Shown piece after piece: positions 1 through 64,000 of a stretch of 64,000 bases of DNA (position 1 is its first letter; the number at the start of each line of letters is the position of its first letter). Source of the stretch: Ralstonia soli (GTDB lineage Bacteria; Pseudomonadota; Gammaproteobacteria; Burkholderiales; Burkholderiaceae); NCBI RefSeq assembly GCF_023955655.1, contig NZ_JAMXHT010000003.1, positions 186,001-250,000 on the forward strand, read 5' to 3'. The notes under the pieces were generated by a model. The model searched no databases and was not told the origin of the DNA. It was given only the letters and a program-made list of their open reading frames with translations. A program made the translations under genes and the position numbers.

Positions 1-772
1 CGCCCGCAATCGCCTTCAGCGTGGGCGAGTCGACTGCCTCGACATGCAGCACCGGCGCGGTGACACGGCGCCAGATCTCCATCACCTCATCCAGCCGATA
101 CAGCTGCGGATTGATGATCTTGTGCGCCGGGTCGCCAAGAATTTCCCATCGGCCCTCGGCATTCTGGCGCGACCAGTGCTGCGCCAGGAACGCCGCCTTG
201 TCGGCGGGCAAACGGGGGTTGGTTTTCTGCAGGCGCGCGGCAACGTCGTCGACGGTGGCGTAGGTGTTCAAGCGAGGCTTGTCCTTCAACTCGTCGAGCC
301 AGCGCGCATAGCGGCGCGGCGCCTGCGACGCCTTGGATGCCGACATGCCGAAACCCTCGAGGTCCACCACGCGTTGCACGCGTTCAGGCCGGATACCCGC
401 ATACAGGCAGACCACGTTGGCGCCGAGGCTGTGGCCGACCAGCGTCACCTGCCCTTCGGGCTGATAGTGATCGATGATGGCTTCGAGATCGGCCACGTAA
501 TCGGCAAACCAGTAGCTCTCGACGCCTGGAGCATCGGTAGGCCGGGCAGTCTGGCCGTAGCCGCGCCAATCCGGCGCCACGATGTGCCAACGCTCGCGCA
601 GCGCATCCACGAGAAACTGGAACGAGGCCGATACGTCCATCCACCCGTGAAACAGGAACAGGATGGGCGCCCCAGGCTCCCCCCATTCGCGAATGTGATA
701 GCGCAAGCCGCGCACAGGCAGATAGGTCGAGCGGGAGACTTGGCGCGTGGCCGGCTGCGTGGTGGAGTCCAT
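1..772 (-). CDS. Alpha/beta hydrolase (3' end cut by window)
   Basis: The gene starts at the ATG complementary to 770-772 and runs off the left edge after about 257 residues. The translation shows an alpha/beta-hydrolase core: an HGW oxyanion segment near residue 42 and the nucleophile elbow GHSLGAN with Ser115. The catalytic acid region (VLHVEAVDS) lies at the edge and the final His is outside the window. There is no signal peptide, so it is probably cytoplasmic. The substrate is unknown; esterases, epoxide hydrolases and haloalkane dehalogenases share this fold. It lies about 80 bases downstream of the DUF455 gene on the same strand, and a perfect 12-bp palindrome sits just before its start. 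Confidence 0.8.
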   Translation of the reverse strand, partial: MDSTTQPATRQVSRSTYLPVRGLRYHIREWGEPGAPILFLFHGWMDVSASFQFLVDALRERWHIVAPDWRGYGQTARPTDAPGVESYWFADYVADLEAIIDHYQPEGQVTLVGHSLGANVVCLYAGIRPERVQRVVDLEGFGMSASKASQAPRRYARWLDELKDKPRLNTYATVDDVAARLQKTNPRLPADKAAFLAQHWSRQNAEGRWEILGDPAHKIINPQLYRLDEVMEIWRRVTAPVLHVEAVDSPTLKAIAG

Positions 773-796
773 GGTTTCCGTCACTGAATATAAATC

Positions 797-808
797 GAAC
801 GATCGTTC
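797..808. promoter_or_regulatory. Perfect 12-bp palindrome, candidate operator
   Basis: GAACGATCGTTC is its own reverse complement and lies 25 bases upstream of the alpha/beta hydrolase start, in an AT-richer patch. Palindromes of this form are typical of TetR-family operators. No TetR gene is in the visible neighbourhood, so the regulator is unknown. Confidence 0.4.
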
Positions 809-851
809 TTTTTCAGACGATTATAGCGGCGGACGGACAACGCTGTGGCGC

Positions 852-1682
852 TTAGAACGCGGCTTCCAGCGCAGCAATTTCGTCGTCGTCGAAACCGGCC
901 TGGCGGCGGGCGTCGAGATTGAACGGCCCGCGCAACCGCGGTGCACCGTATTGCTCGGTCAGCAGGCGATACGTCGGCACCGGATCAAGCCCCGCGCGTT
1001 CGCACAGCCAGCGATACCAGCGATTGCCCACCGCCACGTGGCCGATTTCATCGCGCAAGATGATGTCGAGGATGCCAGCGGCTTCCATATCGCCCGCCTG
1101 CGCCAGCTTGGCCCGGATCGGCGGCGAGGCGTCGAGCCCGCGTGCCTCTAGCGTACGGGGTACCAGCGCCATCCGCGCGAGCGGGTCGGCGGCCGTTTTC
1201 TCGGTCATCTGCCAGAGACCGTCGTGGGCGGGGTGATCGCCGTAGCGGCAATCGAGCGTCGCCAAATGGGCCGACAGCAGCGAAAAATGCGTGGCCTCCT
1301 CGGCCGCCACGCGCGTCCAGTCCTGGTAGAACGCCACCGGCATGTCGGCAAAGCGCCACACGGCATCGAGTGCGAGGTTGATGGCGTTGAATTCGATATG
1401 CGCAAGCGCGTGCAGCAGCGCGGCGCGTCCACGCGGCGTATCGATCGCACGCCGGCGCGGGACTTCAGAAGGCGGCACGAGCCTCGGCGCGGCCGGCCGG
1501 CCGGGGACACCACCTACCGGCGACGCGATGGCTTCGTCTAGGCCCCAGCTTGCATCGCTGGCGCGCTTGGCGCGCTCGCCCAGGCGCAAGGTGGCGTCCA
1601 CTTTGCTGGCAGGATCGGTGAGGCACAAGGCGGCCAAAGCGCTGTAGCGCAAGGAGTCGGCAGGGGGCTGGAAGGCGGTCAT
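852..1682 (-). CDS. DUF455 ferritin-like protein
   Basis: A 276-residue protein with the ferritin-like di-iron pattern: an AHIEFNAI helix, an EEATHF helix (ExxH), an RTLEARGLD segment and a DEIGHV motif near the C-terminus. DUF455 proteins resemble the tRNA hydroxylase MiaE and ferritin-type oxygenases, but their substrate is not established. The frame stays open upstream to 1799. The ATG at 1682 (MTAFQPP) is preferred because upstream residues are Arg-rich and overlap the leader of the divergent gene; an ATG at 1709 is the main alternative. It is divergent from the gamma-carbonic anhydrase gene. Confidence 0.75.
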   Translation of the reverse strand: MTAFQPPADSLRYSALAALCLTDPASKVDATLRLGERAKRASDASWGLDEAIASPVGGVPGRPAAPRLVPPSEVPRRRAIDTPRGRAALLHALAHIEFNAINLALDAVWRFADMPVAFYQDWTRVAAEEATHFSLLSAHLATLDCRYGDHPAHDGLWQMTEKTAADPLARMALVPRTLEARGLDASPPIRAKLAQAGDMEAAGILDIILRDEIGHVAVGNRWYRWLCERAGLDPVPTYRLLTEQYGAPRLRGPFNLDARRQAGFDDDEIAALEAAF

Positions 1683-1797
1683 CAGCGTACAATTCGGGCT
1701 TTCCGGCATTTTAAATCGACGCATCAGCCTCCCCGCCCGGGCAGGCTTGAAGACGCGCACTTTTTCCCCACCTACGAAGATTCTGGAGACCGATCGC

Positions 1798-2325
1798 ATG
1801 GCCCTCTACCAACTCGGCGACGTTGCCCCGACCATTGACGAAAACGCCTATGTGGCGCCCGAAGCGACCGTGATCGGCCGCGTGGAGCTCAAGGCACGCG
1901 CAAGCGTCTGGCCGGGCGCCGTCATTCGCGGCGACAACGAGCCGATCACCGTGGGCGAGGCCAGCAACGTGCAGGAAGGCTCGGTGCTGCACACCGACCC
2001 GGGCTGCCCGCTGAACATCGGCGACCGCGTGACGATCGGCCACCAGGCCATGCTGCACGGCTGCACCATCGGCGAAGGCTCGCTGATCGGCATTCAGGCC
2101 GTGGTGCTCAATCGCGCGGTGATCGGCAAGAACTGCCTGGTGGGCGCGGGTGCGATCGTCACCGAAGGGAAGGTCTTCGAAGACGGCACGCTGATCCTGG
2201 GCACGCCTGCCAAGGCCGTGCGCAAACTGACGGAAGACGACATCGCCAAAATGCACCTGAACACCGAGACGTACGCGGTGCGCCAGGCGATGTACAAGCA
2301 GCAACTGAAACGGATCGATGGATGA
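1798..2325 (+). CDS. Gamma-carbonic anhydrase family protein
   Basis: A 175-residue left-handed beta-helix protein with hexapeptide repeats throughout. His65, His82 and His87 (LHTDPG and GHQAMLHG) match the three metal-ligand histidines of gamma-class carbonic anhydrases such as YrdA/CaiE relatives. Whether this protein hydrates CO2 cannot be told from sequence. The ATG at 1798 follows GGAG at a good distance; a TTG at 1747 in the same frame has no such site. Its stop overlaps the hslO start (ATGA), so the two are probably translationally coupled. Confidence 0.85.
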   Translation: MALYQLGDVAPTIDENAYVAPEATVIGRVELKARASVWPGAVIRGDNEPITVGEASNVQEGSVLHTDPGCPLNIGDRVTIGHQAMLHGCTIGEGSLIGIQAVVLNRAVIGKNCLVGAGAIVTEGKVFEDGTLILGTPAKAVRKLTEDDIAKMHLNTETYAVRQAMYKQQLKRIDG

Positions 2326-3335
2326 CTGACGAGCTGAAGAAATTTGTATTCGATGCCGCGCCCGTGCGCGGTGAACTGGTGCGCCTGGAAGGGACTTGGC
2401 AGGAGGTGCTGCGCCGCCGCAAGTACCCGGCCCCGGTGCAAGCGCTGCTGGGCGAGATGATGGCCGCCGCCGCGCTGCTGTCCGCCAACCTGAAGTTCAA
2501 CGGCGCGCTGGTCATGCAGCTGCATGGCGACGGCCCGGTGCGCATGGTCGTGGTGGAGTGCAACTCCGACCTGTCGATGCGCGCCACCGCCAAGATCGCC
2601 GAAGGCGCCGAGATTGCCGATGACGCCACGCTGGCCGCGATGGTCAACGCGCATGGCCACGGCCGCTTCGCCATCACGCTCGATCCGCAGGACAAGCTGC
2701 CGGGTCAGCAGCCCTATCAGGGGATCGTGCCGCTGTCAGACGAGAACGGGCCGCTTGCCACCATGACCGAGGTGCTCGAGCACTACATGCTGAGCTCCGA
2801 GCAGCTCGACACGCGCCTGTGGTTAGCCGCCGATGACAAGGTCGCCTCCGGCATGCTGCTGCAGCGCCTGCCGTCCTACGGCGGCGCCATGGAAGGCCGC
2901 CCGGGCAATGAGCCTGCGCAAGTGGGCGAAACCGGCCAGCCGCTGCACAAGGACGTACAGGAGCAGGATCTCGACACGTGGGAGCGCGTCTGCCAGCTCG
3001 GCAACACCCTGCGCAGCGAAGAACTGCTCGAACAGCCCATCGATACGCTCATCAAGCGTCTGTATTGGGAAGAAATGGAAGCCGCGGGCATCCGCATGTT
3101 CGCTTCGCAGAGCCCGCACTTCCGCTGCTCGTGCTCGCGCCTGCGTGTGGGCGCCATGCTGCGTACGCTCGGCCAGCCCGAAGTGGACAGCATCCTGGAA
3201 GAACGCGGCAAGGTGGAAATCGACTGCGAATTCTGCGGCCAGCACTACAGCTTCGACGCCGTCGATTGTGCGCAGCTCTTTGCGCAGGACACCGTCGCGC
3301 AGGGCATCCAGGGCGCATCCGACCAGCGCCATTGA
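2322..3335 (+). CDS. hslO: Redox-regulated chaperone Hsp33
   Basis: A 337-residue Hsp33. The N-terminal domain binds unfolded proteins and the C-terminal redox switch carries the zinc-binding cysteines as CxC (Cys269, Cys271) and CxxC (Cys302, Cys305). In this family oxidation releases zinc, and the dimer then holds unfolding cytoplasmic proteins. The start overlaps the stop of the gamma-carbonic anhydrase gene by four bases. The protein is slightly longer than the usual 290-300 residues, mainly in the linker and the tail. Confidence 0.93.
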   Translation: MTDELKKFVFDAAPVRGELVRLEGTWQEVLRRRKYPAPVQALLGEMMAAAALLSANLKFNGALVMQLHGDGPVRMVVVECNSDLSMRATAKIAEGAEIADDATLAAMVNAHGHGRFAITLDPQDKLPGQQPYQGIVPLSDENGPLATMTEVLEHYMLSSEQLDTRLWLAADDKVASGMLLQRLPSYGGAMEGRPGNEPAQVGETGQPLHKDVQEQDLDTWERVCQLGNTLRSEELLEQPIDTLIKRLYWEEMEAAGIRMFASQSPHFRCSCSRLRVGAMLRTLGQPEVDSILEERGKVEIDCEFCGQHYSFDAVDCAQLFAQDTVAQGIQGASDQRH

Positions 3336-3439
3336 ACACGGCGACATAGTATGAAGATGCGTGGCACGCGGCACTTGTCGGTGCCGCCCACGCTCTAAGT
3401 CGCCAGTTTCATCATCTGCCGCCTGCTGCGGAGCGCACC

Positions 3440-3844
3440 ATGCCCAAGCCCCTCACCCGATCGTTGAATCTCTCCCGCGCTGGCGCGCTGGCGTTGCCGA
3501 TGTTGGTGGCGCTGCTCGCATCGGCCTGCGTTGCGGTCCCGCGCGGCCCGGGCGGCACGCCGTACACCGCACGCCTGCCGGCCGACATGCAGTCGGCAGC
3601 CCCGGCCCCGTTGTCGGCGGAAGAGCGCAAGAAGCTGGACGAGTTGAACGCCAAGGCACTGCGCGAATCCGATCAGGCCGTCAAACGCGATGCCGAGGCG
3701 CGTGCCTACGCGGCCACGCCCTACTACGCGCCCTATCCGTACTACGGAAGCTATTCGGTCTACTACGGCAGCGGCTGGCGCCACCGTGGTGGCTGGGGCG
3801 TGAGCTACGGCGCCCCCGTCTGGGGCTATCCGTACTACTGGTAA
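3440..3844 (+). CDS. Small Tyr/Gly-rich putative lipoprotein
   Basis: A 134-residue protein with a basic N-terminus, a hydrophobic stretch and a lipobox-like LASAC, placing the lipidated Cys near residue 30. The middle is charged and helical. The C-terminal third is a low-complexity run of Tyr, Pro, Gly and Trp (YYAPYPYYG, then GGWGVSYG, ending PYYW). Such tails occur in small envelope lipoproteins of Burkholderiales with no known function. It stands alone between hslO and ftsB. I do not recognise a named family. Confidence 0.65.
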   Translation: MPKPLTRSLNLSRAGALALPMLVALLASACVAVPRGPGGTPYTARLPADMQSAAPAPLSAEERKKLDELNAKALRESDQAVKRDAEARAYAATPYYAPYPYYGSYSVYYGSGWRHRGGWGVSYGAPVWGYPYYW

Positions 3845-3908
3845 ATCCGGGACCGTTGTCAGAAGACGAGCGCGTCATCCACGGCGCGCTCCGACGGCAA
3901 CTGCAGGC

Positions 3909-4244
3909 TCAGTGATGGCCCTGCTGGCCTGCGGGAGGAGGAGGTGGCGGTGGCGTTTCGCTGGTTTTCGGCGCCGGTGCGACAAACTGCACGAAGACCT
4001 CGTCGTCCTTGACCATGCCAAGCTCATAGCGCGCGCGCTCTTCGATGGCGCCCGTGCCGTCCTTCAGATCCTTCACTTCGCCTTCGAGCTTGGCGTTGCG
4101 CTGCTTCAGCTCAGCATTGCGCTGATTCTGTGCCGTCACTTGCTTCTGCATGTCCCACACGCGCAGCCACCCGCCCTTACCCAGCCAAAGCGGGTACTGG
4201 ATGGCAAGCAGCAACAGCAGCAGGAACAGCGTAATCAGGCGCAT
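3909..4244 (-). CDS. ftsB: Cell division protein FtsB
   Basis: A 111-residue bitopic membrane protein. It has a very short cytoplasmic N-terminus, one membrane helix of Leu repeats (about residues 3-20), a periplasmic coiled coil ([12 protein letters not shown] onward), then the conserved [11 protein letters not shown] segment. FtsB joins FtsL and FtsQ in the divisome. The Pro-rich tail (PPPPPPP before the end) is an extension. It lies downstream of eno in the same direction, a usual order in proteobacteria. Confidence 0.92.
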
Positions 4245-4335
4245 AGGGACAAGCGTTGGCGGTACTCAGGCTCCAGATACCACGCGACCGCCAGAGCGGC
4301 GGTCGCACGGTCATGCGGAGCGGAACTGCGAGGGA

Positions 4336-5959
<1,624 letters not shown>

Positions 5960-6029
5960 GTGTCTCTCTCCGGATGCCAAAACGAAAGCGACGACGGCAG
6001 CCGATGGGGGCCGCTGGTCGTCGTTGGAA

Positions 6030-6884
6030 TCAGTCGAACTGATTTTCCAGGAAACCGCTGCGCTTGGTGAGCGCATCCAGTTCTTTCAGTACTGACAACA
6101 AGTCTTTCATGCGGCGCAGCGGCACAGCATTCGGGCCGTCTGATTTTGCGCATGCGGGATCGGGGTGCGTTTCCATGAACACGCCCGACACGCCCGTGGC
6201 AATGGCCGCACGGGCCAGTACGGGCACAAATTCGCGTTGGCCACCCGAGCTGGTGCCCTGGCCGCCCGGCAGTTGCACCGAGTGCGTGGCGTCGAACACC
6301 ACCGGCGCCCCCGTCTCGCGCATGATCGCCAGCGAGCGCATGTCCGACACGAGGTTGTTGTAGCCGAACGAAACACCGCGTTCGCACGCCATGAAGTTGT
6401 CTTCCGGCAGACCGGCATCGCGGGCGGCATGACGCGCCTTGTCGATGACGTTCTTCATGTCGTGCGGCGCCAGGAACTGACCCTTCTTGATATTGACGGG
6501 CTTGCCGCTCTGCGCGCAGGCGCGGATGAAATCGGTCTGGCGGCACAGGAAGGCGGGCGTCTGGAGCACGTCCACGACTTCCGCCACCGGCTTGATCTCA
6601 TCGATCTCGTGGATGTCGGTCAGCACCGGCACGCCCACCTGGCGACGCACTTCCGCCAGGATGCGCAGGCCCTCTTCCATGCCCAGCCCACGGAACGACG
6701 TGTCCGACGAACGGTTCGCCTTGTCGAACGACGACTTGTAGATGAACGGAATGGCCAGGGCACCCGTGATCTCCTTGAGCGTGCCGGCGGTGTCGATCGC
6801 CATCTGCTCCGATTCAATCACGCAGGTGCCGGCAATCAGGAAGAACGGTTTGTCGAGGCCGACTTCAAAATCGCAGAGTTTCAT
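6030..6884 (-). CDS. kdsA: KDO-8-phosphate synthase
   Basis: A 284-residue 2-dehydro-3-deoxyphosphooctonate aldolase. It condenses phosphoenolpyruvate with arabinose 5-phosphate to make KDO-8-phosphate for the lipopolysaccharide inner core. Landmarks are [62 protein letters not shown] and [11 protein letters not shown]. The start lies 21 bases after the pyrG stop, so pyrG, kdsA, the DUF1330 gene and eno look like one transcription unit. Confidence 0.96.
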
Positions 6885-6905
6885 GATGTTCCCGTGCGCG
6901 AGCCC

Positions 6906-8570
<1,665 letters not shown>

Positions 8571-8592
8571 CTAGCTTGCCGGGGAAAGCCGG

Positions 8593-8598
8593 ATTATA
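8593..8598 (-). promoter_or_regulatory. Candidate -10 box (TATAAT) for pyrG
   Basis: Reading on the minus strand, a consensus TATAAT lies 26 bases before the pyrG ATG, giving a leader of only about 20 bases. No good TTGACA match is visible at 16-18 bases, so the -35 element is weak or absent. Confidence 0.45.
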
Positions 8599-8658
8599 CC
8601 AAAGGTGCCCCGTCCGATCCGTGACAGAACGGTGGAATTTCCCCGAGCCCGGTCTTGC

Positions 8659-9480
8659 CTATGCGGCGTGCCGCATGGCGCCTGCGTTGGCGCGCATTTC
8701 GTTGATCAGCTGGCGGATCAACGCGGCGGTCTCCAGGGGCTTTTCCATCGGATACAGGTGACTGCCCTCAATCCACCGCAGCTTGCTGCCGACGATGCGC
8801 CGGGTTGCACCCAGACCGACTTGGCGAATCTCGCGCGACCGTGTGCCGGCCACGAAGCTGACCGGGAACGGCGTGCCGCCGGCCACCTTGTGCCCCATGT
8901 TGGTCGGCAGCGTGCGGTAGATCTGATATTCGATCTCGCGCGAGAAACGCAATGTGCGCTCGCGGTCGCGGCCGGTCGGCTCGGTACCGTGCTCGACATA
9001 GTCGCGCAGCACGTCTTCGTCCCAGCGGTCAAACTTGCGCTTGGCCTTGAAGTGGCTCCAGACGGCATCCAGATCCGGCCAGAGATTGCGGCGATTCTTG
9101 GTGGCGGCCGCCGGCGATTGCCGATCGTCAATGTCCAGCCATTGCGCCACGCGTAGCAGCTTGGCCCGCCAGCCGGCAATGATGGGCGAATCGAGCATCA
9201 GCACGCCGCGCACCCGCTCCGGCCGACGCAGCGCGGCCATCAGGCTGAGAAAACCGCCCAGCGAATGGCCGACCAGCCAGACCGGTTCGGGCTGCGCATC
9301 GATTTCCGCCAGCAACTCTTTCACCAGACCTGGCCACGAGCGCGTTACTGGAAAGCGCGGGTCGTGACCAAAACGCTCCACCGCGCGGATGTCGAATTCG
9401 TCACTCAGCACGCCGAGCATTTTTCGATACGTGCCGACCGGAAAGCCGTTGGCATGCGAAAAGAGCATCACGTCGCGCAT
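8659..9480 (-). CDS. Alpha/beta hydrolase
   Basis: A 273-residue alpha/beta hydrolase. It begins MRDVMLFSHANGFPVGTY, has the nucleophile elbow GHSLGGF with Ser73, and ends with a catalytic-His-like segment IEGSHLYPMEKP. The frame is open to 9714 but the upstream part reads antisense-like and overlaps the Anbu gene, so the ATG at 9480 is chosen. It starts 22 bases after the Anbu stop on the same strand and could share its transcript. The substrate is unknown. Confidence 0.85.
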   Translation of the reverse strand: MRDVMLFSHANGFPVGTYRKMLGVLSDEFDIRAVERFGHDPRFPVTRSWPGLVKELLAEIDAQPEPVWLVGHSLGGFLSLMAALRRPERVRGVLMLDSPIIAGWRAKLLRVAQWLDIDDRQSPAAATKNRRNLWPDLDAVWSHFKAKRKFDRWDEDVLRDYVEHGTEPTGRDRERTLRFSREIEYQIYRTLPTNMGHKVAGGTPFPVSFVAGTRSREIRQVGLGATRRIVGSKLRWIEGSHLYPMEKPLETAALIRQLINEMRANAGAMRHAA

Positions 9481-9502
9481 TGGGCGGATCCTATGAAGGG
9501 TT

Positions 9503-10405
9503 TCAGTGCGACTTCTGCGAGCCGCCGGCGACGCGCTGGATGGTGGAAACCGGCTCAGCCCCAGGACCGGGCGCGCGCTGCGGCCTGGGAGGCACATCTG
9601 CGGCGGGGGGCGCAATTCGCACCGGCTCGACCTTGGTCGAGGGATGCCCCTCGCGGCGCAGCGGATGCGCCGGCGAGGTGCCGGTCTCCCAGTCCGGATC
9701 CTCAATCTCAGCAAACACCTGGCGCAGGCGCTTGCCCCACGTGCCGCGGATCATGGCGAAATACGGGTTGTCCTCATCGATGGCCACGAAGCGCGTCACG
9801 CGCAGCGAATTGGTCTCGTAGACCAGCAGATCGAGCGGCAATCCGACGGAAATATTCGACTTCAGCGTCGAATCCATCGAAATCAGCGCGCACTTGGCCG
9901 CCTCGTCCAGCGGCAGGCCGGGACTGACCACGCGGTCGATGATGGGCTTGCCGTACTTGGCCTCGCCGATCTGGAAATAGCAGTTTTCGGGCGTGGCCTC
10001 GATGAAGTTGCCGGCCGCGTAGACGTTGAACAGGCGCGGCCGCTCGCCGCCGATCTGCCCGCCAAAGATGATGCTGACGTTGAAGTCGATCTTGGCCTTG
10101 GCCAGCGCGGCAGCATCGCGGTCGTAGACCTCCCGCACGGCCTCGCCGACGATGGTAGCTGCCTCGAACATGTCCTGCGCCGTCCACAACGAGCGCGGCT
10201 TGTCACGTGCCTCGGTCAACACCTGGCGCACCGCCTGGCTGATGGCGAGGTTGCCGGCCGTCAACAGCACCATGACGCGATCGCCCTCCCGCTCGAAAAC
10301 GGTCATCTTGCGGAAGGTGGAAATGGCATCGACGCCCGCATTGGTGCGGGAGTCGGACAGGAAGACAAGGCCTGCGTCCAGGCGCATGGCGACGCAATAG
10401 GTCAT
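9503..10405 (-). CDS. Anbu-type bacterial proteasome-like peptidase
   Basis: A 300-residue protein of the Anbu (ancestral beta subunit) family of Ntn hydrolases. It starts MTYCVAMRLDAGLVFLSDSR; removing Met exposes Thr as the expected nucleophile. Asp18 and Lys33, counted with Met, fit the proteasome beta-subunit catalytic Asp and Lys. The SMDSTLKSNISVGLPLDLL and YFAMIRGTWGKRL segments are typical of the family. After about residue 240 it has a Pro/Arg-rich tail of nearly 60 residues, longer than I expect for the family. It is the last of four genes that recur together: ATP-grasp, alpha-E, transglutaminase, Anbu. The substrate is unknown. Confidence 0.88.
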   Translation of the reverse strand: MTYCVAMRLDAGLVFLSDSRTNAGVDAISTFRKMTVFEREGDRVMVLLTAGNLAISQAVRQVLTEARDKPRSLWTAQDMFEAATIVGEAVREVYDRDAAALAKAKIDFNVSIIFGGQIGGERPRLFNVYAAGNFIEATPENCYFQIGEAKYGKPIIDRVVSPGLPLDEAAKCALISMDSTLKSNISVGLPLDLLVYETNSLRVTRFVAIDEDNPYFAMIRGTWGKRLRQVFAEIEDPDWETGTSPAHPLRREGHPSTKVEPVRIAPPAADVPPRPQRAPGPGAEPVSTIQRVAGGSQKSH

Positions 10406-10497
10406 GGGCGAAGCAAGGTACGGAAACGGTGGGTTGGGGGCATTCTAGCGCGCCGATGGCAACGCATCGGTACGCTTGGAAGGGAGACTCAGTTCAC

Positions 10498-11334
10498 TCA
10501 GGCAACCTCGGCGGGCAGCGGTTCGATCGAGATGCTGACATCCAGCGTCTCGGCGCCCCCGCCCTGCCGGACGCCCCGAACCGGCGCCGCCGACTGGTAA
10601 TCACGCCCGACCGCCAATCGAATGTGGCGCCCGTCGGTAAAGCACTGGTGGGTCACATCGATGCTGCACCACGTGTGCGATTCGGCATCGAGGCACACGT
10701 CGGCCCAGGCGTGGCTGGCGAGGTCTTCTTCGCCCACGGCATGGAAGTAACCGCTGACATAGCGCGCCGGCACGCCCAGGGCACGGCAGCACGCGACCAT
10801 CACCTGCGCCTGGTCTTGGCACACGCCAGCGCCCAAGCCGAACGCCTCCGCCGCGGCCGTGCCGACGTGCGTGGTGTTGGGCTTGTAGTGCACGCGCTTG
10901 GCAATGGCCTGCGCCAGACGCAGCGCGGATTCGGCATCGCCCGGCACGAGCATTTGCTCACGGGCGAACGCAACCATTTCTGGTGGCGCGGATGTCAGCG
11001 GCGTGGCACTCAGGAAGTACAGCGGCGATACGCGATAGCGTCCTTCCCCTGGCGCGTCGACAAAACACTGGCTGCCGGGCGAGCCGGCGGGAAATGCCTC
11101 GACAATGCCGAGCGCCTCGATGGTGACGTCGTCGGTGCGATTGCCCAGGGTGAAGTGATGAACGACGTTGCCGAAGCCGTCAGCCGCGCGCGTGAGGTTG
11201 CCCGGCGTGTGGATCTGCCAGCTGTCCACCTGTTGCAGCGCGCCGCTGCGAGGCGTCAGCCGCAACTCGTGCACGCTGTGGCGCAGCGGCTCGGCATAAC
11301 GGTAGACCGTCGTATGTCGAATTTGGTATTTCAC
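10498..11334 (-). CDS. Transglutaminase-like protein of the Anbu cluster
   Basis: A 278-residue protein with an N-terminal beta domain (MKYQIRHTTVYRY, VHELRLTPR) and a transglutaminase-like cysteine-protease core. The triad is Cys172 (GAGVCQDQA), His208 (LASHAWADV) and Asp226 (WCSIDVTH). Prokaryotic members may cleave or transfer amide bonds; the reaction is not known. It has no signal peptide, which suggests cytoplasmic action. It lies between the alpha-E gene and Anbu with gaps of 69 and 92 bases. Confidence 0.88.
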   Translation of the reverse strand: MKYQIRHTTVYRYAEPLRHSVHELRLTPRSGALQQVDSWQIHTPGNLTRAADGFGNVVHHFTLGNRTDDVTIEALGIVEAFPAGSPGSQCFVDAPGEGRYRVSPLYFLSATPLTSAPPEMVAFAREQMLVPGDAESALRLAQAIAKRVHYKPNTTHVGTAAAEAFGLGAGVCQDQAQVMVACCRALGVPARYVSGYFHAVGEEDLASHAWADVCLDAESHTWCSIDVTHQCFTDGRHIRLAVGRDYQSAAPVRGVRQGGGAETLDVSISIEPLPAEVA

Positions 11335-11403
11335 GATGACACGAGCGCCGCCCGAAGGCGGCGCTCCAATATGGACAGAATGCCCTGCGCGAATGTCCGC
11401 ACG

Positions 11404-12354
11404 TCAAGCCGCCTCGAGCGGCACCAGGAAATCCTGGCTGATGCCGTTGCCGAGATCGCCGATCCGCTCCAGGAAGTTCGTCAGCCACGCATGCAGCCCA
11501 ACCGAAAAGATGTCCTCGATGCGGGCGTACCGCAGGTCGGCGTGCAGTTTACCAGCGCGACGTTCGGTCTCCGCCGACTGGCTGTTGCGCACGGTGGAAA
11601 GAATTGCCACCACCTCGTCCATGCTGGCCAGCAGCGAGCGCGGCATGTCGCTGCGCAGGATCAGCAGTTCCGCTACACGCGTCGGCGTGATGATGTTGCG
11701 ATAGATCTTGCGATAGACCTCGAAGCCCGACACGGAGCGCAGCGTGGCAGCCCAATGATAGAAGTCACCCTGCTCGGCGGCGGCTTCGTCACGCGTGGGG
11801 GTGGACTGGAACTTCACATCCAGGAGCCGCGCGGTGTTGTCGGCACGCTCCAGGAAAGTGCCCAGGCGCATGAAGTGGAACGCGTCATCCGTGAGCATGG
11901 TGCCCACCTGCACGCCGCGCGACAGGTGCGAGCGGAACTTGACCCATTCGAAGAATTGCGAAGGATCATCGCGCAGCATGCCGTCGGTAATCAAGCGCTG
12001 CACGTCGAGCCACGTGGTGTTGATGGTTTCCCACACCTCAGTTGTGAGGGAGCCGCGCACAGCGCGGGCGTTCTCACGCGCGCCGCGCAGGCAGCTCATG
12101 ATCGACGACGGGTTGGTCATATCTCGCACCATGAAGTCGATCACGTCGTCGCGCGAAAGCAAGCCATAGCGGTCGGCAAAAACCCGAGTGAGTTCGGAAA
12201 TATCGAGCATCGCCCACCAGCCCTGCTCCGCCACTTCCGCCGATTGCGGCATCAGCGAGGTTTGGTAGTTCACGTCGAGCATGCGGGCGGTGTTCTCGGC
12301 CCGTTCGGTGTAGCGTGCCATCCAGAAAAGGTGGTCTGCGGTGCGGCTGAGCAT
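11404..12354 (-). CDS. Alpha-E domain protein (DUF403)
   Basis: A 316-residue, almost wholly helical protein starting MLSRTADHLFWMARYTERAEN, the hallmark of the alpha-E/DUF403 family. Other conserved parts are FMVRDMTNPSSI, ARENARAVRGSLTTEVWE and RADNTARLLDVKF. Its function is unknown, but it is nearly always encoded beside a circularly permuted ATP-grasp protein. The frame is open upstream to 12783, but that part overlaps the ATP-grasp gene and reads as a shadow, so the ATG at 12354 is chosen. Confidence 0.88.
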   Translation of the reverse strand: MLSRTADHLFWMARYTERAENTARMLDVNYQTSLMPQSAEVAEQGWWAMLDISELTRVFADRYGLLSRDDVIDFMVRDMTNPSSIMSCLRGARENARAVRGSLTTEVWETINTTWLDVQRLITDGMLRDDPSQFFEWVKFRSHLSRGVQVGTMLTDDAFHFMRLGTFLERADNTARLLDVKFQSTPTRDEAAAEQGDFYHWAATLRSVSGFEVYRKIYRNIITPTRVAELLILRSDMPRSLLASMDEVVAILSTVRNSQSAETERRAGKLHADLRYARIEDIFSVGLHAWLTNFLERIGDLGNGISQDFLVPLEAA

Positions 12355-12401
12355 GGCGTTCCCTTCTACGTATTCGATTTGTCGACTGCGTTGGCGAGCA
12401 T

Positions 12402-13883
12402 TCAGCGCTCGAGCACCCACGTGTCCTTCGTCCCGCCGCCCTGCGACGAGTTGACCACCAGCGAGCCCGCCCGCAGCGCCACGCGCGTCAGGCCGCCCGG
12501 CACCATGCGGACATCCTTGCCAGACAGCACGAACGGCCGCAGATCGATATGGCGTGGAGCGATGCCGGCTTCCACGTACGTCGGGCAGGTGGACAGCGCC
12601 AGCGTCGGCTGCGCAATGTACTGATCGGGGCGAGCCTTCACCACCTCGCGGAACGCGGCGATTTCTTCCTGCGTGGCAGCGGGGCCGACCAACATGCCGT
12701 AGCCGCCAGCACCGTGCGTTTCCTTGACCACCAGTTCGCCCATGTGGTCGAGCACGTATTGCAGGTCGTCCGGGCGGCGACACATGTAGGTCGGCACGTT
12801 GTTGAGGATCGGCTCCTCGCCCAGGTAGAAGCGGATCATGTCGGGCACGTACGGATAGATTGACTTGTCGTCCGCCACGCCGGTGCCAATGGCGTTGCAG
12901 ATGGTGACGTTGCCCGCGCGATAGACCGACAGCAGCCCCGCCGCACCGAGCGAAGAATCCGGGCGGAACACCAGCGGATCGAGGAAGTCGTCATCAACAC
13001 GGCGGTAAATGACGTCGATGCGCTGCGGGCCCTGCGTGGTGCGCATGTAGAGGTGGTCGTCCTGCACGAAGAGGTCGTGCCCCTCCACCAGCTCCACTCC
13101 CATCTGCTGCGCCAGGAATGCGTGCTCAAAATACGCCGAGTTGTACATGCCGGGCGTGAGCACCACCACGGTCGGGTCGGCGATGTTCTGCGGCGATACG
13201 CTGCGCAGCATGTCGAGCAGCAGGTCGGGGTAATGCGCGACGGGCGCCACACGATTGCGCGCAAACAACTCCGGAAACAACCGCATCATCATCTTGCGGT
13301 TTTCCAGCATGTAGGACACGCCCGAAGGCACGCGCAGGTTGTCCTCCAGCACGTAGAACTCGCCCTCGCCGGCACGCACGATATCGATGCCGGCAACGTG
13401 CGCGTAGATGTCGCGGGGCACGTTCACGCCCAGCATGTCGGGGCGGTATTGGGCGTTGTTGTAGATCTGGTCGGGCGGAATGACGCCCGCGCGCAGGATG
13501 TTCTGCTCGTGATAAATGTCATGCAGGAAGCGGTTCAGCGCATCCACACGCTGGCGCAGGCCGCGCTCCAGCTTGATCCATTCATGGGCCGGAAAGATGC
13601 GCGGGATGATGTCGAACGGAATCGTGCGCTCGGTGCCGCTATTCGATTCGTCCTTGTCGCCATACACGGCAAAGGTGATGCCGACGCGGCGGAAGATGAG
13701 GTCGGCTTCGTCACGCTTGTTCTGCAACGTGACAGCGGACTGCGCGCTCAGCCATTCGGCGAAACGTCCGTAGTGGCTGCGTACCTCGCCCTGCTGGACG
13801 AGCGCTGCCGGGGCCGGTTCGGCGGCGTGGGGACTACGTTCCCCGTGCCAGTTGAGCATTTCATCGTAGAACCGGACTGCCAT
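12402..13883 (-). CDS. Circularly permuted ATP-grasp protein
   Basis: A 493-residue protein of the DUF404/DUF407 type, a circularly permuted ATP-grasp ligase. Landmarks are FDIIPRIFPAHEW, LHDIYHEQNILRAG, EDNLRVPSGVSYMLENR, VVVLTPGMYNSAYFEH, VIYRRVDDDFLDPL, VKETHGAGGYGM and RHIDLRPFVL. ATP-grasp enzymes join a carboxylate to an amine through an acyl phosphate; the substrate here is unknown. GGGGAGA precedes the ATG at 13883. It is the first gene of the Anbu cluster, so its promoter probably lies in 13884-13989. Confidence 0.9.
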   Translation of the reverse strand: MAVRFYDEMLNWHGERSPHAAEPAPAALVQQGEVRSHYGRFAEWLSAQSAVTLQNKRDEADLIFRRVGITFAVYGDKDESNSGTERTIPFDIIPRIFPAHEWIKLERGLRQRVDALNRFLHDIYHEQNILRAGVIPPDQIYNNAQYRPDMLGVNVPRDIYAHVAGIDIVRAGEGEFYVLEDNLRVPSGVSYMLENRKMMMRLFPELFARNRVAPVAHYPDLLLDMLRSVSPQNIADPTVVVLTPGMYNSAYFEHAFLAQQMGVELVEGHDLFVQDDHLYMRTTQGPQRIDVIYRRVDDDFLDPLVFRPDSSLGAAGLLSVYRAGNVTICNAIGTGVADDKSIYPYVPDMIRFYLGEEPILNNVPTYMCRRPDDLQYVLDHMGELVVKETHGAGGYGMLVGPAATQEEIAAFREVVKARPDQYIAQPTLALSTCPTYVEAGIAPRHIDLRPFVLSGKDVRMVPGGLTRVALRAGSLVVNSSQGGGTKDTWVLER

Positions 13884-13989
13884 GCTTTTCTCCCCTGACG
13901 GCGCGCCGCACGGTGTGCACGGCACGTGGTTTTTATAGCACAGCGGTTTCGCGCCTCACAATGGGGCCAACCCGTTATGCCACCAAGTT

Positions 13990-16521
13990 TTACGGCAGCG
14001 CGTCAATCGCGTCCGCAGCGTTTGCCAGGGCTTCCACTTCCTGCGCCGAGGACCAGTAGCGCGGCCGCATGGACCGCGCCGTCTGTACCTCGAGCGCATT
14101 GCCGCGCGTCTGGATGACGACGGCTCCGGTCTTGTCCGTGCGCAAACCGTCGATATCGCGCGCCACGTAGCGCTGCCATACCTGCGGGTGCGGATGTCCG
14201 TACCGGTTGCGGTAGCCGACCTGAAAAATCGCCACCTGCGGAGATACCGCGTCCAAGAACGCGCCGCTGGAGCTTGTCTTGCTGCCGTGATGCGGTACAA
14301 GCAAGATGTCTGCCATCAGTCGCTGCGCAGGTTCACTGGCGACCAGCGCAGCCTCTTGGGGTGCCTCGATATCGCCGGTGAGCAACGCGGCATGGCGGCC
14401 GTTGCCAATACGCAGCACGCAGCTGCGGGCGTTGCTGCTGACGCGCGCACCGTCTGTGGGCAGTTGCACTGGATGGAGGACCTCGAAGACCACGCCGTCC
14501 CACGTCCATGATTGCCCAGCCAAGCAACCGGCAAAGCCAACGCCGAGGGCCTCGGCCTCGGCCCGTAAGGCGTGTTCTGGCGGCAAAGACGCCAACATGG
14601 TGCTTACAGGCACCGCGCCGAGCACCGTTTCGGTGCCGCCGGCGTGATCGCTGTCTTCGTGGCTGACGACGAGCGTGTCGAGCACCGCCACGCCGTGCCC
14701 TTGCAGATACGGCGTGATGACGCGGGCGGCCGCATCCGCGTGGTCGCCATAGCGGGGGCCGGTATCGAACAGAAGACGATGACTGGCCGTTTCAACCAGC
14801 ACGGCAGCGCCCTGCCCGATATCGAAGGCCACCACCCGGAACTCGCCGGGCGGCGGCACCGGCACGCGCGCCAGTACCATCGGCAGCAGGAGCACGGCAC
14901 CCTGCGCACGCCACGCCCAGGCACGATGCGCCCCTGGCACGAGCAGCAACGCGACGCCGCCTGCGGCCAACAGCAACGCCCAGGCTGGCGCGACGGGTGC
15001 AACCCACACCGACCAACTCGGCCGGGCCAGCCATTCCAGCCAGATCGCCAGCCACCGAAAGCTCGTCTCGGCCAAGTTCAGCACCGGCTGCGCCACCGGA
15101 TCGGGCAGCGCCGCGCCGATCAGCGCCAGCGGCGTGGTCACGAAGCTGACAACCGGAATCGCCAGCCCGTTGGCCGCCGCGGAAACCACAGACGTCTGCT
15201 GGAACAACAGCAAGGTCAGCGGCAGCAGGCCAAACGTGACGGCAAACTGAATGCGCGTACTGCCGGCCAACCCTTGCTGAATATGGATCCACCAGCTTTC
15301 GGTTTCGCCGCTTCGCCGCCCATCCAACGCCATCTGTGCGGCAATGAAGATGATCGCCACCGCGCCGAACGAGAGCCAGAAGCCCGCTGACATGACAGCC
15401 CAGGGGTCCACCACGGCCACCACGGCAGCCGCCCAGCACAACGACAGGCTGGCCGGCACATTGCGATCGGTGAGGCGGGCGACAGCCACGGTGGACAGCA
15501 TCAGCAGCGTGCGCTGTGCCGGCACCCCCATCCCTGCGAGCAAGCAATAGCCGAACGCCGCGAGCATGGCCGCGATGGCACCTGCACGCGGCGCCGGCAT
15601 GCGCAGCGGCAATGGCGTGCGCAACCAACGCGTCAGCCCGAACGAGCGCCGCCACAACGCCATCCAGACTGCGGCAAACAGACCCGCGATCATGGTGATG
15701 TGCAAGCCGGAAATGCTGACGAGATGACTAATCCCTGTACTGCGGAACAACACCCAATCGTCGCGGGCGATGCCGCTCTGGTCGCCGACCACGAGTGCCA
15801 CGATGACCGGCGCGAAGCGCGCATCGGGCAACGCGGTGAGGATGTGGCGCCGGACGGCCGCACGCCAACGTTCGACGCCGATCCCAAAGCCGCCACCGGC
15901 CTCATCCAGCGCAATGTTCTGCGCGCGCTTGCCCGTGCGCACGTAGCCTGTGGCGCGGATGTTGTCGGCCAGCATGGCGTATTCGCCGTCGAAGCCGCCA
16001 GGGTTGGACAGGCTGTGCGGGCGTTTGAGACGTAGCGTCAGTTGCCAGCGCTGGCCGGGCCGCAGATCGGGGACGCCGGCACGACGGTCAGGCGCTGCGC
16101 TCTCCGCGTCTTCAGGCTTCGCCGTGCCCCAACCGCGTGTGCCATACCAGGACAGGCGCACGCGATGCGGCGCCGCATCGCCTGCATTGCTGGATTCGAT
16201 CTGGAAGAGAAAGCGCGTGGCGTCATCGCCGATCTGCGGCAGCTCTGCCACCACGCCGCTTGCGATGATGTCCTTGCCCTCCCACGCCGGGCTGAGCACC
16301 ACAGACATGCGCTGCTGTGCCCGCCAATCGCTCCAGCCAAAACCTGCAGCAATCGTGGCGGCAACCAGCAACACGGCGCACAGCATCGGCCGGCGCCGCA
16401 CGACCACTGCCAGCAAGAGGCAAAGCAACAGCACGCCAAGCGGTTGCCACACGGGCACCAGCGTCGCCTGCATCTGCAACGCCATGCAGCCGGCGACGAA
16501 GCCAACGAGCTTCGAGCGCAT
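13990..16521 (-). CDS. comEC: DNA uptake channel ComEC/Rec2
   Basis: An 843-residue polytopic inner-membrane protein. The N-terminal part has an OB-like periplasmic domain (GKDIIASGVVAELPQIGD), the middle is the competence membrane domain (STGISHLVSISGLHITMIAGL, then many helices), and the C-terminal part is a metallo-beta-lactamase-like domain with VSHEDSDHAGG and LVPHHGSKTSSSG. ComEC carries single-stranded DNA across the inner membrane during transformation. No other competence gene is in the window. It is 9 bases downstream of the tatD-like gene. Confidence 0.93.
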   Translation of the reverse strand: MRSKLVGFVAGCMALQMQATLVPVWQPLGVLLLCLLLAVVVRRRPMLCAVLLVAATIAAGFGWSDWRAQQRMSVVLSPAWEGKDIIASGVVAELPQIGDDATRFLFQIESSNAGDAAPHRVRLSWYGTRGWGTAKPEDAESAAPDRRAGVPDLRPGQRWQLTLRLKRPHSLSNPGGFDGEYAMLADNIRATGYVRTGKRAQNIALDEAGGGFGIGVERWRAAVRRHILTALPDARFAPVIVALVVGDQSGIARDDWVLFRSTGISHLVSISGLHITMIAGLFAAVWMALWRRSFGLTRWLRTPLPLRMPAPRAGAIAAMLAAFGYCLLAGMGVPAQRTLLMLSTVAVARLTDRNVPASLSLCWAAAVVAVVDPWAVMSAGFWLSFGAVAIIFIAAQMALDGRRSGETESWWIHIQQGLAGSTRIQFAVTFGLLPLTLLLFQQTSVVSAAANGLAIPVVSFVTTPLALIGAALPDPVAQPVLNLAETSFRWLAIWLEWLARPSWSVWVAPVAPAWALLLAAGGVALLLVPGAHRAWAWRAQGAVLLLPMVLARVPVPPPGEFRVVAFDIGQGAAVLVETASHRLLFDTGPRYGDHADAAARVITPYLQGHGVAVLDTLVVSHEDSDHAGGTETVLGAVPVSTMLASLPPEHALRAEAEALGVGFAGCLAGQSWTWDGVVFEVLHPVQLPTDGARVSSNARSCVLRIGNGRHAALLTGDIEAPQEAALVASEPAQRLMADILLVPHHGSKTSSSGAFLDAVSPQVAIFQVGYRNRYGHPHPQVWQRYVARDIDGLRTDKTGAVVIQTRGNALEVQTARSMRPRYWSSAQEVEALANAADAIDALP

Positions 16522-16530
16522 GCGCCGGCC

Positions 16531-17343
16531 TCAGCGCGGCAACAACGAAGCGAGACGAGGAATGGCCTCGATGGTATTGCGGCGCGCCTGTTCGGCCAGC
16601 GCCTCGATGGACATGCCGCGCAGCTGCGCCATCGCATTGGCGATGCGTGCCACTTCGGCGGGCGTGTTGCGCGTGCCGACCTGCTCGCTGAACTGGTCGT
16701 CGGCGAGCCACGCCGGGGCGAGGTCCGGCGCGTCGGTTTCCAGCACGATGGCTTCGATCGGCATCTCGGCTGCCAGCCGGCGCACGCGGTTGGCGCGCGA
16801 GAAGGTGAACACCCCTCCAAATCCCAGCTTGAAGCCCGAATCGACAAAGTGATGCGCCTGGTCGGGGCTGCCGTTGAACGCATGCGCAATGCCGCGCACG
16901 CCCGCCTTGGCTGCGGCACTCCGCACCTGGTCCTGTGATTTGCGCACGTGCATCAGCACCGGCAGGTCGAATTCGCGTGCGATGCGCAGTTGCGCGCGGA
17001 ACACGGCGTTCTGCCGCTCAACGTCGAAATTGGGGATGAAGAAATCGAGTCCGATCTCGCCGATGGCGACAAAGCGCGGATCGTCCATCGACGCGGCCAC
17101 CTGGCGCCGCAGCTCGACCAGATCATCGTCGCTGGCCTGTGCCGCGTGGATCGGGTGGATGCCGAGCGCATAGCTGCAGCCGGCGTTCCGGTGCACCAGG
17201 GTGCGCACCGTATCGAAGTTCCAGCGCGCCACCGCCGGCACGACAATGTGGTTGACGCCCGCCGCATGCGCCTGCGCGACGACCGTGTCGCGGTCGTCAT
17301 CAAATTCGCGGGCATCCAGATGGCAATGGGTGTCGATCCACAT
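16531..17343 (-). CDS. TatD family metal-dependent hydrolase
   Basis: A 270-residue TIM-barrel hydrolase. Metal ligands are visible: the HxH motif in WIDTHCHLDAREF, the Glu in IGEIGLDF, the His in LMHVRKS, the His in IAHAFNG and the Asp in LETDAPDLAP. Family members act as 3'-5' DNA exonucleases or other metal-dependent nucleases. The length is normal. It runs into comEC with a 9-base gap. Confidence 0.92.
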   Translation of the reverse strand: MWIDTHCHLDAREFDDDRDTVVAQAHAAGVNHIVVPAVARWNFDTVRTLVHRNAGCSYALGIHPIHAAQASDDDLVELRRQVAASMDDPRFVAIGEIGLDFFIPNFDVERQNAVFRAQLRIAREFDLPVLMHVRKSQDQVRSAAAKAGVRGIAHAFNGSPDQAHHFVDSGFKLGFGGVFTFSRANRVRRLAAEMPIEAIVLETDAPDLAPAWLADDQFSEQVGTRNTPAEVARIANAMAQLRGMSIEALAEQARRNTIEAIPRLASLLPR

Positions 17344-17427
17344 GGTCAGTTCGGCGTTGGGAAAAGCGGCACCGTACCGGAAAGGCGGCCGTTTCGGAAT
17401 CCGCCGAATCCGATCCTGGCGCCCTCG

Positions 17428-18168
17428 TCAGCGCTCCTGGTGCAGATGGCCGTCCCGCAGGCGGAAGATGCGGTTGCAGCGGCCGGCCAGTTCGATGTCG
17501 TGCGTCACGATCACAAAACTGGTGCCCAGCGTGCGCGTGAGCTCCAGCATCAGGTCGAACACTTCCCCGGCGGTGTGGTCATCGAGGTTGCCGGTGGGCT
17601 CGTCGGCCAGCACGCAAGCGGGAGACCCGACCAGCGCACGCGCAATCGCCACACGCTGCCGCTCGCCGCCGGACAGCTCGCCTGGGCGGTGCGCCGTGCG
17701 CGGGCCCAGGCCGACACGTTCAAGCATCGCCTGCGCGGTGTGGCGCGCCTGCGCCTCTTCCACGCCGCGAATGCGCAGCGGCATCGCCACGTTGTCCAGC
17801 GCGGTGAATTCCGGCAGCAGGTGGTGGAACTGATAGACAAAGCCCAGCGCCTGGTTGCGTAGCGTGTTGCGCTCGCGCTCCTTCATCGCCGTGAACGGCT
17901 TGCCGAGCAGCGAGACGCGGCCCGAAGTCGGCTCGTCCAGCCCGCCCAGCACATGCAGCAGCGTGCTCTTGCCCGAGCCCGACGCGCCCACGATGGCGAC
18001 CTTCTCGCCCACGCCGATGCGGATGTCCACGCCCTTGAGCACATCGACGTTCAACCCGCCCTGGCGGAACGACTTGGACAGTCCCTCCGCCTGCAGCACC
18101 ACGCCCTGCGGCGCCGCAGCCGGCGCTTCCATGGAAGTCATGACGGCCTCACCCATCGCCTTATTCAT
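17428..18168 (-). CDS. lolD: Lipoprotein-releasing ABC ATPase LolD
   Basis: A 246-residue ABC ATPase. It has Walker A (GASGSGKST), the Q-loop region ([13 protein letters not shown]), the signature LSGGERQR, Walker B ([13 protein letters not shown]) and the H-loop (IVTHD). LolD powers the LolCDE complex that extracts outer-membrane lipoproteins from the inner membrane. The start at 18168 overlaps the lolC stop by 8 bases; an inner ATG (MTSMEAP) about 10 codons on is an alternative start. Confidence 0.94.
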
Positions 18169-19411
18169 AACGCAGTGCCTCCGCCGGGTTCACGCGCGAG
18201 GCGTGCCAGCTCGGATACAGCGTCGCCACAGACGCCAGGATGAAGGAAATGATGCCGATGGTCGCAATGTCGTTCACGCGGGGGTCCGATGGCAGTTCGC
18301 TGATGAAGTAGATGTCTCTGGGCAGGAATTGCACGTGGAAGAGACGCTCGATGAAGGGCACGATCACGTCGATGTTGTACGCGATGAGCGTGCCGAAGCC
18401 CACGCCCAGCAGCGTGCCGATAAACCCGATCGCCACGCCTTGCACGATGAAGATCTTCATGATCGAGCCAGGCTGTGCGCCCATGGTGCGCAGGATGGCG
18501 ATGTCGGCCTGCTTGTCGGTCACCGTCATCACCAGCGTGGAGACCAGGTTGAACGCCGCCACGGCGATGATCAGCGTGAGGATGATGAACATCATCTTCT
18601 TCTCGGTCTTCACCGCCGCGAACCAGTTCTTGTTCTGGCGCGACCAGTCGCGGATGTACAGCTCGCCCGTGAGCGTGCGCGACAGCGCTTCGGCCACCTG
18701 CGGCGCGCGGTCCATGTCGACCAACTTCAGCCGCACGCCGGTCGGGCCGTCCAGGCGGAACAGGCGCTCGGCGTCTTCCATATTGACGAGGGCCAGCGAG
18801 CTGTCGAACTCGTAGTGCCCCGATTCGAACACGCCCGTCACGGTGAACTGCTTCAGGCGCGGCAACACGCCCGCCGGAGTGATGGTGCCCTGCGGCGCCA
18901 CCAGCGTGACCTTGTCGCCCTGCTGCACACCCAGGCCGCGCGCCAGTTCCTTGCCCAGCGCGATACCGAATTCGCCCGGTTTCAGGTCGTTGATGCTGCC
19001 CGACTTGAAATCCTTGGCGATGTCGGACACCTTCGGCTCATCCGCCGGCGACACACCGCGCAGCAGCACGCCGCGCACCGCCTCGTCGCGCGTGATCATG
19101 GCCTGCGCACCCACATACGGCGCCGCACCGATGACTTCCTTGTTCTGCATCGCCTCATTGGCGGTACGCTGCCAGTCGGGCAGGCTGTTCGGCGCCATGA
19201 CCTCGATATGCGCCAGCACCGACAGCATGCGGTCGCGCACTTCCTTCTGGAAGCCGTTCATGACCGAGAGCACGATGATCAGCGCCGCCACCCCCAGCGC
19301 AATGCCGAGCATGGAGATGAGCGAGATGAAAGAGATAAAGCTGTTGCGGCTCGCGCGCTTGCTTGCACGCGTATACCGCCAGCCAATCTGCCATTCGTAT
19401 GGAAATTTCAA
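18161..19411 (-). CDS. lolC: Lipoprotein-releasing permease LolC/LolE
   Basis: A 416-residue permease of the LolC/E family. It has an N-terminal membrane helix ([19 protein letters not shown]), a large periplasmic domain, and three C-terminal helices, ending [14 protein letters not shown]. The frame is open to 19621 but no ATG fits; a TTG at 19411 gives the family start [15 protein letters not shown] with GGGGAA 6 bases before it, so a TTG start is chosen. Only one LolC/E-type gene precedes lolD, so it may serve both subunits. The divergent rpfE-like gene begins 72 bases away. Confidence 0.93.
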
Positions 19412-19483
19412 AGGGGGTTCCCCGCGACGTGTGATTTGTCCGGCGCACTCGCCGGCTGGCCGGAAGTTTACAATCTCGGAGCC

Positions 19484-20551
19484 ATGATTCCTGAACTCAC
19501 CCTGATTGTCCCGTTTTGCGCGCCCGCCGCCGAGGTGGCGGACGACGCTTACCGTCAATTGACCTTGCCGGGCCTGGAAAGGTTGCTTGCGCGCGCACGC
19601 GAGACAGAACACGAGCGCCACGACGACGCCTACCTGCCCACGCTACCGCACGAGCGCTGGCTGGCCACGCACGCCGGGCTGCCCATTGCGCCCCTCCCTT
19701 CCGCGCCGTACATGCGCCTGGCGGACGGCGGCAGCGCCGACACGCGCGTCTGGGCCTGCCTGCAGCCGGTGCATATCCATGCCGCCCGGGATCATCTGGT
19801 GATGCTCGATCCGGCCCAGCTCCGCCTGGAAGCCGTCGACGCCGACGCCCTGCGCGCCGCCATCGCCCCACTGGTGGCCGAGATGGGCATCGCGCTCGAC
19901 GCCCCGCATGCCGCACGCTGGTACGTCGCCGATTCGCCCTTTGGCGACCTGATTGCCGCCGCCCCGCAGCGCGCGTCCGGTCACAACATCGACATCTGGA
20001 TGCACAAGGGCGAGCAGGAGCGCGCCTGGCGCAAGTTCCAGAACGAGATCCAGATGACGTGGTACGACCACCCCGTCAACCAGGCCCGAGAGGCGCGCGG
20101 CCTGCTGCCGGTCAACTCCGTCTGGCTGTTCGGCCAGGGCGCGCTGCTCGACACGCGCCCGATTGCCGAACGCATGGTCGGCATCGACCCGTTCTTTGCC
20201 GGCATCTGCCACGCCGCCAACGCCACCGAGCTGTGCGCGGAAACGCTCGCCGCCCTGCCGTTTGACGACACCAGCGCCGCCGTGCTGCTCGACGCCGCCG
20301 GCAAACCGTACCTCTCGGCCGACTGGTACGACTGGATCGAAACCCTGCGCGCCTACGACCGCGACTGGTTCACCCCCGCCGCCGATGCGCTGGCCGATGG
20401 CCGCATCGATGCTGTCTCGCTCGTGCTGACCGGCGATTCGCATTACGCGCACTACCGCGCCACCCGCCGAGACTTGACCGGCTGGCTGCGCCGCTTCACG
20501 CGCGCCCGCACCCTGCGCGACGCGCTCTCCCCGCTTTCGATGTCTGCCTGA
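19484..20551 (+). CDS. RpfE-like protein
   Basis: A 355-residue cytoplasmic protein beginning MIPELTLIVPFC. I recognise it as similar to the RpfE type named from the Xanthomonas rpf cluster, where rpfE also sits next to recJ; this rests on neighbourhood and general sequence feel, not on a firm motif. Annotated relatives are sometimes called phosphoglycerate-mutase-like. Segments such as GHNIDIWMHKGEQERAW and LLPVNSVWLFGQG look conserved. Its stop is directly followed by the recJ ATG. The long open frame to the left (from 17855) is antisense to lolC and lolD and is not coding. Confidence 0.65.
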   Translation: MIPELTLIVPFCAPAAEVADDAYRQLTLPGLERLLARARETEHERHDDAYLPTLPHERWLATHAGLPIAPLPSAPYMRLADGGSADTRVWACLQPVHIHAARDHLVMLDPAQLRLEAVDADALRAAIAPLVAEMGIALDAPHAARWYVADSPFGDLIAAAPQRASGHNIDIWMHKGEQERAWRKFQNEIQMTWYDHPVNQAREARGLLPVNSVWLFGQGALLDTRPIAERMVGIDPFFAGICHAANATELCAETLAALPFDDTSAAVLLDAAGKPYLSADWYDWIETLRAYDRDWFTPAADALADGRIDAVSLVLTGDSHYAHYRATRRDLTGWLRRFTRARTLRDALSPLSMSA

Positions 20552-22246
20552 ATGACCCGCATCGCTGTCCGTTCGCATTCCGCCGAGGCCGCCACCACGC
20601 TGGCCGGCCACGGCATCCATCCTGTATTGGCGCGCATCCTCGCCGCGCGCGGTGTCGGCCGGCCCGACGAGCTGTCGACCGAGCTGGCCGACCTGCTGCC
20701 GCCCTCGCAACTCAAGGGCATCGATGAAGCAGCGTGCTATCTGGCCGACGCCATCGCCGCCAACAAGCGCCTGCTGATCATTGCCGACTACGACTGCGAC
20801 GGCGCCACCGCCTGCGCGGTCGGCGTGCGCGGCTTGCGCATGCTCGGCGCGCAAGTCAGCTACATCGTCCCGAACCGCTTCGAATACGGCTACGGCCTGT
20901 CGCCCGAGATCGTGGCGCTGGCCGCGCGCGAGAGGCCGGACGTGCTGGTCACCGTCGACAACGGCATTGCCGATGTAGCCGGCGTGGCGGCGGCCAATGC
21001 GCTGGGCATCGACGTGGTCGTCACCGATCACCACATGCCGGGCGCGCAATTGCCCGAGGCGCGCGTGATCGTCAACCCGAACCAGCCCGGCTGCGGTTTC
21101 CCGAGCAAGAACCTGGCGGGCGTGGGCGTGATGTTCTACGTGCTGCTGGCGCTGCGGGCAGAACTGCGCAAGCGTGGCGTGTTCACGCCGCAGGAGCAAC
21201 CGCGCCTGGATGCGCTACTCGACTTGGTCGCGCTGGGCACCGTGGCCGACGTGGTCAAGCTCGACGCCAACAACCGCCTGCTGGTCGCGCAGGGCCTCAA
21301 GCGCATGCGGGCCGGGCGGATGTGCCCGGGCATCGCCGCCCTCTTCCGCGTGGCCGGTCGTGAAGCACGACGCGCATCGACGTTCGACCTCGGCTTTGGC
21401 CTCGGGCCCCGCCTGAACGCTGCCGGGCGGCTGGCCGACATGTCGCTGGGCATCGAATGCCTGCTCACCGACGACTACGACCGCGCCATGGCCATCGCCG
21501 CCGAACTTGACGGCATGAACCGCGAGCGCCGCGAGATCGAGGCCGGCATGCAGCAGGAAGCGCTGGCCATCCTCGACGGCATGAACGCCCTCGATGGCGC
21601 GGGCCGCCACACCATCGCCGTCTACAACGAGACCTGGCACCAGGGCGTGATCGGCATCGTCGCCTCGCGCATCAAGGACAAGTTTCACCGCCCAGTCTTC
21701 ACCTTCGCCCCCGGCGACGATGGGCTGATCAAGGGCTCCGGCCGTTCGATCCCCGGCTTCCACCTGCGCGACGCGCTGGACGCCGTGCACAAGCGCAGCC
21801 CGGGCCTGATCGTCAAGTTCGGCGGCCACGCGATGGCGGCCGGGCTCACGCTGCGCGAAGACGGCTTCGATGACTTTGTCGCCACCTTCGAAGCCGTCGG
21901 CCGCGAATGGCTGACCGAGGCCCTACTCTCGCGCGTGCTGGAAACCGACGGCGAAGCCGCGCCGGAGTGCTTCACACCACAGTTCGTCGAGTTGCTCGAA
22001 ACCCAGGTCTGGGGACAGGGCTTTCCGGCACCCAGCTTCTGCGGCGAGTTCGATGTGCTGTCGCAAGCCGTGCTGAAAGACAAGCACCTCAAGCTCAAGC
22101 TCGGCCGCGGCAAGCAGCATTTCGACGCTATCTGGTTCAACCACGCCGAACCGCTCGGCGCCTCTGCCTACGTGGCCTACCGGCTCGACAACAACACCTT
22201 CAACGGCATCACACGCGTGCAGATGGTGATCGAGCATGCGCAGTAG
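20552..22246 (+). CDS. recJ: Single-strand DNA exonuclease RecJ
   Basis: A 564-residue RecJ of the DHH phosphoesterase superfamily. The metal-binding motifs are IADYDCDGATA, VTVDNG, TDHHMPG, the GLGPRLNAAGR segment and the DHHA1 motif FGGHAMAAG. RecJ digests single-stranded DNA 5' to 3' in recombination and mismatch repair. Its ATG follows directly on the stop of the rpfE-like gene, so the two are cotranslated. Confidence 0.95.
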   Translation: MTRIAVRSHSAEAATTLAGHGIHPVLARILAARGVGRPDELSTELADLLPPSQLKGIDEAACYLADAIAANKRLLIIADYDCDGATACAVGVRGLRMLGAQVSYIVPNRFEYGYGLSPEIVALAARERPDVLVTVDNGIADVAGVAAANALGIDVVVTDHHMPGAQLPEARVIVNPNQPGCGFPSKNLAGVGVMFYVLLALRAELRKRGVFTPQEQPRLDALLDLVALGTVADVVKLDANNRLLVAQGLKRMRAGRMCPGIAALFRVAGREARRASTFDLGFGLGPRLNAAGRLADMSLGIECLLTDDYDRAMAIAAELDGMNRERREIEAGMQQEALAILDGMNALDGAGRHTIAVYNETWHQGVIGIVASRIKDKFHRPVFTFAPGDDGLIKGSGRSIPGFHLRDALDAVHKRSPGLIVKFGGHAMAAGLTLREDGFDDFVATFEAVGREWLTEALLSRVLETDGEAAPECFTPQFVELLETQVWGQGFPAPSFCGEFDVLSQAVLKDKHLKLKLGRGKQHFDAIWFNHAEPLGASAYVAYRLDNNTFNGITRVQMVIEHAQ

Positions 22247-22415
22247 CGGGTTGGACAAACGTTGCGCCAGCGCATAAACACATGCCAAAACTGTCTGACA
22301 GAGCACGGATGACGCAGCGGTTGGGCACGGCGGCTGCGTTACAATGCAGGTTTGCCGGCTCGGCACCCGCCATGACCGCGCTCCCCACGAATTCCTAGCT
22401 TCAACTCCAAGCGAA

Positions 22416-22742
22416 ATGACTCACGTCGTTACCGAAAGCTGTGTCCGCTGCAAGTACACCGACTGCGTGGACGTCTGCCCCGTCGATTGCTTCCGCGAAG
22501 GCCCGAACTTCCTGACCATCGATCCGGACGAGTGCATCGACTGCGCTGTCTGCGTGGCCGAGTGCCCGGTCAACGCCATCTACGCCGAAGAAGACGTGCC
22601 GGCCGACCAGCAGAAGTGGATCGCCCTCAATGCCGAACTCTCGACCATTGGCTGGCCGTCCATCACCAAGACCAAGCAACCCTTGCCCGACGCCGACGAT
22701 TGGAAGGACGTGAAGGACAAGGAGCAGTACCTCGAACGCTGA
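22416..22742 (+). CDS. fdxA: 7Fe ferredoxin FdxA
   Basis: A 108-residue ferredoxin carrying a [3Fe-4S] and a [4Fe-4S] cluster. Cysteines fall at 9, 12, 17, 21, 25, 40, 43, 46 and 50 ([17 protein letters not shown], then [13 protein letters not shown]), the pattern of the Azotobacter FdI/FdxA type with a long C-terminal tail. The ATG at 22416 gives the family start [21 protein letters not shown] at 22340-22345 may be its -10 box, although no convincing -35 box is visible. Confidence 0.93.
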
Positions 22743-22787
22743 TCCGCCTTGCCCACACACTTTTTTTCATGCGCCGCAAAAAAGGTG

Positions 22788-22817
22788 TTGACGGGCAGAT
22801 CGGAAAATAGCTAGAAT
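22788..22817 (+). promoter_or_regulatory. Sigma-70 promoter for tRNA-Asn
   Basis: TTGACG at 22788-22793 and TAGAAT at 22812-22817 are separated by 18 bases. The first base of tRNA-Asn is 25 bases downstream of the -10 box. The 13 bases AAAGGTGTTGACG around the -35 box recur exactly in front of the tRNA-Gly genes. Confidence 0.75.
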
Positions 22818-22841
22818 TCATTTCTTCGCTGTTGCAGCGAT

Positions 22842-22917
22842 TCCCCGATAGCTCAGTCGGTAGAGCGCCGGACTGTTAATCCGTAGGTCCCTGGTTCGAG
22901 CCCAGGTCGGGGAGCCA
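22842..22917 (+). tRNA. tRNA-Asn(GTT)
   Basis: A 76-base tRNA with CCA encoded. The acceptor stem TCCCCGA pairs with TCGGGGA, the D-loop has AGCTCAGTCGGTAGAG, the anticodon GTT is at 22875-22877 and the T-loop has GGTTCGAGCC. A promoter lies upstream and a terminator hairpin follows. Confidence 0.97.
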
Positions 22918-22925
22918 AATAAAAG

Positions 22926-22955
22926 AAAACGCCTCGCTTCGTGCGGGGCGTTTTC
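22926..22955 (+). terminator. Terminator after tRNA-Asn
   Basis: AAAACGCCTCGC and GCGGGGCGTTTTC form a 12-bp stem with one G-T pair around a short loop, ending in four T. It separates tRNA-Asn from tRNA-Leu. Confidence 0.75.
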
Positions 22956-22998
22956 ATTTGTGGCATCGGTGCGTGTATCGTCTGCATCTTCGCCCCAA

Positions 22999-23089
22999 GC
23001 CCGAGTGGTGAAATTGGTAGACACCGCGGACTTAAAATCCGCTGCGCCCTAATCGGCGCGTGCCGGTTCGATCCCGGCCTCGGGCACCA
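22999..23089 (+). tRNA. tRNA-Leu(TAA)
   Basis: A 91-base class II tRNA with a long variable arm. The acceptor stem GCCCGAG pairs with CTCGGGC, the anticodon loop CTTAAAA places TAA at 23033-23035, the variable arm is TGCGCCCTAATCGGCGCG, the T-loop is GGTTCGATCC and CCA is encoded. A terminator separates it from tRNA-Asn, so it probably has its own promoter; a CATCTTCGC leader resembles that of the other tRNAs. Confidence 0.97.
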
Positions 23090-23586
23090 GATCCCCCCTT
23101 CGCCTTTCCTCCGCTGCCTGCGTGAACGCATTTTGGCGCGGCGTCCCTCATGCCCCCAAGCCCTCGCTCATACGTTGAGTGCGCACGGAACACGCAGCCG
23201 TCGGCGCCCTAGCAGCACGCGCTCACGCCCGGCAGCTCATGAAGGGCGTCCTTACGAACGGGGTGATGTCGCTGTGGTCGACCGAATAGTCGCGAATGTT
23301 TCGGGCGAGACGCGCGCGATTGCCATGGCTCACCGCGGCAGCGAACACCACCACCACGAGCGTCGGCCGCTTAGCGTTTCTTGAGGGCTGCGATCATGTC
23401 CATCGACGCACAAAGACCGCGACGCATGTCACGCGACGGCGGCTCAGGTGCGCAGCCCCATCGGCATGACTGCCTCTTTCTCCCAAACCGGAAACGCGGG
23501 ACGCGCAAGCCGCCATTCCGATGCAGCTTGCGCGTCACGGAAGCGCACTAGGCGCTTTCGGGGGAGCCGAACCGGTAGGCGCCGAA
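23090..23586. other. Gene-poor gap after tRNA-Leu
   Basis: About 500 bases without a gene I can support. Short open frames exist but none has both a good start and protein-like composition. On the minus strand, 23390-23225 reads briefly as RPTLVVVVFAAAVSHGNRAR, which resembles a beta-strand and start of a sulfatase-like domain but is soon stopped, so it may be the remnant of a decayed gene. No transposase fragment or repeat is visible. Confidence 0.4.
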
Positions 23587-24690
23587 TCACCCCACCAGCC
23601 AACGCACACCAAAGTTGATGAGCGCACCGCCACCCACCAGGCCCACCCACAGCACAGCGGCGCACAGCAGCGGACGCACACCCGACTTCAGCAGCATCGG
23701 CACATGCGTCTGCGTGCCGATGGCGAACATCGCGCAAGCCAGCATGGCGGTATCGATAGCATCGATGGGCGCGTGCCATGCGGCGGGGATCGCACCAGCA
23801 GAATTCAGCAGTGTCACGATGAGCAGACCCACTGCAAACCACGGCATCGCCTTCCAGGCGTGGCCAGCAGCCTTGCGCAGCGCATCCTGCCGGGAGGTGG
23901 CGGCGGTCGCCTGACCCTCAGCGGGCGTCGTGCAGGCCAGCACCACAAGCAGCGGAGCCAGCGCCAGCACACGCACCATCTTGCTCACGACAGCCGCGCT
24001 GGTCGCGTCGTCACCCAGCAGGCGCGCCGCCGCAATTACCTGCGCCACTTCGTGCATTGTCGAGCCGATGTAGACACCGAAATGTTCCGGTGCGACCGCC
24101 ATGCCGGCATGCGCGATGAGCGTATAGAGCCACGGATACAGGAAAATGCCGACCGTGCCGAACAGCACAACGCTGGCGATCGCCACGGCCGTTTCGCGCG
24201 GCGACGCCTTGACTGCCGGCGCAACCGCCAGCACAGCTGCCGCGCCACACACTGCGCTGCCCGCAGCCACCAGCACAGCCTGCGAGCGCGCCAAGCCAAA
24301 CCAGCGGGTGCCGATCCACGTGCCGGCGAGCATCGTCGCGGCCAGCACGACCAGCGGGATCACCACGCCCGACGTACCCAGGTCATGGATCTGCGCCAGC
24401 GTCAGTCGGGCGCCGTAGAGGATCACCCCCGCCCGCAACAGCGTCTGGCGTGCAAATTGGATGGCACCCGGCGTCAGCCAGCGCTGGTGTCCGGGCACAT
24501 GCCCCACGGCCATGCCAAGCAAAATGGCGAGCGTCAGCGCGCTCAGGCCCAACCGCCCCGCCCACGGCATCCCGCCAAGTGCCACCGCCACGCCGGCGCA
24601 CCCGAACAACACCACCACACTGGCGAGCGTCCGCCCGTCGAAGCTCGACACCACAATGGGGGGCGCCACCTGTTTTTGTGCAATCGTCAT
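23587..24690 (-). CDS. YeiH/UPF0324 family membrane protein
   Basis: A 367-residue inner-membrane protein with about ten hydrophobic helices, of the YeiH (UPF0324) family often called putative sulfate exporters. Landmarks are LLRAGVILYGARLTL, GTSGVVIPLVVLAAT, GSAVCGAAAVLAVAPAV and STMHEVAQVIAAARLLG. The ATG at 24690 is chosen; a GTG one codon upstream is possible. It is divergent from a LysR-type regulator, as yeiH and yeiE are in E. coli. The transported solute is unproven. Confidence 0.88.
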   Translation of the reverse strand: MTIAQKQVAPPIVVSSFDGRTLASVVVLFGCAGVAVALGGMPWAGRLGLSALTLAILLGMAVGHVPGHQRWLTPGAIQFARQTLLRAGVILYGARLTLAQIHDLGTSGVVIPLVVLAATMLAGTWIGTRWFGLARSQAVLVAAGSAVCGAAAVLAVAPAVKASPRETAVAIASVVLFGTVGIFLYPWLYTLIAHAGMAVAPEHFGVYIGSTMHEVAQVIAAARLLGDDATSAAVVSKMVRVLALAPLLVVLACTTPAEGQATAATSRQDALRKAAGHAWKAMPWFAVGLLIVTLLNSAGAIPAAWHAPIDAIDTAMLACAMFAIGTQTHVPMLLKSGVRPLLCAAVLWVGLVGGGALINFGVRWLVG

Positions 24691-24708
24691 CACATCCGCC
24701 TTACTTAT

Positions 24709-24726
24709 TCGCTATGCGCATAACGA
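24709..24726. promoter_or_regulatory. 18-bp imperfect dyad, candidate LysR-type operator
   Basis: TCG-C-TATGCGCATA-A-CGA is an inverted repeat with a perfect 10-bp core (24713-24722) and one mismatched pair. It lies between the two divergent starts, about 20 bases from yeiH and 57 from the regulator gene, where a LysR-type protein would be expected to bind. Confidence 0.5.
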
Positions 24727-24782
24727 TATGCGGCACGTGATAACATGTAAAACAGGTAATTTTCGTAATTCCAACCACTTTT

Positions 24783-25709
24783 ATGGATAACAAAGCACCC
24801 CGCGTGACACTGCGGCAATGGGCTGTTTTCGCGGCCATCGCTCAGAGCGAGACGACCACCGCTGCAGGCGATGTCCTGGGCCTGTCACAGTCGGCCGTCA
24901 GCGCGGCACTGGCAGAGCTGGAATCCACGCTCGGACATCCGCTGTTCGATCGGCATGCGCGGCGCCTGCACCTGAACGCGCTGGGCCGGCAACTGTTGCC
25001 GCAGGCGCAGGCGCTACTCGATCACGCCGATGCACTGGAACACGCGACCGCGCAGCCCAACGTACGGCTGAAGCTGGCGGCCAGCAGCACCATCGGCAAC
25101 TATGTGCTGCCTGCCCTGCTGGCGAGCTTCCGGCAGCAGATCGCGCCTGACAGCCAACTCGACGTACTGATCGGCAATACGCAGGATGTGGTCGACGCCG
25201 TGCAGCGCTTCGAGGTCGACATCGGCCTGATCGAAGGCACCTGCCGCGGCGAGGCGCTGGAGATCGAATCTTGGCTCGACGATGAAATGGTGATCGTCGC
25301 CGCCCCAGGGCACCCGCTCGTTCAGGACGTAACAACCGTCTCGCACGCCGCGCTGCGCGAAGCGGGCTGGCTGATGCGCGAGCCCGGCTCCGGCACGCGC
25401 GAACTTGTCGACAGCCGTATCGCCTCGGTAGTGGGGCCCCTGCATGTGGCACTCGAACTCGGTCACTCCGAGGCCATCCAGCGCACGGTGGCAGCCGGCT
25501 ATGGCATCAGTTGCCTGTCACGCCACGTCGTGGCCGATGCGCTGCGCGATGGGAGACTGGTGGAGGTGAACAGCGGCCTGCCGCGCATCGCCCGCCCCCT
25601 GCTGATCGTGCGCCATCGCGACAAACATCCGACGCACGGCCTCACGCAATTCATCGACGTCCTGCGCAGCCACGCAGACGATTCGAAAAAAAATCGCGCA
25701 AAGGACTAG
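24783..25709 (+). CDS. LysR family regulator (YeiE-like)
   Basis: A 308-residue LysR-type regulator. The winged helix-turn-helix spans roughly residues 8-65 (LRQWAVFAAIAQSETTTAAGDVLGLSQSAVSAALAELE), followed by a periplasmic-binding-like effector domain (LKLAASSTIGNYVLPALLASF, GLIEG, WLMREPGSGTR, GYGISCLSRHVV). These features and the divergent yeiH-like gene resemble E. coli YeiE. It probably controls the neighbouring exporter gene. Confidence 0.88.
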   Translation: MDNKAPRVTLRQWAVFAAIAQSETTTAAGDVLGLSQSAVSAALAELESTLGHPLFDRHARRLHLNALGRQLLPQAQALLDHADALEHATAQPNVRLKLAASSTIGNYVLPALLASFRQQIAPDSQLDVLIGNTQDVVDAVQRFEVDIGLIEGTCRGEALEIESWLDDEMVIVAAPGHPLVQDVTTVSHAALREAGWLMREPGSGTRELVDSRIASVVGPLHVALELGHSEAIQRTVAAGYGISCLSRHVVADALRDGRLVEVNSGLPRIARPLLIVRHRDKHPTHGLTQFIDVLRSHADDSKKNRAKD

Positions 25710-25729
25710 CGCAGCCTGAAAAAGGTTGA

Positions 25730-25735
25730 TATAGT
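25730..25735 (+). promoter_or_regulatory. Candidate -10 box of tRNA-Lys
   Basis: TATAGT ends 13 bases before tRNA-Lys. The following leader TCATTTCTTCGC is identical to the one between the -10 box and the mature end of tRNA-Asn. No clear -35 box is seen. Confidence 0.45.
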
Positions 25736-25748
25736 CTCATTTCTTCGC

Positions 25749-25824
25749 GGGGCGTTAGCTCAGTTGGTAGAGCAGCGGACTCTTAATCCGTAGGTCGAGT
25801 GTTCGAGTCACTCACGCCCCACCA
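25749..25824 (+). tRNA. tRNA-Lys(CTT)
   Basis: A 76-base tRNA. Acceptor stem GGGGCGT pairs with ACGCCCC, the D-loop is AGCTCAGTTGGTAGAG, the anticodon CTT is at 25782-25784, the T-loop is TGTTCGAGTC and CCA is encoded. A terminator follows. Confidence 0.97.
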
Positions 25825-25836
25825 GAACTCGCGTAG

Positions 25837-25866
25837 AAAGCCCAGTCCTCACCGACTGGGCTTTTT
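25837..25866 (+). terminator. Terminator after tRNA-Lys
   Basis: AAAGCCCAGTC and GACTGGGCTTTTT form a perfect stem around CTCACC, followed by five T. Confidence 0.85.
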
Positions 25867-25960
25867 GCTTTCTGGCACGCGATCGCTGAAACAAAAAAGG
25901 AGCGCTTGGCTTGTTGCGCCACAGCGCCCTCCTCTCGCCAAACAACCGATCCTGTCGATT

Positions 25961-26899
25961 TCAGTCGGCGTCACGGATCCTGAGTTGCATCCGTAACCGC
26001 ATCGTCTCGCCCGGGGCAAGAGTGCGCAGGCCTGTGCCACCCCACCCTTGCTCGGCGAGGTTGATGGCATCCGCCACGTGCGAAACGGGTTCCAGGCAAA
26101 AGTACGGCTGCCCCTGCGGCGCGTGCAAGATGAAGTGGTCCAGCGGGTCGTCTGCGTTCACCGTGAGCGCGGCACCGTCATCGTGCGAGACCACCGCCTG
26201 CCGGTTCCAATCACTGTAGTAGACGCTCAGTGCGTCGTCCGGCAAGGCACGCGCCACGCAAAAGTCTTCGCGCGCGGTGGCAGGCTCGCGCCGGATGGCG
26301 ACTTCGCCTGCGTCGGTGGGCCACATGGTCGGCGCATCGAATTGCACACGCATGCCGGGTGTCCGCACGAAGTACGGGTGAAAGCCACCCCCCGCGGGCA
26401 TGTCGCTCTCGCTGTCGTTGCGCAGGGTGATGACGGCGTCGAGCCCCACGGGGCTCAACGTCAGCGCCTGCGTAGCGGTGAAGGGCCAGGGCCAGTTGTC
26501 CGTTTCCGGCACGTAGCGCAAGCCCAGCACGATGGACGATGCAGTCAACTGTTCCACCGTCCAGGGCCGCGCATGCGCCAGACCGTGCATGGCGTGCGGC
26601 TGCCCCGGATGCGGCGCAAGACGGATCTCACGCCCACCCCACTGGAAGCGGCCATCGCGGATTCGGTTGGAGAACGGCAGCAACGGATAGCAGCCCGTCT
26701 TGGGCCACGCCAGCCCATCGAAGCCGTCACGCAAGCAGGCCTCGGACATCGGCGCCAGCCAGTCGATGCGCTGACCGCCCTCGCTGACCGAAGCCAGCGA
26801 GGCGATGCGGCCACCGGCTGCCGGCGCCACGTCCATCGTCAGCCCGCCCGCCTGCAGCCGGTGCACCGGGCCAGGCGCCAACCATGCTGCCGGCGTCAT
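25961..26899 (-). CDS. Aldose 1-epimerase family protein
   Basis: A 312-residue galactose-mutarotase-like beta-sandwich protein. Substrate and catalytic residues expected of the family are visible: the Asn/Arg pair in PFSNRIRDG, the His in HAMHGLAH, GGGFHPYF, and the catalytic Glu in YFCLEPVSH. It would interconvert sugar anomers. Its ATG overlaps the porin stop (ATGA), so it is the last gene of the sugar locus that begins at the glucarate dehydratase gene. Confidence 0.88.
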   Translation of the reverse strand: MTPAAWLAPGPVHRLQAGGLTMDVAPAAGGRIASLASVSEGGQRIDWLAPMSEACLRDGFDGLAWPKTGCYPLLPFSNRIRDGRFQWGGREIRLAPHPGQPHAMHGLAHARPWTVEQLTASSIVLGLRYVPETDNWPWPFTATQALTLSPVGLDAVITLRNDSESDMPAGGGFHPYFVRTPGMRVQFDAPTMWPTDAGEVAIRREPATAREDFCVARALPDDALSVYYSDWNRQAVVSHDDGAALTVNADDPLDHFILHAPQGQPYFCLEPVSHVADAINLAEQGWGGTGLRTLAPGETMRLRMQLRIRDAD

Positions 26900-28092
26900 C
26901 AGAAGAAATGACGGATGCCAACCATGCCGACGAACTGGCTCGGGCCGCTCGACGGCGTGCCGTTTTGCGAATCGCCCACCGACGCCACGGCATTGACGAT
27001 GCTGCCCGTCGCGCTCAGCGTCTGGCCGCTCGCCTTCTGATAGGCCTCAATCGCATAGAGCGCCGTGCGCTTGGAGAACGAATACACCTGCTCCATCGTG
27101 AACTGGTGATAGCGCGCAGCCTTGTCGACGCCGTTGCGCTTGTTCTCAGCGGTGTAGCTGTAGCCGGCCGCCACGGTCAGTGCGGGCGTGAGCGCATAGG
27201 TCGCAATGGCGCCGAACGTGTTGAAGCTCGCCGTCTGTGCAAACCCTGCCGGCGAGGTCGCGCCCGGCTTGTACTGCACGTTGGAATAGTTCAACCCCAT
27301 CATCAGGTTGCCGATGGTGTAACGGGCTGCGGTACCGATGATCTGTGCGCTGTCAGCGGTGGCGTAGCCCTTGTTGATGGGCGCGTTGTTCGCAAAGTCA
27401 CCGCTGTTGCTCTGGAAGGTCGGGACATTCTTCAAGCGGATGTAGCCAGCCGACCACGCAAACGCCTGATAGTCATAACGCAGCGCCGCGCTAAAGGCGC
27501 TGCCGTTGGACATGCTGCCCGCCTGCTCGCCCATGCCGTATTGCAGGCCGGCCTGGAAGCCACCAAGCGTGGGCGTCGTATACATGATGGAGTTCGGCAC
27601 GCGCAGCGTGGTATCCATCGCATCGACATCACCCGGGTGCGCACCGACCGCGCCCGTCAGCACGTTGGTCGGGCCAAGCGCACCAACGTACTGGAAGTAC
27701 GGCGTGTACTGACGGCCCATCGTGATCTGGCCATAGGTCTTGTTGGTCAGGCCAACATAGGCTTGGCGGTTGAAGATGAAGTTCGCCTTGCTTTGCGCGC
27801 CCGTGTCGGCCGCAAAGCCGTTCTCTAGGCGGAACAGCGCCTGAGTACCGCCACCCAGGTCTTCCGTGCCATACAGACCGAACTTGCTGGCAGCCAGCGC
27901 GCCGGAGTTCATGTAGACGTTGGAATGCCCGCCCTGGTTGCTCGAATAGGCGATGGCGTTATCGACCGTGCCGTACAGCGTCACGGTGCTTTGCGCCGAT
28001 GCGTGCATGGACAGTCCTGCGGACAACAGCGCGACGCACGCGCAAACCGGCTTGATGGTGAACATGGCTCGTGTGGTTTTCATGGTTTTCAT
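26899..28092 (-). CDS. Outer-membrane porin (OmpC-type of Burkholderiales)
   Basis: A 397-residue trimeric-porin-type protein. A signal peptide of about 34 residues ends in ASAQ, followed by STVTLYGTVDNAIAYSSN, the usual start of Burkholderiales general porins. Alternating beta strands follow and the protein ends GIRHFF with the terminal Phe used for outer-membrane assembly. GAGAA precedes the ATG at 28092. Its position between GH31 and aldose-epimerase genes suggests it admits the sugar handled by this locus. Confidence 0.92.
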   Translation of the reverse strand: MKTMKTTRAMFTIKPVCACVALLSAGLSMHASAQSTVTLYGTVDNAIAYSSNQGGHSNVYMNSGALAASKFGLYGTEDLGGGTQALFRLENGFAADTGAQSKANFIFNRQAYVGLTNKTYGQITMGRQYTPYFQYVGALGPTNVLTGAVGAHPGDVDAMDTTLRVPNSIMYTTPTLGGFQAGLQYGMGEQAGSMSNGSAFSAALRYDYQAFAWSAGYIRLKNVPTFQSNSGDFANNAPINKGYATADSAQIIGTAARYTIGNLMMGLNYSNVQYKPGATSPAGFAQTASFNTFGAIATYALTPALTVAAGYSYTAENKRNGVDKAARYHQFTMEQVYSFSKRTALYAIEAYQKASGQTLSATGSIVNAVASVGDSQNGTPSSGPSQFVGMVGIRHFF

Positions 28093-28180
28093 CGTTCTCT
28101 GTGGTGATCTCCAACACCGGGGAATCGCGCAACGGCGAAGCTCTCCTCGCCTCGCCAATGCGCACAGGTAGGCAGTGTGG

Positions 28181-30592
28181 TTACGGCCGCAACTGCAAGG
28201 TTAGCCGACGCCATCCGCCCGAAACAGTCTGCCCGACAACGCGGGCCTGCGGAGTCTGGAACTGCCGCGTTTCCGCAGCAGGCAGATGAATTTCAACGGT
28301 ATCCGCTTGCGTGGGCATCCGGCCTTCGCACGTCACGTGCAGCACCACAGCTTGCGCATCCGATACGGCACGCACGTTCCAGCGGCCCTGCTCGCCATTG
28401 CGCCAGGCTTCGGTCTCACCGTCGTCTTCGATGCTGCCGCCAACGGCCTCACCGGAACCTGCCACCGGCACAACCAGGAAGCCGCGTTGGTCAGCACGTT
28501 GATCGAAATGCTGCTCGGCAACGTTCAGGGCGATCACACCGCCCTCGCGGACCAGCATCGCTGGTTGATCCCATGGCGCAGGCAACGTCACGGTCTGGCC
28601 GCCCTCAAACGCCTCGCCGCTCCAGTACGACACCCAGCGCTGGCCAGCCGGCAAATATACAGTGCGTTCGGTCTGTCCTTCTTCCACGGTCGGCGCCACC
28701 AGCAGCGACGTACCGAGCATGAAGTCGTCGCATTCGGCGTAGCAGCGGCGGTCTGCGGGGAATTCGGCAAACGTCGGACGCAGCACCGGCTCATATGCCT
28801 GCGTAGACTGCCACAGCAGCTCATACAGATACGGAATCAGGCGATAGCGCAGCTTGATCAACGACGCGATTTGCGACGTGACCTGCGGATACATCCAGGG
28901 CTCGTTGACGGTCTTGTCGTCGTTCCATGAGTGGATGGAGAAGCGCGGCATGAACACGCCAAACGCCACCCAGCGCACCAGCAGCTCCGGCGACGGCGAC
29001 GGGCCGGCAAACCCGCCGATGTCGTGGCCGATGTTCGACACGCCGGAGAGCGCCAGCCCCAGGCCCATCTTCAGGTTGTAGCGCAGCGTTTCCCACGAGG
29101 TGCAGTTGTCGCCGGACCACGTCTGCACATAGCGCTGCATGCCGACGCCGCCCGAGCGCGACACCAGGAACGGCCGACGCTGCGGCGCGTATTCCAACTG
29201 CGCTTCGCGCGACGCACGCATCATCAGCATGGTGTGCAGCACCTTCGCCTCGCGGATCGGCGCCTTCTTGCCGAAGCCGTGTGCGAAAGCGTTGGGCGTC
29301 CAGACCTCGAACTCGTTGTTGTCGTTCCAGGTGGAGGCCATGCCGTAGTCGAGCAGTGCGCTCTTGACGTTGGCCTTCCACCAGTCGAGCGTCTTCGGGT
29401 TGGTGAAATCGAGATACGCGCCCACCTCATCCCAGAACTGCACCCAGGCCGGTTCGCCCTTGTCATCGCAGATCAACAGGCCGGCTTCCTTCGCCTCGGC
29501 AAACTTCGGGTGGTCCTGCAGCAGGCAAGGCTTGATGTTCGGGCACAGGCGGATGCCCGCATCCAGATAGCTCTGGACGAAGCCGCGCGCATCGGGGAAT
29601 TTGTCCGTGTTCCAGTTGAACACGTAGCGCTTCGGCCCAATGGAGGTGTAGCCCGACGACAGGTGGAACGAATCGCACAGGATGTCGTGTTCACGGCAGC
29701 CCTTGATGAACTCGCCCATCTGTTCCTGCGCGTTCGGCGCGTCGGTGTACGTCATGGTCGAGCCGGAATAGCCCAGGCCCCACTTCGGCATCCACGCCGG
29801 GCGGCCAGTCATCCACGTGAAGCGGCGGGTGGCATCGAGCGGCGTGTCGGGCGAAGCGATGAAGTAGTAGTCCAGATCGCCGTGCGGCGCGACAAAGTAA
29901 CGATAGAGACCGTGGTAGTTGTCCAGCTCGCGGCCCATGTCGAAGCTGCAATCGGACAGCGTGTCGTAGAACAGCCCGAAGCCAGTGCCGTTCTCCGGAT
30001 GCCACGTCACGTAGAACGGGATGTGCTTGTACAGCGGATCGGTCGTGCGCGCGCTGTAGCCCATCGCGTCGATGTTGCGCATCTCGTAGCGCTGATGCGC
30101 ACGGTTCGTGTCACCGGCGCGCTCGCCCAGGCCAAAGTACATTTCGCCCGGTTCGCGACGCACGTAGTGGTAGACCTGTTCGTCCCAGTAGCGGAAGTTG
30201 TAGGCCTGTGTGGCGCGATCGTGCAGCACGGCCTGCCATTGCCCGGCGCGGCGGATTTCCCAGTTGCAGAAGCCGCCGGCCAGAGCAACCGTCAAACGGA
30301 TCTTGCTGGTTTCAACGCGTAGCGTGGTGGCATCCGACTGCAGCTCGAACGCCGGCAGCGAGAAACCGCTGAGGTCGCGACGATCACGCCCTTCAAGCGG
30401 CGTATCGTCGCTGCCCGGCGCGATCGACCACGTGGCCGGGCCGCGCAGGTCGCCCTGCGGCAGCACCAGTACGCGAACGATGTCCTCCTCCAGCACGAAG
30501 AGTTCAATCGCAGCGCCTGCGCTGCTGGTCAGGCGCAGGCGGTTGCCTTCGCGCGCTTGAAGTTCAAAACGGGGAGGATGCAACATGGACAT
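28181..30592 (-). CDS. Glycoside hydrolase family 31
   Basis: An 803-residue GH31 enzyme, most like alpha-xylosidases or alpha-glucosidases. The N-terminal beta domain has YFGLGERAGD; the barrel carries the nucleophile Asp in TWNDNNEFE, where many relatives have WNDMNE, and the acid/base Asp in TWSGDNCTSW. NIGHDIGGF and PRFSIHSWND are also typical. There is no signal peptide, so it should act on short oligosaccharides in the cytoplasm. It follows the MFS gene by 10 bases and precedes the porin gene. The exact sugar cannot be told. Confidence 0.9.
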   Translation of the reverse strand: MSMLHPPRFELQAREGNRLRLTSSAGAAIELFVLEEDIVRVLVLPQGDLRGPATWSIAPGSDDTPLEGRDRRDLSGFSLPAFELQSDATTLRVETSKIRLTVALAGGFCNWEIRRAGQWQAVLHDRATQAYNFRYWDEQVYHYVRREPGEMYFGLGERAGDTNRAHQRYEMRNIDAMGYSARTTDPLYKHIPFYVTWHPENGTGFGLFYDTLSDCSFDMGRELDNYHGLYRYFVAPHGDLDYYFIASPDTPLDATRRFTWMTGRPAWMPKWGLGYSGSTMTYTDAPNAQEQMGEFIKGCREHDILCDSFHLSSGYTSIGPKRYVFNWNTDKFPDARGFVQSYLDAGIRLCPNIKPCLLQDHPKFAEAKEAGLLICDDKGEPAWVQFWDEVGAYLDFTNPKTLDWWKANVKSALLDYGMASTWNDNNEFEVWTPNAFAHGFGKKAPIREAKVLHTMLMMRASREAQLEYAPQRRPFLVSRSGGVGMQRYVQTWSGDNCTSWETLRYNLKMGLGLALSGVSNIGHDIGGFAGPSPSPELLVRWVAFGVFMPRFSIHSWNDDKTVNEPWMYPQVTSQIASLIKLRYRLIPYLYELLWQSTQAYEPVLRPTFAEFPADRRCYAECDDFMLGTSLLVAPTVEEGQTERTVYLPAGQRWVSYWSGEAFEGGQTVTLPAPWDQPAMLVREGGVIALNVAEQHFDQRADQRGFLVVPVAGSGEAVGGSIEDDGETEAWRNGEQGRWNVRAVSDAQAVVLHVTCEGRMPTQADTVEIHLPAAETRQFQTPQARVVGQTVSGGWRRLTLQLRP

Positions 30593-30602
30593 CGTTTTCA
30601 GC

Positions 30603-31898
30603 TCAATTTGAAGCAGACAAATTCATCTTGCGCGCAGCACGCTCTTCCGCCGACTGGCCGCGAATCAGCACGATCAGCAGCACGGCAGCAATCACGTCAA
30701 ACGCACCCAGCAGGCCGAACAGCGGGCCATAGCCGACCGTGTCGGCCAAGGCGCCCACCACGGCGGTGAAGGCCAGGCCGCCAATCCAGCCGGACATACC
30801 AGTAAAGCCATTGGCGGTGCCGACTTCCTGCGGGTCGAACACGTCCGCACTCAGGGTGTTGACCGACACGGAGATCATCTGGTGCGCAAAGCCGCCCACG
30901 CAGAACAGCGCAATGGCCGTGTACGGCGACGCCACCAAGCCCACGCATGCCGGGCCGATCATCATCAACGCGCCGAGCACCACACCGCCCACGCGCGACC
31001 AGATCAGCGGCAGCTTGCCGAACTTCATCAGGAACGGCGACAGGTAGCCGCCGGCCATCCCGCCCAAGTCTGCCGCCAGGAACGGCAGCCACGCAAACAT
31101 GGCGATCTGCTTCAGATCCATGCCGCGCTCCTTGAAGAAGTACAACGGGATCCAGAAGCTCAACGTCTGCCACGCGGGTTCCGTAAAGAAACGCGCCAGC
31201 GCAATCGCCCAGAAACGGCGCGCACCGATGATCTTGCCGATCGAGCGCTTCTCAGCCGGCTTGTCGCCCGCCGAACGCAATTGCCCGTCTCTGATCTTCG
31301 TCAGCTCTTCCTTGGACAACCGGGGATGCTGTTGCGGCGAACGATAAAACGCAAACCACAGCGCCGCCCAGAAGAAGCCCAGCGCGCCCGTCACCACAAA
31401 CGCGGACTGCCAACCATGCCGCATCGACAGGAACAGCACCAACGGCGGCGCCAGCATGGCCCCAAACGACGTACCCACGTTGAACCAGCCCGTGGCCACG
31501 GATTTTTCCTTGTCGGGGAACCACTCCGCCACCGCCTTCATGCCGGACGGAATGGCCGCGGCTTCCGTCAACCCCATGAACGCGCGGAAGCCCGCCAGCG
31601 ACAGCCACCCCGTCGCACCCGCATGCAGCACACCGGCAAACGACCACAACACAGCAAAGAGCGCAAAGCCGATGCGCAAGCCGATCAAGTCGACGATAAA
31701 GCCGCACACCGGCTGCATGAGCGTGTAGCCGAACTGAAACGCCATCACCACGTAGCCATACTGCTGCGTGGTCATGGAAAGTTCTTCCTTGAGCGTGGGC
31801 GCCAGTACACCCAGAGAATTGCGCGCCAGGTAGTTCATGATCGTGCCCAGACACACCAGCACGATGATCCACCAGCGCAAGCCCTTAATGGTCTTCAC
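30603..31898 (-). CDS. MFS sugar-acid transporter (GudP/ExuT-like)
   Basis: A 431-residue transporter with 12 predicted membrane helices, of the anion:cation symporter group of the major facilitator superfamily. The N-terminus VKTIKGLRWWIIVLVCLGTIMNYLARNSLGVLAP and the loop DLIGLRIGFALFA resemble the glucarate and hexuronate transporters GudP and ExuT. No ATG fits; a GTG at 31898 has GGAG 8 bases upstream and is chosen as the start. Neighbouring glucarate dehydratase supports D-glucarate or a related acid as solute. Confidence 0.88.
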   Translation of the reverse strand: MKTIKGLRWWIIVLVCLGTIMNYLARNSLGVLAPTLKEELSMTTQQYGYVVMAFQFGYTLMQPVCGFIVDLIGLRIGFALFAVLWSFAGVLHAGATGWLSLAGFRAFMGLTEAAAIPSGMKAVAEWFPDKEKSVATGWFNVGTSFGAMLAPPLVLFLSMRHGWQSAFVVTGALGFFWAALWFAFYRSPQQHPRLSKEELTKIRDGQLRSAGDKPAEKRSIGKIIGARRFWAIALARFFTEPAWQTLSFWIPLYFFKERGMDLKQIAMFAWLPFLAADLGGMAGGYLSPFLMKFGKLPLIWSRVGGVVLGALMMIGPACVGLVASPYTAIALFCVGGFAHQMISVSVNTLSADVFDPQEVGTANGFTGMSGWIGGLAFTAVVGALADTVGYGPLFGLLGAFDVIAAVLLIVLIRGQSAEERAARKMNLSASN

Positions 31899-31969
31899 GG
31901 TTTCGTCTCCAACATCTTTTTTATTGATGTGTGCAAGCGACACGATATGCAACGTGCCGCCGCGTCAGC

Positions 31970-33322
31970 TCAGCGCACCATGCAGGGGCGCTTGTTATCG
32001 AACTTCCAGTTGGGAATCAGTTGGCCCATGGCAATCGCATCGTCGCGCGCGCCCAGGCCGTGCTGCTTGTACAACGCGTGCGCTTTTTCGATCTGGTCCA
32101 TGTCGATCGTCACGCCCAGGCCTGGCTTGGCCGGCACATCGATCTCGCCGCCGACGATCTGGAACGGCTCGCGCGTCAAGCGCTGACCGTCCTGCCAGAT
32201 CCAGTGCGTGTCGATGGCGGTGATGTTGCCCGGCGCGGCTGCGGCCACGTGCGTGAACATCGCCAGCGAGATATCGAAGTGGTTGTTGGAGTGGGAGCCC
32301 CAGGTCAGGCCCCAGTCGTCGCACATCTGCGCCACGCGCACCGAGCCCTGCATCGTCCAGAAGTGCGGGTCGGCCAGCGGAATGTCGACCGAGTGCAGTT
32401 GAATGGCGTGCCCCATCTGGCGCCAGTCGGTGGCGATCATGTTGGTGGCTGTCGGCAGGCCCGTGGCGCGGCGGAATTCGGCCATCACCTCGCGACCGGA
32501 GTAGCCGCCCTCGGCGCCGCACGGGTCTTCGGCGTAGGCCAGCACGTCGCGCTTGTCGCGGCACAGGCGAATGGCTTCGGCCAGCGACCACGCGCCATTT
32601 GGGTCCAGCGTGACGCGGGCATCGGGAAACGCCTCGGCCAGCGCGGTGGTCACGACCATCTCGTCATCACCGCTGAGCACGCCGCCCTTGAGCTTGAAAT
32701 CCTTGAAGCCGTAGCGCGCATACGCCGCCTTGGCCAAGCGCACCACCGCTTCCGGCGTGAGCGCTTCCTCATGGCGCAGGCGGGTCCAGTCGTCGGTAGC
32801 GTCGCTGCCGTCGGCGTAATCGAGGTCGGTATGCTTGCGGTTGCCCACGAAGAACAGGTATCCGAGCACCGGCACCTTGGCGCGTTGCTGGCCCTGCCCC
32901 AGCAAGGCCGCCACGGGCACGCCGAGGTGCTGGCCCAGCAAATCAAGCAGCGCGCTTTCCAGCGCGGTCACCGCATGCACCGTGGTACGCAGATCGAAAG
33001 TCTGCAGACCACGGCCACCGGCGTCGCGGTCAGCAAACTGGCGGCGCACGGTGTTGAGCACGTTGTTGTAGGCACCGATGGGTTGTCCGACCACCAGCGG
33101 TGTCGCATCTTCAATGGTTTTGCGGATGGCCTCGCCGCCCGGCACTTCGCCTACGCCGATGTGGCCTTCGGAGTCTTCGAGGATGACGATGTTGCGCGTG
33201 AAGAACGGGCCGTGGGCACCGCTCAGGTTAAGCAGCATGCTGTCGCGCCCCGCCACGGGAATCACCTGGAGGCGGGTGACGTGCGGCGTGCGAGTCGGGG
33301 TTTCGGAGGCTGGGTGATCCAT
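31970..33322 (-). CDS. gudD: Glucarate dehydratase
   Basis: A 450-residue enolase-superfamily enzyme that dehydrates D-glucarate (and often L-idarate) to 5-dehydro-4-deoxyglucarate. It matches the family closely: [25 protein letters not shown], the Lys pair in FKDFKLKGG, metal ligands in [15 protein letters not shown] and TNMIATD, the His in [10 protein letters not shown], and the end DNKRPCMVR. The ATG at 33322 is preferred; one at 33340 is possible. It is the first gene of the sugar locus and lies next to the divergent GntR-type regulator. The later pathway enzymes are not in the window. Confidence 0.95.
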
Positions 33323-33344
33323 GGTCTTCACGTATGTCATCAGT

Positions 33345-33355
33345 CGTCGTACAAC
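33345..33355. promoter_or_regulatory. Candidate GntR operator between gudD and its regulator
   Basis: CGTCGTACAAC contains the near-palindrome GTYGTACRAC. It lies 23 bases upstream of the gudD start, just downstream of a TATAGT on the minus strand, where a bound repressor would block gudD transcription. The same 11-bp word recurs at 34204-34214. Confidence 0.5.
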
Positions 33356-33368
33356 ATGGAAGGCGACT

Positions 33369-33374
33369 ATAATG
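33369..33374 (+). promoter_or_regulatory. Candidate -10 box of the GntR regulator gene
   Basis: A perfect TATAAT lies 52 bases before the ATG at 33427. The -35 region at the right distance is poor and overlaps the candidate GTYGTACRAC operator, which would allow autoregulation. Confidence 0.5.
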
Positions 33375-33426
33375 GACACACCCCTACCGATCCACCCCTG
33401 GTAAACCCGCACCACCCGGAGACCGC

Positions 33427-34182
33427 ATGCCCACCGCCAGCAGCCCCGCAACGCTTGTGCGCCGTACTCAAAGCCTGGCGGACGTGGTGGTGGACCACGT
33501 CAAGGGGCGCATCGCCACCGAGTCCCTCCGCCCTGGCGACAAGCTGCCGACAGAATCCGCGCTGATGGAAGCGCTGGGCGTGAGCCGCACCGTGGTCCGC
33601 GAAGCCATTTCGCGGCTGCAGGCGAAGGGGCTGATCGAAACGCGCCACGGCATTGGCAGCTTCGTGCTGCCGCCGCGCGCTGACAACAGCATCCCGCTGG
33701 GCGATGCGTCCACGCTGCACGACATCCTGAGCATGCTGGAACTGCGCGTCGCCATTGAAACGGAATGCGCTGGCCTGGCCGCGCAACGCATCACGCCTGC
33801 TGAGATCGATGCCCTGCGCACCGCGCTCGAAGCCATCGAGCAGGATCAGGCCGACGGCAACGACAGCGCCACGTCCGATCTGCAGTTCCACCTGAGCATT
33901 GCCCGCGCCACCGGCAACGAGCACTTCGTGGGCGCCCTTGCGCAGCTCGGCAAGACGCTCATCCCCCGCACGCGGATGGGGCTGGCGCAGGTTGGATACT
34001 TGAACGCACCGGAACTGCGCGCCACCGTCAACCGGGAGCATCACAGCGTCTTCGAGGCCATTGCGCGCAAAGACCCGGAAGCCGCGCGCGCCGCCATGCG
34101 CATGCACCTGTCCAACAGCCGCGAACGGCTGCGCCGCGCGCACGAAGCGGCGGCCAAGCAGACGCCGCAAACCCCGGGCTGA
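33427..34182 (+). CDS. GntR/FadR-type regulator of the glucarate locus
   Basis: A 251-residue regulator. An N-terminal winged helix (residues about 15-80, [47 protein letters not shown]) is followed by an all-helical FCD ligand domain ([59 protein letters not shown]). It is divergent from gudD with about 100 bases between the starts and most likely represses that operon until a sugar acid binds. Confidence 0.9.
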
Positions 34183-34203
34183 ATCCCCGCGTGCAGCGGT
34201 CCA

Positions 34204-34214
34204 GTTGTACGACG
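34204..34214. promoter_or_regulatory. Second GTTGTACGACG site downstream of the regulator
   Basis: GTTGTACGACG is the exact reverse complement of the site at 33345-33355 and lies 22 bases after the regulator stop. It may be an auxiliary operator or chance. Confidence 0.35.
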
Positions 34215-34364
34215 TCCCATCAAAAGACGGCAATCCCGTGCAACCAACCATCACCCGTGTTGATAAAGGTTTGCATTTGCGCGTGCTCAGCCACGTAACC
34301 TGAGGATGCACCGACCCCTCGTGGGTGCGCTCCGGTCGCGGAAGAGAGAGCCGCGGCCTTCTTG

Positions 34365-34397
34365 GCCCTGATGCTTGTCCCGAGCATCAGGGCTTTT
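34365..34397 (+). terminator. Terminator in the gap after the GntR regulator
   Basis: GCCCTGATGCT and AGCATCAGGGC form a perfect 11-bp stem followed by TTTT. It lies about 180 bases after the regulator stop in a 300-base gap without other genes. Confidence 0.75.
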
Positions 34398-34440
34398 CTT
34401 TGGGCGACGACAACTCGGTGGCGTCCTTCCCTTTCCCACG

Positions 34441-34471
34441 AAAAAAAAGCCCCGGTGCGCGGGGCTTTTTA
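34441..34471. terminator. Bidirectional terminator
   Basis: AAAAAGCCCCG and CGGGGCTTTTT flank a short loop with A and T tracts on the two sides, so it can work in both directions. On the minus strand it ends the GlsB gene. Confidence 0.85.
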
Positions 34472-34487
34472 TTGTGGCGCGACGCAG

Positions 34488-34739
34488 CTAGCGCCCCCGA
34501 ACCACCAGATGATGGCCGGCCAGCAGGAGGATTGCGCCGATCACCGAGCCGACAAACCCCGCCGACTGCCCCGGCTCATACCAGCGCAGCAACTGGCCGA
34601 AAAAGCTCGCTGTCAGCGCCCCTGCAATGCCCACCATCATGGTGAGCAGAAAACCGCTGAACCCGCGTCCGGGCGTAATCCAGCGCGCGACGAGTCCAGC
34701 CAGAAAGCCGATGAGGACGGTCATACAAAGCAGGTGCAT
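34488..34739 (-). CDS. GlsB/YeaQ/YmgE family membrane protein
   Basis: An 83-residue inner-membrane protein with three hydrophobic segments: LLCMTVLIGFLAGLVARW, the Gly-rich FLLTMMVGIAGALTASFFG, and GFVGSVIGAILLLAG. This is the transglycosylase-associated-protein family (GlsB/YeaQ/YmgE), often stress-induced but without a known reaction. It is 42 bases downstream of the regulator with the unusual receiver and is followed by a terminator. Confidence 0.88.
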   Translation of the reverse strand: MHLLCMTVLIGFLAGLVARWITPGRGFSGFLLTMMVGIAGALTASFFGQLLRWYEPGQSAGFVGSVIGAILLLAGHHLVVRGR

Positions 34740-34781
34740 GGCGCGCTCCGTAAGAGGATCAACGCGGCAACGCAGAGCGCG

Positions 34782-35489
34782 TCAGTCGACGGCCACCGGG
34801 TCCATCACGCGCTCCAGGCAGAAGCCCTGCCCATAGATCGCGCGCAGGCGCAAACCGTTCTCGGCGCCGAGCAGCAGCTTCTTACGCAGCCGCGAGACGT
34901 GCGTATCCAGCGTGCGTGAATACGGGCTCAGCTCTCGGCCCCAGAGCGCCAGTTCAATGTCGGCACGCGAGAGCACGCGCCCCGCGTTGGCAAACAGCAG
35001 CAGCGCCAACTCAAACTCGCGCGCGTGCACGGACACCAACGCATCGCGCAGCCGGATGGAGCGGTTCTGCCGGTCAAGCGTGTACGGGCCCAGTTGGATC
35101 TCGGAGGCGCGCACCGCCCGGCTGACCGCAAAGCGGCGGATCAGCGCATCGAGCCGTGCGAGCAGTTCAGGTGGACGGATATCGCCCTGGAAGCACAGGT
35201 CGGCGCCATGGTTGAGCGCATCGGCCGTTTCGGTATCGGCCTGGCCATCGGCGAGGTAGACAATCGCCATGCCGGGGCCCACGCGATCGCGCACCGTGCG
35301 CACCAGGGACAGGCCCGGCATGTCGTGTGCCTGTGTGCCCACCATCAGCAGGTTGATGCCGTGCACGTCGATGGCTTCAAACACCTGGCGGGAGAGAAAC
35401 AGCGGCACGCATTCGAAGCGCGTGGGCTGCAGCGCGGAGTGGATCGCCTGCTGGCGAGCGAGATGCGTATCGATCAGACCGACTTTCAT
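34782..35489 (-). CDS. OmpR-type regulator with degenerate receiver
   Basis: A 235-residue protein with an N-terminal receiver-like domain (about 1-120) and a C-terminal winged-helix DNA-binding domain (YTLDRQNRSIRL to the end). Compared with the other regulator at 39912-40625, the phosphorylatable Asp is Gly51 (LLMVGTQ for LLLLDWQ), the conserved Thr is Ala80 and the Lys is Gly102. It should therefore not be phosphorylated in the usual way. The DNA-binding halves are clearly related (WGR, SRTL, TH, S, LR spacing). The ATG at 35489 is chosen because the upstream open frame is not receiver-like. Confidence 0.85.
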   Translation of the reverse strand: MKVGLIDTHLARQQAIHSALQPTRFECVPLFLSRQVFEAIDVHGINLLMVGTQAHDMPGLSLVRTVRDRVGPGMAIVYLADGQADTETADALNHGADLCFQGDIRPPELLARLDALIRRFAVSRAVRASEIQLGPYTLDRQNRSIRLRDALVSVHAREFELALLLFANAGRVLSRADIELALWGRELSPYSRTLDTHVSRLRKKLLLGAENGLRLRAIYGQGFCLERVMDPVAVD

Positions 35490-35523
35490 GGCTCGGTTTC
35501 GTGGATGGCTGCGCGCGGTGCAA

Positions 35524-35724
35524 TCAAGCGGTGGCGTGGCGGTCGGGTCGCGAAAGGCTTGCGTTGCCACCCTCGTCGTGCCACACGGAGATATGCCGAC
35601 CAGCCAGCCAGAGACGCTCGCCCCGCGGCGGATTCCCGTCGCCATGCAGGGCGTGATGCAGCTGCACGCGAACACGCTCGTAATCGCACTCGCTCAGCAC
35701 ATCGGTTGCGGTCTGGCTCAACAT
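35524..35724 (-). CDS. Small hypothetical protein
   Basis: A 66-residue frame beginning MLSQTATDVLSECDYERVR. A GAGG lies 9 bases before the ATG. The composition is acidic and amphipathic at first, then Gly/His/Trp-containing (LHGDGNPPRGERLWLAGRH), and looks protein-like. It ends 34 bases before the degenerate regulator and follows the TTGCAAA repeat, so it would be the first gene of that short unit. I recognise no family; the frame could also be non-coding leader. Confidence 0.45.
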   Translation of the reverse strand: MLSQTATDVLSECDYERVRVQLHHALHGDGNPPRGERLWLAGRHISVWHDEGGNASLSRPDRHATA

Positions 35725-35849
35725 ACGTGGCGCCTCGGAGGTGTCGTTGCTCGGCTTTTTTCCCAGGTGCCGTCGTCTCTCGACCGGTTGTTCACCGGTG
35801 CATGCTGTGCAGGTCGGCACTTGAACTGTAGGGCGCCCTTGCCCCCCGA

Positions 35850-35866
35850 TTGCAAATGATTGCAAA
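35850..35866 (+). promoter_or_regulatory. TTGCAAA direct repeat upstream of the small ORF and degenerate regulator
   Basis: TTGCAAA-TGA-TTGCAAA is a perfect direct repeat with a 10-base period, the form bound by OmpR/PhoB-type dimers. It lies 126 bases before the small ORF in an AT-rich patch after the kinase gene. A related repeat stands at 40850-40866 with 13 of 17 bases the same. Confidence 0.55.
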
Positions 35867-35922
35867 CACAAAGTGAAAATGACGCAGTGGGCTTGCCCGC
35901 CTGACAGTCATCCGCGCAGGCG

Positions 35923-38256
35923 TCAGGCGTCGTGGCGATGCGGCCCGCGCGGCAGCCACAGCGTGAAGGTGGAGCCCAGTCCCGGCGTGCTCTGTACGGC
36001 AATGCGACCGCCATGCCGATCGACCACCGTCTTCACGAACACAAGGCCGAGTCCGCTGCCCGATGGCGCATTGGGCATACCCTCATGCAGGCGGTGAAAC
36101 GGCTGGAACAGCCGTGGCTGATCGGCCAGGGCGATGCCGGCACCCTGGTCGGCGACCGCCACCGTGAACATCGTCTCGTCCTGCTCGACCGACACCGTCA
36201 CCACCGAGCCCGCCGAGCTGAACTTGATGGCGTTGTTGAGCAGGTTCACCAACGCACGCACCAGCAGGCGCGGCTCGCCGCGCACCGGTGCCTCGATATC
36301 GGCCACCACGCGCACTTCCACCTGATGCTGATTCGCCAGCGGCCAGACCTCGTCGGCTGCATCGAGCACCAGGCCGACGAGATCCACATCCACCAGCTTC
36401 AATGCCTGCGATTCCGCGCGCGCCATGTCGATAAAGGCATCCGCCAGTTCCAGCGTACGCGAAGACAACTGACCGATGCGCGAGAGCAGCACCTCGCGAT
36501 CCAGCGCGCGCGAGGCATCGCGCTGCAGCTCGATCAACGCGAGGATGGCGCTCTGCGGCGAGCGCATGTCGTGCGAGATGAAGCGCAGCGCCTCTTCGCG
36601 GTGGCGTTCCGCCCGGCGCACCGGCGTGATGTCGGCAAAGCTCACGATGATGTCGATGGGGCGACCTGCGTCGTCACGCAACGCAGCGGCGTACATCAGC
36701 AATGAGCGGCCGTCGTGCGTTTGCAGTTCCGCGGGCTCGAGCCCCCTCGGGTCGGTCAGCCAGCGCGCCCAATAGTGCTCGCCCGGCGTGGGGTCGGGAA
36801 ACGCGCACGTCAGCAAGGTCGGCAGGTCGTGCAGCGTGGCGGCACGGGTCTGCCCCGGCGGCGCCAACTGACGGGCCAGGTCGGCACTGCGGCCGTTCGC
36901 GAGGCGGATCGTGCCATCGTGGGTACAGATGACCGTGGCGTCGGGCAGGCTTTCCAGCGCATCGGCCAGGAAGCGGCGCAGGCCACGCAGCTTGTCGGTG
37001 AGCGAAGCGACGGCGTCCATGTGCGCGCCCAGCGTGCGGCCGGTGCGGGCCAGTGGGGTGGCGTCTGGCAGCAGGCCCGGCTCGCGTGTCAGACGCTGCA
37101 TCTCGTCACGCAGAAAGCGCAGTGCCGCCTCCTGCTGACGCCAGCTCCAGAGCGGATACAGCACCAGCGGCCCCACCAGCGCCGCAAACGGCGGCAACCA
37201 GCGATTGGCAAACACCAGCGTGCCGATCGCACCCAATAGCAACACCGCAGCCCCTGCCAGCGATACAGCGAGCGCCATGCGCGGGGTGAGCCACCGCACC
37301 GCGCACGCGGTCATCAGCAAGGGCAGCAGCGTCATCGCCCAGAACACGCCGGCCGGCACCGGCAGGATGGCGCTACCGTCGAGCACCGTCTGCGTGGCGT
37401 TGGCCAGCACCTCCACGCCGCTCATCGTGCGCGACGACGGTGTCGCAAAAATATCCGATACGCCCGAGGCCGTTGCCCCGATCAGCACCAGCTTGCCGGC
37501 AAAGGCATCTGACGCCACGCGGCCATTGAGCACATCCAACGCGGGTACATGCCGGTACGTGCCCGCCGGCCCTGCAAAGTTGAGGCGAACCGGGGCCTGC
37601 CGTGTCCAACCGCCGGCATCGGTTTCGGCGTCGAGCAACGCCGGCACGGAAGCCGGTGGACGCGGCGCCTGCCGTGCGAGCTGCACCGCAAGATGGTCGA
37701 GCACATGCGCGCGCGGCCCTTCGGCGAGATACACCCCGCGCACCACGCTGTCCGCATCGGGTGCGGCATTGATATGCGCAACGGTGGCGTTGATCCCAAG
37801 GAACGGATAGTGGTACACGCGCCCCTGCTCCGTGCGCTCGGGCAACGCGGGCAGGATGACATGCCCCGCCTGCGTGATCGCGGCCGTCAATGCGCGATCG
37901 CCTTCGGGGTGCGCGAGATCCGGCTCGATCAGCAGAATGTCGACGCCAATGGCGCGCGGCCGCGCCTGGCCCACGCGTGCGATCAGGTCTGCCAGGCGGC
38001 TGCGCGGCCACGGCCAGCGCCCCACCGCGTCGAGGCTCTGATCATCAATCGCAACGATGACGATGTCGTCCCGCGGTGCGTGCCCGTGCAGCGTGATCAC
38101 CGTGTCGTACAACGCCGCATCGAGCCGCGTGACCAAGCTCCAGTGCACCGCCCCCACCGTGAGCAACGCAGCCACCGCCACCAGCACGACCCACTCCACC
38201 AGCGAGCGCAGCCCAAGGCGTCGCACGGCTGGCACGGCGGGCGCGTGTTCAGTCAT
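35923..38256 (-). CDS. CHASE2 sensor histidine kinase
   Basis: A 777-residue membrane histidine kinase. The order is one membrane helix (about 20-42), a periplasmic CHASE2 domain (DDIVIVAIDDQSLDAVGRWPW to LVLIGATASGVSDIF), three membrane helices (about 305-385), a PAS-like domain (LADALESLPDATVICTHDG), a HisKA domain with His562 in FISHDMRSP, and an ATPase domain with NLLNNAIKFS, DQGAGI and GSGLGLVFVK. Its start overlaps the LysM-FecR gene by 8 bases. It probably phosphorylates the regulator at 39912-40625. The signal is unknown. Confidence 0.9.
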   Translation of the reverse strand: MTEHAPAVPAVRRLGLRSLVEWVVLVAVAALLTVGAVHWSLVTRLDAALYDTVITLHGHAPRDDIVIVAIDDQSLDAVGRWPWPRSRLADLIARVGQARPRAIGVDILLIEPDLAHPEGDRALTAAITQAGHVILPALPERTEQGRVYHYPFLGINATVAHINAAPDADSVVRGVYLAEGPRAHVLDHLAVQLARQAPRPPASVPALLDAETDAGGWTRQAPVRLNFAGPAGTYRHVPALDVLNGRVASDAFAGKLVLIGATASGVSDIFATPSSRTMSGVEVLANATQTVLDGSAILPVPAGVFWAMTLLPLLMTACAVRWLTPRMALAVSLAGAAVLLLGAIGTLVFANRWLPPFAALVGPLVLYPLWSWRQQEAALRFLRDEMQRLTREPGLLPDATPLARTGRTLGAHMDAVASLTDKLRGLRRFLADALESLPDATVICTHDGTIRLANGRSADLARQLAPPGQTRAATLHDLPTLLTCAFPDPTPGEHYWARWLTDPRGLEPAELQTHDGRSLLMYAAALRDDAGRPIDIIVSFADITPVRRAERHREEALRFISHDMRSPQSAILALIELQRDASRALDREVLLSRIGQLSSRTLELADAFIDMARAESQALKLVDVDLVGLVLDAADEVWPLANQHQVEVRVVADIEAPVRGEPRLLVRALVNLLNNAIKFSSAGSVVTVSVEQDETMFTVAVADQGAGIALADQPRLFQPFHRLHEGMPNAPSGSGLGLVFVKTVVDRHGGRIAVQSTPGLGSTFTLWLPRGPHRHDA

Positions 38257-39928
38257 TGAGCAGGAGATTGCCGCCACCGCTCTGCACGGGGCTGTGCCTG
38301 GAGTCGCCGACGAAGGCGCCAACGTCGATGCGTTGCGGCTTGGCATAGACCACCGATGGCGCATCGCCCAGATCCACGCCCGTTCGGATGTAGTACACAC
38401 CAGCCGGCGGCTGCGCAATGGCGGCCTCGGTGCCTTCGCTCACAATATCGGCGATGGGCGTGGCGAATGTCGGCTCACTGGCCAGCTGCACGCGCGTGCG
38501 CGCACCAGATGCCGCCAGCTCAGGTGCCAACGCAGACCAGTGGGCGTGCAGCTTGCCGTCATTGCCGGCATCGACCCCGGCCGTCGGCACGGCATCCGGC
38601 GGGATGTCCAGCACACGGAAGCGCAGCGCATCGCTCCACGGGCCGGTCTTGCCATCGGCGGCCACCGAGCGCACGCGCCACCACCATGTGCCGGTATCCA
38701 GCGGCTTGCTCACCCGCACATCCTGGCCATGCTGCCGCACAACCGGCGATGCAAACGTCTGCGCGCCGGCGATTTCCATGTCGTAGCTCCTAGCATCGGA
38801 CACGACGGCCCATGCGAATGCCACTTCGCCGCTACGGTAGGTCTTGCCGTTGGCAGGCTGGATCGTGTAAGGCGCCTCCGGATGCAGGCGCACGGTAAAC
38901 GGCCGCGTGGCGGACTTGCTGGTCAGCCCAAGCGCATCGATGCTCTGTACGACCAGCGTGTAGTCGCCATCCTCATCGCCACACAGGTTGGCACCGGGCG
39001 TCTTGGCGGACTGATAGGCACTGAGTTCGGTCAACGCGGCATCGCGCGCCACGGCGGCGCGATATCCGACCGCCCCCTTGACCGGTTGCCACGTCGCGCG
39101 AAAGCACGGCGTCTGCACCAGCTCGGGAATCGCATCCAGCCGAGGAGCCGCAGGCAGCGTCGCGCGCTTCAGCCGCCCGCCCGACGCCTGCACGCCAAAC
39201 CCCGCTTTGATGGCCTGCGACTGGCGCCCCGCCTTCGCGGCCACCTCGCCTTCCAGCACGGAACTTGTCGACGCGGAGTCGCTCGCCTGCACGCGGAAAC
39301 GCGTGCCACGCACGCCCGTTACCAGTGCCGGCGTAGAGATTTCGTAGCGGCCCACGCCCGTCTTCTTTGGCGAGACGCTCGATTCGGTTTCACCTTGCTT
39401 GACCTGCACGCGCACGTCGATCAGCCCGGCACGCGCAAATGCCCGCACGCGCGACAGCGCCACGCGGCTGCCAGGCGGCACCGTCACACGCGTACCGTCA
39501 TCGAAGGCCAGCGTGACGGCACCCTTGTCGCCCGTATCAATCTGCGCGTCTTCCGCGAGCTTCATGCCGGCTTGCAGCGGCTTGCCCTCGGTGATCGCAT
39601 CGCGCGCAAACACCACGTGCGCCGTAGCGGGCACCACCGGAATGCGATCGAACGGAATGCGCAGCAGCAAACCCGGCTGCAACCGGTACGGATTGGCCAC
39701 GCGGTTGCGCTGCTGCAGCAGGCGCCAGCCTTCCACACCATCCATGTAGCGGTCTGCCAGGCTGATCAACGTGTCGCCCTGTTGCACGCGGTAGAGGAAA
39801 TCCGTGCCGTCGGCGCCGGAAGGCTGTGCCATGGCGCACTGCCACGCACCGCCAAAAACAATGAACGCGCCGACAAACGCGGCGCGTCCAATCGAACCAC
39901 TCCAAATTGCGTCAGCTTGCTTCGCCAT
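38249..39928 (-). CDS. LysM-FecR envelope protein
   Basis: A 559-residue exported protein. A signal peptide ends near Ala34 (CAMAQ); then a LysM domain (residues 46-92, YRVQQGDTLISLADRYM), a FecR-type domain (about 104-245, LAEDAQIDTGDKGAVTLAFDDGTRVTVPPGS and TPALVTGVRGTRFRV), and FN3-like repeats (WQPVKGAVGYRAAV, WWWRVRSVAADG). LysM suggests binding to peptidoglycan. Its start overlaps the upstream regulator by 17 bases and its stop overlaps the kinase start by 8, so the three proteins are tightly coupled. It may be the periplasmic partner of CHASE2. Confidence 0.85.
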   Translation of the reverse strand: MAKQADAIWSGSIGRAAFVGAFIVFGGAWQCAMAQPSGADGTDFLYRVQQGDTLISLADRYMDGVEGWRLLQQRNRVANPYRLQPGLLLRIPFDRIPVVPATAHVVFARDAITEGKPLQAGMKLAEDAQIDTGDKGAVTLAFDDGTRVTVPPGSRVALSRVRAFARAGLIDVRVQVKQGETESSVSPKKTGVGRYEISTPALVTGVRGTRFRVQASDSASTSSVLEGEVAAKAGRQSQAIKAGFGVQASGGRLKRATLPAAPRLDAIPELVQTPCFRATWQPVKGAVGYRAAVARDAALTELSAYQSAKTPGANLCGDEDGDYTLVVQSIDALGLTSKSATRPFTVRLHPEAPYTIQPANGKTYRSGEVAFAWAVVSDARSYDMEIAGAQTFASPVVRQHGQDVRVSKPLDTGTWWWRVRSVAADGKTGPWSDALRFRVLDIPPDAVPTAGVDAGNDGKLHAHWSALAPELAASGARTRVQLASEPTFATPIADIVSEGTEAAIAQPPAGVYYIRTGVDLGDAPSVVYAKPQRIDVGAFVGDSRHSPVQSGGGNLLLND

Positions 39929-40625
39929 CTTCTTGCGTGGTTTCCAGCCGATAGCCATGCGAATACACCGAGACCAGTCGCACGCCATTCTTCTGATTGA
40001 GATCGAGTTTGAGTCGCAGCTTGGAGATATGCGTGGCCAGCGTGCGCGAATCAGGGCCGATGCTGCGCCCCCAAACCGCCTGCTCAATGAGCTCGCGCGG
40101 CACCAGCTTGCCGACATTGCGAAACAGGTAGAGCCCAAGGTCAAACTCGCGCGGCGACAGCTCGACCTGGGAGCCGTTGAGTGTGAGTACACGGCCCACT
40201 GGGTCCACCGCATACGGGCCCACGCGAATACGCTCCAGCGATTCGCTCGTGCGCGGGGCTGCGCGTCGCAGCAGCGCACCCACGCGCGCTACCAGTTCGG
40301 CGCGGCGTACTGGTTTGATGACGTAATCGTCTGCACCGGCGGCCAGCCCGCGCACCACGTCGTCTTCAAGCGAACGATTGGTCAGGAACAGCACCGGCAG
40401 CGCGGGGCCAACCGTTTGCCGCACCCAGCTTACAAGCTGGATACCGCTGATATCGGGCAACTGCCAATCGAGCAGCAGCAGATCGAACGTGCGATCCCGC
40501 AGTGCCTTGACGAAGGCATCGCCGTTACTGAAACACTCGCATTCGTATCCGGACGAAACCAGGATCTCGCGAATCAACTCCGACTGCGCCTGGTTGTCTT
40601 CTACCGAGGCAATTCGTATCGCCAT
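39912..40625 (-). CDS. OmpR-type response regulator
   Basis: A 237-residue response regulator with an intact receiver: acidic residues in SVEDN, the phosphorylated Asp53 in LLLLDWQLP, Thr82 and Lys104 in VIKPV. The C-terminal winged helix (YAVDPVGRVLTL onward, WGRSIGPDSRTLATHISKLR) binds DNA. It is the first gene of the unit followed by the LysM-FecR and kinase genes. A TTGCAAA direct repeat 225 bases upstream may be its own binding site. Confidence 0.93.
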   Translation of the reverse strand: MAIRIASVEDNQAQSELIREILVSSGYECECFSNGDAFVKALRDRTFDLLLLDWQLPDISGIQLVSWVRQTVGPALPVLFLTNRSLEDDVVRGLAAGADDYVIKPVRRAELVARVGALLRRAAPRTSESLERIRVGPYAVDPVGRVLTLNGSQVELSPREFDLGLYLFRNVGKLVPRELIEQAVWGRSIGPDSRTLATHISKLRLKLDLNQKNGVRLVSVYSHGYRLETTQEDGEAS

Positions 40626-41081
40626 CTGGACTGCCCTTTCCCCGTACCGGGGCCGGCCATCGCTACGCGGGATGCCGGCTCACTCCCTTGTCGTTGTGAT
40701 CGGGGTCCCGGACCGGCGCATCGTGTTCGATCCGCCAGTCACCTCCGGCGCGGCTCCAACCTCCCGCGCAAGACCTTACCTACGCCCAGCCAGCGCGTTT
40801 CGCATGCTGACTTGAGCACAACTCATCCTAAAAGGCCGCTCTTGTCATATTGCAAACAATTGTGAAAACCTAAGCGCGGAGCCGGGTTTTTATGGCGTTC
40901 TATCATTTTTCATCGCGCCATTACAAGACACACGCGTTTGAAAAGTATAGGAACCGGTCGACTGGATAGCAGGTGTACCGGCTATACGCTGCCCTGGATT
41001 CAGCCGCTTGGGCGCCCCGTCACCGGCATGGGACATCAGCACGCGAGCACCAGGATCGGAAACGGATATCGCGCGCCAACG
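40626..41081. other. Noncoding upstream region of the signalling locus
   Basis: About 455 bases without a supported gene. It becomes AT-rich from about 40840 and holds the TTGCAAA repeat at 40850-40866. I see no consensus promoter pair. Confidence 0.5.
40850..40866 (+). promoter_or_regulatory. TTGCAAA-type direct repeat upstream of the response regulator
   Basis: TTGCAAA-CAA-TTGTGAA keeps the 10-base period and orientation of the repeat at 35850-35866. It is 225 bases before the regulator start. Confidence 0.5.
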
Positions 41082-41112
41082 AAAAAGCCCCGAACGAATC
41101 GGGGCTTTTTTC
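41082..41112. terminator. Terminator downstream of tRNA-Cys
   Basis: AAAAAGCCCCGA and TCGGGGCTTTTTT form a 12-bp stem around ACGAA, with A and T tracts on both sides. On the minus strand it follows tRNA-Cys by 9 bases. Confidence 0.85.
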
Positions 41113-41121
41113 TTGACGTTC

Positions 41122-41195
41122 TGGAGGCGGAGGCCGGAATCGAACCGGCGTACACGGCTTTGCAGGCCGCTGCATAACCACTTTGCTACCCCGCC
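41122..41195 (-). tRNA. tRNA-Cys(GCA)
   Basis: A 74-base tRNA on the minus strand. Acceptor stem GGCGGGG pairs with CCTCCGCC-type bases, the anticodon loop CTGCAAA carries GCA, the T-loop is GGTTCGATTCC and CCA is encoded. It is the last gene of the Gly-Gly-Cys unit. Confidence 0.95.
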
Positions 41196-41287
41196 AGGGG
41201 TTCAGCACCGCATTGTAGCAATTCGTAGCGAACCGCGTCTGTGCCGTGCCGATAAAGAAAAAGGGAAGCATGGCTTCCCTTCGGGAT

Positions 41288-41363
41288 TGGAGCGGGAAAC
41301 GAGGCTCGAACTCGCGACCTCAACCTTGGCAAGGTTGCGCTCTACCAACTGAGCTATTCCCGC
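41288..41363 (-). tRNA. tRNA-Gly(GCC), copy 2
   Basis: A 76-base tRNA: GCGGGAA acceptor stem, AGCTCAGTTGGTAGAG D-arm, anticodon GCC, GAGTTCGAGCC T-arm, CCA encoded. The sequence is identical to the copy at 41417-41492. Confidence 0.97.
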
Positions 41364-41416
41364 GTAACCGGTTATGCCGCCGCGCCAACACTCCAACACG
41401 GCCACACATTTCAAAC

Positions 41417-41492
41417 TGGAGCGGGAAACGAGGCTCGAACTCGCGACCTCAACCTTGGCAAGGTTGCGCTCTACCAACTGAGCTATTCCCGC
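41417..41492 (-). tRNA. tRNA-Gly(GCC), copy 1
   Basis: Identical over 76 bases to the downstream copy; flanks differ. It is nearest to the promoter at 41568-41597 and so is transcribed first. Confidence 0.97.
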
Positions 41493-41567
41493 ATTTTGGC
41501 TACCAGCACTGCCGTACAACCTTTGTGCTGCCAGACCGTTTCGTCACATCGCTGCAACGAGAACGAG

Positions 41568-41597
41568 ATTATGGCAAAAAAGAATCTGGCTCGTCAA
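41568..41597 (-). promoter_or_regulatory. Sigma-70 promoter of the tRNA Gly-Gly-Cys unit
   Basis: On the minus strand TTGACG (41597-41592) and CATAAT (41573-41568) are 18 bases apart. It lies between the pgsA stop and the first tRNA-Gly, giving the tRNAs their own promoter. AAAGGTGTTGACG is the same 13-mer as in the tRNA-Asn promoter. Confidence 0.7.
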
Positions 41598-41625
41598 CAC
41601 CTTTGCGCAAGAAGTTTTTAGAGGC

Positions 41626-42201
41626 TCACTTTGCGCGCTCGCGAATCTGCGGCCACGCGAGCTTCATGTAGTACGCCATCGACCACAGCGTGAGCACCGC
41701 CGCCACGTAGATCAGCCACGTGCCCCACACCTGCGCGTCGATCACGCCGAGCAGCCTGTCTTGAAATAGCAGCAGCGGAATCGCGATCATCTGGAAGGTC
41801 GTCTTCAGCTTGCCGAGGAAGTTGACGGCCACGCTCTTGGACGCGCCGATCTGCGCCATCCACTCGCGCAGGGCGGAGATGGTGATCTCGCGGCCAATGA
41901 TGACGAGCGCGATGACGTCCGACACGCGACCCAACGCCAGCAGCACCAGCAACGCGGCCGCCACCATCAGCTTGTCTGCCACCGGATCGAGGAACGCGCC
42001 GAAGGCCGAGGTCTGGTTCCACCGGCGCGCGAGGAAGCCGTCAAACCAATCGGTCAGGCTCGCAACGATGAAGAACACCGCGGCCGTCAGGTTCTTGGCG
42101 GGCAGCGCCATCCAGGTGTCCGGCACGTAGAACACGCCCACCACCAGCGGGATCATGGCCACACGCAGCCAGGTCAGGAGGATCGGGAAGTTGAAAGGCA
42201 T
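41626..42201 (-). CDS. pgsA: CDP-diacylglycerol-glycerol-3-phosphate 3-phosphatidyltransferase
   Basis: A 191-residue membrane enzyme making phosphatidylglycerol phosphate. It has the CDP-alcohol phosphotransferase motif as DGFLARRWNQTSAFGAFLDPVADK, with four membrane segments and the start MPFNFPILLTWLRV. The ATG at 42201 is chosen by family start; the frame to 42336 reads poorly and no strong ribosome site is seen. The uvrC-pgsA-tRNA-Gly order matches many proteobacteria. Confidence 0.93.
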   Translation of the reverse strand: MPFNFPILLTWLRVAMIPLVVGVFYVPDTWMALPAKNLTAAVFFIVASLTDWFDGFLARRWNQTSAFGAFLDPVADKLMVAAALLVLLALGRVSDVIALVIIGREITISALREWMAQIGASKSVAVNFLGKLKTTFQMIAIPLLLFQDRLLGVIDAQVWGTWLIYVAAVLTLWSMAYYMKLAWPQIRERAK

Positions 42202-42268
42202 GGCAAATCGGGAGGACGACTGCCGCGAGAGCCCCAGCCCGCGCGGCAAGATGCGGCATTGTCGCCGA

Positions 42269-44230
42269 TCAGTGCAGCTGGCGGTAGATTTCTTCGGCCA
42301 GGGTCTGAGAGATGCCCTCCACCGTGGCCAGCTCATCGACGCTCGCAGCCATCACGCCGCGCAGCCCGCCGAAGCGCGCCAGCAGCCGCTGCCGGCGCTT
42401 GGCACCGATGCCCTCGATCTCTTCCAGACGCGAGGTGTTGCGGGTCTTGGCCCGCTTGGCGCGCATGCCGGTGATGGCGAAACGATGCGCTTCATCGCGG
42501 ATCTGCGCGACGAGCATCAGCGCGGCGCTGCCCTGCCCCAACTCCAGCGAAGGACGGCCATCGGCAAAGACGAGCGTCTCCAGGCCGACCTTGCGACCCT
42601 CGCCTTTGGCCACGCCAACGAGCAGGCCGATGTCGAGTCCGAGTTCTTCAAACACCTGGCGCGCGACCTCCACCTGGCCCTTGCCACCGTCGATCAGCAC
42701 GATGGTGGGCATGTTGGGCGTGTCTTCGCCGGCCTGCTCGACGATCTTCTGATAACGACGCGTAAGCACCTGGCGCATGGCCGCGTAGTCGTCGCCGGGG
42801 GTGATGTCCTGGATGTTGTAGCGGCGGTATTCGCCGTTCTGCATGGCGTGGCCGTGGAAGACCACGCATGAAGCTTGGGTGGCCTCGCCGGCGGTGTGGC
42901 TGATGTCGAAGCATTCGACGCGCAATGCGGCGAGGTCTTCGAGGTCGATGCCGATGGTCTCAGCCAGCGCGCGCGTGCGGGCTTGCTGGCTGCCTTGTTC
43001 GGAGAGCCTGCGCATGAGCGACAGCTCGGCGCCCTTCTCGGCCATCTCCAGCCAGGCGCGGCGCCCGCCCTGCGGTTGACGCACGACGGACACGCGGCGC
43101 CCGGCTTGTTCGGCCAGCGCGTCAATCAACTCCGTGGCGTGAATGGGGTGGCTGACCACCAGCACCGGTGGCACGAACTGATCAAGATAGTGCTGCGCGA
43201 CGAAGGCCTCAAGGATGTCGCTGGCCATGCGTTCGGCATCGCGTGGCGATTCCGTTGCCGCCTCGGCATCAGCCTCGACGTCCACGCCGACAATGGCGGC
43301 GCCCTCTTCCACATGCGTGGGGAAGTACGCCTTGTCGCCCAGATGCCGGCCGCCGCGCACCATCGCCAGGTTCACGCAAGCGTGGCCGCCCTTGATGGCC
43401 ACGGCCAGGATGTCGATGTCGCTGGCGTTGCCGACCTCTTCCACCGACTGCTGCTTGAGCACCGTCGACAGCGCGCCGATCTGGTCACGCACGATCGCGG
43501 CCTGCTCGAACTGCAGCGCCTCGGAATAGCGCTGCATCTTGTCCTGCAGCGTCTGCATGACTTCGTCCTGGCGGCCCAGCAGGAACCCCGCGGCGTTGGC
43601 GACGTCGCGGGCGTAGTCCTCCGCGCTGATCGCCTGCACGCACGGGCCGCTGCAGCGATGGATCTGGTGCAGCAGGCAAGGGCGCGTACGGTTGTTGAAG
43701 ACGGTGTCTTCACATGTGCGCAGCTGGAACACCTTCTGCAGGATCTGCATGCTCTCGCGCACCGCATGCGCACTCGGGAACGGGCCGAAGTACTGATGCT
43801 TGCGGTCCGTCGCGCCGCGGTAGTACGCCATGCGCGGATACGCATGCTGCGTGAGCTTGAGATACGGATACGACTTGTCGTCGCGGAAAAGGATGTTGTA
43901 GCGCGGGGCCAGCGCCTTGATGAGGTTGTTCTCCAGCAGCAGCGCCTCGGCCTCGCTGCGCACGACGGTGGTGTCGATGCGCGCGATCTTCGCCACCATC
44001 ATTGCAATGCGCGGCGACAGCAGCGTTTTGTTGAAGTAGCTGGAGACGCGCTTCTTCAGGTCACGCGCCTTTCCCACGTAGAGCACGTTGCCTTGCACAT
44101 CGAAATAGCGGTACACGCCCGGCAGGTTCGGCAAGCGGGCGATGTGCGCTTTCGCATCGAATTCCGGCGGGCTGGACTCGGCGCGCTCGGGCGTCTTGGG
44201 GAGATCGGGTTGCGTGGGGTCGGACGACAT
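42269..44230 (-). CDS. uvrC: Excinuclease ABC subunit C
   Basis: A 653-residue nucleotide-excision-repair nuclease. It has the GIY-YIG domain ([27 protein letters not shown]), the UVR motif region ([20 protein letters not shown]), the C-terminal RNase H-like endonuclease ([22 protein letters not shown]) and tandem helix-hairpin-helix motifs at the end. It cuts both sides of a lesion with UvrA and UvrB. It starts about 80 bases from the divergent earP gene. Confidence 0.96.
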
Positions 44231-44312
44231 GGCGTTCGCAGGATCAGAGGCCGCCAGTGTAGAACAAGCTGCCGACTACAATGTCGGCCCATTGCCTCCT
44301 CCGCTTTGCCGC

Positions 44313-45506
44313 ATGCGCACCATCACGTCCTGGGATCTCTTCTGCCGCGTCGTCGACAACTATGGCGATATCGGCGTGTGCTGGCGCCTGGCTCGGCAGC
44401 TCGTGCAGGAACACGGGCATACCGTGCGGCTCTGGGTGGACGATCTCCGCTCGTTCGAAAAACTCTGCCCCTCCGTTGATGTGACCGCTCAAGCCCAGCG
44501 CGTATCTGGCGTCGACATCCGCCACTGGGGCGACGACGCCCAGGTGGCTACCCTGCTTGCCGCCGACACGCACCCCACGCTGCATGACGTGGTGGTTGGC
44601 GCCTTTGCATGCCCGACCCCCGAACCGGTGCTGGCGCTCATGGCCGAGCAAGCCACGCACGGCACGGCGCCGGTCTGGATCAATCTGGAGTACCTGAGCG
44701 CAGAGAACTGGGTGGCCGAGCACCACGCGATGCAGTCGCCACATCCGCGCTTGCCGCTGGTCAAGCATTTCTTCTTCCCGGGCTTCGCCCGCAACACGGG
44801 TGGCGTACTGCGCGAATCGCACCTCGGCGCCCAGCGCGCAGCGTTCGAGGCCGGCCCCGCGGCCCACCAGGCGTTGTGGCACCGTCTCCGGGTGGACGAC
44901 TTGATGCGCGCGCAACCTGACGCCCTGCGCGTGAGCCTGTTCGCCTATGCCAACCCGGCACTGCCCACGCTCGTCGCCCAATGGGAAGCCAGCCCCCAGC
45001 CCGTCATCTGCCTAGTGCCCGAAGGTTTAGCGGCCACGCAGATCGCCGAGCTACTGGGCGACGTCGGCGCCGCAAGAATCGGTGCCCGCTGGACGCGCGG
45101 CAACCTGACCGTCGCCGTCGTGCCGTTCGTCCCCCAGGAGCACTACGATCCACTCCTGTGGGCGTGCGACATCAACTTCGTCCGCGGTGAAGACTCATTC
45201 GTCCGCGCCCAATGGGCATTGCGGCCGTTTATCTGGCACATCTACCCGCAAAGCGACGATGTGCACCTCATCAAGCTGGACGCCTTTCTGGCCCGCTACA
45301 CGGCCGCCCTGCCGCAAGCCGACGCCGATACGCTTACCGCTTTTTGGCACGCCTGGAACGGCGCACCCGCCTCGCTCAACTGGCCGGCTCTTGTGGCCGC
45401 CATCCCGCGCCTGCGCATACGCGCCGTCACATGGGAACAAGGCTTGATGCAGTTGGGCGATCTCGCCGCGAATTTGGTGGCATTTTGCGAAAAACAGGTA
45501 AAATAG
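44313..45506 (+). CDS. earP: EF-P arginine rhamnosyltransferase EarP
   Basis: A 397-residue DUF2331 glycosyltransferase. It moves rhamnose from dTDP-L-rhamnose onto an arginine of elongation factor P. The N-terminal motif WDLFCRVVDNYGDIGVCWRL holds the key Asp15 and Asp19, and the conserved FVRGEDSFVRAQWA and PFIWHIYPQ segments lie near the C-terminus. The ATG at 44313 is chosen by family start. It is 116 bases upstream of efp, its substrate gene. A TACAAT lies shortly upstream of the start. Confidence 0.94.
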   Translation: MRTITSWDLFCRVVDNYGDIGVCWRLARQLVQEHGHTVRLWVDDLRSFEKLCPSVDVTAQAQRVSGVDIRHWGDDAQVATLLAADTHPTLHDVVVGAFACPTPEPVLALMAEQATHGTAPVWINLEYLSAENWVAEHHAMQSPHPRLPLVKHFFFPGFARNTGGVLRESHLGAQRAAFEAGPAAHQALWHRLRVDDLMRAQPDALRVSLFAYANPALPTLVAQWEASPQPVICLVPEGLAATQIAELLGDVGAARIGARWTRGNLTVAVVPFVPQEHYDPLLWACDINFVRGEDSFVRAQWALRPFIWHIYPQSDDVHLIKLDAFLARYTAALPQADADTLTAFWHAWNGAPASLNWPALVAAIPRLRIRAVTWEQGLMQLGDLAANLVAFCEKQVK

Positions 45507-45622
45507 CGGGCTGATCTCTGTATGCGGCCCCGGCTTTGACCTGGTTCGCGCGACCCGAGGGTATCGCGCGGTGCTTCGTTGCTTGGCGCGCATCGAACCC
45601 TCTTACTCTCAGGAACTGTGAA

Positions 45623-46195
45623 ATGGCTTTGAAAATCGCGCAAGAACTCCGCGCTGGCAACGTGTTCATGATCGGCAACGACGCCATGGTCGTGCTCAAG
45701 ACCGAGTACAGCCGCTCGGGCCGTTCGGGCGCCGTGGTCAAGATGAAGTACAAGAACCTGCTGACGGGCGCAGGCGGCGAGTCGGTGTTTAACGCCGACG
45801 ACAAGATGGACCAGGTCATCCTGGACAAGAAGGAAGCCGACTTCTCGTACTTCGACGGCACGATGTACGTGTTCATGGACCCGGTCACCTTCGATCAGTA
45901 CAACGTCGAGCCGGCAGCCATGGGCAACGCGCTGAACTACCTGCAAGACGGCATGAAGGTCGAAGTGACCTTCTACAACGAGAACGCCATCTCGGTGGAA
46001 CTGCCGACCACGGTCGTGCGCGAAATCATCTACACGGAACCGGCCGTCAAGGGCGACACCTCGGGCAAGGTCCTGAAGCCCGCCCAGATCAACGACAACT
46101 CCGATTTCGTGATCCAAGTGCCGCTGTTCTGCAACACCGGCGACAAGATCGAAATCGACACGCGTACCGACGAGTACCGCAGCCGCGCCAAGTAA
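45623..46195 (+). CDS. efp: Elongation factor P
   Basis: A 190-residue EF-P that relieves ribosome stalling at polyproline. The three beta-barrel domains are present; the tip of domain I has SRSGRSGA with Arg34 as the expected rhamnosylation site, instead of the Lys of the EpmA type. AGGAA precedes the ATG at 45623. It lies right after earP and is followed by a terminator at 46213-46241. Confidence 0.96.
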
Positions 46196-46212
46196 GCTGG
46201 CGCCGCACCCAC

Positions 46213-46241
46213 AAAAAAGGCAGCTTCGCGCTGCCTTTTTT
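46213..46241. terminator. Bidirectional terminator between efp and nagZ
   Basis: AAAAAAGGCAGC and GCTGCCTTTTTT form a 12-bp stem around TTCGC between two convergent genes. Confidence 0.88.
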
Positions 46242-46260
46242 GTTGCCTGAAGTGTGTGCT

Positions 46261-47310
46261 TTACGCGATCAGCCTGGCCTCACGCAGCGTGCGCAGCGCC
46301 TGGCGATATGCCGATTGCTGCTGCAGCTTTGTCCAGTCCTTCGAGGCCCGGCCGCCAAACAAGCGCCGCACACGCCGCTGCGACGCCTTGCTCATCGGCA
46401 CATCCAGCTCGCCGAGCAACTGGTCGGCCTTCTCGGGCGCATTGCAGATCAGCACCATGTCGCAGCCGGCGGTGAGCGCCGCACGCGCGCCATCGACCAC
46501 CGTGCCGGCAACGCTTGCGCCTTCCATGCTCAGGTCGTCGCTGAAGATCACGCCGTCGAAGTTGAAATGCGCGCGCAGCATGTCCTGCAGCCAGAAGCGC
46601 GAGAAACCCGCCGGGTTCGGGTCCACCGCCGGGTAAATGACGTGCGCCGGCATCACCGACTGCAGGCCGATGCCCATCCAGCCGTAGGGCTGCGCGTCGT
46701 CAGCGAGGATCGCTTCCAGCGGGCGCTCATCCACCGGCACAGCGATGTGCGAGTCGGCCTGAACAAAACCATGACCAGGGAAATGCTTGCCGCAGTTGGC
46801 CATGCCGGCCAGCCGCAGGCCGAGCGTCAGGTGGTTGGCGAGCATCGTCACCACGCGCGGATCGCGGTGGAATGCGCGATCGCCGATCACGCTGCTCGTG
46901 CCGTAGTCCAGATCGAGCACGGGCGTGAAGCTGAGATCGATGTCGCATGCGCGCAGTTCGGCGGCCAGCACATAGCCGCAAGCCGTGGCGGCGCGCGTGG
47001 CGGCCAGCACGTCGGTATCCCACAACTTGCCCAGTGCGCCCATAGCCGGCAGATGCGTGAAACCATCGGTCTTGGCACGCTGCACACGACCGCCTTCATG
47101 GTCGATGCAGATCAGCACGTCGTCGCGCACCGCGCGAATGGCCTGCGTCAGCGCCGTCAACTGCGCTCGCGATTCAAAGTTGCGCGCAAACAGGATCACG
47201 CCGCCCGTCAGCGGATGGGCAATGCGGCGGATGTCATCCGGACCGAGTTCGAGACCGGCAACGTCGAGGACGATCGGGCCGGGGCGCTTCTGCTTCTTGG
47301 CTTGAGTCAT
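46261..47310 (-). CDS. nagZ: Beta-N-acetylhexosaminidase NagZ
   Basis: A 349-residue GH3 enzyme that removes N-acetylglucosamine from muropeptides in the cytoplasm during cell-wall recycling. Landmarks are [23 protein letters not shown], the KHFPGHG catalytic loop, VMPAHVIYP and the nucleophile Asp in [10 protein letters not shown]. Its ATG overlaps the acpS stop, continuing the long minus-strand unit. Confidence 0.94.
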
Positions 47311-47750
47311 GCGGAGGGTTTCGTTTGCAACTCGGCGACGGCAAAGGCGACTGCGTAATCGCGCTCGTCCGTCACACTGATCTGAATATGAAGGCCGTGC
47401 TGCGCGATCCAGTCGGCCAGTTCACCGCTATAGCGCACCACCGGCTGGCCGGAAGGCAGGTTGAGCGTCTGCACCGCACGCCACGTCATCGGCCAGCGCA
47501 TGCCCAGGCCGATGGCCTTGGATACGGCTTCCTTGGCGGCAAAGCGCGTAGCGAGAAACGCCAGGCCGCGCCGCTCGGAGCGCGCCTTGCGGGCATGGTA
47601 GACACGCAGCTCGTCGGCCCCAAGCACCTTTTCGGCGAAGCGGCCGTTGGTCCGCTGCATCACGCCTTCGACGCGCTCGATCTGGATGATGTCGGTACCG
47701 ATGCCGTAGATGGCACCGGACACCGAGGCAGCTGCGGCCGGCGCGCTCAT
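47307..47750 (-). CDS. acpS: Holo-[acyl-carrier-protein] synthase
   Basis: A 147-residue phosphopantetheinyl transferase that activates ACP. The family signature is [14 protein letters not shown] with the Mg-binding Asp, and [17 protein letters not shown] with the second metal ligand Glu. Its stop overlaps nagZ and its start overlaps the pdxJ stop by four bases (ATGA). ACP itself is encoded at 60770-61009. Confidence 0.95.
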
Positions 47751-48538
47751 ACCGGCACGCCGGGGTGCGCGGCGGCGGGCGTCGTGGACGACAGCCGCGC
47801 TGCGACCATGATCGCCTTCATCTCGCGCACGGCGTTCTGCCAGCCGGCAAACACGGCATGCGCGACCACGGCGTGGCCGATGTTCAACTCATGGATACCG
47901 GCGATCGCTGCAATCGGCTGCACGTTCGTGTAGTGCAGACCGTGTCCGGCATTCACGCGCACGCCCCAGCGGATGCCCTCTTCCACGGCGGTTTCGATGC
48001 GCACGAGTTCGGCTTTCAATTCGGCATCATCGGTGGCTTCGGCATAGCGGCCGGTGTGCAGTTCGATGACGGGTGCGCCCGCGGCGGCGGCGGCCTCGAT
48101 CTGCGCCGCATCCGGATCGATGAACAGCGACACGCGAATGCCCGCATCGGCCAGTTGCTTGCAAGCCGCCTGCACCTTGGCAAAGCCGCCCACCACATCC
48201 AGACCGCCCTCGGTGGTGACTTCCTGGCGGCGCTCCGGCACGAGGCAGACGTCCTGCGGGCCGATGTCGCACGCGATGTCGAGCATCTCCTGCGTGACCG
48301 CGCATTCGAGGTTCATGCGCGTACGCAGTTGCGGGCGCAGTGCGCGCACGTCGGCGTCCTTGATGTGGCGGCGGTCTTCGCGCAAATGCAGCGTGATGAG
48401 ATCGGCGCCAGCCTCTTCGGCCAGCAGCGCCGCGGCGATCGGGTCCGGGTAGGTGGTGCCGCGCGCGTTGCGCAGCGTGGCGACATGGTCGATGTTGATG
48501 CCCAGGTCGATGACCCCCGGCGAGGCATGAAAGATCAT
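47747..48538 (-). CDS. pdxJ: Pyridoxine 5'-phosphate synthase
   Basis: A 263-residue TIM-barrel enzyme that closes the pyridoxine ring from 1-deoxyxylulose 5-phosphate and 3-amino-2-oxopropyl phosphate. Visible are [56 protein letters not shown] and [11 protein letters not shown]. The start overlaps the recO stop and the stop overlaps acpS, so recO-pdxJ-acpS-nagZ are translationally linked. Confidence 0.96.
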
Positions 48539-49356
48539 AGTTTCTGCAAGTCGATGAGGATCTGGCGCGTCGAAAGCGGCGTGCCATGCAAATGATAATG
48601 CAGCAGGAAACGCATCAGGCTGCGGCTCTGCTGAGCGGTCGTGGGGCGCGAGGCGTAATCGTCGCGTTCCATGTCGAGCAGCGTCTGGCCGCTCAGCACG
48701 GGCCAGGACGACGGATCGCTCGGCAGCGTGCGTCGGATGCCGCGTTCCGGGTGATAGACGTACTCGCCATCGGCTTGCACCGGCTCGCCATCAATGCAGC
48801 GGTCGAGCTGGGCAGCGAAGCCTGTCTCACGCAACAGCACGCGCTCAAACGCGCGCAGCGTGAAGGCCGCAGGCTCTCCATGCGCCAGCTTGTTGAGCGT
48901 TTCGACGTAGTGCGCAAACAGCACCGGATGCCCGTCTTCGCGGGCGACGAATTTGACGAGCAGTTCGTTCAGATAGAAACCGGAAAGCAGCCCTTCTCCG
49001 CCCAGCGGCAGCATGCCGCCCACCCACTCGGCACGCGTGAGCGTGCGCACGTCACCGCGCCCACTCCAGGAGACTGACAACGGTTGAAACGTCTGCAGCA
49101 CCGCGCGCAACGCCGAATGGGGTCGCTTGGCGCCCTTGGCAACCAGCGCCATGCGCCCATAGTCGGGCGTGAAGACGTCGATGATGAGGCTGGTTTCGCG
49201 GTACGGATAGCTGTGCAGCACAAAGGCCGGCTGTGCCGCAACCCGCGTCTCCGAACGTCCGGCGGGAAAACCCTTGCGCGGCGCGGCGCCGGCAACGCCT
49301 TCCTCGGCCAGCCATTCCGCCGCCTCGTCCGGAATCGGATCGGATCGTCCCGCCAT
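48535..49356 (-). CDS. recO: DNA repair protein RecO
   Basis: A 273-residue RecO that helps load RecA with RecF/RecR. The OB-fold part starts at [21 protein letters not shown], with [17 protein letters not shown] and a helical C-terminus ending in [11 protein letters not shown]. Before the family core there are about 40 extra residues ([15 protein letters not shown]...), since no later usable start codon exists; this is a visible N-terminal extension. The start lies 32 bases after the era stop. Confidence 0.9.
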
Positions 49357-49387
49357 CGAGCGTGTATGGAGTGGCGTGGCTGCGTGG

Positions 49388-50326
49388 TTACTCGTAGCCG
49401 TAGGCGCGCAGGCCGGCTTCGTTGTCGGCCCAGCCGCTCTTGACCTTGATCCAGACCTCCAGATACACCTTGCCGTCGAACAGCTTTTCCATGTCCATAC
49501 GGGCTTCGGTGGAGATCTGCTTGAGCTTGGCGCCCTTCGCGCCAATGATCATCGCCTTGTGCGCGTCGCGGTCGACCAGGATGGTCACGAACACGCGGCG
49601 CAGGCGGCCTTCGGTCTCGAACTTGTCCACGACGACGGTGCTGGAATACGGCAACTCATCGCCCGTCCAGCGGAAGACTTTCTCGCGAACGATCTCGGCG
49701 GCCAGGAAACGCTCGCTGCGATCGGTCAGGGCTTCCGGGTCGTACATCGGCTCGCCTTCCGGCAAGTACGGCCGCACGATGCCGAGCAGGCGGTCGATGT
49801 CATCGCGGTTCTTGGCAGACATCGGCACGATTTCCACAAACGGAAACACCTGCGCCATGTCCTGCAGGAACACAGCCACCATCTCGGCACGCGTGTACGC
49901 GTCGAGCCGGTCGACCTTGTTGACGATTAGGATCACGGGCGTTTCGCGCGGCAGCAGCGAGAGTACCTTCTCGTCGTCCGGGCCATAGCGGCCGGCTTCC
50001 ACCACGAACAACACAGCATCCACCGACGTGAGCGTCGACGTGACGGCGCGGTTCAGCGAGCGGTTCAGTGCCGTAGCGTGGCGCGTCTGGAAGCCCGGCG
50101 TATCAACGAAGACGAACTGCGCGTCTTCCGTCGTCTGGATGCCGGTGATGCGATGGCGCGTGGTCTGCGCCTTGCGCGATGTGATGCTGACTTTCTGGCC
50201 CACCAGGGCATTCATCAGCGTAGATTTGCCGACGTTCGGCCGCCCAACGATGGCGACCATGCCGCAGCGGAACCCCTCCGGCGCGCCGGATTCCGGCTGC
50301 GGAGGCTGCAATGGGGTGTCGCTCAT
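49388..50326 (-). CDS. era: GTPase Era
   Basis: A 312-residue GTPase for 16S rRNA maturation. It has G1 (GRPNVGKS), G3 (DTPGFQ), G4 (NKVD) and a C-terminal KH RNA-binding domain ([31 protein letters not shown] region). The N-terminus carries a Pro-rich lead of about 20 residues. It is 9 bases downstream of rnc, the usual rnc-era pair. Confidence 0.96.
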
Positions 50327-50334
50327 TTACCTGA

Positions 50335-51105
50335 TTATTCCTTCAACCTGAGAGACAACTGCGGATCGGGCGGCGTGGCCTGCTTGCGCGTCTTGCCGGT
50401 GCGCTCGGCGCGGCTGCGCTTGACGAGCTGCGGCACCAAGCGATGCGCTTCTTCCAGAGCCAGCTTGGCCGCCGATTGTTCGGCCGCGCGCCGCGATGCT
50501 CCGCTGCCGGAGACGCGAATCTCCAGCTTCGGGATCGCGCACTCGACCTCGAACTGCTGATTATGCGCCGCGCCGTGGGTGGCAACCACCGTGTACAGCG
50601 GCAGCGCAATCTTGTGACCTTGGAGGTACTCCTGCAGCAGCGTCTTGGCATCCTTGCCAAGCGTGCGCGGATCAACCTGCTCCAGGATCGGGATGTACAG
50701 CTTGCGGATCAGCGTACGGGCAGCGTCGAAACCGCCGTCGAGGAACACCGCTCCGAAAATGGCTTCCAGCGCATCGGCGAGAATCGACGGCCGGCGGAAG
50801 CCGCCGCTTTTCAACTCGCCCTCACCCAGACGCAGCGCGTCGGGCAATTGGAGCATCTGGGCGATCTCGTACAAGGCCTGCTGCTTGACCAGATTGGCCC
50901 GCACACGCGAGAGATCACCTTCATCCAGCTTGCCAAACATGCCGTAGAGCATGTCGGCGACGGCGCAATTCAGGATCGAATCGCCAAGAAATTCCAGGCG
51001 CTCGTTGTGCATCGCGCTGTGGCTGCGATGGGTGAGCGCCTGCTGCAGCAACTCCGGTTTGCTGAAGCGGTAGCCAAGACGTTGCTGCAATGCATCCAAA
51101 TTCAT
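50335..51105 (-). CDS. rnc: Ribonuclease III
   Basis: A 256-residue double-strand RNA endonuclease for rRNA processing. The signature [12 protein letters not shown] carries catalytic Glu and Asp; [11 protein letters not shown] holds the second set. A double-stranded RNA-binding domain follows ([33 protein letters not shown]). After it comes a basic tail ([15 protein letters not shown]). Confidence 0.96.
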
Positions 51106-51106
51106 G

Positions 51107-51475
51107 TCAACGCTGGGTCCCCGAATAGGTGATCACCATGCTAATGGGGCCGTACAGCGGAATCTCCCGCTTGTACGAGAAATGCACGGCCTGAATGGAG
51201 CCGCCGCTGTCCAACACTTCCAGATCTTGCCCCCTGATCGACGTGATGTCGTCGATCGTAGCCTGCTTGTCGAAGGCGCTTACCACCTCTTCACGCGTGT
51301 TCGCACGATCGCGCGCCAGCTTCACAGCATGGGTGATCGCCTGGTATTCGATCAGGCTCGGAACCGCCCGGATGGCCGGCAGCACCGCCGTAATCAGCAC
51401 GATGATGCCGATCAGCATGCCGAACATCGTAATCCCGCGCGACTCGCGTTTGAGACCCGCCTGACGAATCCGCAT
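51107..51475 (-). CDS. DUF4845 membrane protein
   Basis: A 122-residue protein with one N-terminal membrane helix ([19 protein letters not shown]) after a basic start, resembling a type IV pilin-like N-terminus (SRGITMFGM). DUF4845 genes sit between lepB and rnc in many beta- and gammaproteobacteria. The function is unknown. GGGGGAA precedes the ATG at 51475; the rnc start follows its stop by one base. Confidence 0.85.
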
Positions 51476-51537
51476 TGCATTTCCCCCGTTGTGCAATTGC
51501 TGACACCTAATAAGAGATTGATAAATCACTCAGCGGA

Positions 51538-52431
51538 TCAATGGAAGCTGCCGATCCGCTTGAGGTCACCCAGATTCATCCAGATGAAGAACGCCTTCCC
51601 AACGATGTTCTTGTCCGGCACGAAGCCCCAGTAACGGGAGTCCGCGCTGTTGTCGCGGTTATCACCCATCATGAAATAGTGACCTGCAGGTACCATGCAG
51701 GTAAAACCGGTCTGATTGTAAGTGCAGTTCTCGCGGAACGGAAAATCGTCCGGACCCGACACATACGCCGGGCGATCGGCATCGTTCAGAATGTTGTGCG
51801 ACACGTTGCCCAGCGTTTCCTGATACTGCTTGGAGTACGTCAAGCGCTCGCCGTCGAGGTAGTCGGACTGCGGTGCATAGGTGGCCGGCTGGCCATTCAC
51901 CGTGAGGCGCTTGTTGCTGTACGTCACCACGTCACCCGGCACGCCGATCACGCGCTTGATGTAGTCCATCGACTCGTCTTTCGGGTAGCGGAAGACCATC
52001 ACGTCGCCGCGCTGCGGCTGATTCAGCTCGACGATCTTCTTGTTCACGATCGGCAGGCGGATGCCGTACGTGTACTTGTTGACGAGGATGAAGTCGCCGA
52101 TCTGCAGCGTCGGGATCATCGAACCCGACGGAATCTTGAACGGCTCGATCACGAAGGAGCGCAGCAGGAATACCGCGGCGATCACCGGGAAAAAGCTAGC
52201 GGTGTACTCGAGCCACCATGGCTGGCGTAGCTTCTCTTCGGCCAGTTGCAGACGTGCTGCGCCGATGTCGCCAGCGCCGCCATATTGCGCCTGCACCTGG
52301 GCGCGCGCATCGAATTCAGCCAGCGCAGTTGCCGCTGCGGCTTGACGCTGGCGCTGGAACACGAGCTTGTCAGCCACCCACGCAATACCGGTGAGGACAA
52401 CAAGAACAAACAGAATCAGGGCGAAGTTCAT
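51538..52431 (-). CDS. lepB: Signal peptidase I
   Basis: A 297-residue inner-membrane peptidase that removes signal peptides. An N-terminal helix and a second helix near 77-95 precede the periplasmic catalytic domain. Ser104 in PSGSMIPTL is the nucleophile and Lys159 in DYIKRVIGVPGD the general base; the GDNRDNSADSRYWG box is also present. It lies 35 bases after lepA, the classic lepA-lepB pair. Confidence 0.96.
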   Translation of the reverse strand: MNFALILFVLVVLTGIAWVADKLVFQRQRQAAAATALAEFDARAQVQAQYGGAGDIGAARLQLAEEKLRQPWWLEYTASFFPVIAAVFLLRSFVIEPFKIPSGSMIPTLQIGDFILVNKYTYGIRLPIVNKKIVELNQPQRGDVMVFRYPKDESMDYIKRVIGVPGDVVTYSNKRLTVNGQPATYAPQSDYLDGERLTYSKQYQETLGNVSHNILNDADRPAYVSGPDDFPFRENCTYNQTGFTCMVPAGHYFMMGDNRDNSADSRYWGFVPDKNIVGKAFFIWMNLGDLKRIGSFH

Positions 52432-52466
52432 GGAGAGAGAGGCGCAAGAAGCGCTGTTCGTCCGGG

Positions 52467-54266
<1,800 letters not shown>

Positions 54267-54483
54267 CGAATGCGTCGAAAAGCGCGCCCATCCCGGGCGC
54301 GTCTGCCGGGGGCCTGAAGCGGTTCCGGCATGGCCGGCGCACGGTAGACGGCGCCAGCGGGAGGTATTGGGTTCAAACCGAGGCTGCCGCACAAAAATCG
54401 TGCGATGCAAAAATCGGCGCTAACAGGCGATTTTACCGGATTTCAGGGGGCTTCCCGCGGCTCTTTTTGCGGCAGCATCGCGT

Positions 54484-54759
54484 CTAGTTGTGCGCTGCCT
54501 GCGTCTTCAGCCACATCTGCACCGCAGGCGCATCCAGGAAATAGTGGCATAGCTCCTGGGTCTCATCAGGTGATGCATGCGGCGCACCCGTCATCAGCAC
54601 GGGCACCAGTTCGCCAAACCGCTCTTCCAGCGTCGGATCGCTATCGACATCCACTTCGTGCAGGACAAACGAAAAACCGCGCCGGAAAGGCTCCAGCGCG
54701 TTCTTCATGTCGTCGCACAAATGGCAGTAGGTGCGCCCGTAAAGCGTCAGTTCAATCAC
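54484..54759 (-). CDS. Glutaredoxin-like protein
   Basis: A 91-residue thioredoxin-fold protein beginning MIELTLYGRTYCHLCDDM with the redox pair Cys12/Cys15 and the cis-Pro region ELVPVLMTG. It is of the short DUF836/glutaredoxin type found between mucD and lepA in betaproteobacteria. The partner is unknown. The C-terminal QMWLKTQAAHN is unremarkable. Confidence 0.85.
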   Translation of the reverse strand: MIELTLYGRTYCHLCDDMKNALEPFRRGFSFVLHEVDVDSDPTLEERFGELVPVLMTGAPHASPDETQELCHYFLDAPAVQMWLKTQAAHN

Positions 54760-54773
54760 GGCGGCCCTGCGGC

Positions 54774-56267
54774 TCAGCGTGCCGTGCTCGGACGCAGCGT
54801 GACCACCTGCGTGGCATCACCGCGGCGCACGAACACGGCAACCATGCGGTTCTTGTCCAGCTTGGCCACCACGTCGTTGAACTGCTTGGCGTTGGCGATA
54901 TCGGTATCGCCGACACGAAGGATCAGGTCGCCCGGACGAATGCCGACGCGTGCCGCTGGCCCTTCAGAAACCTGCACCTCGACGCCGTTCTTGGTCTTGA
55001 ACTCGCGCTGCGCGCCTTCAGACAGGTCCGCAACGACCAGCCCCAGTGCATTCGGCTTGCCGGGGCCCTGCTGCTTGCTATCCGGCTGGGCACCCTTACC
55101 ACGCTGGGCGGTCTTGGTATCGGCCGGCAGTTCAGCCACGGTGACGGTCAAATCGCGTGTCGCGCCCTTGCGCCACACCTGCACCGTGGCGCGCGAACCC
55201 GGCTTGGTCTCGCCAACCTGGCGTTGCAGATCGCCCGCCTTTTCAATGTCACGGCCGTTGTACTTCAGAACGATATCGCCGGCTTCAATGCCCGCCTTAT
55301 CGGCCGGACCGCCCGACTCGACATTGCCCACGTACGCGCCGCGCGCACGGCCCAGGCCGAGCGACTCCGCTGCGTCCTTCGGCACGTTGTCGATCGCCAC
55401 GCCGATACGGCCGCGCGTCACGCGGCCCGACGCCTTGAGCTGCTCGGCCACCCGCATCGCCTCATCGATCGGGATCGAGAACGAGATGCCCATGTAGCCG
55501 CCGCTCTGGCTGTAGATCTGGTTGTTGATGCCGATCACCTCGCCGCGCAGGTTGATCAGCGGACCGCCCGAGTTACCCGGGTTGACGGCCACATCGGACT
55601 GGATGAAGGGCAGGTAATCGCCCGTATCGCGCCCCTTGGCGGACACGATGCCCGCCGTGACCGTGTTGTCCAGACCAAACGGCGAGCCGATCGCGAGCAC
55701 CCACTCGCCCACGCGCACCTTGTCGGAATCGCCCAGCTTCAGGCTCGGCAGACCGGTGGCATCGACCTTGACCAAAGCGACGTCGGTGCGCTTGTCCAGG
55801 CCGATCAACCTGGCCTTGAACTCGCGCTTGTCGATCAGCGTGACGTAGATCGTTTCCGCACCTTCAACGACGTGTGCATTGGTCAGGATGTAGCCGTCAC
55901 CTGAGATGATGAAACCGGAACCAACGCCGCGGCTCTGCTCTTCTTCTTGCTGTGGTGGCGCATTGCGGCGTTTCTGCCCTTGGCCCTGGCCCGGCATCGG
56001 CACACCGAAGAAGCGGCGGAAAAATTCGGCCATGTCGTCGTCACTCGGGCCGCCGTTCTGCATGCGCACTTTCTCGGTCGTGCGGATGTTGACAACTGCC
56101 GGGCTCACCTTCTCGACCAGGTCGGCGAAATCCGGCAAGCCGTACGTGCCGGTGGCCACGCTGCCCGTGGCGTTCTGCGCGTGGGCCGGCACGAGTGCAC
56201 CCCCAATCGCCACGGCGGCGGCAACACACAGCAGACGCAGGGCGTGAACGGATCGAGCGGTACCCAT
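54774..56267 (-). CDS. Periplasmic serine protease DegP/MucD
   Basis: A 497-residue Do-family protease. A signal peptide ends near Ala30 (ALVPAHA). The trypsin-like domain has the triad in ILTNAHVVEGA (His), KRTDVALVK (Asp) and VNPGNSGGPL (Ser), followed by two PDZ domains (GRIGVAIDNVP onward; VEVQSEGP-type near the end). It degrades misfolded envelope proteins. GGAGC precedes the ATG at 56267. Its place after rseB is the algU-mucABD arrangement. Confidence 0.93.
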   Translation of the reverse strand: MGTARSVHALRLLCVAAAVAIGGALVPAHAQNATGSVATGTYGLPDFADLVEKVSPAVVNIRTTEKVRMQNGGPSDDDMAEFFRRFFGVPMPGQGQGQKRRNAPPQQEEEQSRGVGSGFIISGDGYILTNAHVVEGAETIYVTLIDKREFKARLIGLDKRTDVALVKVDATGLPSLKLGDSDKVRVGEWVLAIGSPFGLDNTVTAGIVSAKGRDTGDYLPFIQSDVAVNPGNSGGPLINLRGEVIGINNQIYSQSGGYMGISFSIPIDEAMRVAEQLKASGRVTRGRIGVAIDNVPKDAAESLGLGRARGAYVGNVESGGPADKAGIEAGDIVLKYNGRDIEKAGDLQRQVGETKPGSRATVQVWRKGATRDLTVTVAELPADTKTAQRGKGAQPDSKQQGPGKPNALGLVVADLSEGAQREFKTKNGVEVQVSEGPAARVGIRPGDLILRVGDTDIANAKQFNDVVAKLDKNRMVAVFVRRGDATQVVTLRPSTAR

Positions 56268-56350
56268 GAAAGCTCCCCGGAACAAAGACGAATAGAGAAA
56301 TGGCGCTGCGCGAACACGCCGCGCAGCCAGGACGTAGACGCCAGCGACGA

Positions 56351-57469
56351 CTACTGCGGCGCGCTGGCCGGCTTATTGGTCGCGTTAGCCGCGTTGGCGG
56401 AGACAGGCTTGTAGTCCACCGCCGCGCCAAACTGCTTGATGGTAGCAAACGGGACTTCGCCCACCACGGTCAGCCAGAAATCGGCAATGCGCCGCACCAT
56501 CACGTGCGTGGCCCCTTGCGAGATGAAACCCTCGCGGCGGGTGCGCTTCTCTGAGACCGGTTCAATGAAAAGCGATAGCCCCGCCAGCCCGTCGCTGAAC
56601 ACGACCTGCTGCACCTCAAAACCAGTGCCATGCTTACCGGCCGGCGCAATATCGCCCAGCGGACGGCGCACCTCGCGAATCTTCTGGAAGCCCTTCACAG
56701 GAGTGCCGATCGTCCAGCCTTGCTCGGCCAAGTTGGTCGGTTGCGTGACGATCTCGTACTGGTTCCAACCGGAGAGGTTCTTGAGCGCCGCAACGATCTT
56801 CTGCTTCTCCGACGGCACACCCAACTCCACCTGGGAGAACGCGACCTGCTCAAGCACCTTGCCATCTTCGCCGATGGTCTGGGCCCGCAGCAGCAAGCCG
56901 CTGTTGCGCTCCGCCCAGATACGGTAGGCGTAGCGGAAGCCATCCTTCGGATCAAGCTGGAAGACCTCGCAATCCATGCCCGCGACCCGCTCAGCCGGCA
57001 GGTGACGCATGTCGTATTGGTCGAGAACATCGCCATTGGTGGTGGCGAGCAGCGCGGGGAAGCTGTCCTTGTGCTCCTGCTTCTCCGTCACAACGAGTTT
57101 GACGTCGTAGATCAGGTTCCGGACGACATCATTCTGGCGCAGCATTTCACGCTGCTTGCCGTCCAGCGCCTCAACACGCTCGTACTCGTTGTTGAAGAGG
57201 TCCGCGTAATGCTGGATGCGTGTGGAATGCATGCCGGTGCCACGCTGGTAGGTCAGCGTGCCGACATAGTTCTGTTTGGCCGCAGCGCGATGAATCCTGG
57301 TGAGCCAGGAGGTGGCTTCCTTGCGCGGCATGGGCTCGGGCTGCGACTGCGCAGCCGTCGCCAGCGCCGATACACACAGAAGAAGAAATACCGACCGACG
57401 AACGGCCTGCAGCTTGCGGGCGCCTGCCCCGGCAACGGGGTGCCACACCTTCGACATGGATGCCCGCAT
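56351..57469 (-). CDS. rseB: Sigma-E regulator RseB/MucB
   Basis: A 372-residue periplasmic protein. A signal peptide (SVFLLLCVSALATAAQSQ) is followed by the large lipoprotein-like domain (YVGTLTYQRGTGMHSTRIQHYAD) and a smaller C-terminal domain. RseB binds RseA and shields it from proteolysis until envelope stress. AGGAA precedes the ATG, which overlaps the rseA stop (TAATG). Confidence 0.9.
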   Translation of the reverse strand: MRASMSKVWHPVAGAGARKLQAVRRSVFLLLCVSALATAAQSQPEPMPRKEATSWLTRIHRAAAKQNYVGTLTYQRGTGMHSTRIQHYADLFNNEYERVEALDGKQREMLRQNDVVRNLIYDVKLVVTEKQEHKDSFPALLATTNGDVLDQYDMRHLPAERVAGMDCEVFQLDPKDGFRYAYRIWAERNSGLLLRAQTIGEDGKVLEQVAFSQVELGVPSEKQKIVAALKNLSGWNQYEIVTQPTNLAEQGWTIGTPVKGFQKIREVRRPLGDIAPAGKHGTGFEVQQVVFSDGLAGLSLFIEPVSEKRTRREGFISQGATHVMVRRIADFWLTVVGEVPFATIKQFGAAVDYKPVSANAANATNKPASAPQ

Positions 57470-58101
57470 TATTCCTGATTGGAGTCCTGGGTGTTTGCCA
57501 CCCCGTTGGCCACTGCACGCAGATACGGAGCCACCACACCATTGGTCGCGGACTGGCGATGGGCGCTCAGATATTCGTCCAGACGGGCATCGCGGATCAT
57601 CGGCGTGTTGTCAGTCGCGGCTACAGTCAGCGCTTGTGCGCCAACGCCTTGCGTCGCCTTGGCGACCAGAGCGGGAGAGCTGTCAGCACCGTCAGCAGGG
57701 CCGCGCAGTTGCGGCACGACGACCCAGCTAACGGCCGCCACCGCTGCCGCCACAGCGGTCGAAGGCATGATCCGGCGGACCCAGGCGGGGCTGACCAGGA
57801 ATCGGTGCCTCTCTTGGCTTTGCGCACGCTGCGCCACGGCCGGCACCAGCAGATGCGGCTCGGCCTCGAGCGTTGCCGAGAACCGGCTGAGGAAATCTTC
57901 CGAGGAACGGGTGTTCAGCAGATCCTCTGACCGAAGTACGTCGCCGATCAGTTGATACTCGCGCCAATGCGCCGCGCCCTCGCCATCCTTGGCGAGCTCT
58001 ACCGCCGACGACACTTCATGCGCTGCAATTTCACCGTCCATCAAGGCAGAGATGCGTTGCGCGAACTCCGCTTCTGCCGTCTGCATTTGAGCCTGACCCA
58101 T
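57469..58101 (-). CDS. rseA: Anti-sigma-E factor RseA
   Basis: A 210-residue bitopic membrane protein. The cytoplasmic part has the anti-sigma helix bundle (ISALMDGEIAAHEV, WREYQLIGDVLRS), a single helix around STAVAAAVAAVSWVVVP, then a periplasmic domain (ARLDEYLSAHRQSATNGVVAPYLR). It binds RpoE. The ATG at 58101 is chosen over a TTG at 58134. The rpoE stop is 118 bases upstream. Confidence 0.9.
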   Translation of the reverse strand: MGQAQMQTAEAEFAQRISALMDGEIAAHEVSSAVELAKDGEGAAHWREYQLIGDVLRSEDLLNTRSSEDFLSRFSATLEAEPHLLVPAVAQRAQSQERHRFLVSPAWVRRIMPSTAVAAAVAAVSWVVVPQLRGPADGADSSPALVAKATQGVGAQALTVAATDNTPMIRDARLDEYLSAHRQSATNGVVAPYLRAVANGVANTQDSNQE

Positions 58102-58219
58102 TTCCCGACCCCAAAAACTCCAACGTCCAATCAACGATCCGAGAGAAGACTTCCCGAGGTTTCACCGTTTGCTGCCGGCGGGTTTGCACCCGCGGGCGCC
58201 GGCTTGTCATATCGGCTGG

Positions 58220-58819
58220 CTACCACCGTTTGCCCTCCACTGTTCCCAGCAGGGGACGCAATTTCTCGGCAATCGCCTCGCGAGCGCGGAAGATCCGCGA
58301 CCGGACCGTCCCGATCGGGCACTCCATCGCTTCGGCGATTTCCTCATAGCTCAGACCCTCGATCTCCCGGAGAGTGATTGCAGTACGCAATTCCTCTGGC
58401 AGCGCTTCCATCGCGCGGTTGACCGTTTCGGCCACCTGCTTGGTGTGCAGCATGGAGTCCGGCGTATTGATATCCCTTAGTTGCTCACCATCGGCAAAAG
58501 TTTCAGCCTCTTCGGTGTCGATATCGCTGGACGATTCAGGGCGCCGTCCCTGGGTCGCCAGGTAGTTCTTGGCCGTATTGACGGCGATGCGATACAGCCA
58601 CGTATAGAACGCGGATTCACCCCGAAACTGGGGCAACGCACGGTAGGCCTTGATAAAGGCATCCTGTGCCACATCCTCAACTTCGGCCGGGTCACGGATC
58701 AAGCGCGAGACGAGGCGGATGATCTTGCGGTGGTATTTGACCACCAGCAGCTCAAACGCCCGCTTGTCGCCTTGCTGGACGCGCTCGACGAGGATCTGGT
58801 CGGCTTCGCGTTCACTCAC
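58220..58819 (-). CDS. rpoE: RNA polymerase sigma-E factor
   Basis: A 199-residue ECF sigma factor (RpoE/AlgU). Region 2 contains DVAQDAFIKAYRALPQFRGESAFYTWLYRIAVNTAKNYL, and region 4 has LREIEGLSYEEIAEAMECPIGTVRSRIFRAREAI. The start codon is GTG at 58819, with AGGTGA 8 bases upstream. It heads the rpoE-rseA-rseB-degP unit for envelope stress. The region just before it overlaps the 3' flank of the 58881-59393 gene. Confidence 0.95.
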   Translation of the reverse strand: MSEREADQILVERVQQGDKRAFELLVVKYHRKIIRLVSRLIRDPAEVEDVAQDAFIKAYRALPQFRGESAFYTWLYRIAVNTAKNYLATQGRRPESSSDIDTEEAETFADGEQLRDINTPDSMLHTKQVAETVNRAMEALPEELRTAITLREIEGLSYEEIAEAMECPIGTVRSRIFRAREAIAEKLRPLLGTVEGKRW

Positions 58820-58880
58820 GGATTCTTCACCTGCAGTGTATCGCCTTGAATTTTTGTGACTTCGAAACGTTGTATTTTAC

Positions 58881-59393
58881 CTACGACACACCGCCTGCCT
58901 GGCAAACCGCCGGCGGCGGCCCCAGGCGCAACACAGTTCGCATCCAGCGTAACGTCGCGGCGCCAAACCATGGCGGCATCAGCACGAAGATCTGCGGACA
59001 CCATCCTTGGCCAGCGACTCCGAGCACGAGAACGCGCTCGCCGAGCGGCCACGACCATAGCAGGGGTGCATTTCGGGACGATTGGGCCATCTTCAACCGG
59101 AGTTGCCAGATGGGCTCGCCCGGTTCCCCATCTTCTTTGAGACGGGCGCGCCACATCAGTTCCATCTCGAGCGGCGAACGGTTCACCGCCAGCGGCACAC
59201 AAGCAAAGGCGGCCAACCCGCCGACCACCGCCCAGGCGATAGGCGGCAGGACCGTGCCCCACGCGGCGAACAGCCAACACAGAACGACGCAAATGACACC
59301 GGCCATACTGATTCGACCGACTGCACACAGCCGCCGATACGGCGTCGGGAAAACGACGTGTTGAACAATCAAGGCAAAAATGAAGCGGCACAC
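58881..59393 (-). CDS. Hypothetical membrane protein between fabF and rpoE
   Basis: A 170-residue protein with two adjacent membrane helices (MAGVICVVLCWLFAAWG and IAWAVVGGLAAFACVPLAV), followed by a cytoplasmic part rich in Trp, Leu and Arg (LLWSWPLGERVLVLG, LMPPWFGAATLRWMRTVLRLG). This plan of a hairpin plus short beta-rich tail resembles YgfX-type proteins, but I cannot assign it. The start is uncertain: GTG at 59393 or ATG at 59306. A second frame overlaps it almost fully and is taken as a shadow. Confidence 0.6.
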   Translation of the reverse strand: MCRFIFALIVQHVVFPTPYRRLCAVGRISMAGVICVVLCWLFAAWGTVLPPIAWAVVGGLAAFACVPLAVNRSPLEMELMWRARLKEDGEPGEPIWQLRLKMAQSSRNAPLLWSWPLGERVLVLGVAGQGWCPQIFVLMPPWFGAATLRWMRTVLRLGPPPAVCQAGGVS

Positions 59394-59423
59394 GCGGCCA
59401 TGGCCACGTGTGCCGCCTTGCCT

Positions 59424-60656
59424 TTACGGACGCTTGAACACCAGCGTGCCGTTGGTGCCGCCGAAGCCGAAGTTGTTCTTCACGGCCACATCAATCTTCA
59501 TGTCACGCGCGGTATTGGCGCAGTAATCAAGATCGCATTCGGGATCTTGATTGAAGATGTTGATGGTCGGCGGCGAGACCTGGTTGTGCAGCGCCAGCAC
59601 CGTGAACACCGACTCCAACCCGCCCGCGCCACCCAACAGGTGACCCGTCATGGATTTGGTGGAGTTCACGACGACCTTGCCAGCGTGATCACCGAAGGCT
59701 GCCTTGATGGCTTCGGATTCGTTCTTGTCGCCCAGCGGGGTAGAGGTTCCGTGCGCGTTCAGATAATGAACCTGATCGGCGTTGATGCCGGCATCGCGCA
59801 GTGCGTTGACCATGCAACGGCGGGGGCCGTCCATGTTCGGGGCGGTCATGTGGAAGGCGTCGCCGCTCATGCCAAAGCCGGCAAGCTCTGCATAGATCTT
59901 GGCACCGCGCGCCTTGGCCGACTCGTACTCTTCGAGCACCATCACGCCAGCCCCTTCGCCGAGCACAAAACCGTCGCGGTCCTTATCCCATGGGCGGGAC
60001 GCGGTGGCGGGATCGTCATTGCGCGTGGACAACGCACGGGCCGCCGCAAAGCCACCGATACCGAGCGGTGAAACGGTGGACTCGGCGCCGCCGGCCACCA
60101 TCACGTCAGCATCGCCAGCCTGGATCAGACGCGCAGCCAGACCAATGCTGTGCAAGCCCGTCGTGCAAGCCGTGACGGCAGCCAGGTTCGGCCCTTTCAG
60201 ACCGTGCATGATGCTCAGGTGACCCGAGATCATGTTGATGATCGAGCCCGGTACGAAGAACGGCGAAATGCGGCGCGGACCGCGATCGACGTAGGTCTGG
60301 TGCGTCTCTTCGATCATCGGCAAACCGCCAATGCCAGAACCGACCAGCACACCGATGCGCTCCGCGTTGGCTTCGGTCACTTCCAGCCCGCTGTCTTTGA
60401 GCGCTTGCACGCCGGCAGCGATGCCGTAATGGATGAAGGTATCCATGTTGCGGGCTTCCTTCGCGGGGATGTACTCCTCCGCGTTGAAACCCTTCACCTC
60501 GCCGGCAAAATGCACGGCCAGGTTGGACGGATCGAATTTGGTGACGGTGGCGATCCCGGACTTGCCGGCGACCAGATTGGTCCATGCTTCGGCGACCGAG
60601 TTTCCTACCGGAGAGACCAGCCCCAGGCCGGTTACGACTACGCGACGACGGCTCAC
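59424..60656 (-). CDS. fabF: Beta-ketoacyl-ACP synthase II
   Basis: A 410-residue condensing enzyme of fatty-acid elongation. The catalytic Cys is in [13 protein letters not shown] and the His pair in [12 protein letters not shown] and [15 protein letters not shown]. The start is GTG at 60656 with AGGAAA upstream; the family start [15 protein letters not shown] follows. It is downstream of acpP, its substrate carrier. Confidence 0.96.
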
Positions 60657-60769
60657 TATGCTTTCCTGCAACTCTGTATCAGCGACAAAGGCCACAGAAA
60701 GCGCGCCACCCGGTCAAACCGGACAACCGCCCTTTCTGTGGCCCGCGATGTCAAGAGATCGATTGACGC

Positions 60770-61009
<240 letters not shown>

Positions 61010-61047
61010 TTAACCCTCCAGGGAAGTATTCGACAAAAAGTGCGCGC

Positions 61048-61053
61048 ATTCTA
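61048..61053 (-). promoter_or_regulatory. Candidate -10 box of acpP
   Basis: TAGAAT on the minus strand lies 39 bases before the acpP ATG. The expected -35 position holds only a T-rich GGTTTTT, so the match is partial. Confidence 0.5.
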
Positions 61054-61142
61054 GCAGGTTTGCGCGGCGAAAAACCGCGCCGGAATCCATGCAAAAACTG
61101 CGCCCAACATGATCCTAAAAGCCTGTTAATTCGGCGATCGCG

Positions 61143-61164
61143 CAAAATCTTGCGCAGGCGCAAG
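61143..61164 (-). terminator. Possible terminator after fabG
   Basis: On the minus strand CTTGCGC-CT-GCGCAAG is a 7-bp hairpin followed by ATTTTG. The T tract is short, so termination may be partial. Confidence 0.4.
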
Positions 61165-61195
61165 ACTCAGCACAATCACCGCCGGGACGGCTTCC

Positions 61196-61945
61196 TTATC
61201 CCATGTACATACCGCCGTTGACGTGCAGCGTCGAGCCCGTAATGTAGCCCGCCGCCGGTGACGCCAGGAAGGCAACCGCGCTGGCGATATCCTCGGGCGC
61301 TCCCAGGCGCCCCAGCGGAATCTGCGCTTTCAGCGCGGTATGTTGCTCTTCCGACAGGACCTTCGTCATGTCGGTATCGATGAAGCCCGGCGCAATGCAG
61401 TTGACCGTGATGTTGCGGCTGCCGATTTCGCGGGCCAGCGCACGCGCCATGCCTTCCACGCCAGCCTTGGCCGCCGCGTAATTGGCCTGCCCCGGGTTGC
61501 CGGCCGAACCGACTACCGACGTGATGTTGATGATGCGCCCACCGCGCGCCTTCATCATCGGGCGCAGCACGGCGCGCGACAGGCGGAACACCGCGGAGAG
61601 GTTCGTGTCGATGACCGACACCCACTCCTCGTCTTTCATGCGCATCGCCAAGTTATCCTGCGTGATGCCGGCATTGTTGACGAGGATGTTCAGGCCGCCG
61701 TGCGTTTTGATGGTTTCGTCGATCACGGCTTCGCAGCGCGCGGCGTCATTCACGTTGAGCACCACACCGGTACCCTTCACGCCGGCTTCGGCAAAGTAAG
61801 CCGTGATGGCCTGCGCACCGGATTCCGAAGTCGCTGTGCCGACCACCGTCGCACCCTGGCGCGCCAGCTCCAGCGCGATGGCACGACCAATGCCGCGCGA
61901 GGCGCCCGTAACAAGCGCGACCTGGTTGTTCAATGCTTGGGTCAT
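61196..61945 (-). CDS. fabG: 3-oxoacyl-ACP reductase
   Basis: A 249-residue NADPH-dependent short-chain dehydrogenase. The Rossmann motif is TGASRGIGRAIA, NNAGIT follows, and the catalytic Ser-Tyr-Lys lies in INITSVVGSAGNPGQANYAAAK. It reduces beta-ketoacyl-ACP. The start at 61945 lies 14 bases after the fabD stop. Confidence 0.96.
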   Translation of the reverse strand: MTQALNNQVALVTGASRGIGRAIALELARQGATVVGTATSESGAQAITAYFAEAGVKGTGVVLNVNDAARCEAVIDETIKTHGGLNILVNNAGITQDNLAMRMKDEEWVSVIDTNLSAVFRLSRAVLRPMMKARGGRIINITSVVGSAGNPGQANYAAAKAGVEGMARALAREIGSRNITVNCIAPGFIDTDMTKVLSEEQHTALKAQIPLGRLGAPEDIASAVAFLASPAAGYITGSTLHVNGGMYMG

Positions 61946-61959
61946 ACGAATCCCGTTGA

Positions 61960-62889
61960 TTATTTGAGTTGGCCCAGCACAGCTTCCAGCGAAGCCGGAT
62001 CGAAGATCGCGTCGCCGGTGATCTCGCCATCGATGCGCTTGGTCAGGCCGGCCAGCACTTTGCCCGGGCCGCATTCGACCACGCGAGTGATGCCATCGGC
62101 TTTCATCTTCTGAATCGTCTCGACCCAGCGCACCGGAGCAGCAGCCTGGCGTACGAGCGCGTCCTTGATGGCAGCCGGATCGCTTACGACAGCGACATCC
62201 ACGTTGTTGATGACGGGGATACCCGGCGCGGTGACTGTCACATTTGCGAGGTACTCACGCAGGCGATCCGACGCGGGCTTAAGCAGCGACGAGTGGAACG
62301 GCGCCGACACCGGCAGCGGCAATGCGCGCTTGGCGCCCTTGGCCTTGGCGATCTCGCAGGCCTTCTCGACGGCCGCCTTGGCGCCGGCAATCACTACCTG
62401 GGCCGGGGCATTGAAGTTCACGGCTTCCACCACGCCTGCCGCCGAAGCTTCGGCACATGCCGCGCGCACGTCGTCGTCCGACAGACCGAGGATCGCGGCC
62501 ATGCCGCCCTCGCCCACCGGCACTGCTTCCTGCATCGCCTTGGCGCGGAAGCGCACCAGCGGCACGGCGTCCTTGAACGCGATGGCGCCCGCAGCGACCA
62601 GCGCCGAATATTCGCCCAGGCTATGACCCGCCACGACAGACGGCGTGGGGCCACCGGCAGCCTGCCATGCACGATATACAGCGACGGCCGCCGTCAACAT
62701 GACGGGCTGTGTGTTGGTGGTCAGGCTCAGCTCCTCAGCCGGACCTTCGGCGATCAGCTTGCCGATGTCCTGGCCCAGTGCGTCGGACGCCTCGGCCAAC
62801 GTGGCCGCCACGGCCGGGTGATCGGCAAATGCATTGAGCATGCCGACCGATTGCGAACCCTGGCCGGGAAAGACGAAAGCGAATGTCAT
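61960..62889 (-). CDS. fabD: Malonyl-CoA:ACP transacylase
   Basis: A 309-residue enzyme that loads malonate onto ACP. It begins MTFAFVFPGQGSQSVGML, has the nucleophile Ser in VAGHSLGEYSALV and the catalytic His in VSAPFHSSLL. It is placed between fabH and fabG with short gaps, as in E. coli. Confidence 0.96.
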   Translation of the reverse strand: MTFAFVFPGQGSQSVGMLNAFADHPAVAATLAEASDALGQDIGKLIAEGPAEELSLTTNTQPVMLTAAVAVYRAWQAAGGPTPSVVAGHSLGEYSALVAAGAIAFKDAVPLVRFRAKAMQEAVPVGEGGMAAILGLSDDDVRAACAEASAAGVVEAVNFNAPAQVVIAGAKAAVEKACEIAKAKGAKRALPLPVSAPFHSSLLKPASDRLREYLANVTVTAPGIPVINNVDVAVVSDPAAIKDALVRQAAAPVRWVETIQKMKADGITRVVECGPGKVLAGLTKRIDGEITGDAIFDPASLEAVLGQLK

Positions 62890-62920
62890 GGCTCGTATCT
62901 TTGTTCTGAAAATTCGTCGA

Positions 62921-63901
<981 letters not shown>

Positions 63902-63938
63902 GTGCGGTGGGGTGAAATCTGACTCGGCGACGACGCGT

Positions 63939-64000
63939 TCAGGCTGCGTCGGCGGCCGGAGTGGAAGTGGAGACCGGCGCAGCGCCCGCTGCGTCATGGT
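63939..64000 (-). CDS. plsX: Probable PlsX C-terminus (5' part outside window)
   Basis: The last 62 bases on the minus strand read [19 protein letters not shown] and then stop at 63939. An Ala/Thr/Pro tail like this is consistent with a low-complexity C-terminal extension. plsX, phosphate acyltransferase for phospholipid synthesis, normally lies here upstream of fabH. The assignment rests on gene order; the fragment itself has no PlsX motif. Confidence 0.4.

Follow-up and report, generated by a model that had tools for sequence, protein, structure and literature searches.

The locus under study lies in a 64,000-nucleotide window of Ralstonia soli (the whole stretch of DNA analysed, to which all coordinates refer). 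It comprises five open reading frames on the minus strand, each where a prior sequence-only reading had placed it:

39912..40625, minus strand: RR1, an intact OmpR/PhoB-type response regulator (237 aa; Pfam Response_reg 91 bits, Trans_reg_C 64 bits)
38249..39928, minus strand: LysM-FecR protein (559 aa; Pfam FecR 59.2 bits, LysM 31.8 bits)
35923..38256, minus strand: CHASE2-PAS histidine kinase (777 aa; Pfam CHASE2 184.3 bits, HATPase_c 88.9 bits, PAS_4 50.4 bits)
35524..35724, minus strand: small ORF (66 aa), possibly a leader ORF
34782..35489, minus strand: RR2, an OmpR-type regulator with a pseudo-receiver (235 aa; Pfam Trans_reg_C 58.7 bits)

The first three genes overlap, as had been noticed earlier, by 17 nt between RR1 and the LysM-FecR gene (an overlap kept in 16/16 Ralstonia) and by 8 nt between the latter and the kinase gene. 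Their order on a single strand is the same in 16/16 Ralstonia, and RR1, the LysM-FecR protein, the kinase and RR2 are co-located in all 16 genomes examined, indicating that this grouping is not due to chance. RR1 retains a complete phosphorylation pocket (E9, D10, D53, T82, K104) and is strongly constrained across the 16 Ralstonia (pN/pS = 0.043). The HisKA domain of the kinase scores 21.0 bits, under the Pfam cut-off of 26.9; its H-box FISHDMR is present in 16/16 Ralstonia and the motif GSGLGL in 15/16. The LysM-FecR protein has an N-terminus that, judged by eye, resembles a signal peptide; sequence searches recovered no solved-structure relatives of it, and its gene is frameshifted in one Ralstonia genome (L115). 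As to whether these genes recur as a block in other genomes, the LysM-FecR protein and the kinase occur together in 16/16 Ralstonia and in 26/27 loci fetched from other genera; RR2 was found only in Ralstonia among the searches made.

The three-gene core corresponds to the published "BiofilmReg" operon of Burkholderia contaminans and its relatives, the interruption of which abolished biofilm in B. contaminans and the three-gene form of which is listed for Ralstonia pickettii (Voronina et al. 2016, PMC5192318). The two share the order of response regulator, LysM-FecR protein and CHASE2 kinase and a LysM-FecR start codon lying within the regulator gene; in BiofilmReg one promoter and a long leader, predicted at 173 nt, precede the regulator (PMC5192318), and the leader predicted here is about 193 nt. 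They differ in that the DUF4136 fourth gene of the Burkholderia form is not found at this locus, where the 66-aa ORF and RR2 come next. In the available text of that account the sole extra regulator is one in Pandoraea thiooxydans, a reversed duplicate; none is described for Ralstonia, and neither an operator box nor direct targets are named (PMC5192318). Searches of the open-access literature found no report of a second regulator adjoining this operon in Ralstonia.

RR2 bears out the earlier suggestion that the second regulator is unphosphorylatable. In the columns of the E, D, D, T, K pocket of RR1 it has D, T, G, A and G, such that the Asp, the Thr, the Lys and one of the pocket acids are gone, and its Response_reg score of 19.6 bits falls below the Pfam cut-off of 30.2. 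Across the 16 Ralstonia orthologues, all of which have a receiver-like domain devoid of phosphotransfer residues, the Asp and Lys columns are Gly in 16/16, the Thr column is Ala in 15/16 and Gly in 1/16, the second-acid column is Thr in 15/16 and Ala in 1/16, and the first-acid column stays Asp in 16/16. The receiver fold is present in the structure model (pLDDT 87.5). Among the fold matches of this model are an atypical orphan regulator (2hqr) and CosR in its DNA-bound state (8uvk, 8uvx), though over the whole chain these matches are loose (TM 0.47-0.51, 16-18% identity). Low pN/pS (0.094 overall; 0.073 in the receiver and 0.120 in the DNA-binding part) shows purifying selection that includes the receiver, and therefore the dead receiver is kept. 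Residue 104, in the K+2 column, is Ile in 16/16 Ralstonia, and Ile at this position is among the residues linked to active CheY conformations in a review of such domains (PMC12632262).

RR2 is placed inside the RR1 subfamily (UFBoot 95, with FastTree checks), the DNA-binding part alone giving weak tree support (0.24-0.77). It retains the subfamily recognition helix SRTLDTHVSRLR, at which position an Asp is present in 25/25 RR1s of other genera, though the DNA-binding parts of RR1 and RR2 are identical at just 41/98 residues. The possibility that RR2 is a recent duplicate of the Ralstonia RR1 was unsupported, RR2 being within the RR1 subfamily yet not sister to the Ralstonia RR1. It groups instead with the damaged second regulators of another genus (g11; UFBoot 89), which may be a case of long-branch attraction.

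Several elements lie upstream of the two regulator genes:

40897..40910, minus strand: AAAAATGATAGAAC element, upstream of box 1 (upstream of RR1 in 16/16 Ralstonia)
40849..40866, minus strand: box 1, TTCACAATTGTTTGCAAT, upstream of RR1
40825..40830, minus strand: -10-like hexamer TAGGAT, 18 nt past box 1 (TAGGAT in 11/16, TAGCAT in 5/16 Ralstonia)
35849..35866, minus strand: box 2, TTTGCAATCATTTGCAAT, upstream of the small ORF and RR2
35825..35830, minus strand: -10-like hexamer TACAGT, 18 nt past box 2 (TACAGT in 14/16, TACAAT in 1/16, TACATT in 1/16 Ralstonia)

An 18-bp direct-repeat box, TTNNCAATNNTTTGCAWT, is present in both the RR1 promoter and the promoter of the small ORF and RR2 in 16/16 Ralstonia, and this sharing of a box by the promoters of both regulators is new here. 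The 16 genomes contain 31 exact boxes and one site with a single mismatch, all at these two promoters, with no further exact box anywhere in them; in the genome of R. soli itself only two places are recovered even at up to two mismatches, versus none for the reversed control. A TANNNT hexamer begins 18 nt after the box in 32/32 Ralstonia promoters. A sigma-70 promoter scan found none versus 1.0 expected, and the AAAAATGATAGAAC element has a single place in its own genome at up to one mismatch. RR2 occurs as a single copy next to the operon in 16/16 Ralstonia, 185-489 nt downstream of the kinase; at this locus 433 nt separate it from the kinase stop, and it is preceded by a box and a hexamer of its own. 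The idea that RR2 belongs with the system is thus borne out both by this linkage and by the boxes common to the two promoters.

Start sites inferred from the hexamers predict a leader on each transcript, both of which were subjected to covariation analysis (that of RR2 with 15 sequences, L074 being excluded):

40626..40818, minus strand: predicted RR1 leader, about 193 nt
35490..35818, minus strand: predicted RR2 leader, about 329 nt, containing the small ORF

Rfam searches over 33000-43000 recovered tRNAs and no other family, and searches for the RR1 leader in the 27 loci of other genera returned nothing convincing (best E 0.08). The small ORF has no Pfam match and 11 homologues, of which both organism-named ones are from Ralstonia; it is absent in one genome (L074) and its start is frameshifted in another (L062). 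Its role as a conserved signalling protein is a weak candidate, since a pN/pS of 0.64 over the remaining 14 sequences (0.52 for codons 1-48 and 0.87 for later codons) implies little protein constraint; it may be a leader ORF. The weak constraint on this ORF, like the restriction of RR2 to Ralstonia and the published status of the core operon, was not foreseen by the sequence-only reading.

Beyond Ralstonia, box-like sites lie upstream of RR1 or the LysM-FecR gene in 9/27 loci of other genera, the other 18/27 having none at up to one mismatch. Ten of the 18 box-like sites in these loci fall within the upstream 3.8% of bases; the reversed control is also enriched upstream (2/3 at up to one mismatch, 7/21 at up to two), so this enrichment is partly a matter of base composition. 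The box is not exclusive to the operon across genera: 30/136 non-Ralstonia genomes contain 33 exact sites, and among the 14 examined (2 within the locus set and 12 fetched) 2 are at the operon. In 8 genomes of two other genera, a pair of envelope lipoprotein genes lies 140-158 nt downstream of exact boxes. A box-like core, the 12-mer AAAACAATTGTG, is found upstream of the lipoprotein orthologues in 11/11 Ralstonia orthologues; singly, this site, three mismatches off the loose pattern, is no better than shuffles (fractions 0.075-0.325), and the lipoprotein gene is missing from 4/16 Ralstonia. The lipoprotein pair may be among the outputs beyond the locus.

The closest analogue of this arrangement is the CmrR/CmrT pair of the CmrRST system of Clostridioides difficile, in which one kinase is likewise combined with a typical OmpR-family regulator, CmrR, and a pseudo-receiver regulator, CmrT (PMC12548384). 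CmrR binds upstream of its own operon, just as RR1 has a box upstream of its own (PMC12548384). However, CmrRST is one operon, whereas RR2 has a second, predicted promoter; Glu replaces the Asp in CmrT and Gly in RR2; the CmrRST site is an inverted repeat with 12 exact genome matches, as against a direct repeat with 2 exact places per genome here; and the LysM-FecR protein is an addition relative to CmrRST (PMC12548384). More generally, RR2 resembles the phosphorylation-independent OmpR-type regulators, which combine a receiver fold lacking phosphotransfer residues with a winged helix, but differs from the pseudo-receivers treated in the review in lying next to a live kinase and regulator, with which it has a promoter box in common (PMC12632262).

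The genes, the loss of the pocket, its fixation in 16 genomes, and the two boxes with their spacing and rarity are read directly from the sequence. Taken together, we hold with moderate confidence that the locus is a Ralstonia BiofilmReg-type envelope two-component system extended by RR2, an old member of the RR1 subfamily that acts independently of phosphorylation and lies under the same operator. In such a system a periplasmic, peptidoglycan-bound LysM-FecR protein would tune the CHASE2 kinase, which would phosphorylate RR1; phospho-RR1 would bind the direct-repeat boxes overlapping the -35 region, activating its own operon and the transcript of the small ORF and RR2. RR2, its recognition helix retained, would bind the same boxes, as a homodimer or with RR1, with no need of phosphate, and would therefore set a signal-independent level of the loop (memory or damping), while output past the locus may include the envelope lipoprotein pair. 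Here envelope sensing, phosphotransfer, the identity of the box-binding protein, the sign of regulation and the lipoprotein link are what we infer, in keeping with the earlier suggestion of cell-wall sensing with RR2 as co-regulator. A bolder version, offered tentatively, is a nearly closed private circuit, in which a phosphate-gated RR1 and a phosphate-blind RR2 on one operator might make the locus a device complete in itself, one that remembers the state of the envelope or sets the gain of the response to it. Each transcript would have a structured RNA leader, and the lipoprotein pair would be driven by a weakened copy of the operator; the self-contained nature of the circuit is suggested by the exact operator being only at its own two promoters in 16/16 Ralstonia.

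The same observations could be accommodated differently. RR1 might control its own locus only, with RR2 being the real output regulator at different sites genome-wide and kinase activity being converted into RR2 amount. The limitation of exact boxes to two promoters in 16 genomes leaves an RR1 with this box little else to regulate, and RR2 is well conserved and unlike RR1 at many positions of the DNA-binding part; set against this, the retained recognition helix and the RR1-type box at lipoprotein promoters in two genera make such a relay doubtful. An unlikely alternative is that RR2 competes with RR1, occupying the boxes but failing to activate, and so dampens the loop: identical boxes at both promoters and a kept helix combined with a lost pocket are what a competitor would be expected to display, but the invariant K+2 Ile, with its link to active CheY conformations (PMC12632262), counts against it. 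Finally, that RR2 is not sister to the Ralstonia RR1 might imply an old linkage, wherein RR2 serves another signal or partner and the promoter box merely co-expresses it; its linkage in 16/16 genomes with the same operator and spacing renders this highly improbable.

A 2025 review describes the means by which bacterial pseudo-receivers are activated and inactivated as a mystery (PMC12632262). At this locus two regulators from one subfamily, one live and the other dead, share a defined 18-bp box at two promoters, and this renders a division of labour between them testable; as the DNA site common to both promoters is rare, the circuit can be tested directly. For the BiofilmReg operon, the box is a candidate site of binding and the lipoprotein pair a candidate for its output.

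The locus comprises the following genes:
40625-39912, minus strand, RR1, the intact OmpR-type regulator
39928-38249, minus strand, LysM-FecR protein
38256-35923, minus strand, CHASE2-PAS kinase
35724-35524, minus strand, small ORF
35489-34782, minus strand, RR2, the second regulator, with a pseudo-receiver

RR1 overlaps the LysM-FecR gene by 17 nt, which in turn overlaps the kinase gene by 8 nt. This three-gene core equates to BiofilmReg, a published operon in which, according to PMC5192318, interruption of the regulator gene abolishes biofilm. LysM-FecR has matches in 76 of 150 genomes of the family (14 of them Ralstonia), and 27 of the 62 non-Ralstonia genomes, chosen for strong match and genus spread, were analyzed as larger loci. 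The CHASE2 kinase adjoins LysM-FecR in 26 of these 27 (the exception being L087), and an RR1-type regulator likewise adjoins LysM-FecR or the kinase in 26; in L091 it lies ~8 kb past the kinase. Across the 16 Ralstonia genomes compared, the kinase keeps the FISHDMR motif in 16/16 and GSGLGL in 15/16, and its pN/pS is 0.181. In LysM-FecR pN/pS is 0.205 over 15 sequences, without L115, and in the small ORF it is 0.64 over 14. The LysM-FecR gene of L115 has a frame shift, with a stop at 495 residues versus 559.

RR2 is present in one copy in all 16 Ralstonia genomes, 185-489 nt downstream of the kinase stop. A search of named genomes recovered 11 RR2 loci, of which eight (L103-L110) are from Ralstonia at 93-94% identity, two are named Burkholderiaceae bacterium (L102 at 95%, L111 at 89%) and the last is distant, at 26%; the window accordingly lies in a Ralstonia genome. 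A search of 5.8 billion proteins (best 120 of 196 matches listed) gave 19 clusters with 82-94% identity to RR2, the organism-named ones being Ralstonia (including R. mannitolilytica and R. solanacearum), and the next cluster stands at 38%. An extra regulator with a damaged phosphorylation pocket occurs in three loci of the genus g11 (L075, L079 and L082), and none was seen in the other 24 of the 27 non-Ralstonia loci. In these g11 loci the operon is split or its gene order changed, an arrangement fitting that of Pandoraea thiooxydans as described in PMC5192318.

The pocket is complete in RR1, and in RR2 the Asp, Thr, Lys and second acid are missing in 16/16 orthologues. Pfam recovered a clear winged helix in RR2 and a receiver at 19.6 bits, under the 30.2-bit cut-off. 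Its AlphaFold model (input of 43 rows; mean pLDDT 87.5, pTM 0.57) comprises a receiver and a winged helix, with whole-chain PDB matches to OmpR/PhoB regulators at TM <0.55, the domain packing being loose, and matches to isolated receivers at TM 0.86-0.90 of target. RR2 is not decaying: over the 16 species its pN/pS is 0.094, with 0.073 in the receiver and 0.120 in the DNA-binding part; that of RR1 is 0.043. The pocket is damaged too in a further OmpR-type regulator of the same genome (L147, G000:C1:326020-326244), where it reads D, Q, G, S, S; this regulator falls outside the RR1 clade.

In an IQ-TREE phylogeny of 68 regulators, the operon RR1 clade includes RR2 (UFBoot 95), on a long branch apart from Ralstonia RR1, and also one other paralogue from the same genome, L158. 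FastTree keeps RR2 in this clade with support of 0.84-0.95 using all sequences, 0.97-1.0 without the damaged g11 proteins and 0.24-0.77 using the DNA-binding part alone. The RR2 helix SRTLDTHVSRLRKKL fits the RR1 subfamily; at one position of the helix Asp is found in 25/25 RR1s of other genera and Ala in Ralstonia RR1.

The two regulators share a direct-repeat box, upstream of RR1 (box 1) and of the small ORF and RR2 (box 2). TTTGCAAT has three minus-strand copies and no plus-strand copy in the window, all within these two promoters, and matches to TTTGCAATNNTTTGCAAT at <=2 mismatches in the whole genome are limited to the same two places (reversed control 0). Across the 16 Ralstonia genomes TTNNCAATNNTTTGCAWT gave 31 exact sites and one 1-mismatch site, two per genome, all at the operon-RR2 locus, together with nine further 1-mismatch sites, one word being in three genomes (reversed control 2). 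The looser TTNNCAWTNNTTNNCAWT gave 31 sites at the locus and six elsewhere, each of these a different word (control 0). Since a TANNNT hexamer begins 18 nt after the box in 32/32 cases, the box is predicted to overlie the -35 region of both promoters, the position expected for an OmpR-type activator. A separate word, AAAAATGATAGAAC (40897-40910, minus strand), lies upstream of box 1 in 16/16 Ralstonia and has a single place in the genome at <=1 mismatch.

The 27 loci of other genera contain 18 box-like sites at <=1 mismatch, and 10 of these lie in the 300 nt preceding RR1 or LysM-FecR, a zone covering 3.8% of bases (binomial P 2e-10, the related genomes not being independent). Such sites occur in nine loci, and none was found in this zone in the other 18 at <=1 mismatch. 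Part of this enrichment is base composition, because the reversed control is also enriched upstream (2/3 at <=1 mismatch); at <=2 mismatches the control places 7/21 sites there versus 18/57 for the box. Of 33 exact non-Ralstonia sites, 14 were examined: two are at the operon (L075, L086), eight at a lipoprotein gene pair and four elsewhere (L174, L177-L179). In genus g12 the exact box TTAACAATTTTTTGCATT occupies a seemingly shared place in L177 and L178, and the word recurs in a third g12 genome.

The exact boxes at the lipoprotein genes lie 140-158 nt upstream of one orthologous pair in eight genomes (six g25, two g14); the pair is a candidate output. Pfam gave no match for the lipoprotein, and its named relatives are from Burkholderia-type genera (best 120 of 1775 listed). 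An orthologue is full-length in 11 of the 16 Ralstonia genomes, a fragment in one and absent from four. The sole 12-mer common to all 11 Ralstonia upstream regions is AAAACAATTGTG (reverse complement CACAATTGTTTT), to be compared with box 1, CACAATTGTTTG. In the groups covered by the search, box 1 and the 11 lipoprotein sites account for every copy of the 11-mer CACAATTGTTT, and the operon loci of other genera, 418,729 bases in all, have none. Singly, each Ralstonia lipoprotein site is no better than shuffles (0.075-0.325). An uncharacterized lipoprotein gene pair at L189 (G000:C29:369210-370249) has a box-like core upstream.

There is moderate evidence that the predicted leaders, ~193 nt for RR1 and ~329 nt for RR2, are structured RNA. 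In the fold of the RR1 leader 10 pairs are changed on both sides (shuffled mean 4.0; slid controls 1-5), and in that of the RR2 leader 17 (shuffled mean 8.7; slid controls 2-9). The excess per 100 pairs is 13.2 for RR1 and 10.6 for RR2, versus at most 7.2 among 25 windows of coding sequence from these loci under one procedure, but the leaders are also among the more variable stretches. A covariance model of the RR1 leader found no convincing match in the 27 other-genus loci.

CmrRST of Clostridioides difficile, as presented in PMC12548384, already pairs a live and a pseudo-receiver regulator with one kinase, as here; the open-access literature searched contained no RR2 partner in Ralstonia, no box or its rarity, and no lipoprotein link. 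The best explanation, to which we would give about an even chance, is that RR1 and RR2 act on the shared boxes, RR2 doing so without phosphate. Our estimates for this and for a wider reading are held down because tree support from the DNA-binding part is weaker and the reversed control is enriched. That wider reading is rather doubtful: RR1 and RR2 might form a near-closed circuit, an envelope memory or gain device with structured leaders, which would reach the lipoprotein pair through a weakened operator.
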